Below, in pieces: positions 1-64,000 of a stretch of 64,000 nt of DNA. Source of the DNA: Sporichthya brevicatena (lineage in GTDB: Bacteria; Actinomycetota; Actinomycetes; Sporichthyales; Sporichthyaceae); the NCBI RefSeq assembly GCF_039525035.1, contig NZ_BAAAHE010000018.1, positions 1 to 64,000 of the forward strand, written 5' to 3'. How positions within the stretch are numbered: position 1 is the first letter of the stretch; the number at the start of each line of letters is the position of its first letter. The position numbers were made by a program, and so were the translations under genes. The notes under the pieces were generated by a model. It searched no databases. It saw nothing but the letters and a program-made list of their open reading frames with translations, and was not told the origin of the DNA.

Positions 1-644
1 CCCCGGGCGCACCGGCGCCCGGGCGCCGCGCTCCGAGCCACCGGGCCCCCGGACGCCGCCGCAAGCCGCCGGCGCCGCTGGTCCGGCGGCCCGCCGTCCT
101 CGTGGCGGTGGGCGTGCTGTGCGCGGGTGGGTTGACGGCGCTGTGGCTGACCGACTCGGAGGACCGGACCGCGGTCGTGCCGCCGCTCGCCGGGATCGCG
201 GAGTACGACGCCGGTCAGACGCTCAAGGCGAGCGGCCTGCGGGCCAAGGTGCTGCGCGAGGTGAGCGACTCGGTGCCCGCGGGTGTCGTGCTCTCGCAGT
301 CGCCGGAACCCGGAGCACGGATCTCGACCGGGACCGACGTCGAGCTGCGGGTGTCCTCCGGGCCGCCGAGCGTGCTCGTCGATCCCGCGGACTGGGTGGG
401 CAAGCCCTACGCGGACGTGAAGGCCGCCCTGGAAAGTCGAGGACTGAAGGTGCGGGAGCAGCAGGTCAACGCGGGCGGGGCGACGGGTACGGTAGCCGAC
501 GTCACGCCGCACGGCCCGGTACCGGTGGGCGACACCGTCGTCGTGAGTGTCGTGGCGCAACCTCCCACCGTGGGAGCGCGCGCCGCGGGGCTGCGTCCCG
601 ACGGGTTGCGGGCCGGTGACGACAGGGGAAGGAACGGTCAGTGA
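1..644 (+). CDS. C-terminal part of a membrane Ser/Thr kinase (PknA-like) with two PASTA repeats; 5' truncated by window edge
   Basis: The reading frame is open from base 3 to the stop at 642-644, so only the C-terminal part of a longer gene is present. It shows a basic Pro/Arg-rich juxtamembrane stretch, one membrane segment (about bases 87-150) and then two PASTA-like repeats, each of about 65 residues. PASTA repeats bind muropeptides or lipid II in the bacterial kinases that carry them. Position and orientation directly before pknB match pknA of the conserved rodA-pbpA-pknA-pknB cluster. The stop overlaps the pknB GTG start by four bases (GTGA), so the two are probably translationally coupled. 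The catalytic domain lies outside the window, so the kinase assignment is from context. Mycobacterial PknA lacks PASTA repeats, which makes this version notable. A PASTA-bearing penicillin-binding protein is the main alternative. Confidence 0.75.
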   Translation, partial: PGAPAPGRRAPSHRAPGRRRKPPAPLVRRPAVLVAVGVLCAGGLTALWLTDSEDRTAVVPPLAGIAEYDAGQTLKASGLRAKVLREVSDSVPAGVVLSQSPEPGARISTGTDVELRVSSGPPSVLVDPADWVGKPYADVKAALESRGLKVREQQVNAGGATGTVADVTPHGPVPVGDTVVVSVVAQPPTVGARAAGLRPDGLRAGDDRGRNGQ

Positions 645-2431
645 CAGAGCAGGCTCGGCTCCTCGGCGAGCGGTACGAGCTCGGCGAGGTGCTCGGTCGG
701 GGCGGCATGGCCGAGGTGCGCCTCGGCAAGGACGTCCGGCTCGGGCGCACCGTCGCCGTGAAGACCCTGCGCTCGGACCTGGCGCTGGACTCCACCTTCC
801 AGCAGCGCTTCCGCAAGGAGGCCCAGTCCGCGGCGTCGCTGAACAACCCGGCGATCGTGTCGGTCTACGACACCGGCGAGGACTACGCCGACGGCGTCCC
901 GGTCCCGTACATCGTCATGGAGTACGTCGACGGCCAGACGCTGCGCGAGCTGCTCGCCTCCGGGCGCCGACTGTTGCCCGAGCGCGCGATGGAGATCGTC
1001 GCCGGCGTCCTGACGGCCCTGGACTACAGCCACCAGGCCGGGATCGTGCACCGGGACATCAAGCCCGGCAACGTCATGCTGACCCGCTCCGGCACCGTCA
1101 AGGTGATGGACTTCGGCATCGCCCGCGCGATCGCCGACGCCTCCGCGACGATGACCGCGACCGCGGCCGTGATCGGCACCGCGCAGTACCTCTCTCCCGA
1201 GCAGGCCAAGGGCGAGAAGGTCGACGCCCGCTCCGACCTGTACTCGGCCGGGTGCCTGCTCTACGAACTCCTCACCGGCCAGCCGCCGTTCACCGGCGAC
1301 TCCCCGGTCTCGGTCGCGTACCAGCACGTGCGGGAGAACCCGAAGCCGCCGTCGCTGATCGATCCTGCGGTCACGCCGCCGATGGACGCGATCGTCCTGA
1401 AGTCGCTGGCGAAGAACCCGGAGAACCGGTACCAGTCCGCCGCGGAGATGCGCGAGGACATCGAGCGCGCCCTCGACGGCCGCCCGATCACCGCGCCCGC
1501 GGTCATGACCGACGCGGTCACCCAGCAACTCGTCACCTCCCGCCCGCCGACCGCGGCCATGCCGCCGGTCGCGGCCGGAAACGGCGGCCGGCGCGGCACG
1601 CTCGGTTGGGTGCTGCTCCTGCTCGCGGTGATCGCCGTCGCCGTGCTCGGCGTCATCGTCGGCAAGGAGGTGCTGGGCTCCAAGGGCGAGAAGGTCGCCG
1701 TCCCGCTGGTCCAGGGCCTCACCCAGGAACAGGCCGAGCAGACGCTGGAGTCACGCGGGCTCAAGCCCGTCGTCAGCTTCAAGAACGACCCGAACGTCAG
1801 CGAGGGTCGCGTCATCTCCCAGGACCCGGCGGCGTCCTCGACGCTGACCCGTGGCGACGAGGTCACGATCGTCGTCTCGCAGGGCGAGGTCCGGGCGACC
1901 GTGCCCGACGTGGTCGGGTTGCCGCTGGCCGACGCCCGCAAGGCGCTCGAAGCCGCGAACCTGGTGCCGAACAAGGTGACCAGGCGCAACTCCGACCGGC
2001 CCAACAACGAGGTCCTCGAGACCAACCCGAAGGCCGGCACCAAGCGCGAGCTCAACAGCCGGGTCGACCTCGTGGTCTCCAACGGCGTCCCGCTGGTCGA
2101 GGTCCCGAACGTGGTCGGCCAGCCGTACGCCACGGCGTACGCGACGGTCTCCCAGGCCGGGTTCGTCGTCCCGTCGCCGAGCCAGGAGGTCTCCGACCGG
2201 TACCCGCCGGGCTACGTGCTCCGGCAGGTGCCCGAGGGCGGCACACAGCTGCAGAAGGGCAGCAACGTGACCTTCGTGCTGACGGCCGCCCCCAACCCGG
2301 GCCCGGACCCGACGCCGATCCCGGAGGAGACGCCGGCCGTGGACCCGACCCCGGTGCCACCGGTCGAGACCCCGGCGCCGCCGGCGGTCCAGGGCCGCTC
2401 CGAGGACGTCGTGGGGCGGACCCAGGACTGA
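641..2431 (+). CDS. pknB: Ser/Thr protein kinase PknB with three PASTA repeats
   Basis: A 596-residue transmembrane kinase that senses cell-wall fragments and phosphorylates growth and division proteins. The N-terminal kinase domain (about 12-275) has the glycine loop GRGGMAEV (19-26), the ATP lysine K41, the catalytic loop HRDIKPGN (137-144) and DFG (157-159). The activation loop has a TxT pair, T172 and T174, matching the autophosphorylated pair of mycobacterial PknB. A membrane segment lies at about 321-341, followed by three PASTA repeats (about 351-418, 419-486, 487-555) and a Pro-rich tail. Mycobacterial PknB has four PASTA repeats. The GTG start overlaps the upstream stop. CwlM, a known PknB substrate in mycobacteria, is encoded further along this window. 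Confidence 0.95.
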   Translation: MTEQARLLGERYELGEVLGRGGMAEVRLGKDVRLGRTVAVKTLRSDLALDSTFQQRFRKEAQSAASLNNPAIVSVYDTGEDYADGVPVPYIVMEYVDGQTLRELLASGRRLLPERAMEIVAGVLTALDYSHQAGIVHRDIKPGNVMLTRSGTVKVMDFGIARAIADASATMTATAAVIGTAQYLSPEQAKGEKVDARSDLYSAGCLLYELLTGQPPFTGDSPVSVAYQHVRENPKPPSLIDPAVTPPMDAIVLKSLAKNPENRYQSAAEMREDIERALDGRPITAPAVMTDAVTQQLVTSRPPTAAMPPVAAGNGGRRGTLGWVLLLLAVIAVAVLGVIVGKEVLGSKGEKVAVPLVQGLTQEQAEQTLESRGLKPVVSFKNDPNVSEGRVISQDPAASSTLTRGDEVTIVVSQGEVRATVPDVVGLPLADARKALEAANLVPNKVTRRNSDRPNNEVLETNPKAGTKRELNSRVDLVVSNGVPLVEVPNVVGQPYATAYATVSQAGFVVPSPSQEVSDRYPPGYVLRQVPEGGTQLQKGSNVTFVLTAAPNPGPDPTPIPEETPAVDPTPVPPVETPAPPAVQGRSEDVVGRTQD

Positions 2432-2464
2432 GCCCGGGCGGATCCGGGGCGGATCCGGGACGGA

Positions 2465-3097
2465 CTAGCCGGCCTGCGGGGGCGCGACCGGCGCCAGGCC
2501 GGCGGAGCGCTCGACCGCGCCCGGGTCGCCGCAGCGGGCGAGCCAGTTCGCGAGCATCCGGTGCCCGCCCTCGGTGAGCACCGACTCAGGGTGGAACTGC
2601 ACGCCCTCGACGTCGGCCTCGCGGTGCCGGGCCGCCATGATCACGCCGGACTCGGTGCGGCCGGTGACCTCGAGGCACTCGGGGACGGTCGGGGGGTCGA
2701 TCGCGAGCGAGTGGTACCGCGTCGCGGTGAACGGCGACGGCAGCCCGGCGAGCACGCCGACGCCCTCGTGGAAGACCTGCGAGGTCTTGCCGTGCAAAAG
2801 TTCGGGCGCCCGGTTGACGGTCCCCCCGAACGCGACGCCGATCGACTGCAGTCCGAGGCACACCCCGAACAGCGGGATCTGCGCCTGTGCACAGTGCCGC
2901 ACCATCTCGATGCACACGCCCGCGGACTCGGGCGTCCCCGGCCCGGGTGAGATCAGGACGCCGTCGAAGGAGGCCGCGTCCTCGACCGTGACGGCGTCGT
3001 TGCGGCGCACGTCGCACTCGGCGTCGAGCTGCTGCAGGTACTGGACCAGGTTGAAGACGAAGCTGTCGTAGTTGTCGACGACGAGAATGCGGGCCAC
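2465..3097 (-). CDS. Class I glutamine amidotransferase, TrpG/PabA type
   Basis: A 210-residue amidotransferase subunit that releases ammonia from glutamine for anthranilate or 4-amino-4-deoxychorismate synthase. It starts ARILVVDNYDSF, a hallmark of the TrpG/PabA family, and has the nucleophile motif FGVCLGLQ and the C-terminal FHPES carrying the catalytic His and Glu. The synthase partner is not in the window, so tryptophan versus folate use cannot be decided; the mycobacterial gene at this position is called trpG. The GTG at 3097 was chosen because it puts the conserved ARILVVDN at the N-terminus; a GTG two codons upstream (3103) is equally possible. It is convergent with pknB, with about 33 bases between the stops. 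Confidence 0.92.
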   Translation of the reverse strand: MARILVVDNYDSFVFNLVQYLQQLDAECDVRRNDAVTVEDAASFDGVLISPGPGTPESAGVCIEMVRHCAQAQIPLFGVCLGLQSIGVAFGGTVNRAPELLHGKTSQVFHEGVGVLAGLPSPFTATRYHSLAIDPPTVPECLEVTGRTESGVIMAARHREADVEGVQFHPESVLTEGGHRMLANWLARCGDPGAVERSAGLAPVAPPQAG

Positions 3098-3119
3098 CCG
3101 CACAGCGTAATTGCCGTGC

Positions 3120-3290
3120 CTACTGGCCGGCCCCACCCTCGATCTCGACCTGGTTGAACGGCAGCTTCGGGTCCACCCACGGGAAGATGTGCTCGAAGAG
3201 CAGGTACAGCGCCAGGAACGCGAGCACGACCGTCAGCCCGAGCCGCACGAACCACGGCCCGGGCAGGTGTCGCCACATCCAGACGTACAT
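3120..3290 (-). CDS. Small conserved membrane protein (56 aa)
   Basis: A 56-residue ORF below most gene-calling cutoffs. It starts with ATG and reads MYVWMWRHLPGPW, followed by one hydrophobic helix (about residues 17-33) and a short acidic C-terminal segment. It lies tightly between the sortase gene (7 bases downstream of its stop) and the amidotransferase gene on the same strand, so it is probably co-transcribed with them. Small proteins of this kind, starting with M-x-x-W-x-W-R, occur next to class E sortase genes in other actinobacteria. That is from memory and was not checked by a search. Function unknown; a single-pass accessory to the sortase is one possibility. Confidence 0.75.
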   Translation of the reverse strand: MYVWMWRHLPGPWFVRLGLTVVLAFLALYLLFEHIFPWVDPKLPFNQVEIEGGAGQ

Positions 3291-3297
3291 CGGGGAC

Positions 3298-4035
3298 TCA
3301 GGCCTTCTTCTGGGTGAACGCGAGCTCGGCCGGCAGCGGCCCCGGCTTCGGGTAGGCCTTCGTGAGGTGGCCGTACACGATCAGGCGGGTGCTCGACCCC
3401 CACCGCGGGTTGCAGGTGACCAGCGTGATCAGCTTCTTCGTCGGTTTCACGCCGGGCTGCTCGGGCACCGGCAGGACGACCTCGCCGTAGCTCGGGTCGA
3501 CGAGCTTCCAGGCCGGGTGCGCCGGGTTCGGGTTCTTCTGCTTGTCGACGACGTAGACGAACCAGTTCGTCTTGGTCTCGACGATCACCTTGTCGCCGGG
3601 CTGGATCCGGTCCAGGTACGCGAACGGCTCGCCGTGGGTGGCCCGGTGCGCGGCGACGGCGAAGTTGCCGACGGCGCCGGGCTGCGCGCTCTTCGGGAAG
3701 TGGCCGACGCCCTTGGCCAGGTCGTCGAGCTCGACGCCCGAGACGATCGGCTTCTGCCACTTCTTGCCGAGACGCTCGATGTACATGATCCCGAGCGCGC
3801 CGTTCTTGATCGGCTTGCCGGAGACCCACGAGCTGCGCAGGTCGTCCTTGATGCCGTCGGCGCGGCGCTCGGCCTCGAGGTTGGTCCAGTAGAGCTGGTA
3901 CACGACGAGGAGCAGCAGGATCACGCCGAACGTGATCATCAGCTCGCCGGTACTGCGGACGGCGACGCGGAACGGCGACGGCTTCCGCCGCGGCGGCGGC
4001 GGGCCCTGCGGGGGCGCGTCGGCCACTGTCGTCAC
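3298..4035 (-). CDS. srtE: Class E sortase
   Basis: A 245-residue membrane-bound cysteine transpeptidase that cleaves a sorting signal and attaches surface proteins to peptidoglycan. A Pro-rich cytoplasmic tail is followed by one membrane helix (about 30-50) and the sortase beta-barrel. Visible catalytic residues are the His in AVAAHRATHG, the Cys in LITLVTCNP and the Arg in TRLIVYG, in family order. The GTG start at 4035 overlaps the stop of the DUF881 gene (GTGA), so the longer upstream extension is unlikely. Class E enzymes of Streptomyces prefer LAxTG signals, whereas the only anchored protein in this window (7262-8119) has LPATG. No housekeeping class A sortase is visible here. Confidence 0.92.
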   Translation of the reverse strand: MTTVADAPPQGPPPPRRKPSPFRVAVRSTGELMITFGVILLLLVVYQLYWTNLEAERRADGIKDDLRSSWVSGKPIKNGALGIMYIERLGKKWQKPIVSGVELDDLAKGVGHFPKSAQPGAVGNFAVAAHRATHGEPFAYLDRIQPGDKVIVETKTNWFVYVVDKQKNPNPAHPAWKLVDPSYGEVVLPVPEQPGVKPTKKLITLVTCNPRWGSSTRLIVYGHLTKAYPKPGPLPAELAFTQKKA

Positions 4036-4766
4036 TGCTCGTCCACCTCCGCGTAGCGCAGGTCCAGGGAACCGCTGTAGGCGGGGACCGTGATGCGCGC
4101 GTGCTTCTCGACCTTCCACCCCAGACCATAAGCGTCCACGTACTCGCGGTAGTTCGAAACGGCCACAGACTCAGCCAGCGCCTTGGAGAGGGCCGTCACA
4201 TCCCCGACCGCCGTCACGGAGTAAGGGGGTGAGTACACACGGTCCTGGAGGATCAGGACATTGCCGACGCACCGGACGGCACTGGTCGAGATGATCCGCT
4301 GGTCCATCAGCTTGATGCCGACGGCACCCCCGGCCCACAGGGCGTTCACCACGGCCTGCAGGTCCTGCTGGTGGACGACCAGGTCGTCGGCGGTCGGCTC
4401 GGGGAGCCCGGGGTAGGCGCGGTCGATCGCGCCCGGCGGGGCGTCGTCGAGGGTGACGGTGATCCCGGCGCCGCTGACCGGGGTGAGGCCGGCGGCGGGG
4501 GCGATCGCGTCGCCCTCCTTGCGGACCTGCTGGACCAGGGGGTCCGCGGCCTGCTCGGAGAGTCGCTCGACCTGGCGGCGCAGGCGGTTCCCGGTGGTGG
4601 CGGCGCGGTCGTTGCGCTCCTGCGCGGCCTGGATCAGGTCGATCAGCCGCGTGTTCTCGCCCGAGCGCAGGTTGGTCCCGCGGGCCGTCGTGCCGGTGAT
4701 GGCGAACAACAGGCCCGCGATCGCGAGGACGACGGGGACGGCAAGTCGCCAGCCGGAGCGGGCCAT
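4032..4766 (-). CDS. DUF881 family membrane protein
   Basis: A 244-residue protein with an N-terminal membrane helix (about 8-24), a predicted coiled-coil stretch (about 40-85) and a C-terminal DUF881 domain containing the family-typical VNALWAGGAVGIKLMDQRI and the region around VYSPPYSVTAVG. DUF881 proteins lie near division and cell-wall genes in Actinobacteria and Firmicutes (YlxW/YlxX) and are thought to act at the membrane, but their biochemical role is not established. Here the gene is first in a block with sortase E, the small membrane protein and the amidotransferase, and diverges from crgA. That matches the conserved order in other actinomycetes. Confidence 0.9.
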   Translation of the reverse strand: MARSGWRLAVPVVLAIAGLLFAITGTTARGTNLRSGENTRLIDLIQAAQERNDRAATTGNRLRRQVERLSEQAADPLVQQVRKEGDAIAPAAGLTPVSGAGITVTLDDAPPGAIDRAYPGLPEPTADDLVVHQQDLQAVVNALWAGGAVGIKLMDQRIISTSAVRCVGNVLILQDRVYSPPYSVTAVGDVTALSKALAESVAVSNYREYVDAYGLGWKVEKHARITVPAYSGSLDLRYAEVDEQ

Positions 4767-4858
4767 GCGGTTACGCTAGCCGACGAGCCGAGGACTGAGC
4801 CGACGACTCAGCCCGTCGACCAGCACCGCACGTCAAGCGTCCACCGGGAGTGCTCCTC

Positions 4859-5104
4859 ATGCCGAAGTCGCGGATCCGCAAGAAGGACAAGCCCGCGCCG
4901 GAGCCGAAGCCGGCGAACCTCGGCCCGAGCGCGCCGTGGGTCGCGCCCCTCATGCTCGGCCTGTTCCTGTTCGGCCTGATCTGGATCGTCGTCTACTACG
5001 TCTCGAACGGCGACTACCCGATCGGCAGCCTGAACAACTACAACCTGCTCGTGGGCTTCGGGTTCATCACCGGCGGGTTCATCACGTCCACCCAGTGGCG
5101 CTGA
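4859..5104 (+). CDS. crgA: Cell division protein CrgA
   Basis: An 81-residue two-helix membrane protein of the actinobacterial divisome that interacts with FtsZ, FtsQ and PBP3 and coordinates septum formation. It has the N-terminal MPKSRIRKK motif, a first helix (about 26-46), the loop carrying YPIGSLNNYNLLVGF and a second helix near the C-terminus ending ITSTQWR. ATG 4859 was chosen over GTG 4850 because GGGAG at 4846-4850 lies at good distance from the ATG and CrgA proteins start MPKS. It is divergent from the DUF881 gene and convergent with the rhomboid gene. Confidence 0.96.
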   Translation: MPKSRIRKKDKPAPEPKPANLGPSAPWVAPLMLGLFLFGLIWIVVYYVSNGDYPIGSLNNYNLLVGFGFITGGFITSTQWR

Positions 5105-5127
5105 CCCCGGGGCGCTACCCGGCTCGG

Positions 5128-6099
5128 CTAGACGCCCGGTACGCCCGAATTACACCGGTGTAGTTCTCCACACCCGTTGTCCCCAGTGTGGACAACTGCC
5201 GACGTGGACGCCGGGGCGCCGAGGTTGAAGAAGAGCCCCTCGCGGATCTGGTCCTCCAGGCGCTCCGTGCGCAGCTGGACCGCGACCAGGCAGACGCCGA
5301 CCAGGACCAGGCACCCGGTCGCCTGCCACCACACCCGGTTGCGGGCCGGCGCGTAGACGAACAGCGCGCCGAGGAGCGCACCTGTGACCAGGCCACCGAC
5401 GTGCCCGCGCCAGTCGATGTTGTCGATGACGAAGCCGGGGAGCAGCATGAAGGCCAGGAAGATCACCGTGCTGGACGGATTGGCCCGAACCTGCCGGTCG
5501 ACGACGAGCAGGGCTCCGATCAGGCCGAACACCGCACCCGAGGCGCCGATGGAGCCGTCGAAGATCCCCAGGAACAGGTAGGAGAACGTCGACCCGCCGA
5601 GCGCGCACAGCAGGTAGGTCAGCAGGTACCGGACGGGTCCGAGCAGCATCTCCAACGGTCGGCCGAACAGCCACAGCGCGAGCATGTTGAACGCGATGTG
5701 GAGCGGCGCCTCGTGCACGAAGGCCGCGGTGAGCAACCGGTGCCAGCCGCCCTGGGCCACCCCGTCGTCGTCGCCGGAGAACGGGCGCAAGGAGAGTTGG
5801 TTCAGCAGTTGGTCCGAACCCTGGACGGCGAAGAAGATGAGGACGTTGACGACGATGATCGCCATCGTCACGACCGCGCCGTTGCCGGTCCCGCGCACGG
5901 GAGCACCGACGACGGTCCGCGGCTCCCGGACCCCCTTGTGCCCGTCCGCGACGCACTCGGGGCACTGGAACCCGACGGCCGCCGAGATCATGTCGTCGGG
6001 ACAGATGTACCGCTCACAGCGGCCGCACCGGACATACGTCTCCCGGCCGGGGTGCCGGTAACAGACCGGGGTCTCGCCGGATCCCGTGCCGTCCGTCAT
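5128..6099 (-). CDS. Rhomboid family intramembrane serine protease with N-terminal zinc-ribbon
   Basis: A 323-residue integral membrane protein. The N-terminus (about 13-51) has paired Cys/His motifs (CYRHPGRETYVRCGRC, CP, CPEC) typical of the zinc-binding extension on actinobacterial rhomboids. The rhomboid core follows, with about six helices, the catalytic serine in GASGAVFG and the catalytic histidine in DWRGHVGG. A conserved HEAPLHIAFNM segment is also visible. Substrates are unknown. The start is one base from the ppiA stop, so the two are probably co-transcribed. The last 30 codons overlap a cluster of DnaA-box-like sequences and their C-terminal amino acids look non-conserved. Confidence 0.93.
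   Translation of the reverse strand: MTDGTGSGETPVCYRHPGRETYVRCGRCERYICPDDMISAAVGFQCPECVADGHKGVREPRTVVGAPVRGTGNGAVVTMAIIVVNVLIFFAVQGSDQLLNQLSLRPFSGDDDGVAQGGWHRLLTAAFVHEAPLHIAFNMLALWLFGRPLEMLLGPVRYLLTYLLCALGGSTFSYLFLGIFDGSIGASGAVFGLIGALLVVDRQVRANPSSTVIFLAFMLLPGFVIDNIDWRGHVGGLVTGALLGALFVYAPARNRVWWQATGCLVLVGVCLVAVQLRTERLEDQIREGLFFNLGAPASTSAVVHTGDNGCGELHRCNSGVPGV
5164..5196. promoter_or_regulatory. Cluster of three DnaA-box-like 9-mers
   Basis: Three 9-mers lie within 32 bases: TTCTCCACA (5164-5172, one mismatch to TTGTCCACA), TTGTCCCCA (5177-5185, one mismatch) and TGTGGACAA (5187-5195, an exact inverse match). The last two form an inverted repeat, GTTGTCC ... GGACAAC (5176-5196). The cluster lies at the 3' end of the rhomboid coding sequence, about 30 kb from oriC. 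Confidence 0.5.
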
Positions 6100-6100
6100 G

Positions 6101-6631
6101 TCAGGCCTGACGACGCTCGACGATGACCTTCTCGATCACGACGTCGGTGAGCGGCCGGTCGCGTTCGCCGGTCTCGACGGCGGCGATCGCCTCGACGACG
6201 TCCCGGCTGTCGATGTCGGCGACCTCGCCGAAGATCGTGTGCTTCATCGTCAGCCACGGCGTCGGCGCCACGGTGATGAAGAACTGGGAGCCGTTGGTCG
6301 CGGGGCCGGCGTTCGCCATCGCGAGCAGGTACGGCCGGTCGAAGAGCAGCTCCGAGTGGAACTCGTCCTTGAACGTGTAGCCCGGGCCGCCGGTGCCGAT
6401 GCCGAGCGGGTCCCCGCCCTGGATCATGAAGCCGGCGATGACGCGGTGGAAGATCGTGCCGTTGTAAAGCGGTTCCGTGCTCTTGGCGCCGGTCCGCGGA
6501 TCGGTCCACTCCCGGATGCCCTGCGCGAGCTCGGTGAAGTTCCGCACGGTCGTCGGCGCGTGGTCCGGGAACAGCCGAATCGTGATGTCCCCCAGGGACG
6601 TGTGCAGGGTGGCGAACAGCTCCTCGGCCAC
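6101..6631 (-). CDS. ppiA: Peptidyl-prolyl cis-trans isomerase, cyclophilin type
   Basis: A 176-residue cytoplasmic cyclophilin that speeds proline isomerisation in folding proteins. Family motifs are visible: APTTVRNFTELA, FHRVIAGFMIQGGDP, GSQFFIT and TIFGEV, with the catalytic Arg in FHRVI. It has no signal peptide. The GTG start at 6631 is supported by GAGAGGG about six bases upstream; longer in-frame extensions run through non-conserved sequence. The position near gyrA and crgA matches mycobacterial ppiA (Rv0009). The rhomboid gene follows one base downstream. Confidence 0.95.
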   Translation of the reverse strand: MAEELFATLHTSLGDITIRLFPDHAPTTVRNFTELAQGIREWTDPRTGAKSTEPLYNGTIFHRVIAGFMIQGGDPLGIGTGGPGYTFKDEFHSELLFDRPYLLAMANAGPATNGSQFFITVAPTPWLTMKHTIFGEVADIDSRDVVEAIAAVETGERDRPLTDVVIEKVIVERRQA

Positions 6632-6770
6632 GGGATCCCTCTCGTCGATCGAACACCTACCGCCGACCCAGCATCCTTGCACGCGGCTCGCCGGGAGGCC
6701 GGAGGCGGTTGCACCCCGCCCGACCGGGAAGGATTCGACCACGAACGCCTCCGAACGAAGGAGAAATCCG

Positions 6771-7103
6771 ATGCACCGGCCCTCCGCACGGGCGGTCCGT
6801 CGCACCGCCACCGACCTCTCGGACCAGGTGCTGCCGCACCTGAACTCGGCCAAGGACACCCTGGTCGAGGACGTCCTGCCCAAGGTCAAGCACGGCGGTG
6901 TCGACCTGGCCGCTCGCGCCGGCCTGATGTCGCCGCCGAAGCAGCGCCACCCCTGGCGCCTGGCCGCGATCGTGGGTGCCGTCGCCGTGGCCGCCTACGC
7001 GGCCTGGAACGCCTGGAAGCTCCCGCACGCGAGTGACGACTGGGCGCACGCCGACACCGCCACCCCGGCCGGCTCGCGGCCCTCGGCCGACGTTCCGGCG
7101 TAG
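6771..7103 (+). CDS. Small single-pass membrane protein of unknown function (DUF5324-like?)
   Basis: A 110-residue protein with a good ribosome-binding site (GAAGGAG, 6757-6763) before the ATG. The N-terminal half is amphipathic and charged (SDQVLPHLNSAKDTLVEDV). One membrane helix lies at about 62-78 (RLAAIVGAVAVAAYAAWNAW), with a short tail ending in Pro/Ala. The layout (basic N-terminus, helix, then RHPWR before the membrane) resembles small membrane proteins found at this locus in Streptomyces (DUF5324). That similarity is impressionistic. It diverges from ppiA and is followed by two strong terminator hairpins. Function unknown. Confidence 0.8.
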   Translation: MHRPSARAVRRTATDLSDQVLPHLNSAKDTLVEDVLPKVKHGGVDLAARAGLMSPPKQRHPWRLAAIVGAVAVAAYAAWNAWKLPHASDDWAHADTATPAGSRPSADVPA

Positions 7104-7123
7104 GCCGACCTAGCAAGCCGAAG

Positions 7124-7148
7124 GGCCGGCCCGCGAACGGACCGGCCC
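7124..7148 (+). terminator. Terminator hairpin 1 after the 6771-7103 gene
   Basis: A perfect 7-bp stem, GGGCCGG (7124-7130) and CCGGCCC (7142-7148), with an 11-base loop, 20 bases after the stop codon. Confidence 0.6.
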
Positions 7149-7156
7149 CGACAGAC

Positions 7157-7193
7157 GCGTGAGCCCCGGGTCCCCCTGGACCGGGGCTCACGC
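7157..7193. terminator. Strong bidirectional terminator hairpin
   Basis: A perfect 13-bp stem (7157-7169 with 7181-7193, GCGTGAGCCCCGG) and an 11-base loop, followed on the plus strand by TCGTTT. It lies between two convergent genes and can serve both. Confidence 0.8.
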
Positions 7194-7261
7194 CTCGTTT
7201 CTGTCCTGCGCTAGTTCCACTTCCAGTTCATGTCGCCCCCCGACGTCCTGCGGTCAGCCGG

Positions 7262-8119
7262 TCAGTCGGACTGGCGCACCGCGCGGCGCAGGCCGAGGCC
7301 CGCACCCACCAGCAGCAACCCCGCCACCCCGACGCTCGCGGCGCCCGAGGCACCGGTCGCCGGCAGGGCGTCCGGGTGCTCCTCGAACGACCCCTGGACG
7401 GCGTCGTCCTCCTCGGTGACCTGGTCGTCGGTCTCCTCGGCCGGCGTGCCCGAGCCGGTGCCGTCACCGTCGCCCACCGGGGTCCCCGGGGTCACGACCG
7501 TGTCGATCGTCGGGTCCGTGCCGGGGTCCGGGTCGATCGTCCCGGGGTCCGTGCCCGGGTCCGTGCCCGGGTCCGGGTCGATCGTCCCCGGGTCGGTGCC
7601 CGGGTCGGTGCCCGGGTCCGGGTCACCACTCGACCCGGTGCCGGGGTCCGGGTCCGTCGTACCGGGGTCCGTGCCCGGGTCCGGGTCCGTGACGGCGGGG
7701 CACTCGACCTTGAACACCTTCTCCTTGTTGGTCTCGCCATCGAGGAGGGTCGCCTTGTAGTGACCGTCCGGCAGGGAGATGACGGCCGAGGACCAGGAGC
7801 CGGCGGGGTCAGCGACGTAGGTGCCGGTGTGGACCACGGGGGCGCCGCTGTTCCACGGCGGGCCCGAGACGATCGAGTACGTCACGCTCTCGTCCGCGTC
7901 GAAGCCGTCGCCGACGATGGTGAAGGCGCAGACCTTCGGCTCGTTGCTGTTGTCGGTGTCCGCCGTGCCCACCCCGTGGATCTTGATCGTGCCCGAGGAC
8001 TTCGACGCGGCGACCGCAGCGCCGGCGGAGGTCAGGGACAGCACCACGAGACCCGCCGCCACGCCGGCACCGGCGGTGGCGCGAGCAATCTGGGAACGGG
8101 TGCGGTGGGTGTGCTTCAT
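7262..8119 (-). CDS. LPATG-anchored cell-wall surface protein with Asp-Pro-Gly-Thr repeats
   Basis: A 285-residue exported protein. It has a signal peptide (Arg-rich start, hydrophobic core, cut near AVAAS), a folded region of about 100 residues with no family I recognise, then a low-complexity stalk of DPGTDPGT-type repeats (about residues 140-205). After an acidic linker comes the sorting signal LPATG, a hydrophobic helix and the basic tail RRAVRQ, so sortase attachment to peptidoglycan is expected. The ATG at 8119 was chosen because the signal peptide begins there. The repeat stalk probably lifts the N-terminal domain through the wall. It is divergent from the methyltransferase gene. The only sortase in the window is class E. 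Confidence 0.88.
   Translation of the reverse strand: MKHTHRTRSQIARATAGAGVAAGLVVLSLTSAGAAVAASKSSGTIKIHGVGTADTDNSNEPKVCAFTIVGDGFDADESVTYSIVSGPPWNSGAPVVHTGTYVADPAGSWSSAVISLPDGHYKATLLDGETNKEKVFKVECPAVTDPDPGTDPGTTDPDPGTGSSGDPDPGTDPGTDPGTIDPDPGTDPGTDPGTIDPDPGTDPTIDTVVTPGTPVGDGDGTGSGTPAEETDDQVTEEDDAVQGSFEEHPDALPATGASGAASVGVAGLLLVGAGLGLRRAVRQSD
7511..7691 (-). repeat. Tandem DNA repeats encoding the DPGT stalk
   Basis: Imperfect tandem units of 12-48 bases built from GGGTCCGTGCCCGGGTC-type sequence. They stay in frame and encode DPGTDPGT and TIDPDPGT units. Such repeats can vary in number between strains. Confidence 0.85.
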
Positions 8120-8147
8120 CGGCTCTTTCTCGGCTTTCTCGACGTGC

Positions 8148-8238
8148 GACGGGTATGTCCCGTCCGGCAGTACGTGTTGGAGTCGGAAGGGTCGGATTTG
8201 GTTCCGCGAAAAGGACAAGTCGGGACGTAGGTCCCGTC
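8148..8238. promoter_or_regulatory. Paired inverted repeats in a divergent promoter region
   Basis: GACGGG-5-CCCGTC (8148-8164) and CGGGAC-4-GTCCCG (8221-8236) lie between the divergent surface-protein and methyltransferase genes. Both contain GTCCCGTC in the same orientation, 74 bases apart. They look like operator half-sites, but no regulator can be named. Confidence 0.3.
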
Positions 8239-8302
8239 ACCCCGGGCCCAAGGGCGGGGCGCGACCGGACCAACGTCCGGCGGGGCGGAGCCGACGTCGT
8301 CG

Positions 8303-10006
8303 GTGGCGGCCGTTACCGTCGCGAGCGTGACCCTGACCGTGCCCGCCGGCGTGCCGGACGGCCCCCTCGCCGGAGCCGACTCCGCCGCGCACCGGAAGGC
8401 CCGGGGTGCGTTCTTCACCCCGGCGGCGCTGTGCGACTACGTCGTGGCGTGGGCGATCCGGTCCGGAGCCGACCGCGTGCTCGAGCCCAGCTGCGGCGAG
8501 GCGGCGTTCCTGCTCGCCGCCGCCCGGCGCCTGGAGGGGCTCGGCGCGACCGCGCCGGACCTGTCCGGGCACGAACTCCACGAGGGCAGCGCCCGGGCGG
8601 CCGAGGCCGTCCTGGCCGACGCCGGGCACCGGGCCGCCATCACCGTGGGCGACTTCCTCGACACCCCCGCCGCACCGCAGTTCGACGCCGTCGTCGGCAA
8701 TCCGCCGTACGTCCGCTATCAGGCCTTCGCCGGGCCGGCCCGGGCGACGGGACGGCGCGCCGCCCTCAGCGCCGGGGTGTCGCTGACGCGGCTGGCCTCC
8801 TCCTGGGCGGCGTTCACCGTCCACGCCGCCGAGTTCCTCCGCCCCGGCGGCCGCCTCGGTCTGGTGCTGCCGGCCGAGCTGCTCAGCGTCAACTACGCCG
8901 CCGAGGTCCGCAGCTTCCTGATGCGCCGCTTCGGCCGGGTGCGGCTGGTGCTCTTCACCGAGCGGGTCTTCCCCGGCGTGATGGCGGAGGTCGTCCTGCT
9001 CCTCGCCGAGGGCGAAGGACCGGCCTCGCACTGCGAGCTGCTGCAGGTGCACGGCCTCGACGAGCTCGCCGCCGCCGCGGGCGCCGAGACCACGTGGGCC
9101 CCGCCCGCGTCGTCGGCGAAGTGGACGGCGGCCCTGCTGCCCGGCCGGGCCCGGGACCTGTACGCCGACCTGACCGCCGGATCCGCCTTCGACACCCTGC
9201 ACGGCTGGGGCGAGACGACGCTCGGCGCCGTGACCGGCAACAACCGCTGGTTCGCCCTGACTCCGCGTCAGGTCGAGGACCTCGGGTTGACCGAGACCGA
9301 CCTCGTGCCGATCTCCCCGCCCGGCAGTCGCCACCTGCGGGGCCCGGCCTTCACCACGGCCGCCTGGCGCGCACTCGGTTCGGCCGGGGCCCGGACCTGG
9401 CTGTTCCGGCCGGCCGGCGAGCCCTCACCGGCCGCCGCGGCCTACATCGCCGCGGGCGAGCAGGAGGGCGTCCCGACCGCGTACAAGTGCCGGGTGCGGC
9501 AGCCGTGGTGGCGGGTGCCGCTGGTTCCGCCGGCCGATCTGCTCCTGACCTACATGAATGCCGACCACCCGCAGCTGACCGGCAACCGGGCGCGGGTGCA
9601 CCACCTCAACAGCGTCCACGGCGTGTATCTGCGGCCCGGTGTGCGGCGCCTGGGCGCCGAGCTGTTGCCACTGGCCGCGCTGAACACGCTCACGCTGATC
9701 GGCGCCGAGACGGTGGGCCGGGCGTACGGCGGTGGCGTCCTGAAGCTCGAGCCGCGCGAGGCGGACGCGCTGCCGGTGCCGTCCGCGGCTCTCGTCGCGG
9801 CGGCGGCTCCGGCCCTGCGAGCGATGCGCCCGACCGTCGATCGGCTGCTGGCGAGCGGTCGGCGTCCGGAAGCGACGCACCTCGTCGACGCGGCGTTGCT
9901 CGGCGACGCCGCCGGCATTCCGCCGGCTGATCTGGCCGCGCTGGTGACGGCACGTCAGGCCCTGGCCGACCGGCGCGCCGCCCGGAGCCGCGGAGCCTCG
10001 TCGTGA
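8303..10006 (+). CDS. N6-adenine DNA methyltransferase, gamma/Eco57I-like class
   Basis: A 567-residue class I SAM-dependent DNA methyltransferase. Motif X (KARGAFFTP, 32-40) comes first, then motif I (EPSCGEAAFL, 61-70) and the catalytic motif IV NPPYVRY (133-139). The order X-I-IV with NPPY marks adenine-N6 enzymes of the type II R-M class. The C-terminal half is the expected target-recognition region. A GTG at 8327 gives the alternative start VTLTVPAG, with a TACCGT -10-like hexamer just before it, consistent with a leaderless message. The stop overlaps the next gene (GTGA), so the pair is coupled. The methylated sequence cannot be predicted. Confidence 0.88.
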   Translation: MAAVTVASVTLTVPAGVPDGPLAGADSAAHRKARGAFFTPAALCDYVVAWAIRSGADRVLEPSCGEAAFLLAAARRLEGLGATAPDLSGHELHEGSARAAEAVLADAGHRAAITVGDFLDTPAAPQFDAVVGNPPYVRYQAFAGPARATGRRAALSAGVSLTRLASSWAAFTVHAAEFLRPGGRLGLVLPAELLSVNYAAEVRSFLMRRFGRVRLVLFTERVFPGVMAEVVLLLAEGEGPASHCELLQVHGLDELAAAAGAETTWAPPASSAKWTAALLPGRARDLYADLTAGSAFDTLHGWGETTLGAVTGNNRWFALTPRQVEDLGLTETDLVPISPPGSRHLRGPAFTTAAWRALGSAGARTWLFRPAGEPSPAAAAYIAAGEQEGVPTAYKCRVRQPWWRVPLVPPADLLLTYMNADHPQLTGNRARVHHLNSVHGVYLRPGVRRLGAELLPLAALNTLTLIGAETVGRAYGGGVLKLEPREADALPVPSAALVAAAAPALRAMRPTVDRLLASGRRPEATHLVDAALLGDAAGIPPADLAALVTARQALADRRAARSRGASS

Positions 10007-10911
10007 AGGACGGGCTCAGCGCGCTCGAGCCGCTGCTCGCCGCGCGGCGGCACAGCGACCCCTGGCAGCACGACCGCGACAAGCCACCGGTCTACGCGCC
10101 GGACTTCGAGCTGCTCGAGCAGCTGCTCTCGGTCCCGGTCCGCGAAGGTTCCGCGCCGTCGACCGGGCGTTTCGCCCTCGCCGTGGACGCCTGGCTGGCC
10201 CACGAACTGCGGCGGGCCGGCTTCAGCCCGGACGAGGTGTGGCCGCGGGCCGGTCAGCCCCGCATCCTGCCCCGCGAGGTCGCCGAGCTGCTGAACCGGC
10301 TACCGGTGAAGCTCGCCGACGAACTCCGCGAGCGCATCCTCAAGATGCCCTCGATCGCACCCACCTCGGCGCGGGTGCTCGGGCGGGCCTACGAGAAGCA
10401 GGTCGACGTCCTCATCTCGCGGTGGGACCGCGGGCCCGAACTGCTGATCAGCACGAAGAGCCAGGTCTCCGGTTTCGGCAAGAACCTGCCGAACCGGTTC
10501 GAGGAGGCGTACGGCGACGCCGGCAACCTCCGCGCCCGTTACCCGCTCGCCGCCGTCGGATTCTTCTTCGTCCAACGCGCCACCGTGCTGCGGACCGAGC
10601 CCGAGGCCTTCGAGCGCACGGTGGACATGATGCGCAAACTGCGCGACCTGCCCGTCGGGGCCGGCGCGGGCAACGGCTACACCGCGACCGGCCTGGTCCT
10701 CGTCGACTGGGACGCCGCGGACAGCTGCGTCCGCATCGTGCACGAAGCCGTGCCCGAGGACGTCGCCGCTCCGCAGTTCCTCGCGCGCATGGTCGACGCC
10801 GTGCTCGCCGTGACGCCGATTCAGCACCACGTCGCCGTGCGCGGACTGCGCGAACGGCGCACTCTGCGCATTCGGGAGGACGAAGGCGCGCTCGATCTCG
10901 ACTTCGACTGA
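10003..10911 (+). CDS. Probable type II restriction endonuclease partner of the methyltransferase
   Basis: A 302-residue cytoplasmic protein with no family I can name with certainty. Four-base overlap with an adenine methyltransferase makes a restriction enzyme the likely role. The middle of the protein fits a PD-(D/E)XK-like core: YEKQVDVLI (130-138, E131 and D135), then ELLISTKSQ (146-154, K152), followed by FGKNLPNRFEEAYGDAGNLR (159-177), which looks like a conserved block. The residue two before the lysine is Ser150 instead of the usual Asp/Glu, so the acid may come from E131 or E146. The GTG start at 10003 is fixed by the overlap. Alternatives are a defence effector of another type or an inactive remnant. 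Confidence 0.7.
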   Translation: MKDGLSALEPLLAARRHSDPWQHDRDKPPVYAPDFELLEQLLSVPVREGSAPSTGRFALAVDAWLAHELRRAGFSPDEVWPRAGQPRILPREVAELLNRLPVKLADELRERILKMPSIAPTSARVLGRAYEKQVDVLISRWDRGPELLISTKSQVSGFGKNLPNRFEEAYGDAGNLRARYPLAAVGFFFVQRATVLRTEPEAFERTVDMMRKLRDLPVGAGAGNGYTATGLVLVDWDAADSCVRIVHEAVPEDVAAPQFLARMVDAVLAVTPIQHHVAVRGLRERRTLRIREDEGALDLDFD

Positions 10912-11168
10912 GCGCGAATCGCCGGCCGGTTGCCCGACTAGCGCCCCCGGCATCCCCTTTGCCCGTCGGCCGTTCTGCTGATGGGCCGTCATTTTCTCAA
11001 GTTCACGGCGCGTCGCGACGACATCTGCTGCGAGTCCTCACCCGCCAGCAGTTCGGAGGCCCCCGATGAGCGGACGTACCTGGTCCCGCGCCGTCTGACG
11101 TCCGGCCACCTTCTCTTTTCGCTGTCCGCGCCCGGTGAATCCCGCGCGGCCAGGAGGGATGTTCCCGC

Positions 11169-12254
11169 ATGCGCTCCCGTACGACCGCACTCCGCTTCTC
11201 CGCCCTGGCCGTCGCCCTCTCCGCCGCCGTCGGACTGTCGACCCCGACCGCCGACGCCGCGATGCCGAAGAGCCGGCTCACCAGTCCCGCGATCGAGGCG
11301 CCCGCGAGCTACCAGGCGCAGTTCCTGTGCAAGAAGAACATGCAGCCCGGCGTGAAGGCGTTCCGCTCGATGGTGCTCAAGAACTACAAGGGCACGCGTT
11401 CGGCCAGTGAGGTCCGGTCGTGCTCGTCGAGCCACACCAGCGAGCACGCCGACGGTCGCGCCTGGGACTGGGGCGTGCGCGTGTGGAACAAGAAGGAGCG
11501 CAAGAAGGCGGAGAGCCTGCTCAACTGGCTGCTCAAGCCCGACCAGTTCGGCAACGAGTTCGCGAACGCCCGGCGCCTCGGGATCATGTACATCATCTGG
11601 GACAAGAAGATGTGGCGTTCCTACACCGGCGAGTGGGGCCCCTACTCCTGCTCCGGGAAGACGTCCTGCCACCAGGACCACGTCCACTTCTCGTTCGGCT
11701 GGGCCGGCGCGTACAAGAAGACCTCGTTCTGGACCGGCAACGTCGCGACGGAGATGGGTCCGCCGCTGCCGCTCTACGACAGCCTGACCAAGCCGTGGAA
11801 GTTCAAGGTGAAGGCGAACCAGGGCCAGAAGTACGGCGGAAAGCTGCTCGGCAACGGTCTGCTGTACACGGTGACCGCGTCCGGGACCTGGCGCTACGGC
11901 AAGAAGGACTTCCAGGTGGCCGACGCGGTCTGTCAGAAGACCAAGAGCGGCCAGTGGGTGCGCAAGGAGGGTCTGCAACTCTCCGGCGTCCGGAACCTGA
12001 CGCCGACGGTGCCGTCGCTGAACGGCTGCAACACCGTCAACCACACCTACTCCGCGACCCTGTCACCGCGCGGCACCGACGCGATCCGGTACTCGCTCAC
12101 CGACAGCACGCCGAAGAACAACAGCGGTGCGGTCGACGTGACGATCCGTCGGATCGTCGCTCTGCCCGACCCCGAGCCCGGGCCGGGGGACGGCGGGGGC
12201 GGCGACTGGAACGGCGGGGACGGCGGGGACGACGACTGGTGGTGGCGGCGCTAG
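11169..12254 (+). CDS. Secreted M15-like zinc peptidase (ARB_07466-type domain)
   Basis: A 361-residue exported protein with a signal peptide cut near ADA-A (about residue 30). The catalytic domain (about 40-205) has the metal-binding pattern SSHTSEHADGRAWDW (H93, D100) and HQDHVHFSF (H171, H173), as in LAS/M15 D-Ala-D-Ala or peptidoglycan endopeptidases. A beta-rich C-terminal domain of about 130 residues follows. The protein ends with an unusual Gly/Asp/Trp-rich tail (GGGGDWNGGDGGDDDWWWRR). An AGGAGG site at 11152-11157 supports the ATG. It probably cuts or remodels cell wall. No immunity gene is adjacent, so it is more likely a housekeeping autolysin than a toxin. Confidence 0.85.
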   Translation: MRSRTTALRFSALAVALSAAVGLSTPTADAAMPKSRLTSPAIEAPASYQAQFLCKKNMQPGVKAFRSMVLKNYKGTRSASEVRSCSSSHTSEHADGRAWDWGVRVWNKKERKKAESLLNWLLKPDQFGNEFANARRLGIMYIIWDKKMWRSYTGEWGPYSCSGKTSCHQDHVHFSFGWAGAYKKTSFWTGNVATEMGPPLPLYDSLTKPWKFKVKANQGQKYGGKLLGNGLLYTVTASGTWRYGKKDFQVADAVCQKTKSGQWVRKEGLQLSGVRNLTPTVPSLNGCNTVNHTYSATLSPRGTDAIRYSLTDSTPKNNSGAVDVTIRRIVALPDPEPGPGDGGGGDWNGGDGGDDDWWWRR

Positions 12255-12256
12255 GG

Positions 12257-12664
12257 CTACCGCCCCAGGTACTCCTCGTCGGTGACCGGGTCGCCCCAGA
12301 CCGTGTAGACCCCGTCGTGATCGCCGATCTGGACGGCGATGTGGGTCATGAAGGTGTCCGGGCCGGCGCCGTGCCAGTGCCACATGCCGGGTCGGACGTC
12401 GACGGAGTCACCGTTGCGGATCTCCCGTACCGGGCCGCCGCGGTCCTGCGTCCGGCCGACGCCGTCGACCACGTGCAGTGCCTGGCCGGCCGGGTGGCTG
12501 TGCCAGTGCGTGCGCGCGCCGGGAGCGAAGCGGACCTTGAGCATCGCGATCGAGCCGGGGGTGTTGTCACCGGTCACGAGCGAGTCGACGAAGACGTCGC
12601 CGCGGAACCACGACTCGGGCCCACGGGCGGTGGAGCCGCTGGGGGCGTTGTAGGGACTGGTCAT
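12257..12664 (-). CDS. Cupin domain protein
   Basis: A 135-residue single-domain cupin. Motif 1 is visible as HWHSHPAGQALHVVDGVG and motif 2 as GDSVDVRPGMWHWHGAG, supplying three or four metal-ligand His residues. Similar proteins are found with carboxymuconolactone decarboxylases or quinone/alcohol metabolism, but none of those is adjacent, so the substrate is open. It is convergent with the peptidase gene, with two bases between the stops. Confidence 0.85.
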   Translation of the reverse strand: MTSPYNAPSGSTARGPESWFRGDVFVDSLVTGDNTPGSIAMLKVRFAPGARTHWHSHPAGQALHVVDGVGRTQDRGGPVREIRNGDSVDVRPGMWHWHGAGPDTFMTHIAVQIGDHDGVYTVWGDPVTDEEYLGR

Positions 12665-12699
12665 GTCCGGACGCTACCCCCGTCGGCGCCGGGGACGGG

Positions 12700-13080
12700 T
12701 CAGTGCTCGCGGAAGCCGCCGAGGAACCGGCGGAACACGCCGCCCTCGCGCCGCAGCGGCGGCGCGGGTGGCGGGGCGGTCTTGCGCTGGGTCGCGATCG
12801 GCTTGTCGTAGTCAGTGCGGGCGATCGCGTCGATGACCTGCTCGTCGGTGTAGTCCTCGGAACCCTCGATCTTCGGGACGAATCCGACCAACATCCCGTT
12901 GCGCATCACCTGGGCCTCGAGGCCGGCGGTGCCGTCGGTGTCCCAGTTCGCCTCACGGCCGTCGGGCAGGTTGATCCGGATGCCGTAGCCGTACCGCCCG
13001 GTGGAGCTGATGTGCATCTGCGCGTTGATGCCGCGCTCCCGAAGCTGGTCCACGATCCGGCGCGCGTTGTTCTCCTCCAC
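12700..13080 (-). CDS. Conserved-looking protein of unknown function
   Basis: A 126-residue soluble protein. The first 90 residues look like a compact alpha/beta fold (RIVDQLRERGINAQMHISSTG, then GYGIRINLPDGREANWDTDG), and the C-terminal third is Pro/Arg-rich. The GTG start is the only option, since a stop codon lies four codons upstream in frame. No Shine-Dalgarno is seen, so a leaderless message is possible. I do not recognise a family. It lies 35 bases upstream of the cupin gene on the same strand. Confidence 0.75.
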   Translation of the reverse strand: MEENNARRIVDQLRERGINAQMHISSTGRYGYGIRINLPDGREANWDTDGTAGLEAQVMRNGMLVGFVPKIEGSEDYTDEQVIDAIARTDYDKPIATQRKTAPPPAPPLRREGGVFRRFLGGFREH

Positions 13081-13220
13081 ATCTGCACATTAGCCAGCCG
13101 CGGCCGTTCGGGCGGGCCACCATGAACGTGAGGTCGATCGGAATGTGGATCGGGATGCAACCAAATCGGCCGTCCCCGGCGTAGTCAGGGCACGACCCGC
13201 CGACCGGAAGGCCCCACGGA

Positions 13221-13733
13221 ATGAAAGTTGATCGGCGCGACGACGAGTTCCGGGCGTACGTGCAGGACCGTCGCCCCGCCCTGGTCCGGACCGCCACCCT
13301 GCTGGCCGCGGGGGACGGCCACCTGGCGGAGGACCTCGTCCAGATCGCGCTCACCAAGCTCTACGTCGCCTGGCCGCGCGTGCGGCCCATGACCCGCGAC
13401 GCGTACCTGCACCGCACGCTCGTGCACGCGGTGATCGACGAGAGCCGGCGCCGCAAGCGCCGCCCGGAGAGCCTGACCGACGCGCTCCCCGAGCACCCCG
13501 CCCCCGCCGGCCCCGAGCTCGCCGACTCGCGGATCCGGGACGCGCTCGCCGCCCTGCCCCCGCGCATGCGGGCCGCCGTGGTCCTCGTGCATTGGATGGA
13601 CCTCGACGCCGAGACCGCGGCTGCCGCTCTGGGCTGTCGCGCCGGCACCGTCAAGAGCCAGGCGTCCCGGGGGGTCGCCAAGCTCCGCGAACTTCTCGAA
13701 CCCCACTTTCTCCCTGCCGGAGGACCCCGATGA
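13221..13733 (+). CDS. ECF RNA polymerase sigma factor, SigE-like actinobacterial family
   Basis: A 170-residue sigma factor with region 2 (about 10-75, with EDLVQIALTKLYVAW) and region 4 (about 105-160, with the helix-turn-helix DAETAAAALGCRAGTVKSQASRG). The short length and this region 2 signature match the abundant SigE-family ECF (SCO-type ECF41/42-like group) of actinomycetes. The stop overlaps the next gene (ATGA), which encodes a membrane protein and is the likely anti-sigma factor. Target promoters are unknown. Confidence 0.92.
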   Translation: MKVDRRDDEFRAYVQDRRPALVRTATLLAAGDGHLAEDLVQIALTKLYVAWPRVRPMTRDAYLHRTLVHAVIDESRRRKRRPESLTDALPEHPAPAGPELADSRIRDALAALPPRMRAAVVLVHWMDLDAETAAAALGCRAGTVKSQASRGVAKLRELLEPHFLPAGGPR

Positions 13734-14404
13734 ACCAGTCCCACTCCGACCTTCGTTCGATGCTCGACTCCGTCGCCGGCGCCCCGCGACCGGCGCACGA
13801 CCTCGACGTCACCGGTGACCTCACCCGCGGTCGCTCGGCCCTGCGCCGCCGGCGCCTGACGCTCGTCACCAACGGCACCCTTGCGCTCGCGGTGGTCGGC
13901 GGCCTGGTCCTCGCGAGCACCGGCGCGCTCGACGGGTCCTCGACCCCCGCCCCGCCCGCCGTCGCGGCGCCGGCGGTGGACCTCGGTACCTCCACCGCGT
14001 CCGCGATCCAGTTCGTGGCGTACTCCGGCCGGCAACCGGAGGGCTTCACGGTCCGGACCGTCCCGGAGGGCTGGAAGGTGCAGGGCGTCAACGAGTACGT
14101 GCTGCTGGTCGTCCCACCGTCCGGCGCCGATCCCTCGCTCGACGTGTTCGAGGGGAAGATCGCCGTGATGCTCGAGTCCCAGGACGCGACCGGCCCCTGG
14201 GAGGGCACCGAGGTCGCGGTCGGCGACCGCACCGGTGTCCTGAGCCGCATGGGCGACGGCTACGGCCAGCTGCACTGGACCGACGCGAAGGGGAACAACC
14301 TCGTCGTGCAGTGGCCGGACACTCAGGAGTTCACCGACGAGCAGATGGCGGCCTTCGCGGCCGGCGTCACCGTCACCGGCGACGCTCAGGCCGGCCGCGG
14401 CTGA
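13730..14404 (+). CDS. Single-pass membrane protein, putative anti-sigma partner
   Basis: A 224-residue protein with a cytoplasmic N-terminus of about 45 residues, a membrane helix (about 46-65) and an extracytoplasmic domain rich in beta strands. No HxxxCxxC zinc anti-sigma motif is present. Overlap with the ECF sigma gene and this topology suggest that it holds the sigma factor at the membrane. That is inference from position. It starts at ATG 13730 inside the sigma stop codon region. Confidence 0.75.
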   Translation: MNQSHSDLRSMLDSVAGAPRPAHDLDVTGDLTRGRSALRRRRLTLVTNGTLALAVVGGLVLASTGALDGSSTPAPPAVAAPAVDLGTSTASAIQFVAYSGRQPEGFTVRTVPEGWKVQGVNEYVLLVVPPSGADPSLDVFEGKIAVMLESQDATGPWEGTEVAVGDRTGVLSRMGDGYGQLHWTDAKGNNLVVQWPDTQEFTDEQMAAFAAGVTVTGDAQAGRG

Positions 14405-14416
14405 GGTCCGCACATG

Positions 14417-14451
14417 CGAAGGGCCCCTGGGTGACACCCAGGGGCCCTTCG
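14417..14451. terminator. Perfect bidirectional terminator hairpin
   Basis: A perfect 17-bp stem with a one-base centre (14417-14433 and 14435-14451, CGAAGGGCCCCTGGGTG). It lies 13 bases after the anti-sigma stop and 38 bases after the end of katG on the other strand, so it can stop transcription from both sides. Confidence 0.85.
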
Positions 14452-14488
14452 TCTGAAGCTAGGTCAGTTCTGATGCTGCTTCAGCAGA

Positions 14489-16729
<2,241 letters not shown>

Positions 16730-17182
16730 TCACGTCGTGGTGCCGGAGTAACTCCGGCGTGCGTCGGGTGCGCACGAGGGGCACAGGCCCCAGTAGATGA
16801 CCTCGGCCTCGTCGAGGACGAAGCCGAGGTCGTCCGACGCGGTGAGGCAGGGAGTCTCCCCCACCGCGCAGTCGACGTCGGCGACGGTGCCGCAGGAGCG
16901 GCAGACGACATGGTGGTGGTTGTCCCCCACCCGCGACTCGTAGCGGGCCACGGAGCCGGCCGGTTGGATCCGCCGGACGAGACCGGCGTCGGTCAGCGTG
17001 TGGAGCGAGTCGTACACGGCCTGGTGCGAGACCTCGGGGAGCTCGACCCGGACCGCGCGGATGATCGAATCGGTGTCGGCGTGCGGGTGGGCGTACACCG
17101 CGCGCAGCACGGCCACCCGCGGGCGGGTGACGCGGAGCGTGGCCTCGCGCAGCATCTGGGGGAAATCCAAGATCGTCGCCAC
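16730..17182 (-). CDS. furA: Fur-family repressor FurA
   Basis: A 150-residue metal- or peroxide-sensing repressor. The N-terminal winged helix ([13 protein letters not shown] ... [21 protein letters not shown]) is followed by the dimer and metal domain with NHHHVVC, CRSCG and C-terminal CPSC motifs, which can hold a structural zinc. It lies directly upstream of katG, as in mycobacteria and Streptomyces, where FurA represses its own operon. The GTG start at 17182 was chosen because the Fur fold begins a few residues later; a GGGGG stretch is seen just upstream. The promoter/operator lies at 17190-17222. Confidence 0.95.
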
Positions 17183-17189
17183 GCCCCCG

Positions 17190-17222
17190 AGTCTTGTCCC
17201 TTTTCTTGAAACAGTCAAGAAA
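17190..17222 (-). promoter_or_regulatory. furA-katG promoter overlapped by a perfect inverted repeat (FurA operator)
   Basis: On the minus strand, TTGACT (17218-17213) and AAGACT (17195-17190) are 17 bases apart and form a sigma-70-like promoter just upstream of the furA start. The -35 lies inside the inverted repeat TTTCTTGA-5-TCAAGAAA (17202-17222), which is AT-rich against this background and is a good candidate for the FurA binding site. Confidence 0.7.
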
Positions 17223-17288
17223 GGTTGGTGCGGCGCGGCCGACCTCACAGTGCCCTGCGGAGGCGTCCGCTTTGGCAGGATCGAATCC

Positions 17289-18068
17289 GTGACGACGCCT
17301 TCCGCACTCCACGTCGACCGCGGTGGGTCCGGTGCCCCCACCCTCCTGCTCCTGCACGGCATGGGAGGGTCCGGCGCCCTGTGGAACCCGCTGGCCGAGC
17401 ACCTCGCGAAGGTCTGGCCCGGGTCGTGGGTCGCCCCCGACCTCCCCGGCCACGGCCGCTCGGGCCCGGACCCCGAGGGCGAGTACACCTACGACTCGCT
17501 CGCGGCCGCCGCGGCGGGCGTCCTCTCCCCCGGCAGCCGCGTGGCCGTCCTCGGCCACTCGCTCGGCGGGGCGATCGGACTCGCCCTGGCGGCGGGCGAC
17601 TACGGCGTCACCGTCAGCGGGGTCGTCGGCGTCGGCATCAAGGTGCGCTGGACCGAGCAGGAACTTGCCGGCGTCCAGGCGCTCGCCGCCCGTGGGGCGC
17701 AGGTGTGCGCGACGCGGGAGGAGGCGGCCGAGCGTGCGGTGAAGGCCGCGGGTGTCGCGGGGTTGTTCCCCCTCGACGCGCCGGAGGTCGACTCCCTGGT
17801 GCACCCGGTCCGCGACGCGTGGCGGCTCGGGTTCGACCTGCGCGTGCTGACCGTGGGCGCCCCCGACATGACGGGGTGGCTGGCGACGACCGCCGAGCGC
17901 GGCGTCCCGGTCACGCTGGCCGCGGGCGAAGGTGACCCCATGTCGCCGCGCGAGCACCTGGCGGAGTTGGTGGCGGAGCCGGTCATCCTGCCCGGTCTGG
18001 GGCACAGCGCCCACGTCGCCGACCCGGCTGCCCTGCTTCCCCTCGTGGAGCGCCTGACCGGGAGCTGA
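17289..18068 (+). CDS. Alpha/beta hydrolase
   Basis: A 259-residue hydrolase. It has the oxyanion loop [16 protein letters not shown], the nucleophile elbow GHSLGG, and a C-terminal LGHSAH with the catalytic His; the acid is probably the Asp in AGEGDPM. Substrate unknown: members include esterases, haloperoxidase-like and lactone hydrolases. The GTG at 17289 starts the conserved fold. It is divergent from furA, sharing the intergenic region with the FurA operator, so weak co-regulation is possible. Confidence 0.9.
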
Positions 18069-18121
18069 ACACCCGGCCGTTCCGGGATAGAAGACCCCAC
18101 GACCCGGGTACGTTCCGCGGC

Positions 18122-20005
18122 ATGGTCCTGCCGAGCGTCGTCGTGGTCGACGACGCACCCGAGGTACGCGCTCTCGTGCGGACCGTGCTCGAGGTGTCCG
18201 ACCAGCTGACCGTGGTCGGCGAGGCGGCGGACGGCGCGGCCGCGGTCGACGTCGTGGCCGACCTGCAACCGGATCTGGTGCTGCTCGACGTCTCGATGCC
18301 CCGCATGGACGGCCTTCAGGCCCTTCCCAGGATCCGGGAGGTTTGCCCGACCAGTCGCGTGGTCATGTTCACGGGGTTTGCCGAACAGGGTCTGGCGGAT
18401 CGCGCCCGGTCCCTCGGCGCGGTCGGTTTCCTCGAGAAGTCCGCGTCCCTGACCGACTTGGTGGAGACCTTGCTCGATGCAGTGTCCACCGGTCCGGTGC
18501 CTGTCTCCCCCACCCTGGCGGCGCAGACCGACCGGCTCGACGCCGCCGTGCTCGCCGAACATCTCGAGCGGTTCCGCGAGGTCTTCGAGGACGCTGCGAT
18601 CGGGATGGCGACGATGACGCTCTGCGGGCATCTCGTGCGGGTGAACCGGACGCTCGCCGACCTGGTCGGCCGCTCGGTGAAGGACCTCGTCGGGCTGCGG
18701 TACGACACCCTCGCCGGTGCGGACCTCGTCGCGGAACCCCTGCGCCGGATCCTCGACGGCGAGGACGTCGTCCGCGTCGAGCACGACCTGGTCGGCGGCG
18801 AGCGCAGTGTGGTCGCCACATTCGTCAGCGTGCGCGACTCCCGGAACCGCCCGCTGTACGTGTTCCTCCAGATGCAGGACGTCACGGCGCAGCGCGGGGC
18901 CGAGGAGGAACTGCGCCGGAGCGAGGAACGCTTCCGACTCCTCGTCGACGCCGTGCAGGACTACGCGATTTTCATGCTCACCACTGACGGCATCATCGCG
19001 AGCTGGAACGTCGGGGCGCAGCGGATCAAGGGCTGGGCGGCCGAGGAGATCGTCGGCCGGCACTTCCGGGCGTTCTACCCGCCGGAGCAGCAGGAGTCAC
19101 AGCACCCCGAACGCGAGCTCGAATGGGCAATCCGCGACGGGCGCTACGAGGAAGAGGGCTGGCGCCTGCGCAAGGACGGCTCCCGGTTCTGGGCGAACGT
19201 CGTGATCACCGCGGTGCACGACGCGGACGGTCGGCACATCGGCTTCACCAAGGTGACGCGAGACATGACGGAGCGTCAGGAGATGCTCAACCACCTCGCG
19301 GCCATGAACCGGAAGCTCAAGAACGCCGCCGACCAGCAGGCCGACTTCCTCGCCGTCACGGCTCACGAACTCCGCACGCCGGTCAGTGTGCTGAGCGGGT
19401 CGGCGAAGTTGTTGTCCGAGCACTTCGACGAACTCACCGAGACCGATCGCGCCGAGCTGTTCGAGTCCATGGGCAGCAGCGCGCTGCGGTTGCGCCGTCT
19501 GCTCGACGACCTGCTCACCGCGTCCCGGTTGCAGTCGGGGACGGTCGAGTTCCGGGTCAGCAGCAGCGAGCTCGCGCCCCTGCTCGCCGCCGCCGTCTCC
19601 CGCGCGCAGGGCTCGAACCCGGGAGCGCGCATCACCATGTCGGTTCCGCCGGACCTCGTCGTCGACGTCGACACCGACCGGATCGCGCAGGCGGTGGACA
19701 ACCTGATCGACAACGCGGTCCGGCACGGGACGCCGCCGGTGCAGGTGACGGCCGTGGGCACCGCGGACGGCGTCGAGATCTGCGTGAGCGACGCGGGGGC
19801 CGGCGTCCCGGCCGAACAGCGGTCGCAACTGTTCCAACGGTTCGCCACCGGCCAGCGCCGGACCGGCACCGGTCTCGGGCTGTTCATAGTCCGCGAGCTG
19901 GCCCGGGCGCACGGGGGCGAGGCGCGGTACGAGCCTCCGACCGCGGACCAGCCGTCCGGAGCCTTCGTCCTCGCACTCCCCCGGGTCGACCGTGACGTTG
20001 CCTGA
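18122..20005 (+). CDS. Hybrid signalling protein: receiver-PAS-PAS-histidine kinase
   Basis: A 627-residue soluble protein. The N-terminal receiver domain (about 4-120) has the phosphoacceptor D56 in LLDVSMP and the Lys in LEKSAS. Two PAS domains follow (about 150-260, with VTAQRGAEEEL, and 270-390, with FRLLVDAVQDYAIFMLTTDG). The kinase core has H415 in AHELRTP, the N-box DNLIDNAVRHG and the ATP lid DAGAGVP/GTGLGLFIVREL. The receiver-first order is unusual: most hybrids carry it at the C-terminus. The stop overlaps the next gene by 14 bases. It probably signals through the adjacent receiver/HATPase protein and the SpoIIE phosphatase. No membrane segment is seen, so the signal is intracellular. 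Confidence 0.92.
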   Translation: MVLPSVVVVDDAPEVRALVRTVLEVSDQLTVVGEAADGAAAVDVVADLQPDLVLLDVSMPRMDGLQALPRIREVCPTSRVVMFTGFAEQGLADRARSLGAVGFLEKSASLTDLVETLLDAVSTGPVPVSPTLAAQTDRLDAAVLAEHLERFREVFEDAAIGMATMTLCGHLVRVNRTLADLVGRSVKDLVGLRYDTLAGADLVAEPLRRILDGEDVVRVEHDLVGGERSVVATFVSVRDSRNRPLYVFLQMQDVTAQRGAEEELRRSEERFRLLVDAVQDYAIFMLTTDGIIASWNVGAQRIKGWAAEEIVGRHFRAFYPPEQQESQHPERELEWAIRDGRYEEEGWRLRKDGSRFWANVVITAVHDADGRHIGFTKVTRDMTERQEMLNHLAAMNRKLKNAADQQADFLAVTAHELRTPVSVLSGSAKLLSEHFDELTETDRAELFESMGSSALRLRRLLDDLLTASRLQSGTVEFRVSSSELAPLLAAAVSRAQGSNPGARITMSVPPDLVVDVDTDRIAQAVDNLIDNAVRHGTPPVQVTAVGTADGVEICVSDAGAGVPAEQRSQLFQRFATGQRRTGTGLGLFIVRELARAHGGEARYEPPTADQPSGAFVLALPRVDRDVA

Positions 20006-20771
20006 GGCCCCGTCACCCATCCGGGTCGTTCTGGTCGACGACGCCCCGGACATTCGTCGGCTGCTGCGGATCTCCCTCCGCACGTACGGTGGCTTCGAAG
20101 TCGTGGGGGAGGCGGGCAACGGCGCCGAAGCGGTGGCGCTCGCGCGTGCACTCCGACCCGACGTCGTCGTGCTCGACCTCGGTCTGCCGGACATCGCCGG
20201 ACAGGAGGTGCTGATCCAGATCCGCGCCTCGGTGCCGGAGACCAAGGTCGTCATCTTCTCGGGCCTCGAGAACGTCGACCGCGCCTGGCTCGTCGAGCAC
20301 GCCGCCGGGTTCGTCCTCAAGCACACCGACCTCGAGTACCTGATCAAGCTGCTCGAGTCCGTCGGTCGCCAGGAGTCACGCCGGCAGGCCCAATTCACGC
20401 TCGAGCCGCAGCTGCGGTGCGTCGCGGCCGCGCGCCGGTTCCTGTTCCGGACCCTGAGCGACTGGGAGGTCACCGAGCTCTACGGTGACTCGGTGATCGT
20501 GGTCAGCGAACTCGTCACCAACGCGATCACGCACGCCCCGTCCCCGGGCGAGCTCCGCCTGTCGCTGCTGCCCGACGTCCTGCGCGTCGCCGTCACCGAC
20601 GCCGGCACGGGCGCGCCTGAGCCCCGGCACGCGAGTTCCACCCGGGAGGGCGGCCGCGGGCTCTACCTGGTCAACGCGCTGACCTCGGCGTGGGGCATGG
20701 AGCCGCTGCCCGACGGAGGCAAGGTCGTCTGGGCGGAAGTGACCCGCGACGCGGTGGTGCCGGAACCGTGA
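19992..20771 (+). CDS. Response regulator with C-terminal RsbW-like HATPase domain
   Basis: A 259-residue protein. The receiver domain (about 10-125) has D62 as phosphoacceptor (VVLDLGLPD) and K110. It is followed not by a DNA-binding domain but by a short HATPase_c domain (about 140-255) with SELVTNAITHAP and GGRGLYLVNAL, as in RsbW/SpoIIAB-type anti-sigma kinases. Output could therefore be phosphorylation or sequestration of a partner-switching protein. The gene overlaps the upstream kinase gene and, by GTGA, the downstream phosphatase gene, so all three are coupled. Confidence 0.9.
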   Translation: MTLPEAPSPIRVVLVDDAPDIRRLLRISLRTYGGFEVVGEAGNGAEAVALARALRPDVVVLDLGLPDIAGQEVLIQIRASVPETKVVIFSGLENVDRAWLVEHAAGFVLKHTDLEYLIKLLESVGRQESRRQAQFTLEPQLRCVAAARRFLFRTLSDWEVTELYGDSVIVVSELVTNAITHAPSPGELRLSLLPDVLRVAVTDAGTGAPEPRHASSTREGGRGLYLVNALTSAWGMEPLPDGGKVVWAEVTRDAVVPEP

Positions 20772-21579
20772 GCGGGTCCGAGCACCTGTCAGCACTCGAG
20801 ACCGCCGAGCTCCTCGCGGAACTGACGGCGAGCAACGCCCGCTTCGCGCAGATCGCGCGGACGCTGCAGCGGAGCCTGCTGCCACCGGTGCTGCCGGCGC
20901 CCGAGGGGCTGGACCTGTGCGGGGTCTTCCACCCATCGCGGGAGGGCCAGGACGTCAGCGGCGACTTCTACGACGTCTTCCCGGCGGGGCGCAGCGACCT
21001 GATGCTCGCGCTCGGCGACGTGTGCGGCAAGGGCGCCGAGGCGGCGGCGATCACGGCCATCGCCCGGCACACGATCCGCGCGGTCGCGCCGGATCTGCGG
21101 TCCCCCGCCCACATCCTGCGCCGGCTGAACGACACGATGCTCGGGCACGACATCGACGAGCGCTTCTGCACGGTGGTGCTCGCGCGCGTCCCCGCATCGT
21201 CGACGGAGTCCGGCTCTCGGTCTGCACGGCCGGCCATCTGCAGCCGGTCGTGGTCCGCGCCGACGGCCGCGTCGAGCGCGTCGGACTGCCGGGGTCGTTG
21301 CTCGGGTTGTTCCCCGACATCCGCCTGCTCGAGGAGACCGTGCAACTGCGGCGCGGCGACATGATCGTGGCGTTCACCGACGGGGTCACCGAGGCCCGCG
21401 ACGGCGACGAGCAGTTCGGCGACCAGCGGACCGAGAAGCTCCTCGCGGCGTCCGCCGGACTGTCGGCGACCGAGACGGCCGGCATCCTGCTGGACGAGGT
21501 GCTGCGGTTCGCCGGCACCAGCGCACGGGACGACATTGCGATCCTGGTGCTGCGCGTCCCGCCTCCCCCACCCGCCTGA
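20768..21579 (+). pseudogene. SpoIIE/RsbU-type PP2C phosphatase, interrupted by a one-base frameshift
   Basis: The gene starts at GTG 20768 (overlapping the previous stop). Frame 2 encodes the coiled N-terminal region, SGDFYDVF, LALGDVCGKGAEAAAITA and ends at ARV. The rest of the domain (TAGHLQPVVV, FTDGVTEARD, SARDDIAILVLRV) continues in frame 1 up to 21579. The break is at the CCCC run 21190-21193; one more C would restore VPRIVDGV. As written, the first frame runs to a false stop at 21364. Metal-binding Asp residues are all present when the two parts are joined. It could be a sequencing error, a recent mutation or a phase-variable tract. The restored protein would be about 270 residues and would remove phosphate from an anti-sigma antagonist. 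Confidence 0.85.
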
Positions 21580-21586
21580 CGTTCCG

Positions 21587-22954
21587 TCAGGTCTCGTAGG
21601 CCTCGAGCGGGTCGCCGACCTCGATACCGCGATCGGTGATCCGGTACCGGCGCACCTCGGGCTCGTGCGCGCTGGCCCGGGTCTTCAGCACGGTGACGGC
21701 GCGTTTGATCCGTGAGTCCGACCGCACGTACTGCAGCAGGATCACGTTGTCGCTCATGTTCGAGACGCCGAGCTCGGAGAGCCGGTTGAGGTGGAACAGG
21801 TCCGGCACCTCCATCGTCAGGAACACGCTGACGCCGCGGGTCGCGCACCGCTGCACGAAGGAGTAGACGTACTCGCGGAAGCGGATGGGATCGGGGGAGG
21901 CGTGCGCGAGGTCGCCGAGGCTGTCGACCATCAGCCGGCTGGCGCCCGTCCGCTCGGCCCGTTCGAGAACGGTGTGCACCCACTCGTCGACGTAGAGGTC
22001 GACGGACGATCGGTAGAGCAGATCGATCTGAGGGTGCGACAGATCCCAACCGAAGCCGGCGGCCGCCCGAGCGAGCTGCGTCGGGTTCTCCTGGAGCGTG
22101 GCGATCAGCCCTCGCTCGCCGGTTTCGGCGCCAGCGACGATGAAGCTCATCCCGAGGACGGTCTTCCCGACCCCGGACGGGCCGGCCGCGAGCGTCGACG
22201 ACCCGGGCCAGTAGCCCCCCGTCATCGAGTCGAGCACCGAGATCCCGGAGGTGAGGCGCTGCTCGCTGAACGGATAGCTGTGCTGGTCCGGGGGGTCGGC
22301 GAGGCGGGGGAAGACGTGGAGTCCGTCCGCGGAGAGGCGGTACCCGTGCTGGCCGGACATGAAGTCGCTGCCGCGCAGCTTGAGGACCTGGAGCATCCGC
22401 ATCTGCCGCTCGGAGCTCATCTCGGAGCTCAGCGAGATGATGGCGTCCGCGACGGCGAACTCGGGCTCGCGGCTGATCTCGTCCGCGTTGTACTCGCCGA
22501 CCCACAGCGCGGCGGCGCCGGTGGCGGACAGCCGGGCCGCGATGTCGTGGAGGAACCAGCGGAAGTCGCTGGGCTCCTGCGCGAAGGCGTGCAACGCCTT
22601 GAAGCTGTCGATGACGATGAGCCCGGGCCGGTGCTCGGCGATGACCGCCTCGAGGCGTTCGACGAACGCCGGCAGCCCCCGCTCGTCGAGGACCCCGCCG
22701 AGGTCCTCGTAGAAGGCGTACTTCCCGACGGCGTCCTCGTCGAAGAACGACAGGCTCCGGCCGTAACGGAGGATCTTCTCCATCGGCTCGGAGACCGTGG
22801 AGACGTAGAGCGAGGGCCGTTCCGGCGTCGCGTTCGCGAACACGATCTGCTGGGCGAGGAGCGTCTTCCCCGTCCCCGGGTCGCCGGTGATCATCGTCAG
22901 CGCGTCGTCCCAGATCCCGCCTCCGAGCACCTGGTCCAACCGGGGGATGGCCAC
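21587..22954 (-). CDS. KaiC-like double-domain ATPase (RecA superfamily)
   Basis: A 455-residue protein with two RecA/KaiC domains. The first Walker A, GDPGTGKT (24-31), has Walker B LIVIDS (112-117); the second, GPSGVGKT (258-265), has a Walker B around RLMVDSLGDL. A duplicated domain is the layout of cyanobacterial KaiC, but KaiA and KaiB are absent here. KaiC-like ATPases outside cyanobacteria take part in signalling or stress responses, and the convergent neighbours are two signalling kinases and a phosphatase. The GTG at 22954 gives a start close to the first fold element. It is convergent with the phosphatase gene, seven bases apart. Confidence 0.93.
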   Translation of the reverse strand: MAIPRLDQVLGGGIWDDALTMITGDPGTGKTLLAQQIVFANATPERPSLYVSTVSEPMEKILRYGRSLSFFDEDAVGKYAFYEDLGGVLDERGLPAFVERLEAVIAEHRPGLIVIDSFKALHAFAQEPSDFRWFLHDIAARLSATGAAALWVGEYNADEISREPEFAVADAIISLSSEMSSERQMRMLQVLKLRGSDFMSGQHGYRLSADGLHVFPRLADPPDQHSYPFSEQRLTSGISVLDSMTGGYWPGSSTLAAGPSGVGKTVLGMSFIVAGAETGERGLIATLQENPTQLARAAAGFGWDLSHPQIDLLYRSSVDLYVDEWVHTVLERAERTGASRLMVDSLGDLAHASPDPIRFREYVYSFVQRCATRGVSVFLTMEVPDLFHLNRLSELGVSNMSDNVILLQYVRSDSRIKRAVTVLKTRASAHEPEVRRYRITDRGIEVGDPLEAYET

Positions 22955-23093
22955 TGGACAGTCGTGCGGACACCGCGTTCCTCCCGTCCTCGCCCCGCGA
23001 CCCTAGCGGCCCCGCGCGGCTCCGCCGGGCCCCTTCCCCGGTCCCGCCCCGTTCACCCACCCGCGGCTGGGGGTGACGAGCGAACGACGTGAG

Positions 23094-23169
23094 TGGTGGA
23101 GACGAGGGGACTTGAACCCCTAACCCCTGCCTTGCAAAGGCAGTGCTCTGCCAGTTGAGCTACGTCCCC
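23094..23169 (-). tRNA. tRNA-Ala (anticodon TGC)
   Basis: A complete cloverleaf on the minus strand: acceptor GGGGACG/CGTCTCC, T-loop GTTCAAGT, anticodon TGC in CTTTGCAAG, discriminator A and encoded CCA (23094-23096). It is paired with tRNA-Ile near gyrA, as in other actinobacteria. Confidence 0.97.
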
Positions 23170-23320
23170 GAGATGCGGGGTCCAGGCTAGCGCCTCAACC
23201 TCTGCGGCGCGTCGCGGCCATCCGGGCCGGAGGATGGGCGCAGACACCCGCAGAAGACACCCGCAGAAGATGCGAACGCCCCCGCCCGGACCGGGCGAGG
23301 GCGTCAGCGTCGGTGGAACG

Positions 23321-23440
23321 TCAGCGCACCGGGTCGGTGGCCTCGGCCCACAGGTCCTGCTCTGCCTTGCCGGCCTTCAGCTTCTTGAACGCCAGCGCAC
23401 CCCCGGCCGCGGCGAGCGCGGCCAGCACGAGCTTCTTCAC
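23321..23440 (-). CDS. DLW-39 family small protein
   Basis: A 39-residue protein, exactly the length that names the family. It has one N-terminal hydrophobic helix (LVLAALAAAGGALAF) and the family signature DLW at residues 30-32 within KAEQDLWAEATDPVR. DLW-39 proteins are conserved in actinobacteria, near the tRNA-Ile/tRNA-Ala and gyrA locus, as here. Function unknown; the helix suggests membrane association. The GTG start is at 23440. Confidence 0.93.
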   Translation of the reverse strand: MKKLVLAALAAAGGALAFKKLKAGKAEQDLWAEATDPVR

Positions 23441-23523
23441 GTCGTTCCCTCGCCTTCGATCGATGGAGAGGGCGCCAGGCTAACGCACGGCCCGACAGCG
23501 GGCGTGACCTGCACCACGCCGAG

Positions 23524-23916
23524 TCAGGCGCCGGCTTCCACGAAGCGCCGGAGACCGTCGAGGGCGTCCGACATCAGCCCGGCCATCATCGAGGCGGCGG
23601 CCTGGGGCTCCACGTCCGCGCCGTAGACGACCAGGGCGCCGTCGCGGTCCTCGAGGACGTCGATGGTGGCCAGGTGCGCCTCGATCGGCAGGCCCGAGCG
23701 GATGGAGTGCTGGAACCGACGGAGCACCTGGTCGTTGGTGACAATCTCCTCGGTGATCACCGGGCCGTTGTGGATCTCGTACTGCCGGGTCGAGCCGCTG
23801 GCCGACGAGCGCGCGATCGCGGGTACCCAGGACGCGACGGCGGCGGCGTCGCTGACGACCTTCCAGACGACATCCGCCGGAGCGGCGATGCGGGTGTGGA
23901 CTCGGACCGAGGTCAT
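23524..23916 (-). CDS. SRPBCC/polyketide cyclase-like protein
   Basis: A 130-residue START-like protein, with the family N-terminus VRVHTRIAAPADVVWKVVSDAAAVASWVPAI and a long C-terminal helix (ALDGLRRFVEA). Such proteins bind small hydrophobic ligands or help cyclise aromatic rings. Nothing in the neighbourhood points to a ligand. Confidence 0.85.
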   Translation of the reverse strand: MTSVRVHTRIAAPADVVWKVVSDAAAVASWVPAIARSSASGSTRQYEIHNGPVITEEIVTNDQVLRRFQHSIRSGLPIEAHLATIDVLEDRDGALVVYGADVEPQAAASMMAGLMSDALDGLRRFVEAGA

Positions 23917-24042
23917 GGCGGGCTTCCCCTGTGTTACCGAACGGTAGGTCTGTTAGCTCCATCCTGCCTCGTGCAGCGCGGACGTGCGTCAGGAACCCCG
24001 TAACGTCGGGGTCTCGACGTCCCGCGAGTCCCGGAGCGAAAG

Positions 24043-24945
24043 ATGGCAGACCAGTTCGAAACGATCGTTTATGCGACCGACGGCCCCGTCGCCACGATCA
24101 CCCTGAACCGTCCTGACGAGCTCAACACGATCGTCCCGCCGATGCCCGACGAGATCGAGGCGGCGGTGAACCTGGCCGCCCGGGACCGCGCGGTGAAGGT
24201 GATCGTCCTGCGGGGCGCCGGCCGCGCGTTCTGCGCCGGTTTCGACTTCGGCGACGGGTTCCACCAGTGGGACGAGGTGCTCTACACCGACGGCAAGTGG
24301 GACCCCGGCAAGGAGCTCGTCACCAACAGCTCCCCGACGCTCGGGTTCGTCCCGAAGTTCATGAGCCTGTGGCACAGCCCCAAGCCGGTGATCGCGGCCG
24401 TCCACGGCTGGTGCGTGGGCGGCGGGAGCGAGCTCGCCCTGTGCGCCGACATCGTCGTCATGAGCGAGGACGCCCGGATCGGGACCCCGTACTCCCGGAT
24501 GTGGGGCTGCCACCTCGCCGGCATGTGGATCTATCGGCTCGGGCTGGCCCACGCAAAGGAGCTGGCGCTCACCGGCCGGGCGCTGTCCGGCGTCGAGGCC
24601 AAGGCCCTCGGCCTGGTCAACGACGCCGTCCCGTTCGAGCGCCTGGAGGAGACGGTCTTCGCCCTCGCCGACCGGCTGGTCACGATCCCCCAGTCCCAAC
24701 TCACCGCGATGAAGACGGTCGTCAACCAGGCCTACATGAACATGGGCCTGGGGAGCACCCAGCTGCTCGGGACGATGCTCGACGGGATGCTCCGGAACAC
24801 CCCGGACGCGCTCGAGTTCATCCGCCTCGCGGAGCAGGAGGGCGCGTCGGCGGCCGTGGCCCGGCGGGACGCGCCCTTCGGCGACTACTCCCAGGGCGAG
24901 CGGCCGAACCCTGAGAACGTGCTCGACGTGCAGCCGCGCCGCTGA
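24043..24945 (+). CDS. Enoyl-CoA hydratase/isomerase family protein
   Basis: A 300-residue crotonase-fold protein with the CoA-binding and oxyanion motifs RGAGRAFCAGFDFG and HGWCVGGGSELALCADIV, and the C-terminal GLVNDAVPFERL. Fatty-acid beta-oxidation or a related acyl-CoA step is likely. The Glu pair of canonical hydratases is not clear, because the second motif reads GTPYSRMWGC, so the exact reaction (hydratase, isomerase or other) is open. It is monocistronic, between tRNA genes and DLW-39. Confidence 0.9.
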   Translation: MADQFETIVYATDGPVATITLNRPDELNTIVPPMPDEIEAAVNLAARDRAVKVIVLRGAGRAFCAGFDFGDGFHQWDEVLYTDGKWDPGKELVTNSSPTLGFVPKFMSLWHSPKPVIAAVHGWCVGGGSELALCADIVVMSEDARIGTPYSRMWGCHLAGMWIYRLGLAHAKELALTGRALSGVEAKALGLVNDAVPFERLEETVFALADRLVTIPQSQLTAMKTVVNQAYMNMGLGSTQLLGTMLDGMLRNTPDALEFIRLAEQEGASAAVARRDAPFGDYSQGERPNPENVLDVQPRR

Positions 24946-24977
24946 GCGGCGCGTGGTCCTGCGGGTGAAGCAGTGGG

Positions 24978-25052
24978 TGGGCCTAGGTGGACTTGAACCA
25001 CCGACCTCTTCCTTATCAGGGAAGCGCTCTAACCAAGCTGAGCTATAGGCCC
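24978..25052 (-). tRNA. tRNA-Ile (anticodon GAT)
   Basis: A 75-base cloverleaf on the minus strand: acceptor GGGCCTA/TAGGCCC, anticodon GAT within CTGATAA, T-loop TTCAAGT, discriminator A. The 3' CCA is not encoded (the next bases read CCC). It lies downstream of the gyrase operon. Confidence 0.97.
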
Positions 25053-25078
25053 GGGGACCGGAGAAAGATACCCCAACG

Positions 25079-25117
25079 TCGAAGGCCTCACCCAATCGGA
25101 TCGGGTGAGGCCTTCGA
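25079..25117 (-). terminator. Terminator of the gyrB-gyrA-DUF3566 operon
   Basis: A perfect 15-bp stem (TCGAAGGCCTCACCC, 25079-25093, with 25103-25117) and a nine-base loop, 11 bases after the DUF3566 stop. Confidence 0.8.
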
Positions 25118-25128
25118 TACAGGTTCGG

Positions 25129-26016
25129 TTACTCCTCTTCGGCGAGGGTGACCTCGACGCCGCCGACCAGGTCGGTGGAGATGTTGTACAGGTACGCGCA
25201 CAGCGTGGTGAGCGCCGTGATCATCACGATGTCGACCAGCGCCACGATCGTCGCCATGCCCAGGACGCGAGGCAGGGAGAAGAACGCGACGACGTCGAAG
25301 CCGGACGAGCCCTCCTCGCCGCTGATGTCGTCGACGGTGCTGGCGACGGTCGAGAAGAAGCCCATGAAGTCCAGCAGCAGCCAGAGCAGCGCCACCGCCA
25401 CGAGCAGGATCACGCCGAGCGCGACCGAGAACAGGAACGAGACCTTCATCACCGACCAGGGGTCGATGTTGGCGATCTTGAGGCGAGCGCGACGCACGCG
25501 CGGGGCGCGGAGGGCGTCGCTGCTCTTGGTCCGGCCGAGCCGCGAGCGGGGGATCGGGGCGTCGGACTTCAGCGGCTCCGCCTTCTCCCGCGCCGAGCCG
25601 GCACGGGAGGGGGCGAGCGGGACCTTCTTGACCGGCTTCGCCGGCGGCGCGTCCACCACGGCGGACGCGGCCTTCGCCGGAGCGGACGAACCGGACGAGC
25701 CGCCGTTGGCCGACGCCGAGGCGTTGACCGGGGCGCTCGCGCTGCCGTTCGCCGAGGCCGGGACGCTGACCGGCTCCGCCGGCGTCAGGACCTCGCCGTC
25801 GCTGACCGCCGGAGCGGCCACGATCTCGGGCTCGGTCTTGCGCTTGTCGGCGGTCGCCGTGGCGGCCTTGGCCTCACGCTTCGCTGCCTTGGCCTCGGAC
25901 CTGGACTCGGACCTGGACTCGGAAGCGCCGTCGTCCCCGCCCTTCTTGTCGGCGTCGGACCCACCCCGTCCGATGCCGAAGCGGGACAGCCCCCCGCGGC
26001 CTTCCTTCGAGCTCAT
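25129..26016 (-). CDS. DUF3566 membrane protein
   Basis: A 295-residue protein. The first 170 residues are disordered and rich in Ala, Ser, Lys and Pro, with a SESRSESRSE repeat. The C-terminal DUF3566 domain (about 180-290) has two membrane helices around VSFLFSVALGVILLVAVALLW and MATIVALVDIVMITALTTL. It directly follows gyrA (three bases between gyrA stop and ATG), the standard place for this family (Rv0007 in M. tuberculosis). Role unknown; links to division are discussed for the mycobacterial member. Confidence 0.93.
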   Translation of the reverse strand: MSSKEGRGGLSRFGIGRGGSDADKKGGDDGASESRSESRSEAKAAKREAKAATATADKRKTEPEIVAAPAVSDGEVLTPAEPVSVPASANGSASAPVNASASANGGSSGSSAPAKAASAVVDAPPAKPVKKVPLAPSRAGSAREKAEPLKSDAPIPRSRLGRTKSSDALRAPRVRRARLKIANIDPWSVMKVSFLFSVALGVILLVAVALLWLLLDFMGFFSTVASTVDDISGEEGSSGFDVVAFFSLPRVLGMATIVALVDIVMITALTTLCAYLYNISTDLVGGVEVTLAEEE

Positions 26017-26019
26017 GGC

Positions 26020-30865
<4,846 letters not shown>

Positions 30866-30912
30866 TCAGGACGGGCGGCGCGAAAACGTACGGTCTATAC
30901 CCAGGGAGTTGT

Positions 30913-30936
30913 CCCCAGGTGTGGAAAAACCTGGGG
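30913..30936. other. Hairpin with DnaA-box-like sequences upstream of gyrB
   Basis: An 8-bp stem, CCCCAGGT (30913-30920) with ACCTGGGG (30929-30936), lies between the DUF721 and gyrB genes. TTGTCCCCA (30909-30917) and TGTGGAAAA (30920-30928) each differ from a DnaA box by one base. It may be a terminator for the upstream operon or a DnaA-linked control of gyrB. Confidence 0.4.
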
Positions 30937-30950
30937 GTCACCGGTTCGGC

Positions 30951-31505
30951 TCACCCGTAGGTGTCGCGCGGTCCGCGCCCGTCCTGCACCCGCAACCGGC
31001 CCTTGCGCCAGCTGGGACCGGTGGGGCCCTTGACGTCGATCCGCAGCACGGAACCGTGCCCGAGTTCGGTGTTCAGCCGGCGCACGATCTCGGGGGCGAG
31101 CAGGCGCAGCTGGGTCGCCCAGGCTGTGGACGACGCCCGGACGGTCAGCACCGACTCCTCGTAGGAGACCGGTTCGGCGTGCGCCGCGATGTCGGAGCCC
31201 ACGATCTCGGCCCAGCGGTCCATCGCGTTGCCCATCGCGGCCGGGACCTCCCAGCCGCGCTCCGCGATCAGGCCGGCTAGCGCGTCGGAGATCAGCTGGG
31301 GATCGCGCGACCCACCCGAGCGGCGCTCGGTCCGGCGGGGTGCGCTGCGCGGACCGGGGGTGCGCGCCCGTTCCCGCGCCGCGGCCCGCGCCTCCGCGAG
31401 CGCGGCTCGCGCCAGGTCGATCCCCGACAGCCCGGCGACGGCGTCCGCGGGCGGGCCGGAGGGGGAGTCGCCGGCGTCCGGGGAGACCGGCGGGTCAGCA
31501 GACAC
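30951..31505 (-). CDS. DUF721 protein, DciA-like
   Basis: A 184-residue protein. The N-terminal half is disordered and Arg/Pro-rich. The C-terminal DUF721 domain has [20 protein letters not shown] and [23 protein letters not shown]721 is the domain of DciA, which helps load the replicative helicase, and the gene next to recF supports that role. It overlaps the recF stop by 11 bases. Mycobacterial Rv0004 is the positional counterpart. Confidence 0.92.
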
Positions 31506-32631
31506 GGCGGACCTCGCCGGCCATCACGTCGTACCGGGCGCCGCTGAGCTCCTCGGGGACGTCGCCGGGCACCGCCGCGGTGATCAGCACCTGCTCCGCG
31601 CGGCCGACGAGTTCGGCCAGGCGGGCACGGCGCTGGGCGTCGAGCTCGGCGAACACGTCGTCGAGGATCAGGACCGGGTCCATGCCGGACGCGCCGGTCT
31701 CGCGGAGCAGTTCGTAGGACGCGAGCCGTAAGGCGAGCGCGTACGACCAGGACTCCCCGTGACTGGCGTAGCCGCGCGCCGGCAGCGGGCCGAGGTGGAG
31801 CACGAGGTCGTCGCGGTGCGGGCCGACCAGCGAGATCCCCCGGTCGAGCTCCTGCGAACGTGCGGCCGAGATGGCCTCGAGGAGCTGGGCGGAGAGCAGG
31901 TCCCGGTCGGCCCCGAGCTCGACCTCCGGTCCGAGGGAACTCTTGTAACTCATGGTCGCGGGCCCGCCGCCCGAGGAGACCTCGTCGTAGGCCTTCGCCA
32001 CCAGGGGCTCGAGCGCCGCGACCAGGCGCAACCGCGCCGCGAGCAGGTCCGCGCCGGCGGTCGCGAGGTGCGAGTCCCACACCTCGAGCGTCCGCAGGTC
32101 GCCCTTGCCGGAGCGCACCGTGGCGCCGGCCGTCTTGAGCAGCGCGTTCCGCTGCTTGAGGACGCGGTCGTAGTCCGCCCGGACGCCCGCCATCCGTGGG
32201 GACTGCACGGTGAGCAGCTCGTCGAGGAAGCGCCGGCGCTCGGACGGGTCGCCCTTGACGATCGCCAGGTCCTCGGGCGCGAACAACACGGTCCGCAGCA
32301 GGCCGAGCACCTCGCGCGGGCGCGGCACGTCCGCGCGGTTGATCCGCGCCCGGTTGGTCCGGCCCGGCCGGATCTCCAGTTCGACCAGCGCGCGGCGGTC
32401 GTCCCGGACGATCCCCGCCCGCACGGTGGCGCGCTCGGCGCCGAGGCGCACGAGCGGAGCGTCCCCGGCCGCGCGGTGACTGCCGAGGGTCGCGATGTAG
32501 CCGATCGCCTCGACCAGATTTGTCTTGCCCTGGCCGTTGAACCCGATGAACGCGCAGGCCCCGGGCACCAGCTCGATCTCCGCGGCGGCGTAGGACCGGA
32601 AGTCCGTCAGCGCCAGCGAATCGAGGTACAC
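31495..32631 (-). CDS. recF: DNA repair and replication protein RecF
   Basis: A 378-residue SMC-like ATPase that loads RecA at single-strand gaps with RecO and RecR. Walker A is GFNGQGKTN, the signature region LVGPHRDDL and Walker [12 protein letters not shown]; the N-terminus [13 protein letters not shown] is typical. It lies between gnd and DUF721, the standard actinobacterial order. The GTG start is at 32631. Confidence 0.96.
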
Positions 32632-32720
32632 ACCCTCATTCTCCGTCCCGGCGCCCGGCCGAGCGAGACCGGTGCGGAGTGTCGGGCGACCGATTCCGGC
32701 GCCCGGAGTTGCAATCCGCC

Positions 32721-33656
32721 TCAGCCGACCGGCGGGGTGACGTCCGCGCCGGGCGCGTCCGCGCCCTTCTCGACCGAACCGGCGGCCGAGGTGACCGCGT
32801 GGCCGCCGAACTGGTTGCGCAACGCCGCGATCACCTTCATCGCCGGGGAGTCGTCCTGCCGCGACCCGAAGCGCGCGAACAGGGCGGCGGTGATCACGGG
32901 CAGCGGTACCGCGTGGTTGATCGCGGCCTCCACCGTCCAGCGGCCCTCGCCCGAGTCCTGCGCGTAACCGCGCAGCTCGGACAGGTCGTCGTCCGCCTCG
33001 AGCGCCCGGTCGAGCAGGTCGAGCAGCCAGGACTGGATGACCGTGCCCTTGCGCCAGGACTTGATGACGGCGGGGACGTCGGTGACCACGTCGGACGCCG
33101 CGAGCAGCTCGTAACCCTCGGCGTAGGCCTGCATCAGGCCGTACTCGATGCCGTTGTGGACCATCTTGGTGAAGTGGCCGGCGCCGACGCCGCCGGCGTG
33201 CACGAATCCGAACTCGCCCTCGGGCTTGAGCGCGGTGAAGATCGGCATCAGCCGCTCGACGTCCGGGTCGGCGCCGCCGACCATCAGGGCATAGCCGTTG
33301 GTCCGGCCCCAGACACCACCGGAGACACCGACGTCGACGAACCCGATGCCGCGGTCGCCGAGGTGGTTCGCGTGCTCGAGGTCGTCGGTCCAGCGGGAGT
33401 TGCCGCCGTCGATGACGACGTCACCGGGGGAGAGCAGCTCGGCCAGCGCGTGGACGGTGGCGGTGGTCGGGCTGCCGTGCGGAACCATCACCCACACCGC
33501 GCGGGGCGCAGCCAGCGCGTCGACCAGCGCCTTCAGGTCCGCGACGTCCGACTTGGCGGGGTCGTTGTCGAATCCCACGACCTCGTGCCCGGCGGCGCGG
33601 AGCCGCTCGGACATGTTGCCGCCCATGCGGCCGAGCCCGACCATCCCGATCTGCAT
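32721..33656 (-). CDS. gnd: 6-phosphogluconate dehydrogenase, decarboxylating (short YqeC/Gnd-type)
   Basis: A 311-residue, NAD(P)-binding enzyme of the pentose phosphate pathway. The Rossmann motif GLGRMGGN is followed by the catalytic [16 protein letters not shown] and [10 protein letters not shown]. The short form (about 300 residues, against about 470) belongs to the Gnd type found in many actinomycetes. Its place between dnaN and recF is a known Streptomyces arrangement and is absent in mycobacteria. Confidence 0.95.
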
Positions 33657-33722
33657 GTGTGTGTTTCCTGTCGTTCGTCCGTACGCGCCGCACCCGAAGG
33701 GCCCACCGGCCCCGCCCGGGTG

Positions 33723-34847
33723 TTACCCGGAGAGACGGACCGGCATGAGCAGGTGACGGTACTCGCTGTTCTCCGCCGCGCCGTCGCCGGTCGAGCCGGT
33801 GATGACCGCCGGCTTGGTCGGCGTGGTGAACGCGAGCCGGGCGTGCGAGGTGTCGAGCGCACCCAGACCGTCGAGCAGGTAGGTCGGGTTGAACGCGATC
33901 GCGATGTCCGGACCGTCCAGGTGTGCCTCGAGCGCCTCGGACGCCGACGCCTCGTCGCCGGAGCCCGCCTCGAGGACCAGCTCACCGGCCGCGAACGACA
34001 ACCGGACCGGGGTGTTCCGCTCGGCGACCAGCGACACGCGGCGGACGGCCTCGAGGAACGGGGCGGTCGCGACGGTCGCGTACGACAGCGACTCCGACGG
34101 CAGGAGCGAGCGGTACTTGGGGAAATCACCCTCGAGCAGGCGCGACGTGGTGCGGCGACCGCTGCTGGCCAGGCCGACCAGACCCTCGCCGGTGGTCCCG
34201 GACGAGAGCGCGAGTTCGACCTCGCCGTTCATCGACTTGGCCGTGTCGGCCAGCGTCTTGGCCGGGACCAGTGCCTGCACGGACGTGCCGGGCTGCTCCG
34301 GCTTCCACGTGAACTCGCGGATCGCCAGGCGGTAGCGGTCGGTGGCCGCGAGGGTCACCGTCTCGCCCTCGATCTCGATCCGGATGCCGGTGAGGATCGG
34401 CAACGTGTCGTCCCGGCCGGCCGCGACCGCGACCTGGGCGACCGCGTGGGCGAACACGTCGGCCGGCACCGTGCCGGAGCGGGTCGGCATGTCCGGCAGC
34501 GTCGGGTAGTCCTCGACCGGGAGCGTCAGCAGGCTGAACCGCGCGCTCCCGCAGACGAGGTTGACCTTCGTGCCGTCGACGGTGATGTCGACCGGCTTGT
34601 TGGGCAGGCTCTTGCAGATGTCGGCCAGCAGGCGGCCGGACACGAGCGCCCGGCCCTCCGCCGCGATGTCGGCCGAGACTTCCGCCCGCGCGGACACCTC
34701 GTAGTCGAAGCCGGACAGCGCCAGCCCGTTCTCGTCCGCCGACAACATCAGGCCCGCCAGCACCGCCACCGGCGGACGGACCGGAAGACTCCGGGCTGTC
34801 CACGCGACCGCTTCGGCCAGAACGTCACGCTCGACCCGGAATTTCAC
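33723..34847 (-). CDS. dnaN: DNA polymerase III beta sliding clamp
   Basis: A 374-residue ring-forming clamp that keeps DNA polymerase III on DNA. It has three repeated clamp folds and starts MKFRVERDVLAEAV. TGIRIEIEGETVTLAATDRYRLA and the C-terminal YRHLLMPVRLSG, near the partner-binding pocket, are visible. The GTG start is at 34847; oriC lies directly upstream, between it and dnaA. Confidence 0.97.
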   Translation of the reverse strand: MKFRVERDVLAEAVAWTARSLPVRPPVAVLAGLMLSADENGLALSGFDYEVSARAEVSADIAAEGRALVSGRLLADICKSLPNKPVDITVDGTKVNLVCGSARFSLLTLPVEDYPTLPDMPTRSGTVPADVFAHAVAQVAVAAGRDDTLPILTGIRIEIEGETVTLAATDRYRLAIREFTWKPEQPGTSVQALVPAKTLADTAKSMNGEVELALSSGTTGEGLVGLASSGRRTTSRLLEGDFPKYRSLLPSESLSYATVATAPFLEAVRRVSLVAERNTPVRLSFAAGELVLEAGSGDEASASEALEAHLDGPDIAIAFNPTYLLDGLGALDTSHARLAFTTPTKPAVITGSTGDGAAENSEYRHLLMPVRLSG

Positions 34848-35378
34848 CGGTCATCGCCTCCACTAGTCCGGGCGAACCCGGGAAGTACAACCCCGTTGGC
34901 AGACCTCGCGGACTTTCCGACCCGAGGCTGGAACCGGACGGTCCGCCGGTACGTCATAGCGCGCAAGTCTGACAGGCGAGGATCTCCCCAGATGCTCCCG
35001 GTTCCAGGCTTGTTGTGTCCATTCTCCGGAGATCGAGAAGTAGTCGTTCTTCTTAGGAGCGGTGGATTGTGTGGACAGCCGCGTCTGCCCAGGTCAGCGA
35101 CGGGTCGGCGTCCACGGGCCCTGTGGGCATCCGGTGGGGCGGCCGTGCACGAACGACACGTTCGGGCGCTCGGGCCGGATTCGTGCGATTCGTCCCCACG
35201 TCCGATGCACAGCCTCGTCCCCGGATCGTTCACCGGCCATCCACATCCGCGCGGTCGACAAACGCCGAACGATCATTCTCTTAGAGATTTTTCAGCATCC
35301 ACAGGGTTGTACACACCTGTGGGTTGGTGACAAAGGCGTCACTCAGGTGCCGGACAGCCGGCCGGCGCCGGACCGCGC
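34848..35378. other. oriC: Putative replication origin oriC between dnaA and dnaN
   Basis: A 531-base gene-free region with several DnaA-box-like 9-mers (consensus TTGTCCACA): 35070-35078 inverse (CTGTCCACA), 35120-35128 (CCTGTGGGC strand), 35237-35245, 35296-35304 (CATCCACAG), 35307-35315 (TTGTACACA, one mismatch) and 35316-35324 (CCTGTGGGT). An AT-rich stretch, 35271-35297 (ATCATTCTCTTAGAGATTTTTC), near the strongest boxes could be the unwinding element. The rest shows no coding signal. Its place between dnaN and dnaA is the canonical position of the actinobacterial origin. Confidence 0.88.
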
Positions 35379-36809
35379 TCAGGCGTTGCGGGTCTGCTGC
35401 TTGATCCGGTTCGTCAGCTCGGTGACCTGGCTGTAGACCGAACGGCGCTCGGCCATGAGCTGGCGGATCTTGCGTTCGGCGTGCATGACCGTGGTGTGGT
35501 CGCGGCCGCCGAAGGCCTGACCGATCTTCGGCAGCGACATCTCGGTGAGCTCGCGGCACAGGTACATCGCGATCTGGCGCGCCGTCACGAGCACGCGTGA
35601 GCGGGACTGTCCACAGAGGTCGTCGATCGAGATCCCGAAGTACTGCGCGGTCTGCGCCATGATCGTCGCGAGCGAGATCTCCGGGCCCGTGTGATCGGGA
35701 ATCAGATCCTTGAGGACGATCTCGGCGAGCGAGAGGTCGACGACCTGCTTGTTCAGGCTCGCGAACGCGGTGACGCGGATCAGCGCGCCCTCGAGCTCGC
35801 GGATGTTCGCCGAGACCTTGCCGGCGATGTACTCCAGGACCTCCGGGGGAGCGTCCAGGCCCTCCTGAGCGGCCTTCTTCCGCAGAATCGCGATGCGGGT
35901 CTCGAGCTCGGGCGGCTGGACGTCGGTGATCAGGCCCCACTCGAACCGGTTGCGGAGGCGATCCTCCAGCGTGACCAGCTGCTTCGGCGGCCGGTCGGAG
36001 GTGATGACGATCTGCTTCGAGGAGTTGTGGAGCGTGTTGAACGTGTGGAAGAACTCCTCCTGCGTCTGCTCCTTGTTCTCCAGGAACTGGATGTCGTCGA
36101 TGAGCAGGACGTCGACGTTGCGGTAGCGGGCCCGGAAGCTTTCTGCCCGACCGTCACGAATCGCGTTGATGAAGTCGTTCGTGAACTCCTCCGAGCTGAC
36201 ATAACGGACCCTCAGTCCGCGGAACAGCCCCGAGGTGTAGTGCCCGACGGCGTGGAGCAGGTGGGTCTTCCCCAGGCCGGAGTCGCCGTAGATGAACAGC
36301 GGGTTGTAGGCCTTCGCCGGCGCCTCGGCCGCGGCGACCGCCGCGGCGTGCGCGAACCGGTTGCTCGAACCGGTGACGAACCGTTCGAAGACGTACTTGG
36401 GATTCAGCCGCGCATCGGTGTCGGTGTTGATCTCGGACAGCCGGACGGCCGGGGGGTCGCTGAGGTCACCGCCGGCGACGCGGTCGCCCTCCCCGCCGTC
36501 GTCCCAGTCCTCGTCGTCGGTGGCGCCGGGGGCGGCGTCGGAGTTCGCGCCCTCGTCGACGGTCACCGCGATGCGGACGTCCTGACCGGACTCGCGGGCG
36601 AGGGCCGCGGTGAGCTGCTCGCGCATGCGGGTCTCGATGATGTCCCGGGCGAACTCGGTCGGCGCGGCGAGCACCGCGGTGCCCTCCACCAGCGCGATCG
36701 GCCTGGTCAGACGCAGGAAGGCCCGGTGGTTCTGCGGCAGGTCGGCGAGGGTCGGGTCGAGCAGGGCGCGGTTCCAGAGCTGGGTCAGGTTCGGATCGTG
36801 GTCCGTCAC
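35379..36809 (-). CDS. dnaA: Chromosomal replication initiator DnaA
   Basis: A 476-residue AAA+ initiator that binds DnaA boxes and opens oriC. Domain I starts around [16 protein letters not shown], a long acidic linker follows (about 95-150), then the AAA+ domain with [15 protein letters not shown] and [12 protein letters not shown]. The C-terminal DNA-binding helix-turn-helix has [34 protein letters not shown]. The GTG at 36809 has GAGGGG upstream, and the domain I start matches. A CTGTCCACA DnaA box lies inside the gene at 35607-35615. Confidence 0.97.
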
Positions 36810-36949
36810 GTCGGCGCCCCTCAGCGGTTCGAAAAATTGATCCCCGGTTGTGGGGGGATCTGGTGGATTATGTCGGTTCGCGCAAGGTCTGCCGACCCTC
36901 GTCCACAGACCGATCCACACCCTGGGGACGAGTGTGCGTACCCGCCGGT

Positions 36950-36979
36950 TTGACCGTCCGCGAGGGGGGTGCGTACCGT
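36950..36979 (+). promoter_or_regulatory. Promoter upstream of rpmH
   Basis: TTGACC (36950-36955) and TACCGT (36974-36979), 18 bases apart, lie about 82 bases before the rpmH start. DnaA-box-like TCGTCCACA is at 36899-36907. Confidence 0.6.
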
Positions 36980-37061
36980 GTCCAGGTCGCGCTGCGGTGG
37001 CGTGTGATTCCGTGCGCCCGCCGATGCCCGTCGCGACCCCAGACCCAGCAGGAGAGTCCCC

Positions 37062-37199
37062 GTGAGCAAGCGCACCTTCCAGCCGAACAACCGCCGTCGC
37101 GCCAAGACGCACGGTTTCCGGCTGCGCATGCGGACCCGCGCCGGCCGGGCGATCCTGACCGCGCGCCGAGCCAAGGGCCGCGCGCGCCTTTCCGCCTGA
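37062..37199 (+). CDS. rpmH: 50S ribosomal protein L34
   Basis: A 45-residue, strongly basic protein: [21 protein letters not shown] ... [23 protein letters not shown]. It shows the conserved [20 protein letters not shown] pattern of L34. The GTG start is preceded by GGAG (37051-37054). It opens the rpmH-rnpA-yidD-yidC-jag-rsmG operon and lies directly beside dnaA, as in nearly all bacteria. It is too short for the usual ORF cutoff. Confidence 0.97.
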
Positions 37200-37208
37200 T
37201 CGCGGACC

Positions 37209-37553
37209 ATGCTCCCCGCCGGGAACCGGCTGCGCCGCGCCCCGGACTTCGCTGCCGCCGTTCGTGGTGGCCGTCGCGCCGGTCGACCTGCGCTCGTGCT
37301 GCATCTGCGCGCGCCGGCGGAGCCGGCGTCGCTCCCGCCCCGCGTCGGGCTGGTCGTGGGCAAGGCTGTGGGTCCGGCCGTCACGCGCAACCGCGTCAAG
37401 CGGCGACTGCGCGAGGTCATGCGACCGCGCCTGAGTGCGCTCCCCCCGGGGTCGATCCTGGTGCTCCGCGCGCTGCCACCGGCCGCGGCCGCGAGCTCGG
37501 CCGATCTGGCCGCCGACGTCGACGCGGGTCTCGCCCGGCTGGTCCGGCGATGA
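37209..37553 (+). CDS. rnpA: Ribonuclease P protein component
   Basis: A 114-residue basic protein that helps the RNase P RNA trim tRNA 5' ends. The family signature [13 protein letters not shown] (the RNR motif) and the N-terminal [17 protein letters not shown] are visible. The stop overlaps the yidD start (ATGA). Confidence 0.95.
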
Positions 37554-37813
37554 AGTACCTGTTCATGGGCCTGATCCGGCTCTACCAGTGGACGGTCAGC
37601 GCCTGGCTCGGGCCGGTCTGCCGGTTCTACCCCTCGTGCTCGCACTACGGGTACGAGGCCTTCCGGGTGCACGGCACGTTGCGTGGCGGCTGGTTGACCG
37701 CCCGTCGCGTCGTCCGGTGCAACCCCTGGAACGCCGGTGGCCTGGACTTCGTCCCGGAACGGCGTTCGCGTAGATTTCGCAGTTCACAGTCAGTCCAGGG
37801 AGTCACCCGGTGA
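37550..37813 (+). CDS. yidD: Membrane protein insertion efficiency factor YidD
   Basis: An 87-residue amphipathic protein that assists YidC. It has the family sequence [35 protein letters not shown] with the [10 protein letters not shown] cysteine motif, then RVVRCNPWN. The ATG is fixed by overlap with rnpA. The stop overlaps the yidC GTG (GTGA). Confidence 0.96.
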
Positions 37814-38805
37814 AGATCTTCGAACCGCTGTACGACGCCGTTTCGTGGATCATCCTGACGTTCCACACCGGGTTCGACAGCCTCGGCCTGAGCCCGAGCT
37901 GGTCGTGGTGCCTGGCGATCGTGTGCCTGGTCGTCGTCATCCGCATCCTGCTGATCCCGCTGTTCGTGAAGCAGATCAAGTCGATGCGCGCCATGCAGCA
38001 GCTGCAGCCGGAGATCAAGAAGATCCAGCAGCGGTACAAGGGTGACCGCGAGCGGACCTCCCAGGAGCTGATGAAGCTCTACAAGGAGCACAACACCAAC
38101 CCGCTGGCCAGCTGCTTCCCGATCCTGGCGCAGGCGCCGATCTTCTTCGCGCTCTACCGCGTGCTGAACAGCGTCTCGAAGGAACAGGCCATCGGCGTTC
38201 TCGACCTCGAGGACGTCCGCAGCGCGCGGGACGCGGTCTTCCTCGGAGCGGGGCTCGACGACAAGTTCGTCGGTGCCGACTCCCTGACCGTGCAGATCGT
38301 CACGGTCATCATGATCCTCGCGATGAGCGGGTCGCAGTTCTACACGCAGCGCCAGCTGATGACGAAGAACATGCCGGCCAGCGCGATGGAAGCTTCGCCC
38401 TTCATGCGTCAGCAGAAGGTCATGATGTACCTGTTCCCGATCATGTTCGCGGTGTTCGGGATCAACTTCCCCGTCGGCGTCCTGCTCTACTGGCTGGTCT
38501 CGAACTTCTGGTCGATGGGCCAGCAGATGTACGTCATCCGGCGCATGCCCGCCGTCGGCAGCAAGGCGCACGACGCCATGCTCAAGCGGCAGGAGAAGAA
38601 GGGCAAGAAGCGGCCGGACGAGGCGGTGACCAGCGCGTCCGACGATTCTGACGATCCGTCATCGAAGCCCTCGGGCCCGTCCGCGCCGGTGCGGGCGCGC
38701 GGCCCGCAGCCGGCCAAGAAGGCGGCCGCCAACGGGACGCCGGGCGTCCGGCAGCAACCGCAGCGCCAGCCCAAGAGCAAGCGCGCCGGTTCCAAGAAGC
38801 GTTAG
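37810..38805 (+). CDS. yidC: Membrane protein insertase YidC
   Basis: A 331-residue insertase/Oxa1-type protein, the short actinobacterial form. About five membrane helices are seen, including WCLAIVCLVVVIRILLIPLFV and a central AQAPIFFALYRVLN. The C-terminal tail after about residue 235 is basic and Pro/Ala-rich, as expected for ribosome contact. It overlaps yidD by four bases. Confidence 0.96.
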   Translation: MKIFEPLYDAVSWIILTFHTGFDSLGLSPSWSWCLAIVCLVVVIRILLIPLFVKQIKSMRAMQQLQPEIKKIQQRYKGDRERTSQELMKLYKEHNTNPLASCFPILAQAPIFFALYRVLNSVSKEQAIGVLDLEDVRSARDAVFLGAGLDDKFVGADSLTVQIVTVIMILAMSGSQFYTQRQLMTKNMPASAMEASPFMRQQKVMMYLFPIMFAVFGINFPVGVLLYWLVSNFWSMGQQMYVIRRMPAVGSKAHDAMLKRQEKKGKKRPDEAVTSASDDSDDPSSKPSGPSAPVRARGPQPAKKAAANGTPGVRQQPQRQPKSKRAGSKKR

Positions 38806-38877
38806 CACCACCAGGTCGATCGGACCGCGCCTGGCGTGCGGATCGGTTGCCCGCCGACCACGAAGGAGATCCACGCG

Positions 38878-39477
38878 GTGAGTCAGTCCGCAGAGCCCGC
38901 CGTCGACGACCTCGACCGCGACGACGTCGAGAGCACCGACGGCCCGAACGACGCTGCCACCGAGAACGGCGAGGGCGAGGGCGCGAAGCGTCGGAGTCCC
39001 CGGAAGCCGTCGAAGGCCCGCCTCGCCGAGCTCGAGCAGGAGGGCGAGATCGCGGCGGACTACCTCGAGGGTCTGCTCGACATCGCCGACCTCGACGGTG
39101 ACATCGACATGGACGTCGAGGGGGACCGCGCGGCGGTCTCGATCGTCGGCGCCGATCTCAAGCAGCTGGTGGGCAAGGACGGCCAGGTGCTGGAGGCGCT
39201 CCAGGAACTCACCCGCCTCGCGGTCCTGCGGGCCACCGGGGAGCGCAGCCGGCTGATGCTCGACATCGGGGGCTACCGCGCCGCCCGGCGTGAGGAGCTC
39301 ACTGCCCTCGGCCGCACGTCGGCCGAGGAGGTCAAGGCCAGCGGCAAGTCGGTGAAGCTGGCCCCGATGACCCCGTTCGAGCGGAAGATCGTGCACGACG
39401 CGATCGCCGAGGCGGGGCTGCGCAGCGAGTCGGAGGGCGAGGAGCCCAACCGGCGCGTGGTGGTTCATCCCGCGTGA
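38878..39477 (+). CDS. jag: Jag/KhpB-like RNA-binding protein
   Basis: A 199-residue protein with an acidic N-terminus (about 45 residues), a KH domain (around KQLVGKDGQVLEALQELTRLAV) and an R3H domain (around PMTPFERKIVHDAIAE). It binds RNA and may link translation to cell shape. GAAGGAG at 38862-38868 supports GTG 38878; the stop overlaps rsmG. Confidence 0.94.
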   Translation: MSQSAEPAVDDLDRDDVESTDGPNDAATENGEGEGAKRRSPRKPSKARLAELEQEGEIAADYLEGLLDIADLDGDIDMDVEGDRAAVSIVGADLKQLVGKDGQVLEALQELTRLAVLRATGERSRLMLDIGGYRAARREELTALGRTSAEEVKASGKSVKLAPMTPFERKIVHDAIAEAGLRSESEGEEPNRRVVVHPA

Positions 39478-40148
39478 GCGCCGGGCCGCCGGTCGCCCAG
39501 CTCGCGCCGTCGCCCTCCGAGGCGGCGCGCGAGCTCTTCGGCGAGCGGTTGGCCGTGGCCGAGGCCTACACGCACCTGCTGGCGACGGCCGGTGTGGAGC
39601 GGGGGCTGATCGGCCCGCGGGAGGTGCCCCGTCTGTGGGAGCGCCACCTGCTCAACTGCGGCCGGATCGGTCCGGAGCTGCGGGCGGGGGAGAAGCTCGC
39701 CGACGTCGGCTCCGGAGCCGGCCTGCCCGGGCTCGTCGTCGCCCTGCTGCGGCCGGACGTGCCTGTCACCCTGATCGAGCCCATGGAGCGGCGGACCACC
39801 TTTCTGGTGGAAGCGGTGGCGGAGCTCGGGCTGGAGAACGTCACCGTGCGCCGGGACCGCGCCGAGTCCGCCCGGAATCTGTTCGGCACGTTCGACGTCG
39901 TCACCGCGCGCGCGGTGGCTCCCCTGGAGAAGCTCGCCGACTGGACCGTCCCGCTGCTGCGGTCCGGCGGCCGGCTGCTGGTGTTGAAGGGTTCGTCCGC
40001 CGCGGACGAGCTCGCCGCCGCTCTTCCCCGACTCACCGCGCTCGGGGTGGTCGACCCCCAGGTGCGCAGCCTCGGCCCCGCCGGGGACCCCACGACCGTC
40101 ATCGATGCCGTTGTTTCACGTGAAACGCGGCGCCAGGCAACGAGGTAA
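39474..40148 (+). CDS. rsmG: 16S rRNA (guanine-N7) methyltransferase RsmG
   Basis: A 224-residue SAM methyltransferase that modifies G527 of 16S rRNA. The SAM loop ADVGSGAGLPGLVVALL and EPMERRTTFL are visible, with the N-terminal FGERLAVAEAYTHLLATAGVERG pattern. The parS site at 40113-40126 lies within its last codons. Confidence 0.95.
   Translation: MSAGPPVAQLAPSPSEAARELFGERLAVAEAYTHLLATAGVERGLIGPREVPRLWERHLLNCGRIGPELRAGEKLADVGSGAGLPGLVVALLRPDVPVTLIEPMERRTTFLVEAVAELGLENVTVRRDRAESARNLFGTFDVVTARAVAPLEKLADWTVPLLRSGGRLLVLKGSSAADELAAALPRLTALGVVDPQVRSLGPAGDPTTVIDAVVSRETRRQATR
40113..40126. promoter_or_regulatory. parS site 1
   Basis: GTTTCACGTGAAAC palindrome, the ParB-binding consensus core, in the 3' end of rsmG. 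Confidence 0.93.
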
Positions 40149-40168
40149 GGCCAGATCAACGAGCAACG

Positions 40169-40182
40169 GTTTCACGTGAAAC
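40169..40182. promoter_or_regulatory. parS site 2
   Basis: GTTTCACGTGAAAC palindrome between rsmG and parA. Confidence 0.93.
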
Positions 40183-40220
40183 ATGTCGTCGGGCCCGTCG
40201 GCCCAGCTCCACGGTTCGCG

Positions 40221-40234
40221 GTTTCACGTGAAAC
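40221..40234. promoter_or_regulatory. parS site 3
   Basis: GTTTCACGTGAAAC palindrome 37 bases before the parA start. Confidence 0.93.
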
Positions 40235-40271
40235 GGACCCAGACGTGAGTACTGCAGGAAAGGACGCGGGT

Positions 40272-41183
40272 ATGCAATCGCACGACCCGGTCTACGGGTC
40301 GCCGGCTCCGGCGGCCCGCGATCCCCTGGACCAGGATTTGCCGATCGCCAGCGAGGCGCGGACCGCCGCGGCCATTCGCGGCGGCGCACTGCCCCGGATG
40401 CCGAAGCCGGCCCGGCGACGGGTCATGGTCGTCGCGAACCAGAAGGGTGGCGTCGGGAAGACCACGACGACCGTCAATCTCGCCGCCGCGCTGGCGATGC
40501 ACGGGCTCAAGGTCCTCGTGATCGACCTCGACCCCCAGGGCAACGCCTCCACCGCGCTCGGGGTCCCGCACCACTCCGGGGTGATGTCGACCTACGAGCT
40601 CCTCGTGGACGGCGCCGGGATCAAGGAGTGCGTGCAGGAGGTCGAGGGGCTGCCGGGGCTCAGCTGCGTTCCGGCCACCATCGATCTCGCCGGCGCGGAG
40701 ATCGAGCTCGTCTCGCTGGTGGCCCGGGAGTCACGGCTGCTCAAGGCGATCGAGTCCTACACCGAGGACCTCGACTACGTCCTCATCGACTGCCCGCCGT
40801 CGCTCGGCCTCCTGACCATCAACGCCCTGGTCGCGAGCCGCGAGGTGCTGATCCCGATCCAGTGCGAGTACTACGCGCTGGAGGGCTTGGGCCAGCTGCT
40901 CCGCAATGTGGACATGGTGAAGGCGCACCTCAACCCCGAGCTGAACGTGTCGACGATTCTGCTCACCATGTACGACTCCCGGACGCGCCTCGCTCAGCAG
41001 GTGGCCGAGGAGGTGCGGTCCCATTTCGGGGACATCGTGCTCCGGACCGCGGTGCCCCGCTCGGTCCGGATCTCCGAGGCCCCCAGCTACGGTCAGACCG
41101 TGATGACGTACGACCCGGGCTCGGCCGGGGCGCTGACGTACCTGGAAGCCGCCCGCGAGATCGCCGCTGCCGGGGCGATCTGA
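40272..41183 (+). CDS. parA: Chromosome partitioning ATPase ParA (Soj)
   Basis: A 303-residue Walker-type ATPase that works with ParB to segregate origins. The deviant Walker A KGGVGKTTTTVNLAAALA, the DIDLDPQGN-type loop (VIDLDPQGNAST) and DYVLIDCPPSLGLLT are complete. A linker of about 45 residues lies before the fold. The ATG at 40272 is preceded by AGGAAAGGA; the longer frame start at 40176 would overlap a parS site and lacks a good ribosome-binding site. Confidence 0.96.
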   Translation: MQSHDPVYGSPAPAARDPLDQDLPIASEARTAAAIRGGALPRMPKPARRRVMVVANQKGGVGKTTTTVNLAAALAMHGLKVLVIDLDPQGNASTALGVPHHSGVMSTYELLVDGAGIKECVQEVEGLPGLSCVPATIDLAGAEIELVSLVARESRLLKAIESYTEDLDYVLIDCPPSLGLLTINALVASREVLIPIQCEYYALEGLGQLLRNVDMVKAHLNPELNVSTILLTMYDSRTRLAQQVAEEVRSHFGDIVLRTAVPRSVRISEAPSYGQTVMTYDPGSAGALTYLEAAREIAAAGAI

Positions 41184-41210
41184 CCGCCCGACCCCGCTCC
41201 ACGCTCACGT

Positions 41211-41224
41211 GTTTCACGTGAAAC
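41211..41224. promoter_or_regulatory. parS site 4
   Basis: GTTTCACGTGAAAC palindrome between parA and parB, 28 bases before the parB start. Confidence 0.93.
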
Positions 41225-41251
41225 CCACCGCTCGACCGAAGGACGCACGCC

Positions 41252-42331
41252 GTGACTGACCGCCGCCGGGGACTGGGCCGCGGACTCGGAGCCCTGATTC
41301 CCACCAGCGCTCCCGCCGCCCCTCGCCCGACCGAGACCGAGCCGGACGCCCCCACCGCCCCGGTTCCCACCGTGGTCACGGCGTCCGCACCGTCCCCCGC
41401 GGCGACCGTGCCCGACGAGCCCTCGGACCCGGAGCCCACCGTCGAGTCGTCCGGGGTCCCGAGCACGCCGGCCGGGTGGATCGACGACAGCGAATCGGAC
41501 AACCTGGTCGCCGGCGCCTACTTCGCGGAGATCCCGCTCGACGCGATCACGCCGAACCCGAAGCAGCCGCGGCACGTCTTCGAGGAGGAGCAGCTCAACG
41601 AGCTGATCCACTCCCTCAAGGAGGTGGGCCTGCTCCAGCCCATCGTCGTCCGTCCCCTCGGCGACGAGAAGTACGAGCTCATCATGGGGGAGCGGCGCTG
41701 GCGCGCGTCCCAGGCGGCCGGCTTCGAGACGATTCCCGCGATCGTCCGCGAGACCGACGACGAGAAGATGCTCGTCGACGCGCTCCTGGAGAATCTGCAC
41801 CGGGCCGCGCTGAACCCGCTGGAAGAGGCGGCCGCGTACGACCAGCTGCTCCAGGACTTCAAGTGCACGCACGAGGAGCTCGCGGCGCGCATCGGCCGGT
41901 CCCGGCCGCAGATCTCCAACACGCTCCGCCTGCTCAAGTTGCCGCCGCCCGTGCAGCGCCGCGTCGCCGCCGGCGTGCTGTCCGCCGGGCACGCCCGGGC
42001 GCTGCTGGCGCTGGACGACGCCGCGGCCCAGGAGCACCTCGCCAATCGCATCGTCGCCGAGGGCCTCTCGGTGCGCACCGTCGAGGAGCTCATCGCGCTC
42101 GGCGACGCCGGTCCCAAGCCCACGCGCAAGGTGCGGGCCGGCCGCCGGACCGCTCCGGCACTGGACGACCTGGCCGCCACGCTCGGCGACCGGTGGGACA
42201 CCCGCGTGAAGGTGCAGCTCGGCCAGAACAAGGGCCGCATCGTCGTCGAGTTCGCCTCGGTCGAGGATCTCGAGCGCATTGTGGGGCTGATGTCTCCGGG
42301 TACGATGCTGGGGTCGCTTCGCGGAGAGTGA
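41252..42331 (+). CDS. parB: Chromosome partitioning protein ParB
   Basis: A 359-residue CTP-dependent clamp that loads at parS. It starts [14 protein letters not shown] (the ParA-contact end). Then come a linker, the ParB/Srx fold with [18 protein letters not shown] and [12 protein letters not shown], the helix-turn-helix around [20 protein letters not shown], and a C-terminal dimer domain. The GTG start is eight bases after GAAGGA. Four parS sites lie upstream. Confidence 0.97.
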
Positions 42332-42338
42332 GCGGTTG

Positions 42339-42956
42339 ATGACGCGCCGTCTGGTCAACATCACCCTCGACAACCTCGACGAGCTGCCCGTCCGCTGCCG
42401 GAGCTGCGTGTACTGGGAGCTCGACCCGGTTGCGGCCGACCGTGCCGCGAAGGCGGGTGACCCGGCGCTGGAGAAGGAGGCCTGGGTCTCCGCGACCCTG
42501 CTCGAGTGGGGCTCGTGCGGCAAGCTCGTCCAGGTCGACGGCGTGACCGCCGGCTACGCCGTCTTCTCCCCGCCGCTCTACGTCCCCCGCTCGGTCGCGT
42601 TCCCGACCAGCCCGGTCAGCGGCGACGCCGTCCTGCTCACCACGGCGCACGTGTTGCCCGAGTTCTCCGGGCAGGGCCTGGGCCGGATGCTGATCCAGGG
42701 CGTCGCGAAGGACCTGGTCCGCCGGGGCATCAAGGCCATCGAGGCGTTCGGCGACGCGAAGTGGGACAAGCCGGGGTGTCTGGTCCCCGCCGACTACCTA
42801 CTGGCGGTCGGCTTCAAGACCGTCCGGCCGCACCATCGGTACCCCCGGCTCCGGCTCGAGATCAAGAGCACCCTGAGTTGGCGGGAGGACGTCGAGGTCG
42901 CCCTCGAGCGGCTGCTCGGGTCGATGGCCCCGGAACCGGTGTTCCGGCCGGTCTGA
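42339..42956 (+). CDS. GNAT family N-acetyltransferase
   Basis: A 205-residue acetyltransferase with the acetyl-CoA loop LPEFSGQGLGRMLIQ, preceded by TTAHV. It directly follows parB (seven bases), the standard actinobacterial order. The N-terminal CRSCVYWELDP motif has two cysteines, typical of this subfamily at this locus. Substrate unknown. Confidence 0.9.
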   Translation: MTRRLVNITLDNLDELPVRCRSCVYWELDPVAADRAAKAGDPALEKEAWVSATLLEWGSCGKLVQVDGVTAGYAVFSPPLYVPRSVAFPTSPVSGDAVLLTTAHVLPEFSGQGLGRMLIQGVAKDLVRRGIKAIEAFGDAKWDKPGCLVPADYLLAVGFKTVRPHHRYPRLRLEIKSTLSWREDVEVALERLLGSMAPEPVFRPV

Positions 42957-43050
42957 CGGGTCATCAGGGCATCGAGGGGTGCCGCTCCGACGCTCCGTCA
43001 GATCGCGACGGAACCGCGTCTGAATTGCGGTCAGAACAGCGGGCATGAGT

Positions 43051-43086
43051 CACTGACGTCACGTCAGTGTCCCTGTGTCACAAGGG
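43051..43086 (+). terminator. Palindromes between convergent GNAT and cwlM genes
   Basis: A perfect inverted repeat CACTGACGT-C-ACGTCAGTG (43051-43069) and a weaker hairpin CCCTGTG-T-CACAAGGG (43071-43086, with a bulge) lie between the convergent genes. They may terminate the GNAT transcript. The first could also be a protein site. Confidence 0.45.
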
Positions 43087-43101
43087 TTTCGTGCGTCCTG
43101 A

Positions 43102-44292
43102 TCAGGAGCGGGAGCCGGACTCCGCCCACAGGCTGTCGACCCGCAGTGCGCCGGTCGGAGCGTCGTCCTCCGGGGGCAGGTAGAGCCGCTGGACGGCCAC
43201 GAGAATCGCCTCCGCGACCACGTCACGAAAGGACGGGTCGGCGAGGCGCGCAGCGTCGCCCGGGTTCGTCAGGTAGCCGAGGTCGAGGCGGACGGCCGGC
43301 ATCCGGGTCCGGCGAAGCAGGTCCCAGGTCTTGCCGTGCGTCCCGCAGTTCAGCAGGTCGGTGCGGGCGACGATCTCGCGCAGGACGAGCTCGGCGAACC
43401 GCTCACCCGTGGCGCTCGACTGCCCCCAGCGGTCGGTGCCGAAGTAGTACGTGGCGACACCGTTCGGCAGGGGGCTGGCGTGCGAGTCGACGTGCAGGGA
43501 GATGAACAGGTCCGCGCGGGCCTCGTTGGCGAACATCGCGCGCGACTCGTCGTCGACGTTGGTCCGCCGCGAGTGGCGGGCGCTGATCGCGCGCGTCAGG
43601 TACGCCTGGACGCCGGTGGCCGTGAGGCGGCCCTCGACGCGGGCGGCGAGGTCCTCGACGATGCTCGCCTCGGTGAGGCCGTTGGCCACGTTGCCGTGGT
43701 CCAGGCCGCCGTGGCCGGGGTCGATGACGATGACCTTGCCGCCGAGCCGGGGTCCGGAGCGGGCCAGCGCCTCGGCCTCCCGCAGGTTCTGGTGGTGGCC
43801 GCCGGTGACGGTGCGGGCGAGCCGGTCCAGCGCGCGGAAGGTCTCCGGGCCGCAGGTGCCGTCCGGCGTCACGCCGAGGCTGCGCTGCAGCTCGCGGAGG
43901 GCCTGCGCGGTGTCGGCGCCGAAGATGCCGTCCACGCGGCCGCAGTTGAAGCCCATGTCGAGCAGCCGGCGCTGCAGGGCGGCCACGTCGTCGCCGCGGA
44001 GCAGGCGGCTGACCTGGTGCGACAGGACGCGGTCCCCGAGCCGGTAGCGGGCCTCCTCGAGGGCCTCTGCGGTCTCCCGGCCGACCAGGCCGTCCACGTT
44101 CAGCCCCCGCTGCTGTTGGAAGTGCCGGACCGCCCGGTCGCAGGCGGCGTCGAAGACGGCCTCGTCCGGGTCGAGAACGGCCTCACCGGGATCGGGGAGG
44201 AGGCCCAGCATCACGAGCTTGCGCCGGATCTCCGCCACCGCGGGACCGGTGTCTCCGAGCCGGAGCACGGGGTGACGCCGCGAGTTGTCCAA
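43102..44292 (-). CDS. cwlM: CwlM-like N-acetylmuramoyl-L-alanine amidase family protein (peptidoglycan synthesis regulator)
   Basis: A 396-residue protein with two peptidoglycan-binding repeats (about 10-70 and 90-155) and an amidase_3 domain (about 185-365). The zinc-site pieces DPGHGG, LTEASI and ISLHVDSH are present. The catalytic Glu of active amidases, expected in VExGFLSN, is Asp337 here (RLDLGYLTN), as I recall for mycobacterial CwlM. That protein is a PknB substrate and activates MurA rather than cutting wall. T380 near the C-terminus (DDAPTG) is in the tail region phosphorylated in M. tuberculosis. No signal peptide is seen, which fits a cytoplasmic regulator. It lies beside trxA, as in mycobacteria. 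Confidence 0.9.
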   Translation of the reverse strand: MDNSRRHPVLRLGDTGPAVAEIRRKLVMLGLLPDPGEAVLDPDEAVFDAACDRAVRHFQQQRGLNVDGLVGRETAEALEEARYRLGDRVLSHQVSRLLRGDDVAALQRRLLDMGFNCGRVDGIFGADTAQALRELQRSLGVTPDGTCGPETFRALDRLARTVTGGHHQNLREAEALARSGPRLGGKVIVIDPGHGGLDHGNVANGLTEASIVEDLAARVEGRLTATGVQAYLTRAISARHSRRTNVDDESRAMFANEARADLFISLHVDSHASPLPNGVATYYFGTDRWGQSSATGERFAELVLREIVARTDLLNCGTHGKTWDLLRRTRMPAVRLDLGYLTNPGDAARLADPSFRDVVAEAILVAVQRLYLPPEDDAPTGALRVDSLWAESGSRS

Positions 44293-44470
44293 GGCGCTCG
44301 CCTCCTCCGCACCACGGTCGGCGGCGGCTGCCGCACAGAGATCAGGACAGAAACAGGACCAGCGTCCGAGCGTAGCCAGTGTGGCGGCTCGGGTCAGGCG
44401 AACGCCCCGGGCGCGCCGACCCGGGGCGTTGTGACGTACGTGAAGGCCGCGTACGGCTCAGCCGAACGAC

Positions 44471-44794
44471 TTAGACGAAGGCCGCCAGCTCGTTGAGGAT
44501 CATCGGCTTCGGGCGCGCACCGATGATCTGCTTGACGACCTCGCCGCCGGAGTAGACGTTCATCGTCGGGATCGAGACGACGCCGTACTTGGCCGCGGTC
44601 TTCGGGTTCTCGTCGACGTTCAGCTTCACGATGCGGATCTTGCCCGCGTTCTCGGCCGCGATCTCCTCGAGGATCGGGGCGACCTGGCGGCAGGGGCCGC
44701 ACCACGGCGCCCAGAAGTCCACGAGCACGGGTACCTCGGACGCGAGCACGTCAGTCGCGAAGGTGTCGTCGGTGACGGCTTCGATCGATCCCAT
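44471..44794 (-). CDS. trxA: Thioredoxin
   Basis: A 107-residue thioredoxin with the active site WCGPC and the cis-Pro loop VSIPTMNVY. It keeps cytoplasmic disulfides reduced with trxB, which is 108 bases upstream on the same strand. The ATG start follows a GGAGAA site. Confidence 0.96.
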   Translation of the reverse strand: MGSIEAVTDDTFATDVLASEVPVLVDFWAPWCGPCRQVAPILEEIAAENAGKIRIVKLNVDENPKTAAKYGVVSIPTMNVYSGGEVVKQIIGARPKPMILNELAAFV

Positions 44795-44902
44795 CAGGGG
44801 TTCTCCTGTTCGGTTGCCGGTCGGATGGCCGGCGGGGGTTGGCGGGAAGTTCGCGGTGACTCAGCGGGCATTCAGCGGGCATTCACCGGGTGCGGACGGG
44901 GG

Positions 44903-45868
44903 TCAGGCCTCCACGAGGCCGCCGGTCTGACCGGCGTTGCCCTCGAGGGCGGCGAGGAAGCGCTCGGCGTCCAACGCGGCGGCACAGCCGGTGCCGGCCG
45001 CGGTGATCGCCTGGCGGTAGATGTGGTCGACGACGTCGCCGCAGGCGAACACGCCGGGCAGGTTGGTCCGCGCGGTGGGGTGCTGGACGAGCACGTAGCC
45101 CTCGGCGTCGAGGTCGACCTGGCCCACGAAGAGCTCCGAGCGGGGCTCGTGGCCGATCGCCACGAACAGCCCGGTGATCTCGAGCTTGGACTCCTCGCCG
45201 GTCCGCGTGTTGCGGACGACGACGCCGGAGAGCTTGCTCTCGCCGAGGATGTCGATCGGCTCGTGCTCGAGCAGGAACGTGATCTTCGGGTTGTCGAGCG
45301 CGCGCTGCTGCATGATTTTCGACGCCCGCAGCTCATTGCGGCGGTGAATGATCGTCACCGAGCGGGCGAACCGCGCGAGGAAGGTCGCCTCCTCCATCGC
45401 CGAGTCACCACCGCCGACGACGGCGATGTCCTGGTCGCGGAAGAAGAACCCGTCGCAGGTGGCGCACCACGAGACGCCGTGCCCGGACAGCCGCTTCTCG
45501 TTCTCCAGACCGAGCTCCTTGTACTTGGAGCCGGTGGCGATGATCACCGTCCGCGCGGAGAACTCGCCCGTGGCCGTCGAGACCTTCTTGATCTCGCCGG
45601 TCAGGTCGACCGACACGACGTCGTCCGGCACGAGCTCGGCGCCGAAGCGCTGCGCCTGCGCGCGCATGGCCGTCATCAGGTCGGGGCCCTGCACACCCTC
45701 CGCGAAGCCGGGGAAGTTCTCGACCTCGGTGGTGTTCATGAGGGCGCCGCCCATCGTGACGGCGCCTTCGAACACGAGCGGCTGAAGGTCCGCGCGCGCC
45801 GCATAGATCGCCGCGGTGTAGCCGGCCGGCCCGGAGCCGATCACGATCACGTTCCGCACGTCAGTCAC
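44903..45868 (-). CDS. trxB: Thioredoxin reductase
   Basis: A 321-residue FAD/NADPH enzyme. The FAD motif [16 protein letters not shown], the redox pair CATC (WCATCDGFF) and the NADPH motif [10 protein letters not shown] are all present, with GIFACGDV-type C-terminal sequence ([10 protein letters not shown]). It reduces the thioredoxin encoded downstream. Confidence 0.97.
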
Positions 45869-45969
45869 GCCAGGCCTTTCGCCGGTATCGGTGTCTTGCG
45901 GGTGGACCCCAGATCTCGGGGTCCACCGCGTTCAACCGATCCTAGGGGCGGGCGATTCCCGCCCCCGGC

Positions 45970-47508
45970 TCACGGCTCCGTGGACGTCGCCAGGCCGTTC
46001 GTCAGCGTGTTGCCGACCGAGGAGGTGACCCCGGGGGTCACCGTGCTCGTGCTCACCGACGGGGCGGTGCTGGTCTTCACCGACGGCGTGACCGTGTTCG
46101 TGTTGGAGTTGGTGTTGGAGTTGCTGTTCGAGGGCGACTGGTTCGACCCGCTGTTGCCGTCCGACGTGGTCGGGGCCGGCTCGGCCTGGGCGGACGGGAA
46201 GTCGACCCGCATCTCCCACTGGACGTCGGCCGCGGTGGCCGGTGCGGCGCTCGTGCACTCGCCGTAGACGACGTACCCGACGGCCTGCTTGGCCTCGGAG
46301 CCGTTGCGGGCGACGATGACCGTCGCGTTCTGCCCACGCCAGACACCCGCGTCGCCGGCCAGCACCTCGCCGAGCTTGAGCTGGGTGGCGCACCGCTTGA
46401 CCTTGGCCTGGAGCTCGGCCGGCGCCGGACCCCGGGCGGGGACCGCCGCGTCGGACTGGGAATCGGAGCGCACGGCCTTGGACGCCGCGCGGCCCTGGTC
46501 GGTCGAGTTCGAGGCCGAGCCCGCGGGCGCGCCCTCGGCGGTGTAGCCGGCGTTGCGCAGCAGTGCCTGCACCTTCGCGGCGAAGTTGTCCGGGTTGTAC
46601 GTGTCGCCCGAGTTCGTGACGTACGGGTCGCTCTGCGCGGACTGCGCCGCCATCGTCGAGGCCTTGTTCGGGCCGTTCGACGGCCTCGCCGCCGGGGCCT
46701 GGGGCGTCGGCTCGGGCGTGGCCTGCGGGGTGTTCTCGGCCGCCTGGGGTGTCTCCGGTGCCGGAGCGGTCACCGTGGGACGGGGGTCGTCGGCGCGGAA
46801 CGTCGCGATCTTGCGGGACTTGCCGGACTGCACGTCGAAGGTGCGGACCTCGGTCTGGCCGTCCTTCTTCGGCACGACGACGACGCCGTCGGGGAAGAGG
46901 ACCTTGCCGCTCTTGAGGAAGACCGCGCCGGTGCGCTTGTCCGCGACCGAGCCGTCCTTGCGGCGCTCGGCGTTCTTGCCCTTCGGCTTCTCCTTCGCGC
47001 TGAGCGCGTAGGCGAGGTAGCGGGCCGAGTTCGTGGGCTCGGCGCTCGGGTTGTCCAGGGCGCCCAGGTCGTCGCCCGGGTTGCCGGCGTCGGTGTTGTC
47101 GAGGGCCTGCATGCCGATGGCGACGCCGCCGATCAGCAGGACGAGGCTGGCGGCGACGGAGGTGACCCGGGCCGCGGGGGCGAAGCGACGGCGGGAGGCG
47201 AGATCGATGACCGCGGCCCCTTCGGCGCCCTTACCCGGTGGAGTCGTCCCGACACGCTTCGGAGTCACGGGCTCCGCGGCAGCCAGATCGGCGAGAGCGG
47301 CATCGATCCGGGCCGCGTACTGCTCGGGCATCGGCCCCGGGTCGTCGGCGGCAAGGATGGTGCTCACCGAGACCAGGAGATCGGCCTCCGCCGTGCAGTC
47401 GGCACAGCTCGCGAGGTGGTCGGCGACGGCCGTGGATTCGGCGTCGCCGAGGAGACCCTCGGCGTAATCCGCCAGGGTCTCTATCGACAGGTGCTCATGC
47501 GTATTCAT
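45970..47508 (-). CDS. Membrane anti-sigma factor for SigM with zinc-finger domain and long external tail
   Basis: A 512-residue protein. The N-terminal zinc anti-sigma domain has HLASCADCTAE (H-x3-C-x2-C) and a following helix. One membrane helix lies at about 115-135. The large extracytoplasmic part has a Pro/Thr-rich linker, a domain with paired cysteines (about 350-420) and a C-terminal Ser/Asn/Thr repeat (SNSNTNSNTNTV). It overlaps sigM by four bases (ATGA), so it is the likely SigM antagonist; Rv3912 is the mycobacterial counterpart. Confidence 0.88.
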   Translation of the reverse strand: MNTHEHLSIETLADYAEGLLGDAESTAVADHLASCADCTAEADLLVSVSTILAADDPGPMPEQYAARIDAALADLAAAEPVTPKRVGTTPPGKGAEGAAVIDLASRRRFAPAARVTSVAASLVLLIGGVAIGMQALDNTDAGNPGDDLGALDNPSAEPTNSARYLAYALSAKEKPKGKNAERRKDGSVADKRTGAVFLKSGKVLFPDGVVVVPKKDGQTEVRTFDVQSGKSRKIATFRADDPRPTVTAPAPETPQAAENTPQATPEPTPQAPAARPSNGPNKASTMAAQSAQSDPYVTNSGDTYNPDNFAAKVQALLRNAGYTAEGAPAGSASNSTDQGRAASKAVRSDSQSDAAVPARGPAPAELQAKVKRCATQLKLGEVLAGDAGVWRGQNATVIVARNGSEAKQAVGYVVYGECTSAAPATAADVQWEMRVDFPSAQAEPAPTTSDGNSGSNQSPSNSNSNTNSNTNTVTPSVKTSTAPSVSTSTVTPGVTSSVGNTLTNGLATSTEP

Positions 47509-48275
47509 GTCCGCCGGTCCGCTCCCTCCGCCGGCCCGGACTGGCCTGGCGGTCCCCCCGAACTTTTCGCCGCGCCCCGGTGCAAGGGCACGACTTTGTT
47601 CTTGACCTCACCTTCGACGTTGCCGGGGCCGTTCTCGTTCCCCTCCCGGCGGGAATGTCCTCCGGGTGGGTCACCGCCCTGGCGCAGATGGGCGAGAAGG
47701 GGTACCAGCCGAGCGCGGCCACGCGCACAGCGGCTCTTCACGGTGCCGGTCGGGACGCCGAGAATCTTCCCGGCCTCGTCGACGGGGTAGCCCTGCAGAT
47801 CGACCAGGACCAGCGCGGCGCGTTGGTCCGGCGGGAGCGTGTCGAGGGCGGCGGCGATGTCCATCGAGAGGTCCGCGCCGTCGGTCGGGTCCTCCGCGAC
47901 GGCGACGTCGCGGCCGCCCTTCTCCTCGTCCTCCTGCTGGTCGGGCAGGGGGACGGTCTTGCGGATGTTCTTGCGCCGCGCCCGGTCCAGGCAGGCGTTG
48001 ACCACGATCCGGTGCAGCCAGGTGGTGATCGCGGAGTCCCCGCGGAAGCCCTCGGCCGCGCGGTACGCGGACACCAGGGCGTCCTGGACGGCGTCGGCCG
48101 CCTCCTCGGGGTCGCCCAGCGTGCGCAGTGCGACAGCCCACATACGGTCCCGATGCCGGCGGACGATCTCGCCGAAGGCGTCTGGGTCGCCCTCGCGATG
48201 CCGTTCCAGGAGGAGCCGGTCAGGGACCTCGGTCAGGTTGTGCACGAGCCCGGGGCCCCCTGCCGATGTCAGCAC
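47505..48275 (-). CDS. sigM: ECF RNA polymerase sigma factor SigM
   Basis: A 256-residue ECF sigma factor. Region 2 includes DAFGEIVRRHRDRMWAVALRTLG and DAVQDALVSAYRAAEGFRG; region 4 includes LPPDQRAALVLVDLQGYPVDEAGKILGVPTGTVKSRCARGRARL. The last 45 residues are a Gly/Pro tail. The start at GTG 48275 is the longest option; a GTG 11 codons in (at VHNLTEVPD) is also possible. SigM controls late-growth or stress genes in mycobacteria, and its neighbour gene order is the same here. Confidence 0.94.
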   Translation of the reverse strand: MLTSAGGPGLVHNLTEVPDRLLLERHREGDPDAFGEIVRRHRDRMWAVALRTLGDPEEAADAVQDALVSAYRAAEGFRGDSAITTWLHRIVVNACLDRARRKNIRKTVPLPDQQEDEEKGGRDVAVAEDPTDGADLSMDIAAALDTLPPDQRAALVLVDLQGYPVDEAGKILGVPTGTVKSRCARGRARLVPLLAHLRQGGDPPGGHSRREGNENGPGNVEGEVKNKVVPLHRGAAKSSGGPPGQSGPAEGADRRT

Positions 48276-48421
48276 CGATGGTGGAGTGTCACGTCGGGCT
48301 AACGGTACTCAACGAAACCTCCGGGCTCGGGACATCTGGAACGGAGCCGTACTCGGGCCGCGTATGAGGGCCCTCACGCGCAGCTTGACCGGGCGACTCG
48401 CCGGCCGACCTACCCGCAGTC

Positions 48422-49885
48422 TTACCCGCTCACCGTGACCTCGGAGATGCCACCCCGGTAGGTCGGGCCGGGACCGGGCGGGAGCTGGGTGATCCAGATC
48501 AGGACGAACCGGGTCCGAACGGCCGACGCGAAGCGGATCGTCTCCTCGCGGGCGGCCGCCGTGGTGCTCGCCGCCACCCGGAAGGCGGACAGGGTGGACG
48601 GGGCGGCGTTCGCGGTCAGCGCCGCGGCCCGGACCTCGATCGTGGCCCCCTCGTCGGGCAGGCGCAGCTTCACCTGGCGGACGGTCTGCGCGTCGCCGAG
48701 GTCGAGCACCAGGCCGACTCCCGGCTTCAGCCCGCCGAAGGCGCGGGTGTTGTACGCGACGGTGCGCCAGGCGGTGCGGGGCCGGTCGTCGACGGCGTAG
48801 CGGGCCTGCTTCGGGTTCTCGGAGCCGTTCCCGGGCGGCGGGTCGAAGTCGCGGGCCGCGACGATCGGGATCGCGACCAGCGGTGCGGCCGCCTCCGGCG
48901 TGTTCGCCTGGCCGCCGAGGCTCTCCGGGGCGAGGGCCCGCAGGAGCTGCCAGCTGAGCAGGACCAGGCCGATCACCAGCATCCCGATGACCGCCACCTG
49001 CGCGCCGCGGGTCGCCGCGGACGGTTTCCACCCGTCCGGAGTAGGCATCGGGGACAGGATCCCGGTGACGACCGCCGACATCGTGCCCGTCGTGTCGGCC
49101 GAGGGTCCGCCGCTCGGCGGGCGGGGGCGGGGCAGCTGGTGCAGCGTGTCCTTGAGTTCCCCCGGGCTGCGCAGCGGGCTGCCGGCGCGGGGGGTCGGGT
49201 TCAGGAGCCGGTCGACGATCGCGTCCATCGCGTCCGGCACGCCGGCCCGGACCTGACGCGGGGTGCAGATCGCGCCGTGCTCGAACGGGGCCGCCGCCAG
49301 CCCGAAGGCCTCGCCCTCCGGCCACCGCGCGGTCAGGGCCGCGTAGAGCACGCGGCCCAGTCCCCGGGCGTCGGAGCGGGCGGGGTCGCCGGCGGTCGTG
49401 GAGTGCAGGGCAGCCTCGACGCAGAGGCCGAGGATCTTCACGTGGCCCGACGGCAGGACCAGGACGGTGTCGGCCTGCAGCCGCAGGTGCGCCAGCCCGG
49501 CCTCGTGCGCGGCGGCCAGCGCCTCGGCGGCGTCGCGGATCATGGTCTGCGCGACGTCGGGGTCCAGCGGTCCGTGGGCGAGCACCGTCGAGAGCGGCTG
49601 CGCGTCCGGCAACCACTCGTGCACGACGTAGGCGTACGGCTCGCGGTGGACGGCGTCGAGCACCCGGAGGAACCGGGGGTCGTCGACGGTCGCGGCCAAC
49701 TGGGCAGCCTCGAGGACCGTGGGCGTCAGCTCCGCGTCGCTCGGCAGGATGTGGATCCCGACCGACCGGGCCAGCTTCTCGTCGGTGGCCTGCCAGGTGG
49801 AGAACCCGTCCGACTTCTCGATGCACTCCAGCAGGCGGTAGCGGTCGGCGAGGCGCGTTCCCACCTCCGGGGTGGCTGAGACCAC
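48422..49885 (-). CDS. Membrane pseudokinase next to MurJ (FhaA-binding-type), with external discoidin-like domain
   Basis: A 487-residue protein. The N-terminal kinase-like fold lacks key residues: the ATP lysine position reads SVGIHILP (His45), the HRD motif reads LAHLRLQADTV, and DFG reads ILGLCVE. It is therefore probably inactive as a kinase. One membrane helix (about 320-342) leads to an external domain (about 355-487) that looks like a jellyroll carbohydrate-binding fold (YAVDDRPRTAWRT ... VRQVKLRLPDEG). In mycobacteria these parts are fused to MurJ (Rv3910); here the gene stands alone, 191 bases after murJ. GTG 49885 has AGGAGG (49894-49899) at eight bases. It is expected to recruit phospho-binding regulators to the flippase. 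Confidence 0.85.
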   Translation of the reverse strand: MVSATPEVGTRLADRYRLLECIEKSDGFSTWQATDEKLARSVGIHILPSDAELTPTVLEAAQLAATVDDPRFLRVLDAVHREPYAYVVHEWLPDAQPLSTVLAHGPLDPDVAQTMIRDAAEALAAAHEAGLAHLRLQADTVLVLPSGHVKILGLCVEAALHSTTAGDPARSDARGLGRVLYAALTARWPEGEAFGLAAAPFEHGAICTPRQVRAGVPDAMDAIVDRLLNPTPRAGSPLRSPGELKDTLHQLPRPRPPSGGPSADTTGTMSAVVTGILSPMPTPDGWKPSAATRGAQVAVIGMLVIGLVLLSWQLLRALAPESLGGQANTPEAAAPLVAIPIVAARDFDPPPGNGSENPKQARYAVDDRPRTAWRTVAYNTRAFGGLKPGVGLVLDLGDAQTVRQVKLRLPDEGATIEVRAAALTANAAPSTLSAFRVAASTTAAAREETIRFASAVRTRFVLIWITQLPPGPGPTYRGGISEVTVSG

Positions 49886-50012
49886 CTCACCGTCCTCCTG
49901 ACCGGGCGTGCCAAGGTCGGCAGCGGCCGTCAGTTCCCGCCGGGTCCCCGAACAGCCCCTCGCGGCCATGCTAGGCGTTCGCCGGAGCGGCCGGAGCCGA
50001 ACCGCGCCAGCC

Positions 50013-50075
50013 GTGACGTGCCGGCCGGAACATGCCGGCCGGAACACGTCGGCCGGAACACGTCGGCCGGACAGG
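50013..50075. repeat. 14-bp tandem repeat between murJ and the pseudokinase gene
   Basis: Units GGAACACGTCGGCC occur about four times, with one variant (GGAACATGCCGGCC), at 50013-50068. They lie inside the murJ-pseudokinase intergenic region and are non-coding in the chosen gene models. Confidence 0.75.
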
Positions 50076-51779
50076 TCAGCCGCGCCGGAGAACCGGCCCC
50101 AACAACTGGGTCACCTCGGCGATCCGCATGCGCAGGGTGATTCCCAGGTACGCCGCGAGCATCGCGCCGCCGCCCGCGAGCACGCTGACCGCGGCGGCCG
50201 TCGTGCCGCTGCCCCAGATCCGGTCGGCGATCTCGCCGATCGCCACCGCCGGGATCGCGGCGAGGACGGCGGCCAGCGCCATCCGCTCGTAGGTCCGGAC
50301 GACCCCGCCGTCGAGCGGGCCCAGGTAGCGCCCGAGCTTGCGGGCGGAGATCTGGACACCGACCGCGTAGGACGCGGCATAGCTGAGCGCGAGCCCGACC
50401 GCCACCCACCGCGCGGGCAGGAACGTGACGCAGGCGAGGGCGAGCGCGATGTTCGTCCCCGCGATCCAGACGTTGATCGTCACCGGGGTGCGGGTGTCGG
50501 AGAAGGCGTAGAACCCGCGCAGCAGCTGGTGGTGCACCGAGAACGGGACCAGCGCCACGGCGAACGCGGCGAGGACGTAGCCGATGTACTCCGCGTTGGC
50601 GACCGAGGTGTTGCCGTGGCCGAAGCCGAGGACCGCCATGCTCGGTCCGAGCACGATGAACGCGATCGCGGCCGGGATCAGCGCGGCGCCGGTCAGTCTC
50701 ATGCCGCCGGCCAGGTCGGCGCGGACGTCGTCGAGCCGGTTGTCGGTCACCGCCCGGGCCATCCGGGGCAGCAGCGCCGTCACCACCGACACCGTGATCA
50801 CGGCGTGCGGGAGCAGCATGATCAGGTACGCCTTCGTGTACGGCGTGAAACCGCGGCCGGGGTAGCCGTCCGCGGCGGCCGTCTCCTCGATCCCGGTCGC
50901 GATCTGGACCACGACGAGGTAGGCGATCTGGTTGACCAGGACGAACAGCAGGGTCCAGGTGGCCAGCCGGTAGGCCTGGCCGAGGCCGGTGCCGCGCAGG
51001 TCGAACCGGGGCCGGTACCGGTAGCCCGAGGACTTGAGGAACGGGAGCAGCGCGAGCGCCTGCACCACGACGCCGAGCGTGGTGCCGATGCCGAGCAGAC
51101 GCATCTCGCCGTCGCTGATCGTCTCGGTGCTCGGGTGCTCGCCGGCGGTGATCACGAGGAACATCACGCCGGTGACGATGACGACGAGGTTGTTCAGGAT
51201 CGGGGCGAACATCATCGGCCCGAAGCGGCCCCGGGCGTTGAGCACCTGCCCCAGCATCACGTGCAGGCCGTAGAAGAAGATCTGCGGCAGCAGGTAGCGG
51301 GCGAAGGTGACCGCGACGTCGTAGTTCGCCTCCGACCCCTCGCCGTGGGTGAAGGCGTAGGCGTACGCCGAGATCACCAGCGGCGCCGCGATCACCGCGG
51401 CGACGGTGATGACGAGCAGCACGAGGCCGATCGCCGTGATCAGCCGGTCGGCGAAGGCCTTGCCGCCGTCGGGGTCCTCCCGCATCGCCTTCACCAGCTG
51501 CGGGACGAACACTGCGTTGAGCACGCCGCCGGCCAGCAGGATGTAGACGATGTTCGGCACGGTGTTCGCGACGTTGTAGGTCACCGAGAACGCCGTGGTG
51601 CCGATGGCCCAGGTCAGGACGACGTCGCGTCCGAAGCCGGTGATCCGCGACAGGACGGTCCCCGCCGCCATCACCGCGCTGGAGCGGGTGATGCTGGGCT
51701 CGGCCGTGGGCTCGGCGGTAGGCTCGGCGGCAGGCTCGGCCGTGGGACCGGCGGGCGGATCGGGGGGCGCTGAACTCAT
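50076..51779 (-). CDS. murJ: Lipid II flippase MurJ (MviN)
   Basis: A 567-residue membrane protein with about 14 helices. It flips lipid II across the membrane for wall synthesis. The family pattern RSSAVMAAGTVLSRITGFGRDVVLTWAIG and the NTVPNIVYILLAGGVLNAVFVPQLV region are clear. The first 30 residues are a Pro/Ala/Glu repeat. The ATG at 51779 overlaps the stop of DUF6049 (ATGA). Mycobacterial MurJ carries a C-terminal pseudokinase that is here a separate gene. Confidence 0.95.
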   Translation of the reverse strand: MSSAPPDPPAGPTAEPAAEPTAEPTAEPSITRSSAVMAAGTVLSRITGFGRDVVLTWAIGTTAFSVTYNVANTVPNIVYILLAGGVLNAVFVPQLVKAMREDPDGGKAFADRLITAIGLVLLVITVAAVIAAPLVISAYAYAFTHGEGSEANYDVAVTFARYLLPQIFFYGLHVMLGQVLNARGRFGPMMFAPILNNLVVIVTGVMFLVITAGEHPSTETISDGEMRLLGIGTTLGVVVQALALLPFLKSSGYRYRPRFDLRGTGLGQAYRLATWTLLFVLVNQIAYLVVVQIATGIEETAAADGYPGRGFTPYTKAYLIMLLPHAVITVSVVTALLPRMARAVTDNRLDDVRADLAGGMRLTGAALIPAAIAFIVLGPSMAVLGFGHGNTSVANAEYIGYVLAAFAVALVPFSVHHQLLRGFYAFSDTRTPVTINVWIAGTNIALALACVTFLPARWVAVGLALSYAASYAVGVQISARKLGRYLGPLDGGVVRTYERMALAAVLAAIPAVAIGEIADRIWGSGTTAAAVSVLAGGGAMLAAYLGITLRMRIAEVTQLLGPVLRRG

Positions 51780-53869
51780 GCGGCGGGTCTCCGGAGGCGG
51801 CGGACGTTGCGCAGGATCGCCGTGCCGAACAGGACGCTGCCCGCCGCGATCAGCACGATCAGGCCCACCTTGCCGAAGCTGGTGACGTTGACCCGCAACT
51901 GGGTGGTGTCCCCGAACGGCATGCCGGTCGCGTCGAGCAGCTGGACGTCCACCTGGGTGATGCCGTTGGACGAGGCCTCGGCGGGGACGCGCACCGTCTG
52001 CTTGCGGCCGGCGCCGATCGTGATCAGGTCCGGGTTGGTGACGCTCAGGCGGCTGCCGACCCGCGGACGGAGCACCGGGCGGACCCGGATCGCCTGGTCG
52101 AGCTGGTTCGACACCGTCAGGGGGATCGTGCCGCGGGTGCTCGAGAGCGTGACCAGGTCCCGGCCGATCACCTGGACCTGGTCGATGTCGGAGGAGATGC
52201 GGTCGCTCACGGCGAGGGCGTAGTCGCGGCCGCCGGAGCGGTTGGTGCGCCAGGCCGTCGACACCGAGCTGAGCAGGGCACCGGTGTAGGTCGTCTCGAG
52301 ACCGCCCGGCCGGGCGAACAGCCGGACCAGGCCCTCGGCGGCCGCTCCGGCCTGCCCCATCCGGGCCACCTGCGCGGCGGCGAGCTCCGCCGCGGTCGCG
52401 GACTGCGGGTAGACCAGCGTCGCGCCGGCGTACTCGGTGGGCACCCGGGTCCGGGACAACGACGCGAGCCCGACGGTGCGGACCCACGGCGTGCGCTCGA
52501 CGGCGTCGAGCAGCGCGGCGGACCAGCCGGCGGGCGGGGCCCATCGGCGCGGCGGCGCGACCAGGATCGTGCGGGCGGCGTTCGGGCGCTCGAGGGTGAT
52601 CAGGGCAGTCTCGGCGAGGAACCGCTGCGCGGCGAGTGCGGCGGCCCCGGGCGCGCCGAAGTCGACCGAGAGCGTGTCGATCAGGCCCTGGTCGGCGACG
52701 AGGACCTCGAGCGAGCCGTCGTCGGACTCGATGCGGGCCCGGCCGGTCGGGGTGTAGGTCCGCTCGCTGGCGAGCATCAGCGCGGAGCTGGAGAGCACGA
52801 CGGTCTTGGCGCCCGCCCGGCGCAGTGCGCCCAGGGTCTTGGCGTCGGCGAACCCGTCCGCCGGCCACGCGACGGTGGTGTCCGACTCCCGGCCGAGCCG
52901 GGCGCCGGTGACCTCCTTCGACCGCGCGACCGCCCGCTCGAGTGCGCCGGGGTCGCCGTGCCGGGTCAGCGCGACGACGTCGGGGTCGGCGTAGGGCAGC
53001 GCCGCGACCGGGGTGTTCGCGAGGCGGGCCTTGAGCTCCGCGAGCCAACGGCCGGCCGCGGGATCACCCTCCTCCGCCGTCGTGCCGCGCCCCTCCTGCC
53101 GCTCGTGGTCCGCGGACAGCGCGGCCGCGCTCTCGAGCAGCTCGGGGTCGACCATCCAGGTGACCGGGACCTGGCCCGGGGCGACCGCGAGGTCGGCCAG
53201 CCGTCCGCCGGGCAGGAGCTCCGCGTTCGAGGTGCCGGGAAGGAAGACGCCGTGCGCGTCGCGCGCCGGGGTCCCGACGAGCGGCCAGATCCAGGTCAGC
53301 TTCGTCGGGGAGTAACCCTCCGCGTTGGGGAGGAACGGCAGGAACGTCGTCAGGGTCGACAGCTCGCGCAGCTCACCGTTGCCGATCCGGCCGGTCGCGC
53401 GGATCTCGAGCACATAGACACCGTTGCCCGGCAGCCGCAGCGCCTTGGCGGGGACCGAGACCTGCCAGGGCGAGACGCGACCCGAGGTCACCTCGCCGGG
53501 GATCCGGGTCGCACCGGGCACGGTCCGCATCGAGCGCCGGTCGTCGGACCCGGCGGCGATCGCCGCCAGGTCGCCCCGGCTGGTCAGGGGGGCGGTCGAG
53601 ACGCGGAGCCCGACCGAGATGTCGGAGAACGCGTCACCGCCCGGATTGACGAGGTTGCCGCGCACCGTGATCCGGCCCGTCGGCCGGGGGGCGACGGGGG
53701 CGACCGAGGTCAGCTCGAGCCGGCCCTCCTGGTTCGCCGCCGCGGTCCGGACGTCGGCCGGGCCGACCGCGGCCGTGGCGCCGGCCGTTGCGCCCGCCAG
53801 CGCCGGGGCACCCACCAACAGAGCGATCGCGGTGACCACGGCGGGGGCGCGTCGCCACCGCGCGCTCAC
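51776..53869 (-). CDS. DUF6049 family secreted/membrane protein
   Basis: A 697-residue protein with a signal peptide (about 1-30), a long extracytoplasmic region and a C-terminal membrane helix (around [19 protein letters not shown], about 668-687) with a short basic tail. This is the same order and place as Rv3909 of M. tuberculosis. The middle (about 180-470) resembles a TIM-barrel or deacetylase-like fold in shape, but I cannot support a catalytic residue set. Role in wall assembly is suggested by murJ. Confidence 0.88.
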
Positions 53870-54345
53870 GGCGTCTGCTCGGCCGCGATCGCCAGCTGTT
53901 CGGGCACCTTGGCCATCAGCTTGCGCTCGGTGTCGTAGGCCAGCCGGGACGGTAGTTCCTCCAGCGGGACCCAGGCCACCTCGTCCACCTCGACGTCGGC
54001 GTCGGACAGCTCGCCGGACTGCGCCTCGAGGAGGAAGTGGTGCACGGTCTTGTGGATCCGGGCGCCGCCGGCGACGAACCAGAAGTCGATCACACCCAGT
54101 TTGGCCAGGACGGAGCCCCGGATGCCGGTCTCCTCCTCGACCTCACGGACCGCGGCGTCCTCCGCCGTCTCGCCCGCCTCGAGGTGCCCCTTCGGCAGGG
54201 ACCAGAGCAGGCGGCCACGCTTGTCGAAGCGCCCGATCAGGGCGCCCTGAGGCACCGGCCCGGCGCGGTCCACCACGAGGCCGCCGGCCGAGACCTCCGA
54301 CACGGTCCGTAACCGCTTGGACGGCGACGGCGAGGGCGACGGCAT
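53866..54345 (-). CDS. NUDIX hydrolase
   Basis: A 159-residue hydrolase with the full Nudix box [23 protein letters not shown] (G-x5-E-x7-REVEEETGI). Rv3908 (MutT4) is the positional match in mycobacteria. Substrate (nucleotide or other phosphoanhydride) is not fixed by sequence. It overlaps the DUF6049 gene by four bases. Confidence 0.93.
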
Positions 54346-54481
54346 CCCTCGATGCTAGTCCGGTGATCACTCCCGGCGCGGGCCGTTGCTCCGCCGGGCG
54401 CGGCTGAGTCGGCCACGCCCGGCGGTTCGGATGTCGGTTCGGTTGTGGTTGCGGTGCCGGTCCGGTGCCGGCGGCTGAGCC

Positions 54482-54997
54482 TCAGCTCATGGCGATCGCG
54501 AAGAGCCAGTCGAGGTTGCGCCGGGGGAACTTCGCGGTGCCGGAGTCGAGGACGGTGGTCGAGCAGTTGCCCTTGACCGCCACCTTGGCCCACTTGACCT
54601 TGTCGCCGTAGCTGGCGTAGCTCACGGTCACGCGCTCGCCCGAACCCGTCTTGAAGGTCTTCTTGTGACCCTTGGTGACCGTCACGGCGTTCTTGACCTT
54701 GGGCCACTTGGCCTGCACGGCCTTCTTGATGCCGAGCTGGTCGTCCACGTTGTCCGTGCCGTACTTCGCGGTCAGGAGACCCTTCTTCGTGATCTGCACG
54801 GTGTGGGTGCCGGGCTTGTTGAACTTGATGGTCGTGCCGCCGACCTTGAGATGGGTCCGCTGGTGGTCGGTGACCTGGTAGATGGTCTGCGCCAGGCAGG
54901 CGGCGGACGCGGGGGTGGCGGCGGCGAGCGGCAGGGCGACGCCGGCGGCCACGACGGACGCGGCGAGCAGACCGGCAGAAGGAGTGAGCAGCGACAT
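54482..54997 (-). CDS. Secreted protein of unknown function
   Basis: A 171-residue exported protein with a signal peptide cut near ASA-A (about residue 33). The mature part is rich in Lys, Thr and Val with three Cys in the full sequence, forming a beta-rich stretch (HTVQITKKGLLTAKYGTDNVDD). The C-terminus is hydrophobic (LDWLFAIAMS). No family recognised. It is in the opposite orientation to pcnA. Confidence 0.7.
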   Translation of the reverse strand: MSLLTPSAGLLAASVVAAGVALPLAAATPASAACLAQTIYQVTDHQRTHLKVGGTTIKFNKPGTHTVQITKKGLLTAKYGTDNVDDQLGIKKAVQAKWPKVKNAVTVTKGHKKTFKTGSGERVTVSYASYGDKVKWAKVAVKGNCSTTVLDSGTAKFPRRNLDWLFAIAMS

Positions 54998-55122
54998 CGG
55001 GAACTCCAGGGGGTGGCGTCAGGTGATCACAGCGTGACCCGGGTTGCCCCGCGATGTCGGGATTTGGTCCCCTTTTGGCCGATCGTCGTGGCGCCCGCCC
55101 CCGTCACCTAGGCTGGCCCCTC

Positions 55123-56646
55123 GTGTCCGGACGCTCCACTCCCAGCTCGTCGACCGCGGCGCCGACCCCGAACCCGGCGGCCCTGTCGGCGGCCCAGCGA
55201 CGCGCGGTGGGCGAACTGCTCAAGGCCGCCCCCGTCGCCGTCGAGCTCGCGGACCGGTTCGTGGCCGCCGGCGAGCAGATCGCGCTGGTCGGCGGCTCGG
55301 TGCGCGACGCCCTGCTCGGCCGCCTCGGCGCCGACCTCGACTTCACGACGTCCGCCCGTCCCGAGCGGACGGCGGAGATCCTGCGCGGCTGGGCCGAGGC
55401 GATCTGGGACGTCGGCGCCGCGTTCGGCACGATCGGCGCCCGGCGCGGGGACTTCCAGCTCGAGATCACGACCTGGCGGACCGACGCCTACGACCGGTCC
55501 TCCCGCAAGCCCGAGATCGAGTACGGCACCAGCCTCGCCGAGGACCTCGTCCGGCGGGACTTCACCGTCAACGCCATGGCGGTCGAGCTGCCGGAGATCC
55601 GGTTCGTCGACCCGCACAACGGCCTGGTCGACCTCGCGGCCGGCGTCCTGCGCACCCCCCGCAGCCCGGAGGAGTCCTTCTCCGACGACCCGCTCCGCAT
55701 GATGCGGGCCGCCCGGTTCACCGCCCAGCTCGGCATCGGCATCGCGCCGGAGGTCTCCGCGGCCATGACCGCGATGGCGGACCGCATCGAGATCGTCTCG
55801 GCCGAGCGGGTGCGCGACGAGCTGGTCAAGCTGGTCTGCGCGCGGTTCCCCCGGCGTGGGCTGGAGACGCTCGTCGAGACCGGTCTCGCGGAGCGCGTGC
55901 TGCCCGAGGTGCCGAAGATGCGCCTGGAGATCGACGAGCACCACCGGCACAAGGACGTCTACGAGCACACGCTGACCGTGCTCGAGCAGGCCATCGACCT
56001 CGAGGACGACGGGCCGGACTTCACGCTCCGCTTCGCCGCGCTCATGCACGACGTCGGCAAGCCGAAGACCCGGCGCAACGAGCCGGGCGGTCGCGTCAGC
56101 TTCCACCACCACGAGGTGGTCGGGAAGAAACTGACCGCGGCTCGGATGAAGGCGCTGCGCTTCGACAAGGCCACGACCGAGGACGTCGCCCGGCTCGTCG
56201 AGCTGCACCTGCGCTTCCACGGCTACGGCACCGGGGAGTGGACCGACTCGGCGGTGCGCCGGTACGTCCGCGACGCCGGGCACCTGCTGCCGCGGCTCCA
56301 CAAGCTGACCCGGGCGGACTGCACGACCCGCAACAAGCGCAAGGCCGCGGCCCTCGCCCGGTCCTACGACTCCCTCGAGGAGCGCATCGCGGTGCTCGCC
56401 GAGCAGGAGGAGCTGGCCTCGATCCGGCCCGCCCTCGACGGCAACGCGATCATGGCCGAGCTCGGGATCCGGCCCGGCCCGGTCGTCGGCGAGGCCTACA
56501 AGTACCTCCTCGAACTCCGCATGGACCGCGGCCCGATGACGGAGGAGGAGGCGCGCGCCGAGCTCCACGCGTGGTGGGCGGCCCGGTCCGAGTCCGCCGA
56601 CGAGCCCGGAAGCGAACCCGGGAAAGGAACCGGAACGCCGCAGTAA
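55123..56646 (+). CDS. pcnA: CCA tRNA nucleotidyltransferase / poly(A) polymerase family
   Basis: A 507-residue enzyme that adds or repairs the CCA end of tRNA. The catalytic head has ALVGGSVRDALLGRLGADLDFTT, and an HD domain follows with the metal-binding HRHKDVYEHTLTV and AALMHDVGKPKT. GTG 55123 follows a TAGGCT -10-like hexamer by about eight bases, with no ribosome-binding site, so a leaderless message is possible. Rv3907 (pcnA) is in the same place in mycobacteria. The tRNA-Ile in this window lacks an encoded CCA, so such an enzyme is needed. Confidence 0.95.
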   Translation: MSGRSTPSSSTAAPTPNPAALSAAQRRAVGELLKAAPVAVELADRFVAAGEQIALVGGSVRDALLGRLGADLDFTTSARPERTAEILRGWAEAIWDVGAAFGTIGARRGDFQLEITTWRTDAYDRSSRKPEIEYGTSLAEDLVRRDFTVNAMAVELPEIRFVDPHNGLVDLAAGVLRTPRSPEESFSDDPLRMMRAARFTAQLGIGIAPEVSAAMTAMADRIEIVSAERVRDELVKLVCARFPRRGLETLVETGLAERVLPEVPKMRLEIDEHHRHKDVYEHTLTVLEQAIDLEDDGPDFTLRFAALMHDVGKPKTRRNEPGGRVSFHHHEVVGKKLTAARMKALRFDKATTEDVARLVELHLRFHGYGTGEWTDSAVRRYVRDAGHLLPRLHKLTRADCTTRNKRKAAALARSYDSLEERIAVLAEQEELASIRPALDGNAIMAELGIRPGPVVGEAYKYLLELRMDRGPMTEEEARAELHAWWAARSESADEPGSEPGKGTGTPQ

Positions 56647-56865
56647 CGCAGGCGAACGGACATTTCGCTCCAATGGGGCGTTCCGGGCCGGCGCAACACC
56701 CGAAACGCATTCCGAACCGGTAACGGGCCCTGCCGTTGGGCACTTAACCCTGCCTACGGTGCGAGTCACCTATGCCGAGTGACCTCGGCGGATGTAGGAA
56801 TGCTCTGACGGCACCACCCTGCGTAACCACACCTGCTTGGACAGCCTGCTAGGAGGAGCGACCGG

Positions 56866-58542
56866 ATGAGAGCCCTGAAGCGCGGACACAAAGTGGTGGC
56901 GCTGGCCGCCGCAGGGATGCTCCTGGCGACCGGCTGCGGCGGCGACGACGACAACAACGCCGGCTCGGACGCTCAGGGCAACCTGACCGGCCCGATCACC
57001 GAGGGCGGCACCGTCAGCGTCCACGGCTGCAAGCCCGAGCGTCCCCTGCTGCCGGCGGACACCGCTGAGGTCTGCGGCGGCGACGTGCTCGACAACGTCA
57101 CCGCGAAGCTGGTCCGGTACCACCCGGAGACCGGCGACCTCGAGAACGACCTCGCCGAGTCGATCGAGACCAAGGACAGCAAGACCTTCACGGTCAAGCT
57201 GCTCAAGGGCGTCAAGTTCCACGACGGCACCGAGGTCGACGCCGACAGCTTCATCGACGCGTGGAACTTCGCCGCGTACGCGAAGAACGCCCAGCAGAAC
57301 GCGTCCTTCTTCTCCCAGATCCAGGGCTTCGAGGACGTGAACCCGGAGGACCCGGACGGCGACGGCCCGAAGGACCCGCCGGACCCCAAGACCGACAAGC
57401 TGTCGGGCCTGAAGAAGGTCAACGACACGACGTTCACGATCACGCTGACGCGGCGTAACTCGACGTTCCCGATCCGGCTCGGCTACACCGCCTTCTCCCC
57501 GCTGCCCGAGTCGTTCTTCAAGGACAAGGGCAAGTCCTTCGGCAAGAAGCCGATCGGTGCCGGTCCGTTCAAGCTGACCTCGTTCAACCCGGACCGCGAG
57601 ATCGTCCTCGAGAAGGACCCGAACTACGACCGGGCGCGTAAGCCGCACATCGACAAGGTCATCTACCGGATCTACACCAGCGAGGACGCCGCCTACGCGG
57701 ACGTGCAGGCGAACCAGCTGGACATCACGAACATCATCCCGACGAGCAAGCAGCTCGACCGCCTCTACGCGCGGGACCTCGGTGGCCGCTTCGCGACCCG
57801 CGCCGAGGGCGTGTTCCAGTCGATCACCTTCCCGCCGACCAAGACCGACCCGTCGTACTCGAACCCGAAGCTCCGGCAGGCGATCTCCATGGCGATCGAC
57901 CGGGAGCAGGTCATCAAGCTCGCCTTCCCGGAGCGGGAGCCGGCCACCGGCTGGGTCTCCCCGGTCGTCAACGGCTACAAGGCCGGCGCGTGCGGTGAGT
58001 ACTGCACCTACAACCCCGAGCGGGCCAAGCAGCTCTTCGAGGAAGCCGGCGGCTACAACGGCACGATGACGCTCGCCTACAACGGCGGCGGCAACCACGA
58101 GGTGTGGACCGAGGCGGTCTGCAACAGCATCCGCAGCGTTCTCGGTGTCGAGTGCATCGCCAAGGGCTCGGTCGACTTCGCGAGCTTCCGCTCCGCTATC
58201 GAGGCCAAGGAGCAGAAGGGCATGTTCCGCACCGGGTGGCAGATGGACTACCCGTCGATCGAGAACTTCCTCGAGCCGATCTACAAGACCAACGCCTCGT
58301 CGAACGACGGCAACTACTCGAACAAGGAGTTCGACAAGCTGCTGAACGACGCGGCCGCGGCGGCGAGCGAGGAGGAGGGCTACGCGCTCTACCAGCAGGC
58401 CGAGGCTCTGCTGGCGGAGGACATGCCCGCCATCCCGCTCTGGTACGGCGCGGCCATCCACGGGCACTCGAACAAGGTCACCAACGTGAAGGTCACGGTG
58501 TTCGGCACCTACGACTTCTCGTCGGTGACGGTCATCAAGTAA
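56866..58542 (+). CDS. ABC transporter substrate-binding lipoprotein (family 5, oligopeptide/dipeptide)
   Basis: A 558-residue binding protein. The lipobox is at residue 24 (LLATGC), so it is anchored at the outer face of the membrane. Family 5 pattern is visible: FTVKLLKGVKFHDGTEVDADSF and RQAISMAIDREQVIKLAF. It binds peptides or a related solute. An AGGAGG site (56851-56856) precedes the ATG. It leads the five-gene importer. Confidence 0.93.
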   Translation: MRALKRGHKVVALAAAGMLLATGCGGDDDNNAGSDAQGNLTGPITEGGTVSVHGCKPERPLLPADTAEVCGGDVLDNVTAKLVRYHPETGDLENDLAESIETKDSKTFTVKLLKGVKFHDGTEVDADSFIDAWNFAAYAKNAQQNASFFSQIQGFEDVNPEDPDGDGPKDPPDPKTDKLSGLKKVNDTTFTITLTRRNSTFPIRLGYTAFSPLPESFFKDKGKSFGKKPIGAGPFKLTSFNPDREIVLEKDPNYDRARKPHIDKVIYRIYTSEDAAYADVQANQLDITNIIPTSKQLDRLYARDLGGRFATRAEGVFQSITFPPTKTDPSYSNPKLRQAISMAIDREQVIKLAFPEREPATGWVSPVVNGYKAGACGEYCTYNPERAKQLFEEAGGYNGTMTLAYNGGGNHEVWTEAVCNSIRSVLGVECIAKGSVDFASFRSAIEAKEQKGMFRTGWQMDYPSIENFLEPIYKTNASSNDGNYSNKEFDKLLNDAAAAASEEEGYALYQQAEALLAEDMPAIPLWYGAAIHGHSNKVTNVKVTVFGTYDFSSVTVIK

Positions 58543-58574
58543 GTCCACGCGCCGAACCGGTTCCACCGTCAGCT

Positions 58575-58607
58575 GATGGTCCCTCGCACACACCGCGGGG
58601 GACCATC
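58575..58607 (+). terminator. Hairpin between binding protein and permease genes
   Basis: A 9-bp stem GATGGTCCC (58575-58583) with GGGACCATC (58599-58607) and a 15-base loop. It probably attenuates transcription so that the binding protein is made in excess. Confidence 0.55.
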
Positions 58608-58708
58608 GCTGTTCCGGGGCCCGGTTCTCCGCCGGACCGTCCGGATCCGCGTAGCCTGATCGCGCCGGGTCGCCCGCCCGGTGCTCAGACCGTCCCCTGG
58701 AGCTGCTG

Positions 58709-59632
58709 ATGGGTCGTTACGTCCTCAGGCGCCTTCTCCAGATGGCGTTCGTCCTCCTGGGCGCGACCTTCCTCGTCTTCGCGATGGTCTACGCCCTGCC
58801 GGGCGACCCGCTGGCGGGCAAGTGCGGTGAGCGACCCTGCTCGGCGGAGTACGTCCGGGCCGAGACCGAGCGCCTGCACCTGGACGACCCCCTCCCGGTC
58901 CAGTACGGCCACTACCTGAAGGGGCTCGCGCAGGGCGACTTCGGGACGACGGCCTCGGGCGACGACGTGCTCGACGAGATCAAGCGGACCTATCCGGTGA
59001 CGCTCCGGCTGGGCACGATCGCGATCATCTTCGTCGCCATCGTGGGCGTCGGTGCCGGGATCATCGCCGGCGTCAGACGCAACGGATTGTTCGACCGCGT
59101 CTCCCTGGCCGGGACCCTGTTCGTGATCTCGCTGCCGATCTTCGTCATCGGCACGACGATGCAGTACTTCCTCGGGATCAAGATGGGGCTGTTCCCGGTG
59201 ACCGCGACCAACGGGTCCTGGGGCCAACTGATCATGCCCGGCATGGCGGTGGGATCTCTGTCCCTCGCCTACGCCACCCGAATAACCAGAACCAGCGTCG
59301 CGGAGAACCTGCGCGCCGACTTCGTCCGCACCGCCCGAGCGAAGGGGATGCCGGAGCACCGGGTGGTGGGCATCCACACCATGCGGAACTCGATGATCCC
59401 GATCATCACGTTCCTCGGCACCGAGTTCGGGAGCCTGCTCGGCGGCGCGATCGTCACCGAGGGCATCTTCAACATCCCCGGCGTCGGTGGTCTTGTCTTC
59501 CGCGCGATCGCGTTGCGTGAGGGAGCGCTGGTGGTCGGTGTCGCCACCTTCCTGATCCTGATCTTCCTGGTGGTCAGTCTGATCATCGACCTGATGTACG
59601 CCGTCCTCGACCCGAGGATTCGCTATGAGTGA
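58709..59632 (+). CDS. ABC transporter permease (DppB type)
   Basis: A 307-residue permease with about six membrane helices and the ABC contact loop EHRVVGIHTMRNSMIPIITFLG. The first 20 residues MGRYVLRRLLQMAFVLLGATFLVFAM are typical of DppB/OppB. It overlaps the next gene by eight bases. Confidence 0.93.
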   Translation: MGRYVLRRLLQMAFVLLGATFLVFAMVYALPGDPLAGKCGERPCSAEYVRAETERLHLDDPLPVQYGHYLKGLAQGDFGTTASGDDVLDEIKRTYPVTLRLGTIAIIFVAIVGVGAGIIAGVRRNGLFDRVSLAGTLFVISLPIFVIGTTMQYFLGIKMGLFPVTATNGSWGQLIMPGMAVGSLSLAYATRITRTSVAENLRADFVRTARAKGMPEHRVVGIHTMRNSMIPIITFLGTEFGSLLGGAIVTEGIFNIPGVGGLVFRAIALREGALVVGVATFLILIFLVVSLIIDLMYAVLDPRIRYE

Positions 59633-60557
59633 TCCGTCCGCCGTCTCGGCCGACCTGACCTCCGCCCACGTCGGCGAGGGGTCCCAGGAGTCCGCGCGAT
59701 CTCTCGGTCGCGACGCCTGGGACGATCTACGGAAGCGCCCGATGGTCATCGCGGCCGTCGTCATGATCGGGATCCTGATCGTGATGGCCGCGTTCCCCGG
59801 CCTGTTCACGTCGCGGGGGCCGCGCGACTGCGTCCCCCTCTACGCCCGTGAAGGGCCGTCAGGCGACGCCTGGTTCGGACGGGACCTGCTCGGTTGCGAC
59901 GTCTACGCGCGCACCATCTACGGCGCTCGCGCCTCGGTGGTCGTCGGGGTGCTCGCCGCGGCGATGGTGTTCGTCGTCGGGGTCACCCTCGGCATGATCG
60001 CCGGGTACTTCGGCGGGTTCGTCGACACGGTGATCTCCCGTACCGCAGACGTCTTCTACGGCATCCCGTTCATCCTCGGCGCGATCATCGTCCTGATCTC
60101 GCTGCCCACCGGGTCCGACACCGCGTTCTGGATCCCGGTCATGAAGGTCGTCCTGGCGCTGACCGTGCTCGTGTGGCCGGCGATGGGCCGCCTCATGAGA
60201 TCGAGCGTGCTGCAGATCAAACAGGCGGACTACGTCGCGGCCGCGCGCGCGCTCGGTGCCTCCTCCCCGCGGATCCTGCGGACGCACGTGCTGCCGAACG
60301 CGGTGCAGCCGGCCATCGTCTACGCGACGGTCGCCCTCGGTGCGTTCATCGGGGCCGAGGCCACGTTGTCCTACCTCGGCGTCGGTCTCCGCCCGCCGGT
60401 CGTCTCGTGGGGCATCGACATCAACCGCGCCACGGGCTACATGCAGTCGAGTCCGCACATGTTGTTCTTCCCGGCGGTGTTCCTGTCGATCACGGTGCTG
60501 GCGTTCATCATGCTCGGCGACGCCGTGCGTGACGCCCTCGACCCGAAGCTGCGCTGA
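59625..60557 (+). CDS. ABC transporter permease (DppC type)
   Basis: A 310-residue permease with about six helices and the contact loop VAAARALGASSPRILRTHVLPNAVQP. A cytoplasmic N-terminus of about 40 residues precedes the first helix. Confidence 0.93.
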   Translation: MSDPSAVSADLTSAHVGEGSQESARSLGRDAWDDLRKRPMVIAAVVMIGILIVMAAFPGLFTSRGPRDCVPLYAREGPSGDAWFGRDLLGCDVYARTIYGARASVVVGVLAAAMVFVVGVTLGMIAGYFGGFVDTVISRTADVFYGIPFILGAIIVLISLPTGSDTAFWIPVMKVVLALTVLVWPAMGRLMRSSVLQIKQADYVAAARALGASSPRILRTHVLPNAVQPAIVYATVALGAFIGAEATLSYLGVGLRPPVVSWGIDINRATGYMQSSPHMLFFPAVFLSITVLAFIMLGDAVRDALDPKLR

Positions 60558-60568
60558 GAGGACCGCGA

Positions 60569-61589
<1,021 letters not shown>

Positions 61590-61609
<20 letters not shown>

Positions 61610-62633
61610 CGCGCAGGGAAGGCCGACGGGCGAGGTCGTCCTCAAGGTCGACGACCTGGTGAAGCACTTCCCGATCGCCCGGGGGGTGTTGTTCAAGCGG
61701 CAGATCGGTGCGGTGCGCGCCGTCGACGGGGTGAGCTTCGAGCTTCGCCGCGGGGAGACGCTCGGCCTGGTCGGTGAGTCCGGCTGCGGGAAGTCGACCG
61801 TCGCGAAACTGTTGATGGGGCTGGAGAAGCCGACGTCAGGGTCGGCGATCTACAACGGCGACGACATCTTCAAGCTCAAGGGCGACGCGCAGCGTCGGCT
61901 GCGCCGGCAGATCCAGCTCGTCATGCAGGATCCCTACTCCTCGCTGAACCCACGGATGACCGTCGCGGACATCGTCGGTGAGCCCTTCGAGATCCACCCG
62001 GAGGTGGCGCCGAAGGGCGACCGGGCCGCCCGGGTCAAGGAACTGCTCGACTTCGTGGGTCTGAACCCCGAACACATCAACCGCTACCCGCACCAGTTCT
62101 CCGGCGGCCAGCGGCAGCGCATCGGGATCGCCCGGGCGCTCGCGTTGCGCCCGGAGATCATCATCTGCGACGAGCCCGTCTCCGCGCTCGACGTCTCGAT
62201 CCAGGCACAGGTCATGAACCTGCTCGAGAAGCTGCAGGACGAGTTCGGGCTCTCCTACATCTTCATCGCGCACGACCTGTCGGTCGTCCGGCACCTCTCC
62301 GACCGCGTCGCGGTCATGTATCTCGGCAAGATCGTCGAGACCGGGTCGGACGTCGAGATCTACGAGCACCCCACACACCCGTACACCCAGGCCCTGCTCT
62401 CCGCGGTGCCCGTGCCCGACCCGAGCCTGCGCGGTCAGCGGCAGATCATCCGGCTCGAGGGCGATGTCCCGAGTCCGGCCAACCCGCCCTCGGGCTGCCG
62501 GTTCCGGACCCGGTGCTGGAAGGCGCAGGACATCTGCGCCGAGCAGGTCCCGGAACTCGTCGTCCGGGCGGCGAATCACCCGAGCGCCTGCCACTTCGCC
62601 GAGGAGCGGAACGTCATCCCGGTCCAGGACTGA
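61590..62633 (+). CDS. ABC transporter ATP-binding protein (OppF/DppF type)
   Basis: A 347-residue ATPase with Walker [10 protein letters not shown], signature FSGGQRQR and Walker [20 protein letters not shown]. The C-terminus has [21 protein letters not shown], the peptide-importer motif. It overlaps the previous gene by 20 bases, so the two are coupled. With the binding protein and two permeases, the importer is complete. Confidence 0.95.
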
Positions 62634-62640
62634 CCCGGGG

Positions 62641-63963
62641 TCAGGGGATCTGGAGCGCCGCGGACGCCGGCGCCGACGCGGTCGCCGGCTGCCTGAGGGC
62701 GGTGCGGAGGAACAGGACGGCGGTGACGGCGTAGCCGATGCTGACGGCCGAGAGCAGGGCGTAGGACTTGCCCGACTCCGGCATCACGAGCGAGGCGACG
62801 GCGGCCGCGCCGACGAACGCGAGGTTGAACAGCATGTCGGCGAGGGCGAAGACCCGACCGCGGAAGGCGTCCTCGACCGACTCCTGCACGATCGTGTCGA
62901 CGCAGAGCTTCACCGACTGGGCGGCGATCCCGAGCAGAAACGCCCCGAGCACCAGGGGCGGCGGCTCGTAGGGGGCGACCAGCGCGAAGCCGAAGACCGC
63001 GGCGGCCGTCAGCGCGAGGACGATCCAGGCCGGCTTGCCGATCCGCCGCGTGATCACCGGGGTGATCGTGGCGGCGACGAAGAAGCCGGCCCCGGCGGCG
63101 CCGAAGACCAGGCCGAGCCCCCGCATCGCGGCGTCGACGCCGTGCTCCGGGTCGTTGAAGTAGTTGCGGTACAGCAGCAGCGTCGCGATCGTGCCGGTGC
63201 CGTAGCAGAAGCGCTGCGCGGCGAGCACCGCGAGACAGTTGCGCGCCATCGGCCGCGCCCAGACGTGCCGGGCCCCGCCCGCCAGCCCGGCCGCCGTGGT
63301 GCGCAGGGCCTGACCGGCCGACATCGTGGGGACGCTGCCGTCCGGGCCGAGCAGGTCGCGCTCGATCCGGCACGCCAGCAGCGCCGAGCAGAGGTAGCCG
63401 GCCACGGCCGCGAGCATCAACGCGGCGTCGGTGCCCCGGCCGCCGGCCATGCTCTGGTGCAGCGCGAGCCCGAGCCCACCGCCCGCGAGGGACGCCATCG
63501 TTCCGGAGGTCGCCGAGACCGAGTTCGCCATGATCAGGTCGTCGCGGTCGACGACGTGCGGGAGCGACGCCCCGAGTGTGGTCAGGAAGAACCGGTTGAT
63601 CGAGATCGCGACCAGCGCGGTGGCGAACAGCGCGACGCCGGTGACCCCGGTCCACGCGAGGGCAGCGACGACGCCGACGAGGCTCGCGCGCATGAGGTTG
63701 GCCCGCACCAGGACGTGCCGGCGCCGCCACCGGTCGAGGTACACCCCGGCGAACGGGCCGATGAAGGTGTACGGCAGCAGCAGCGTCGCGAGGGCGGCCG
63801 CCGCGGCGCCGGCGTCGGCCTGGCGCTCCGGCGAGAAGAAGACGTAGGACGCCAGCGCCATCTGGAACATGCCGTCCGAGGCCTGCCCGGCCAGCCGTGT
63901 GGCGTACAGCTTGCGGAAGTCCCGGTGCTGCACCACCGCACGGAAGTCCGACGCGAAGGACAC
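62641..63963 (-). CDS. Major facilitator superfamily transporter
   Basis: A 440-residue protein with about 12 membrane helices and the loop sequence GVYLDRWRRRHVLVRANLMRA, typical of the MFS cytoplasmic loop 2-3 motif. Substrate unknown (many relatives in actinobacteria are efflux pumps). GTG start at 63963, 37 bases before the window end; convergent with the importer. Confidence 0.88.
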   Translation of the reverse strand: MSFASDFRAVVQHRDFRKLYATRLAGQASDGMFQMALASYVFFSPERQADAGAAAAALATLLLPYTFIGPFAGVYLDRWRRRHVLVRANLMRASLVGVVAALAWTGVTGVALFATALVAISINRFFLTTLGASLPHVVDRDDLIMANSVSATSGTMASLAGGGLGLALHQSMAGGRGTDAALMLAAVAGYLCSALLACRIERDLLGPDGSVPTMSAGQALRTTAAGLAGGARHVWARPMARNCLAVLAAQRFCYGTGTIATLLLYRNYFNDPEHGVDAAMRGLGLVFGAAGAGFFVAATITPVITRRIGKPAWIVLALTAAAVFGFALVAPYEPPPLVLGAFLLGIAAQSVKLCVDTIVQESVEDAFRGRVFALADMLFNLAFVGAAAVASLVMPESGKSYALLSAVSIGYAVTAVLFLRTALRQPATASAPASAALQIP

Positions 63964-64000
63964 GCGATCGAGGCTAGGTACGCGCCGGATCCTCCGTGGC

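Follow-up and report, generated by a model that had tools for sequence, protein, structure and literature searches.

A KaiC-like ATPase co-inherited with a SpoIIE-type phosphatase beside a two-component operon in Sporichthya brevicatena: a candidate signalling module

We propose that a double-ring ATPase of the KaiC family works with a dedicated SpoIIE/PP2C phosphatase and that, at the locus described here, the phosphatase has also come under a two-component system. We hold this reading at a probability of about 0.5. The module is most likely a signalling device of the partner-switch type and not a clock. The window, which is the whole stretch of DNA analyzed, covers bases 1-64000 of contig C18 in an actinobacterial genome of 5.2 Mb and 89 contigs. 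The locus consists of the following features:

18122..20005, plus strand: soluble hybrid sensor kinase (HK), REC-PAS-PAS-HisKA-HATPase_c (Pfam)
19992..20771, plus strand: response regulator with GHKL output, REC-HATPase_c_2 of the RsbW/SpoIIAB type (Pfam)
20768..21579, plus strand: SpoIIE/PP2C-type serine phosphatase without a sensor domain, frame-broken near 21190 (Pfam, in halves)
21580..21586: stop-to-stop gap of 7 bases in the convergent SpoIIE/kaiC pair
21587..22973, minus strand: double-domain KaiC-like ATPase, native start GTG 22973, open frame from GTG 22954 (PF06745 twice)

The initial annotation described three overlapping plus-strand genes and a convergent double-domain KaiC gene seven bases away, and this layout is borne out. 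The HK and REC-HATPase genes overlap by 14 bases, and the REC-HATPase and SpoIIE genes overlap by the 4 bases GTGA (20768-20771). Exactly 7 bases separate the stop codon of SpoIIE from that of kaiC. The domains that it assigned to the four genes also hold, except that SpoIIE is split rather than a single frame and the native kaiC start is GTG 22973 rather than 22954. A sister species of the same genus (G001) shares the four-gene block in collinear order, with 91-95% protein identity and 91% DNA identity over the locus. Given that the named domains score above the Pfam cut-offs and that the block is collinear in G001, the four-gene locus is not a chance assembly. A promoter and terminator scan of the region found no promoter and two terminator-like sites, both of which lie within genes. 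Beyond the kaiC gene, G001 carries approximately 15 kb with integrase- and transposase-like ORFs (L008/L172/L171) before tRNA-Ala(tgc), an interval that corresponds to 23029-23169 in the window. A 46-base segment of this tRNA gene is repeated at L008:5083-5128, which suggests that the G001 insert is an element integrated at the tRNA.

The KaiC-like gene is rare. At a presence threshold of E 1e-45 or better, it is found in 9 of 394 genomes of the class and in 16 of 396 genomes of the phylum, its own genome included. The nearest orthologues belong to G001 (93% identity), G085 (77%), an Acidothermaceae MAG (G059/L052, 74%) and L053 (about 70%). In each of these, a SpoIIE gene converges on kaiC within tens of bases (the G085 locus being L032). 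The five KaiC proteins with a convergent SpoIIE form one clade in the KaiC tree (support 100/99), and the five phosphatases likewise form one clade in the SpoIIE tree (99/96), to the exclusion of the paralogues that were included from four of the genomes. Moreover, a SpoIIE orthologue (61-100% identity) occurs in exactly four of the 394 class genomes, all four of which encode this KaiC, and the next-best SpoIIE among the 394 reaches 47% or less. By tree and gene order, KaiC and SpoIIE have thus been inherited together, as convergent genes, across at least four genera. Genes in convergent orientation do not share a transcript, and the link between these two is only genomic.

The HK and REC-HATPase genes have a different distribution. 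HK is 93% identical to its G001 counterpart. Among the 393 other genomes of the class, 17 have an HK homologue, in most cases with no KaiC. KaiC occurs in 8 of the 393, and the two coincide in only three genomes, a co-occurrence whose hypergeometric value of 0.003 is inflated by kinship. HK and REC-HATPase homologues lie in order with a 4-base overlap on contig C128 of G059 (54/53% identity), which is not the contig that carries kaiC. A SpoIIE gene other than the kaiC-linked one converges on this second operon (L174:773-5438), which makes it another instance of a similar arrangement. Four genomes of family f26 encode the pair as operon partners without KaiC or an adjoining SpoIIE, and KaiC, HK and REC-HATPase are all absent from G002, which belongs to the same genus as the window. 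A four-gene unit conserved across actinobacteria was considered and rejected, since HK/REC-HATPase and KaiC/SpoIIE occur apart. On these distributions, HK and REC-HATPase are a separate operon, which two species of this genus alone combine with KaiC/SpoIIE. Rather than an ancient unit of four genes, the block is a union of two modules within one genus.

The initial annotation had taken all four genes as one signalling device. Its KaiC-SpoIIE component stands, as the two are linked beyond chance and retained together, whereas HK and REC-HATPase are not retained with them and the four genes do not behave as a single system. Relatives of the kind that would contradict a single system do exist in part: KaiC and SpoIIE occur in G059, G085 and L053 without the other two genes adjoining, and HK and REC-HATPase turn up at unrelated locations (G059 C128 and the f26 genomes).

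A wider comparison covers 93 KaiC loci after removal of duplicates. At 46 of them, a MerR-HTH-REC gene lies directly upstream of kaiC in the same direction, and at 8 a HATPase-REC gene takes that position. Both types of locus fall in one 65-row KaiC clade (100/100) from Actinomycetota, Chloroflexota and one Acidobacteriota MAG, and the window clade is nested within it. MerR-HTH-REC is the usual operon partner in the 65-row clade, and the window clade has lost or replaced it. Relocation of MerR-REC within the window genome was rejected, as only matches to the receiver part at 32% identity or less were found. The sister row of the window clade is Catenuloplanes japonicus L065 (99/96), where the gene upstream of kaiC encodes GAF, SpoIIE, MerR and REC in a single protein (MerR by iterated HMM, E 1.9e-21; the other domains by Pfam). 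Within the 65-row clade, SpoIIE lies within 3.5 kb of kaiC at 14 loci versus 1 farther out, with about equal amounts of sequence near and far (p = 4e-4, kinship of rows ignored); at the majority of the clade's loci, no SpoIIE gene is close by. On the SpoIIE tree, the genes near the other KaiCs of the clade show 7 changes and so include non-orthologues, which means either that SpoIIE was recruited more than once or that some of these genes are incidental neighbours.

Two features of the upstream partners can be recorded separately. The gene before kaiC at L074, L075, L078, L080, L084, L089, L093 and L104 encodes HATPase_c_2-REC, with the domains in the opposite order to those of the window REC-HATPase; these loci come from relatives of Planobispora, Actinoplanes and Pseudonocardia and form one KaiC subclade (100/99). 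In addition, the phospho-Asp position of the receiver is Glu in 11 of the 46 KaiC-linked MerR-REC proteins, which suggests that part of this family may be phosphorylation-independent regulators.

Could the genes be chance neighbours in a signalling-rich stretch, with no functional linkage? Actinobacterial genomes contain many SpoIIE and HK genes (approximately 9-10 SpoIIE genes in each of four genomes searched), which would fit such an explanation. The strict co-inheritance, the congruent clades, the enrichment near kaiC and the L065 fusion argue against this explanation, which we regard as improbable. The same evidence supports a KaiC-SpoIIE signalling pair, as does the conservation in KaiC of the Walker A Lys, the second catalytic Glu and the Ser431-equivalent.

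KaiC of the window matches PF06745 over two stretches (2.8e-62). Its AlphaFold model (pLDDT 89.1) superimposes on solved KaiC as a full-length match with a Z score of 38.9 and an rmsd of 3.3 over 441 aligned residues at 27% identity. In an alignment of 92 rows, the Walker A Lys is present in both domains of all 92 proteins, the second catalytic Glu of each ring is kept in at least 90, and the Ser431-equivalent is Ser in 82, the window KaiC included. The first catalytic Glu is replaced in the window KaiC (E77 to S, E318 to Q), and across the rows its place is taken mainly by Ser in CI and by Gln in CII, which makes KaiC autokinase activity uncertain. In the window clade, Asn stands at the T432-equivalent position. 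Approximately 27 residues follow the KTRAS motif, and the end of the model aligns near KaiC residue 489. Compared with the positions that we take the A-loop and tail to occupy in KaiC, this short C-terminus seems to lack both elements.

Is this protein a clock component? A reduced KaiC clock or hourglass timer, in which SpoIIE replaces KaiB-promoted dephosphorylation, would draw on the double-domain KaiC fold and the retained Ser431-equivalent, and a single Ser431 site is reported to suffice for a temperature-compensated period in work cited in PMC11832031. However, no KaiB (PF07689) was found in the window's own genome (99.47% complete) by a search that was positive in Synechococcus, in agreement with the initial annotation. 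The protein also fails the NCBIfam clock equivalogs TIGR02655 (157.8 bits against a cut-off of 546.25) and NF006799 (220.7 against 408). In place of the clock's catalytic EE pairs and S431/T432, it has S-E and Q-E, that is, one Glu per ring, and a Ser431-equivalent followed by a T432-equivalent that is N (N or H being the replacements found), and it seems to lack the A-loop and tail. By these tests, the window KaiC is a KaiC-family protein and not a clock KaiC. The timing role that the initial annotation had entertained has no support, given the failed equivalog cut-offs and the lack of KaiB, and we consider a reduced clock highly improbable.

The PF07228 domain of the window SpoIIE is present as two halves in two frames (profile positions 4-71 and 74-191), and in G001 a single intact frame carries the SpoIIE match. 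The PP2C metal-binding Asp motifs look canonical when the translation is read by eye. The kaiC-convergent SpoIIE proteins of G059 and G085 have a PAS domain, which is missing in the window genus. This PAS domain (L032:7271-9355, L052:5806-7914) resembles FixL heme-PAS domains, a likeness that makes a putative oxygen or redox input possible.

Relative to G001, the window SpoIIE lacks one base near 21190 and its kaiC has one extra base near 22942, which breaks the frame about 10 codons in. The native kaiC start, GTG 22973, has a Shine-Dalgarno-like GGGAGG, and the extra base lies between 22973 and 22954; the base near 22942 thus cuts off the native start, and the open frame begins at GTG 22954. 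Both genes are intact in G001, G059 and G085, so the phosphatase is unbroken elsewhere, a point that the initial annotation had left for comparison. As both core genes are frame-broken, the module may be inactive in this strain, unless the breaks are sequencing errors. Strain-level decay, in which the breaks are real and the KaiC/SpoIIE pair has lost its function, is compatible with the other explanations. Over approximately 44 kb of coding sequence compared with G001, the two clearest uncompensated breaks both fall within the co-inherited pair; most of the remaining indels are either compensated or situated where genes end or overlap, and the interior of conserved genes shows no further break of equal clarity. 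Further indels that are not multiples of three occur in predicted ORFs at window positions 6765 and 7673-8128, possibly at gene ends or overlaps. However, both SpoIIE halves are still 91-92% identical to the G001 protein, and because both single-base changes fall in short C or G runs, sequencing error is possible. Decay is a serious possibility that falls short of even odds.

The HK protein contains REC (6-116), two PAS, HisKA and HATPase_c domains (Pfam, E down to 1.7e-26), and REC-HATPase contains REC (3.6e-19) and HATPase_c_2 (1.2e-11), with a partial NCBIfam match to the RsbA anti-sigma family. The locus thereby has the HisKA plus HATPase and receiver domains of a two-component system, and the receiver Asp, the HisKA His and the GHKL N/G boxes look canonical in translations read by eye. 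A structure prediction of REC-HATPase without an alignment gave a pLDDT of 38.8 and is unusable.

We propose that the PAS-sensing HK would phosphorylate the receiver of REC-HATPase, whose RsbW/RsbT-like domain would in turn control the phosphatase, itself devoid of a PAS sensor at this locus. SpoIIE would then take phosphate off a serine, either the KaiC Ser431-equivalent or one on an unlinked STAS antagonist. In the STAS alternative, KaiC would be an ATP-dependent scaffold that modulates the output of the antagonist. Along either route, the module would operate as a phosphorylation switch and not as a clock. The narrower version, a KaiB-less KaiC ring whose phosphoserine is reset by its dedicated PP2C (SpoIIE) under two-component control, is one that we consider doubtful. 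RsbT is a GHKL protein. The proposed GHKL control of SpoIIE is drawn by analogy with RsbU, which is activated by its partner protein RsbT (PMC12143880), and with Bacillus cereus RsbK-RsbY, where the kinase drives the PP2C through a receiver (PMC4574943).

A stress-linked role, which the initial annotation had raised, is plausible only by analogy. A general-stress partner switch (RsbK/RsbY or OsaABC-like) might act on a STAS protein and a sigma factor that are not linked to the locus, with KaiC as a neighbour whose role is unrelated, DNA-linked or ATP-sensing. The parts typical of such systems are present in HK, REC-HATPase and SpoIIE, and the three genes overlap, as in translational coupling, with KaiC on the other strand. 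In other genera, however, it is KaiC and not HK/REC-HATPase that stays with SpoIIE, and we judge a general-stress switch of this kind to be rather unlikely. Among the four genes, Pfam identifies neither a STAS protein nor a sigma factor.

The function of most KaiC proteins outside cyanobacteria is an open question, and conserved partners offer direct handles: the MerR-receiver protein at 46 of 93 loci, presumably a transcription factor, the co-inherited PP2C phosphatase in the window lineage and one fusion of both. The expected phosphosite, phosphatase and transcriptional output could be tested in genera with isolates, for example Jiangella, Kribbella or Catenuloplanes. The MerR-REC/KaiC operon was not described in the literature searched, whose coverage was partial, and the KaiC-SpoIIE pairing is not reported in the consulted part of PMC5847659. 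The novelty of both is provisional, as is the view that a KaiC phosphorylation switch with PP2C reset is a kind not described in the literature searched.

How does the module compare with known systems? Archaeal KaiC-like hubs combine KaiC-family ATPases with receiver proteins and no clock (Makarova et al. 2017, as cited in PMC5847659). As far as that account extends, the window KaiC differs from these hubs in being on a different branch, bacterial and two-domain, with relatives that have the MerR-REC operon and SpoIIE. With the cyanobacterial and purple-bacterial KaiC of KaiABC and KaiBC, it shares two RecA-like domains, the fold, the Walker motifs and the Ser431-equivalent. Unlike those systems, it has no KaiB, the first catalytic Glu of each ring is replaced, the T432-equivalent is no phosphosite, the C-terminus is truncated and the partner genes of KaiCs of this type are MerR-REC or SpoIIE. 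A sensor kinase, a receiver, a PP2C and a GHKL partner are held in common with B. cereus RsbK-RsbY and B. subtilis RsbU/RsbT; in the window, however, it is the GHKL domain and not the phosphatase that carries the receiver, the four genes include no STAS protein or sigma factor, and KaiC is added. In Streptomyces coelicolor OsaA/OsaB/OsaC, a hybrid kinase and a regulator are coupled to a kinase/PP2C protein, OsaC, which unites these domains with PAS/GAF sensors, and the system has no KaiC. The window locus resembles it in combining a hybrid kinase, a regulator and a PP2C, and differs from it in the separate phosphatase and in the presence of KaiC.
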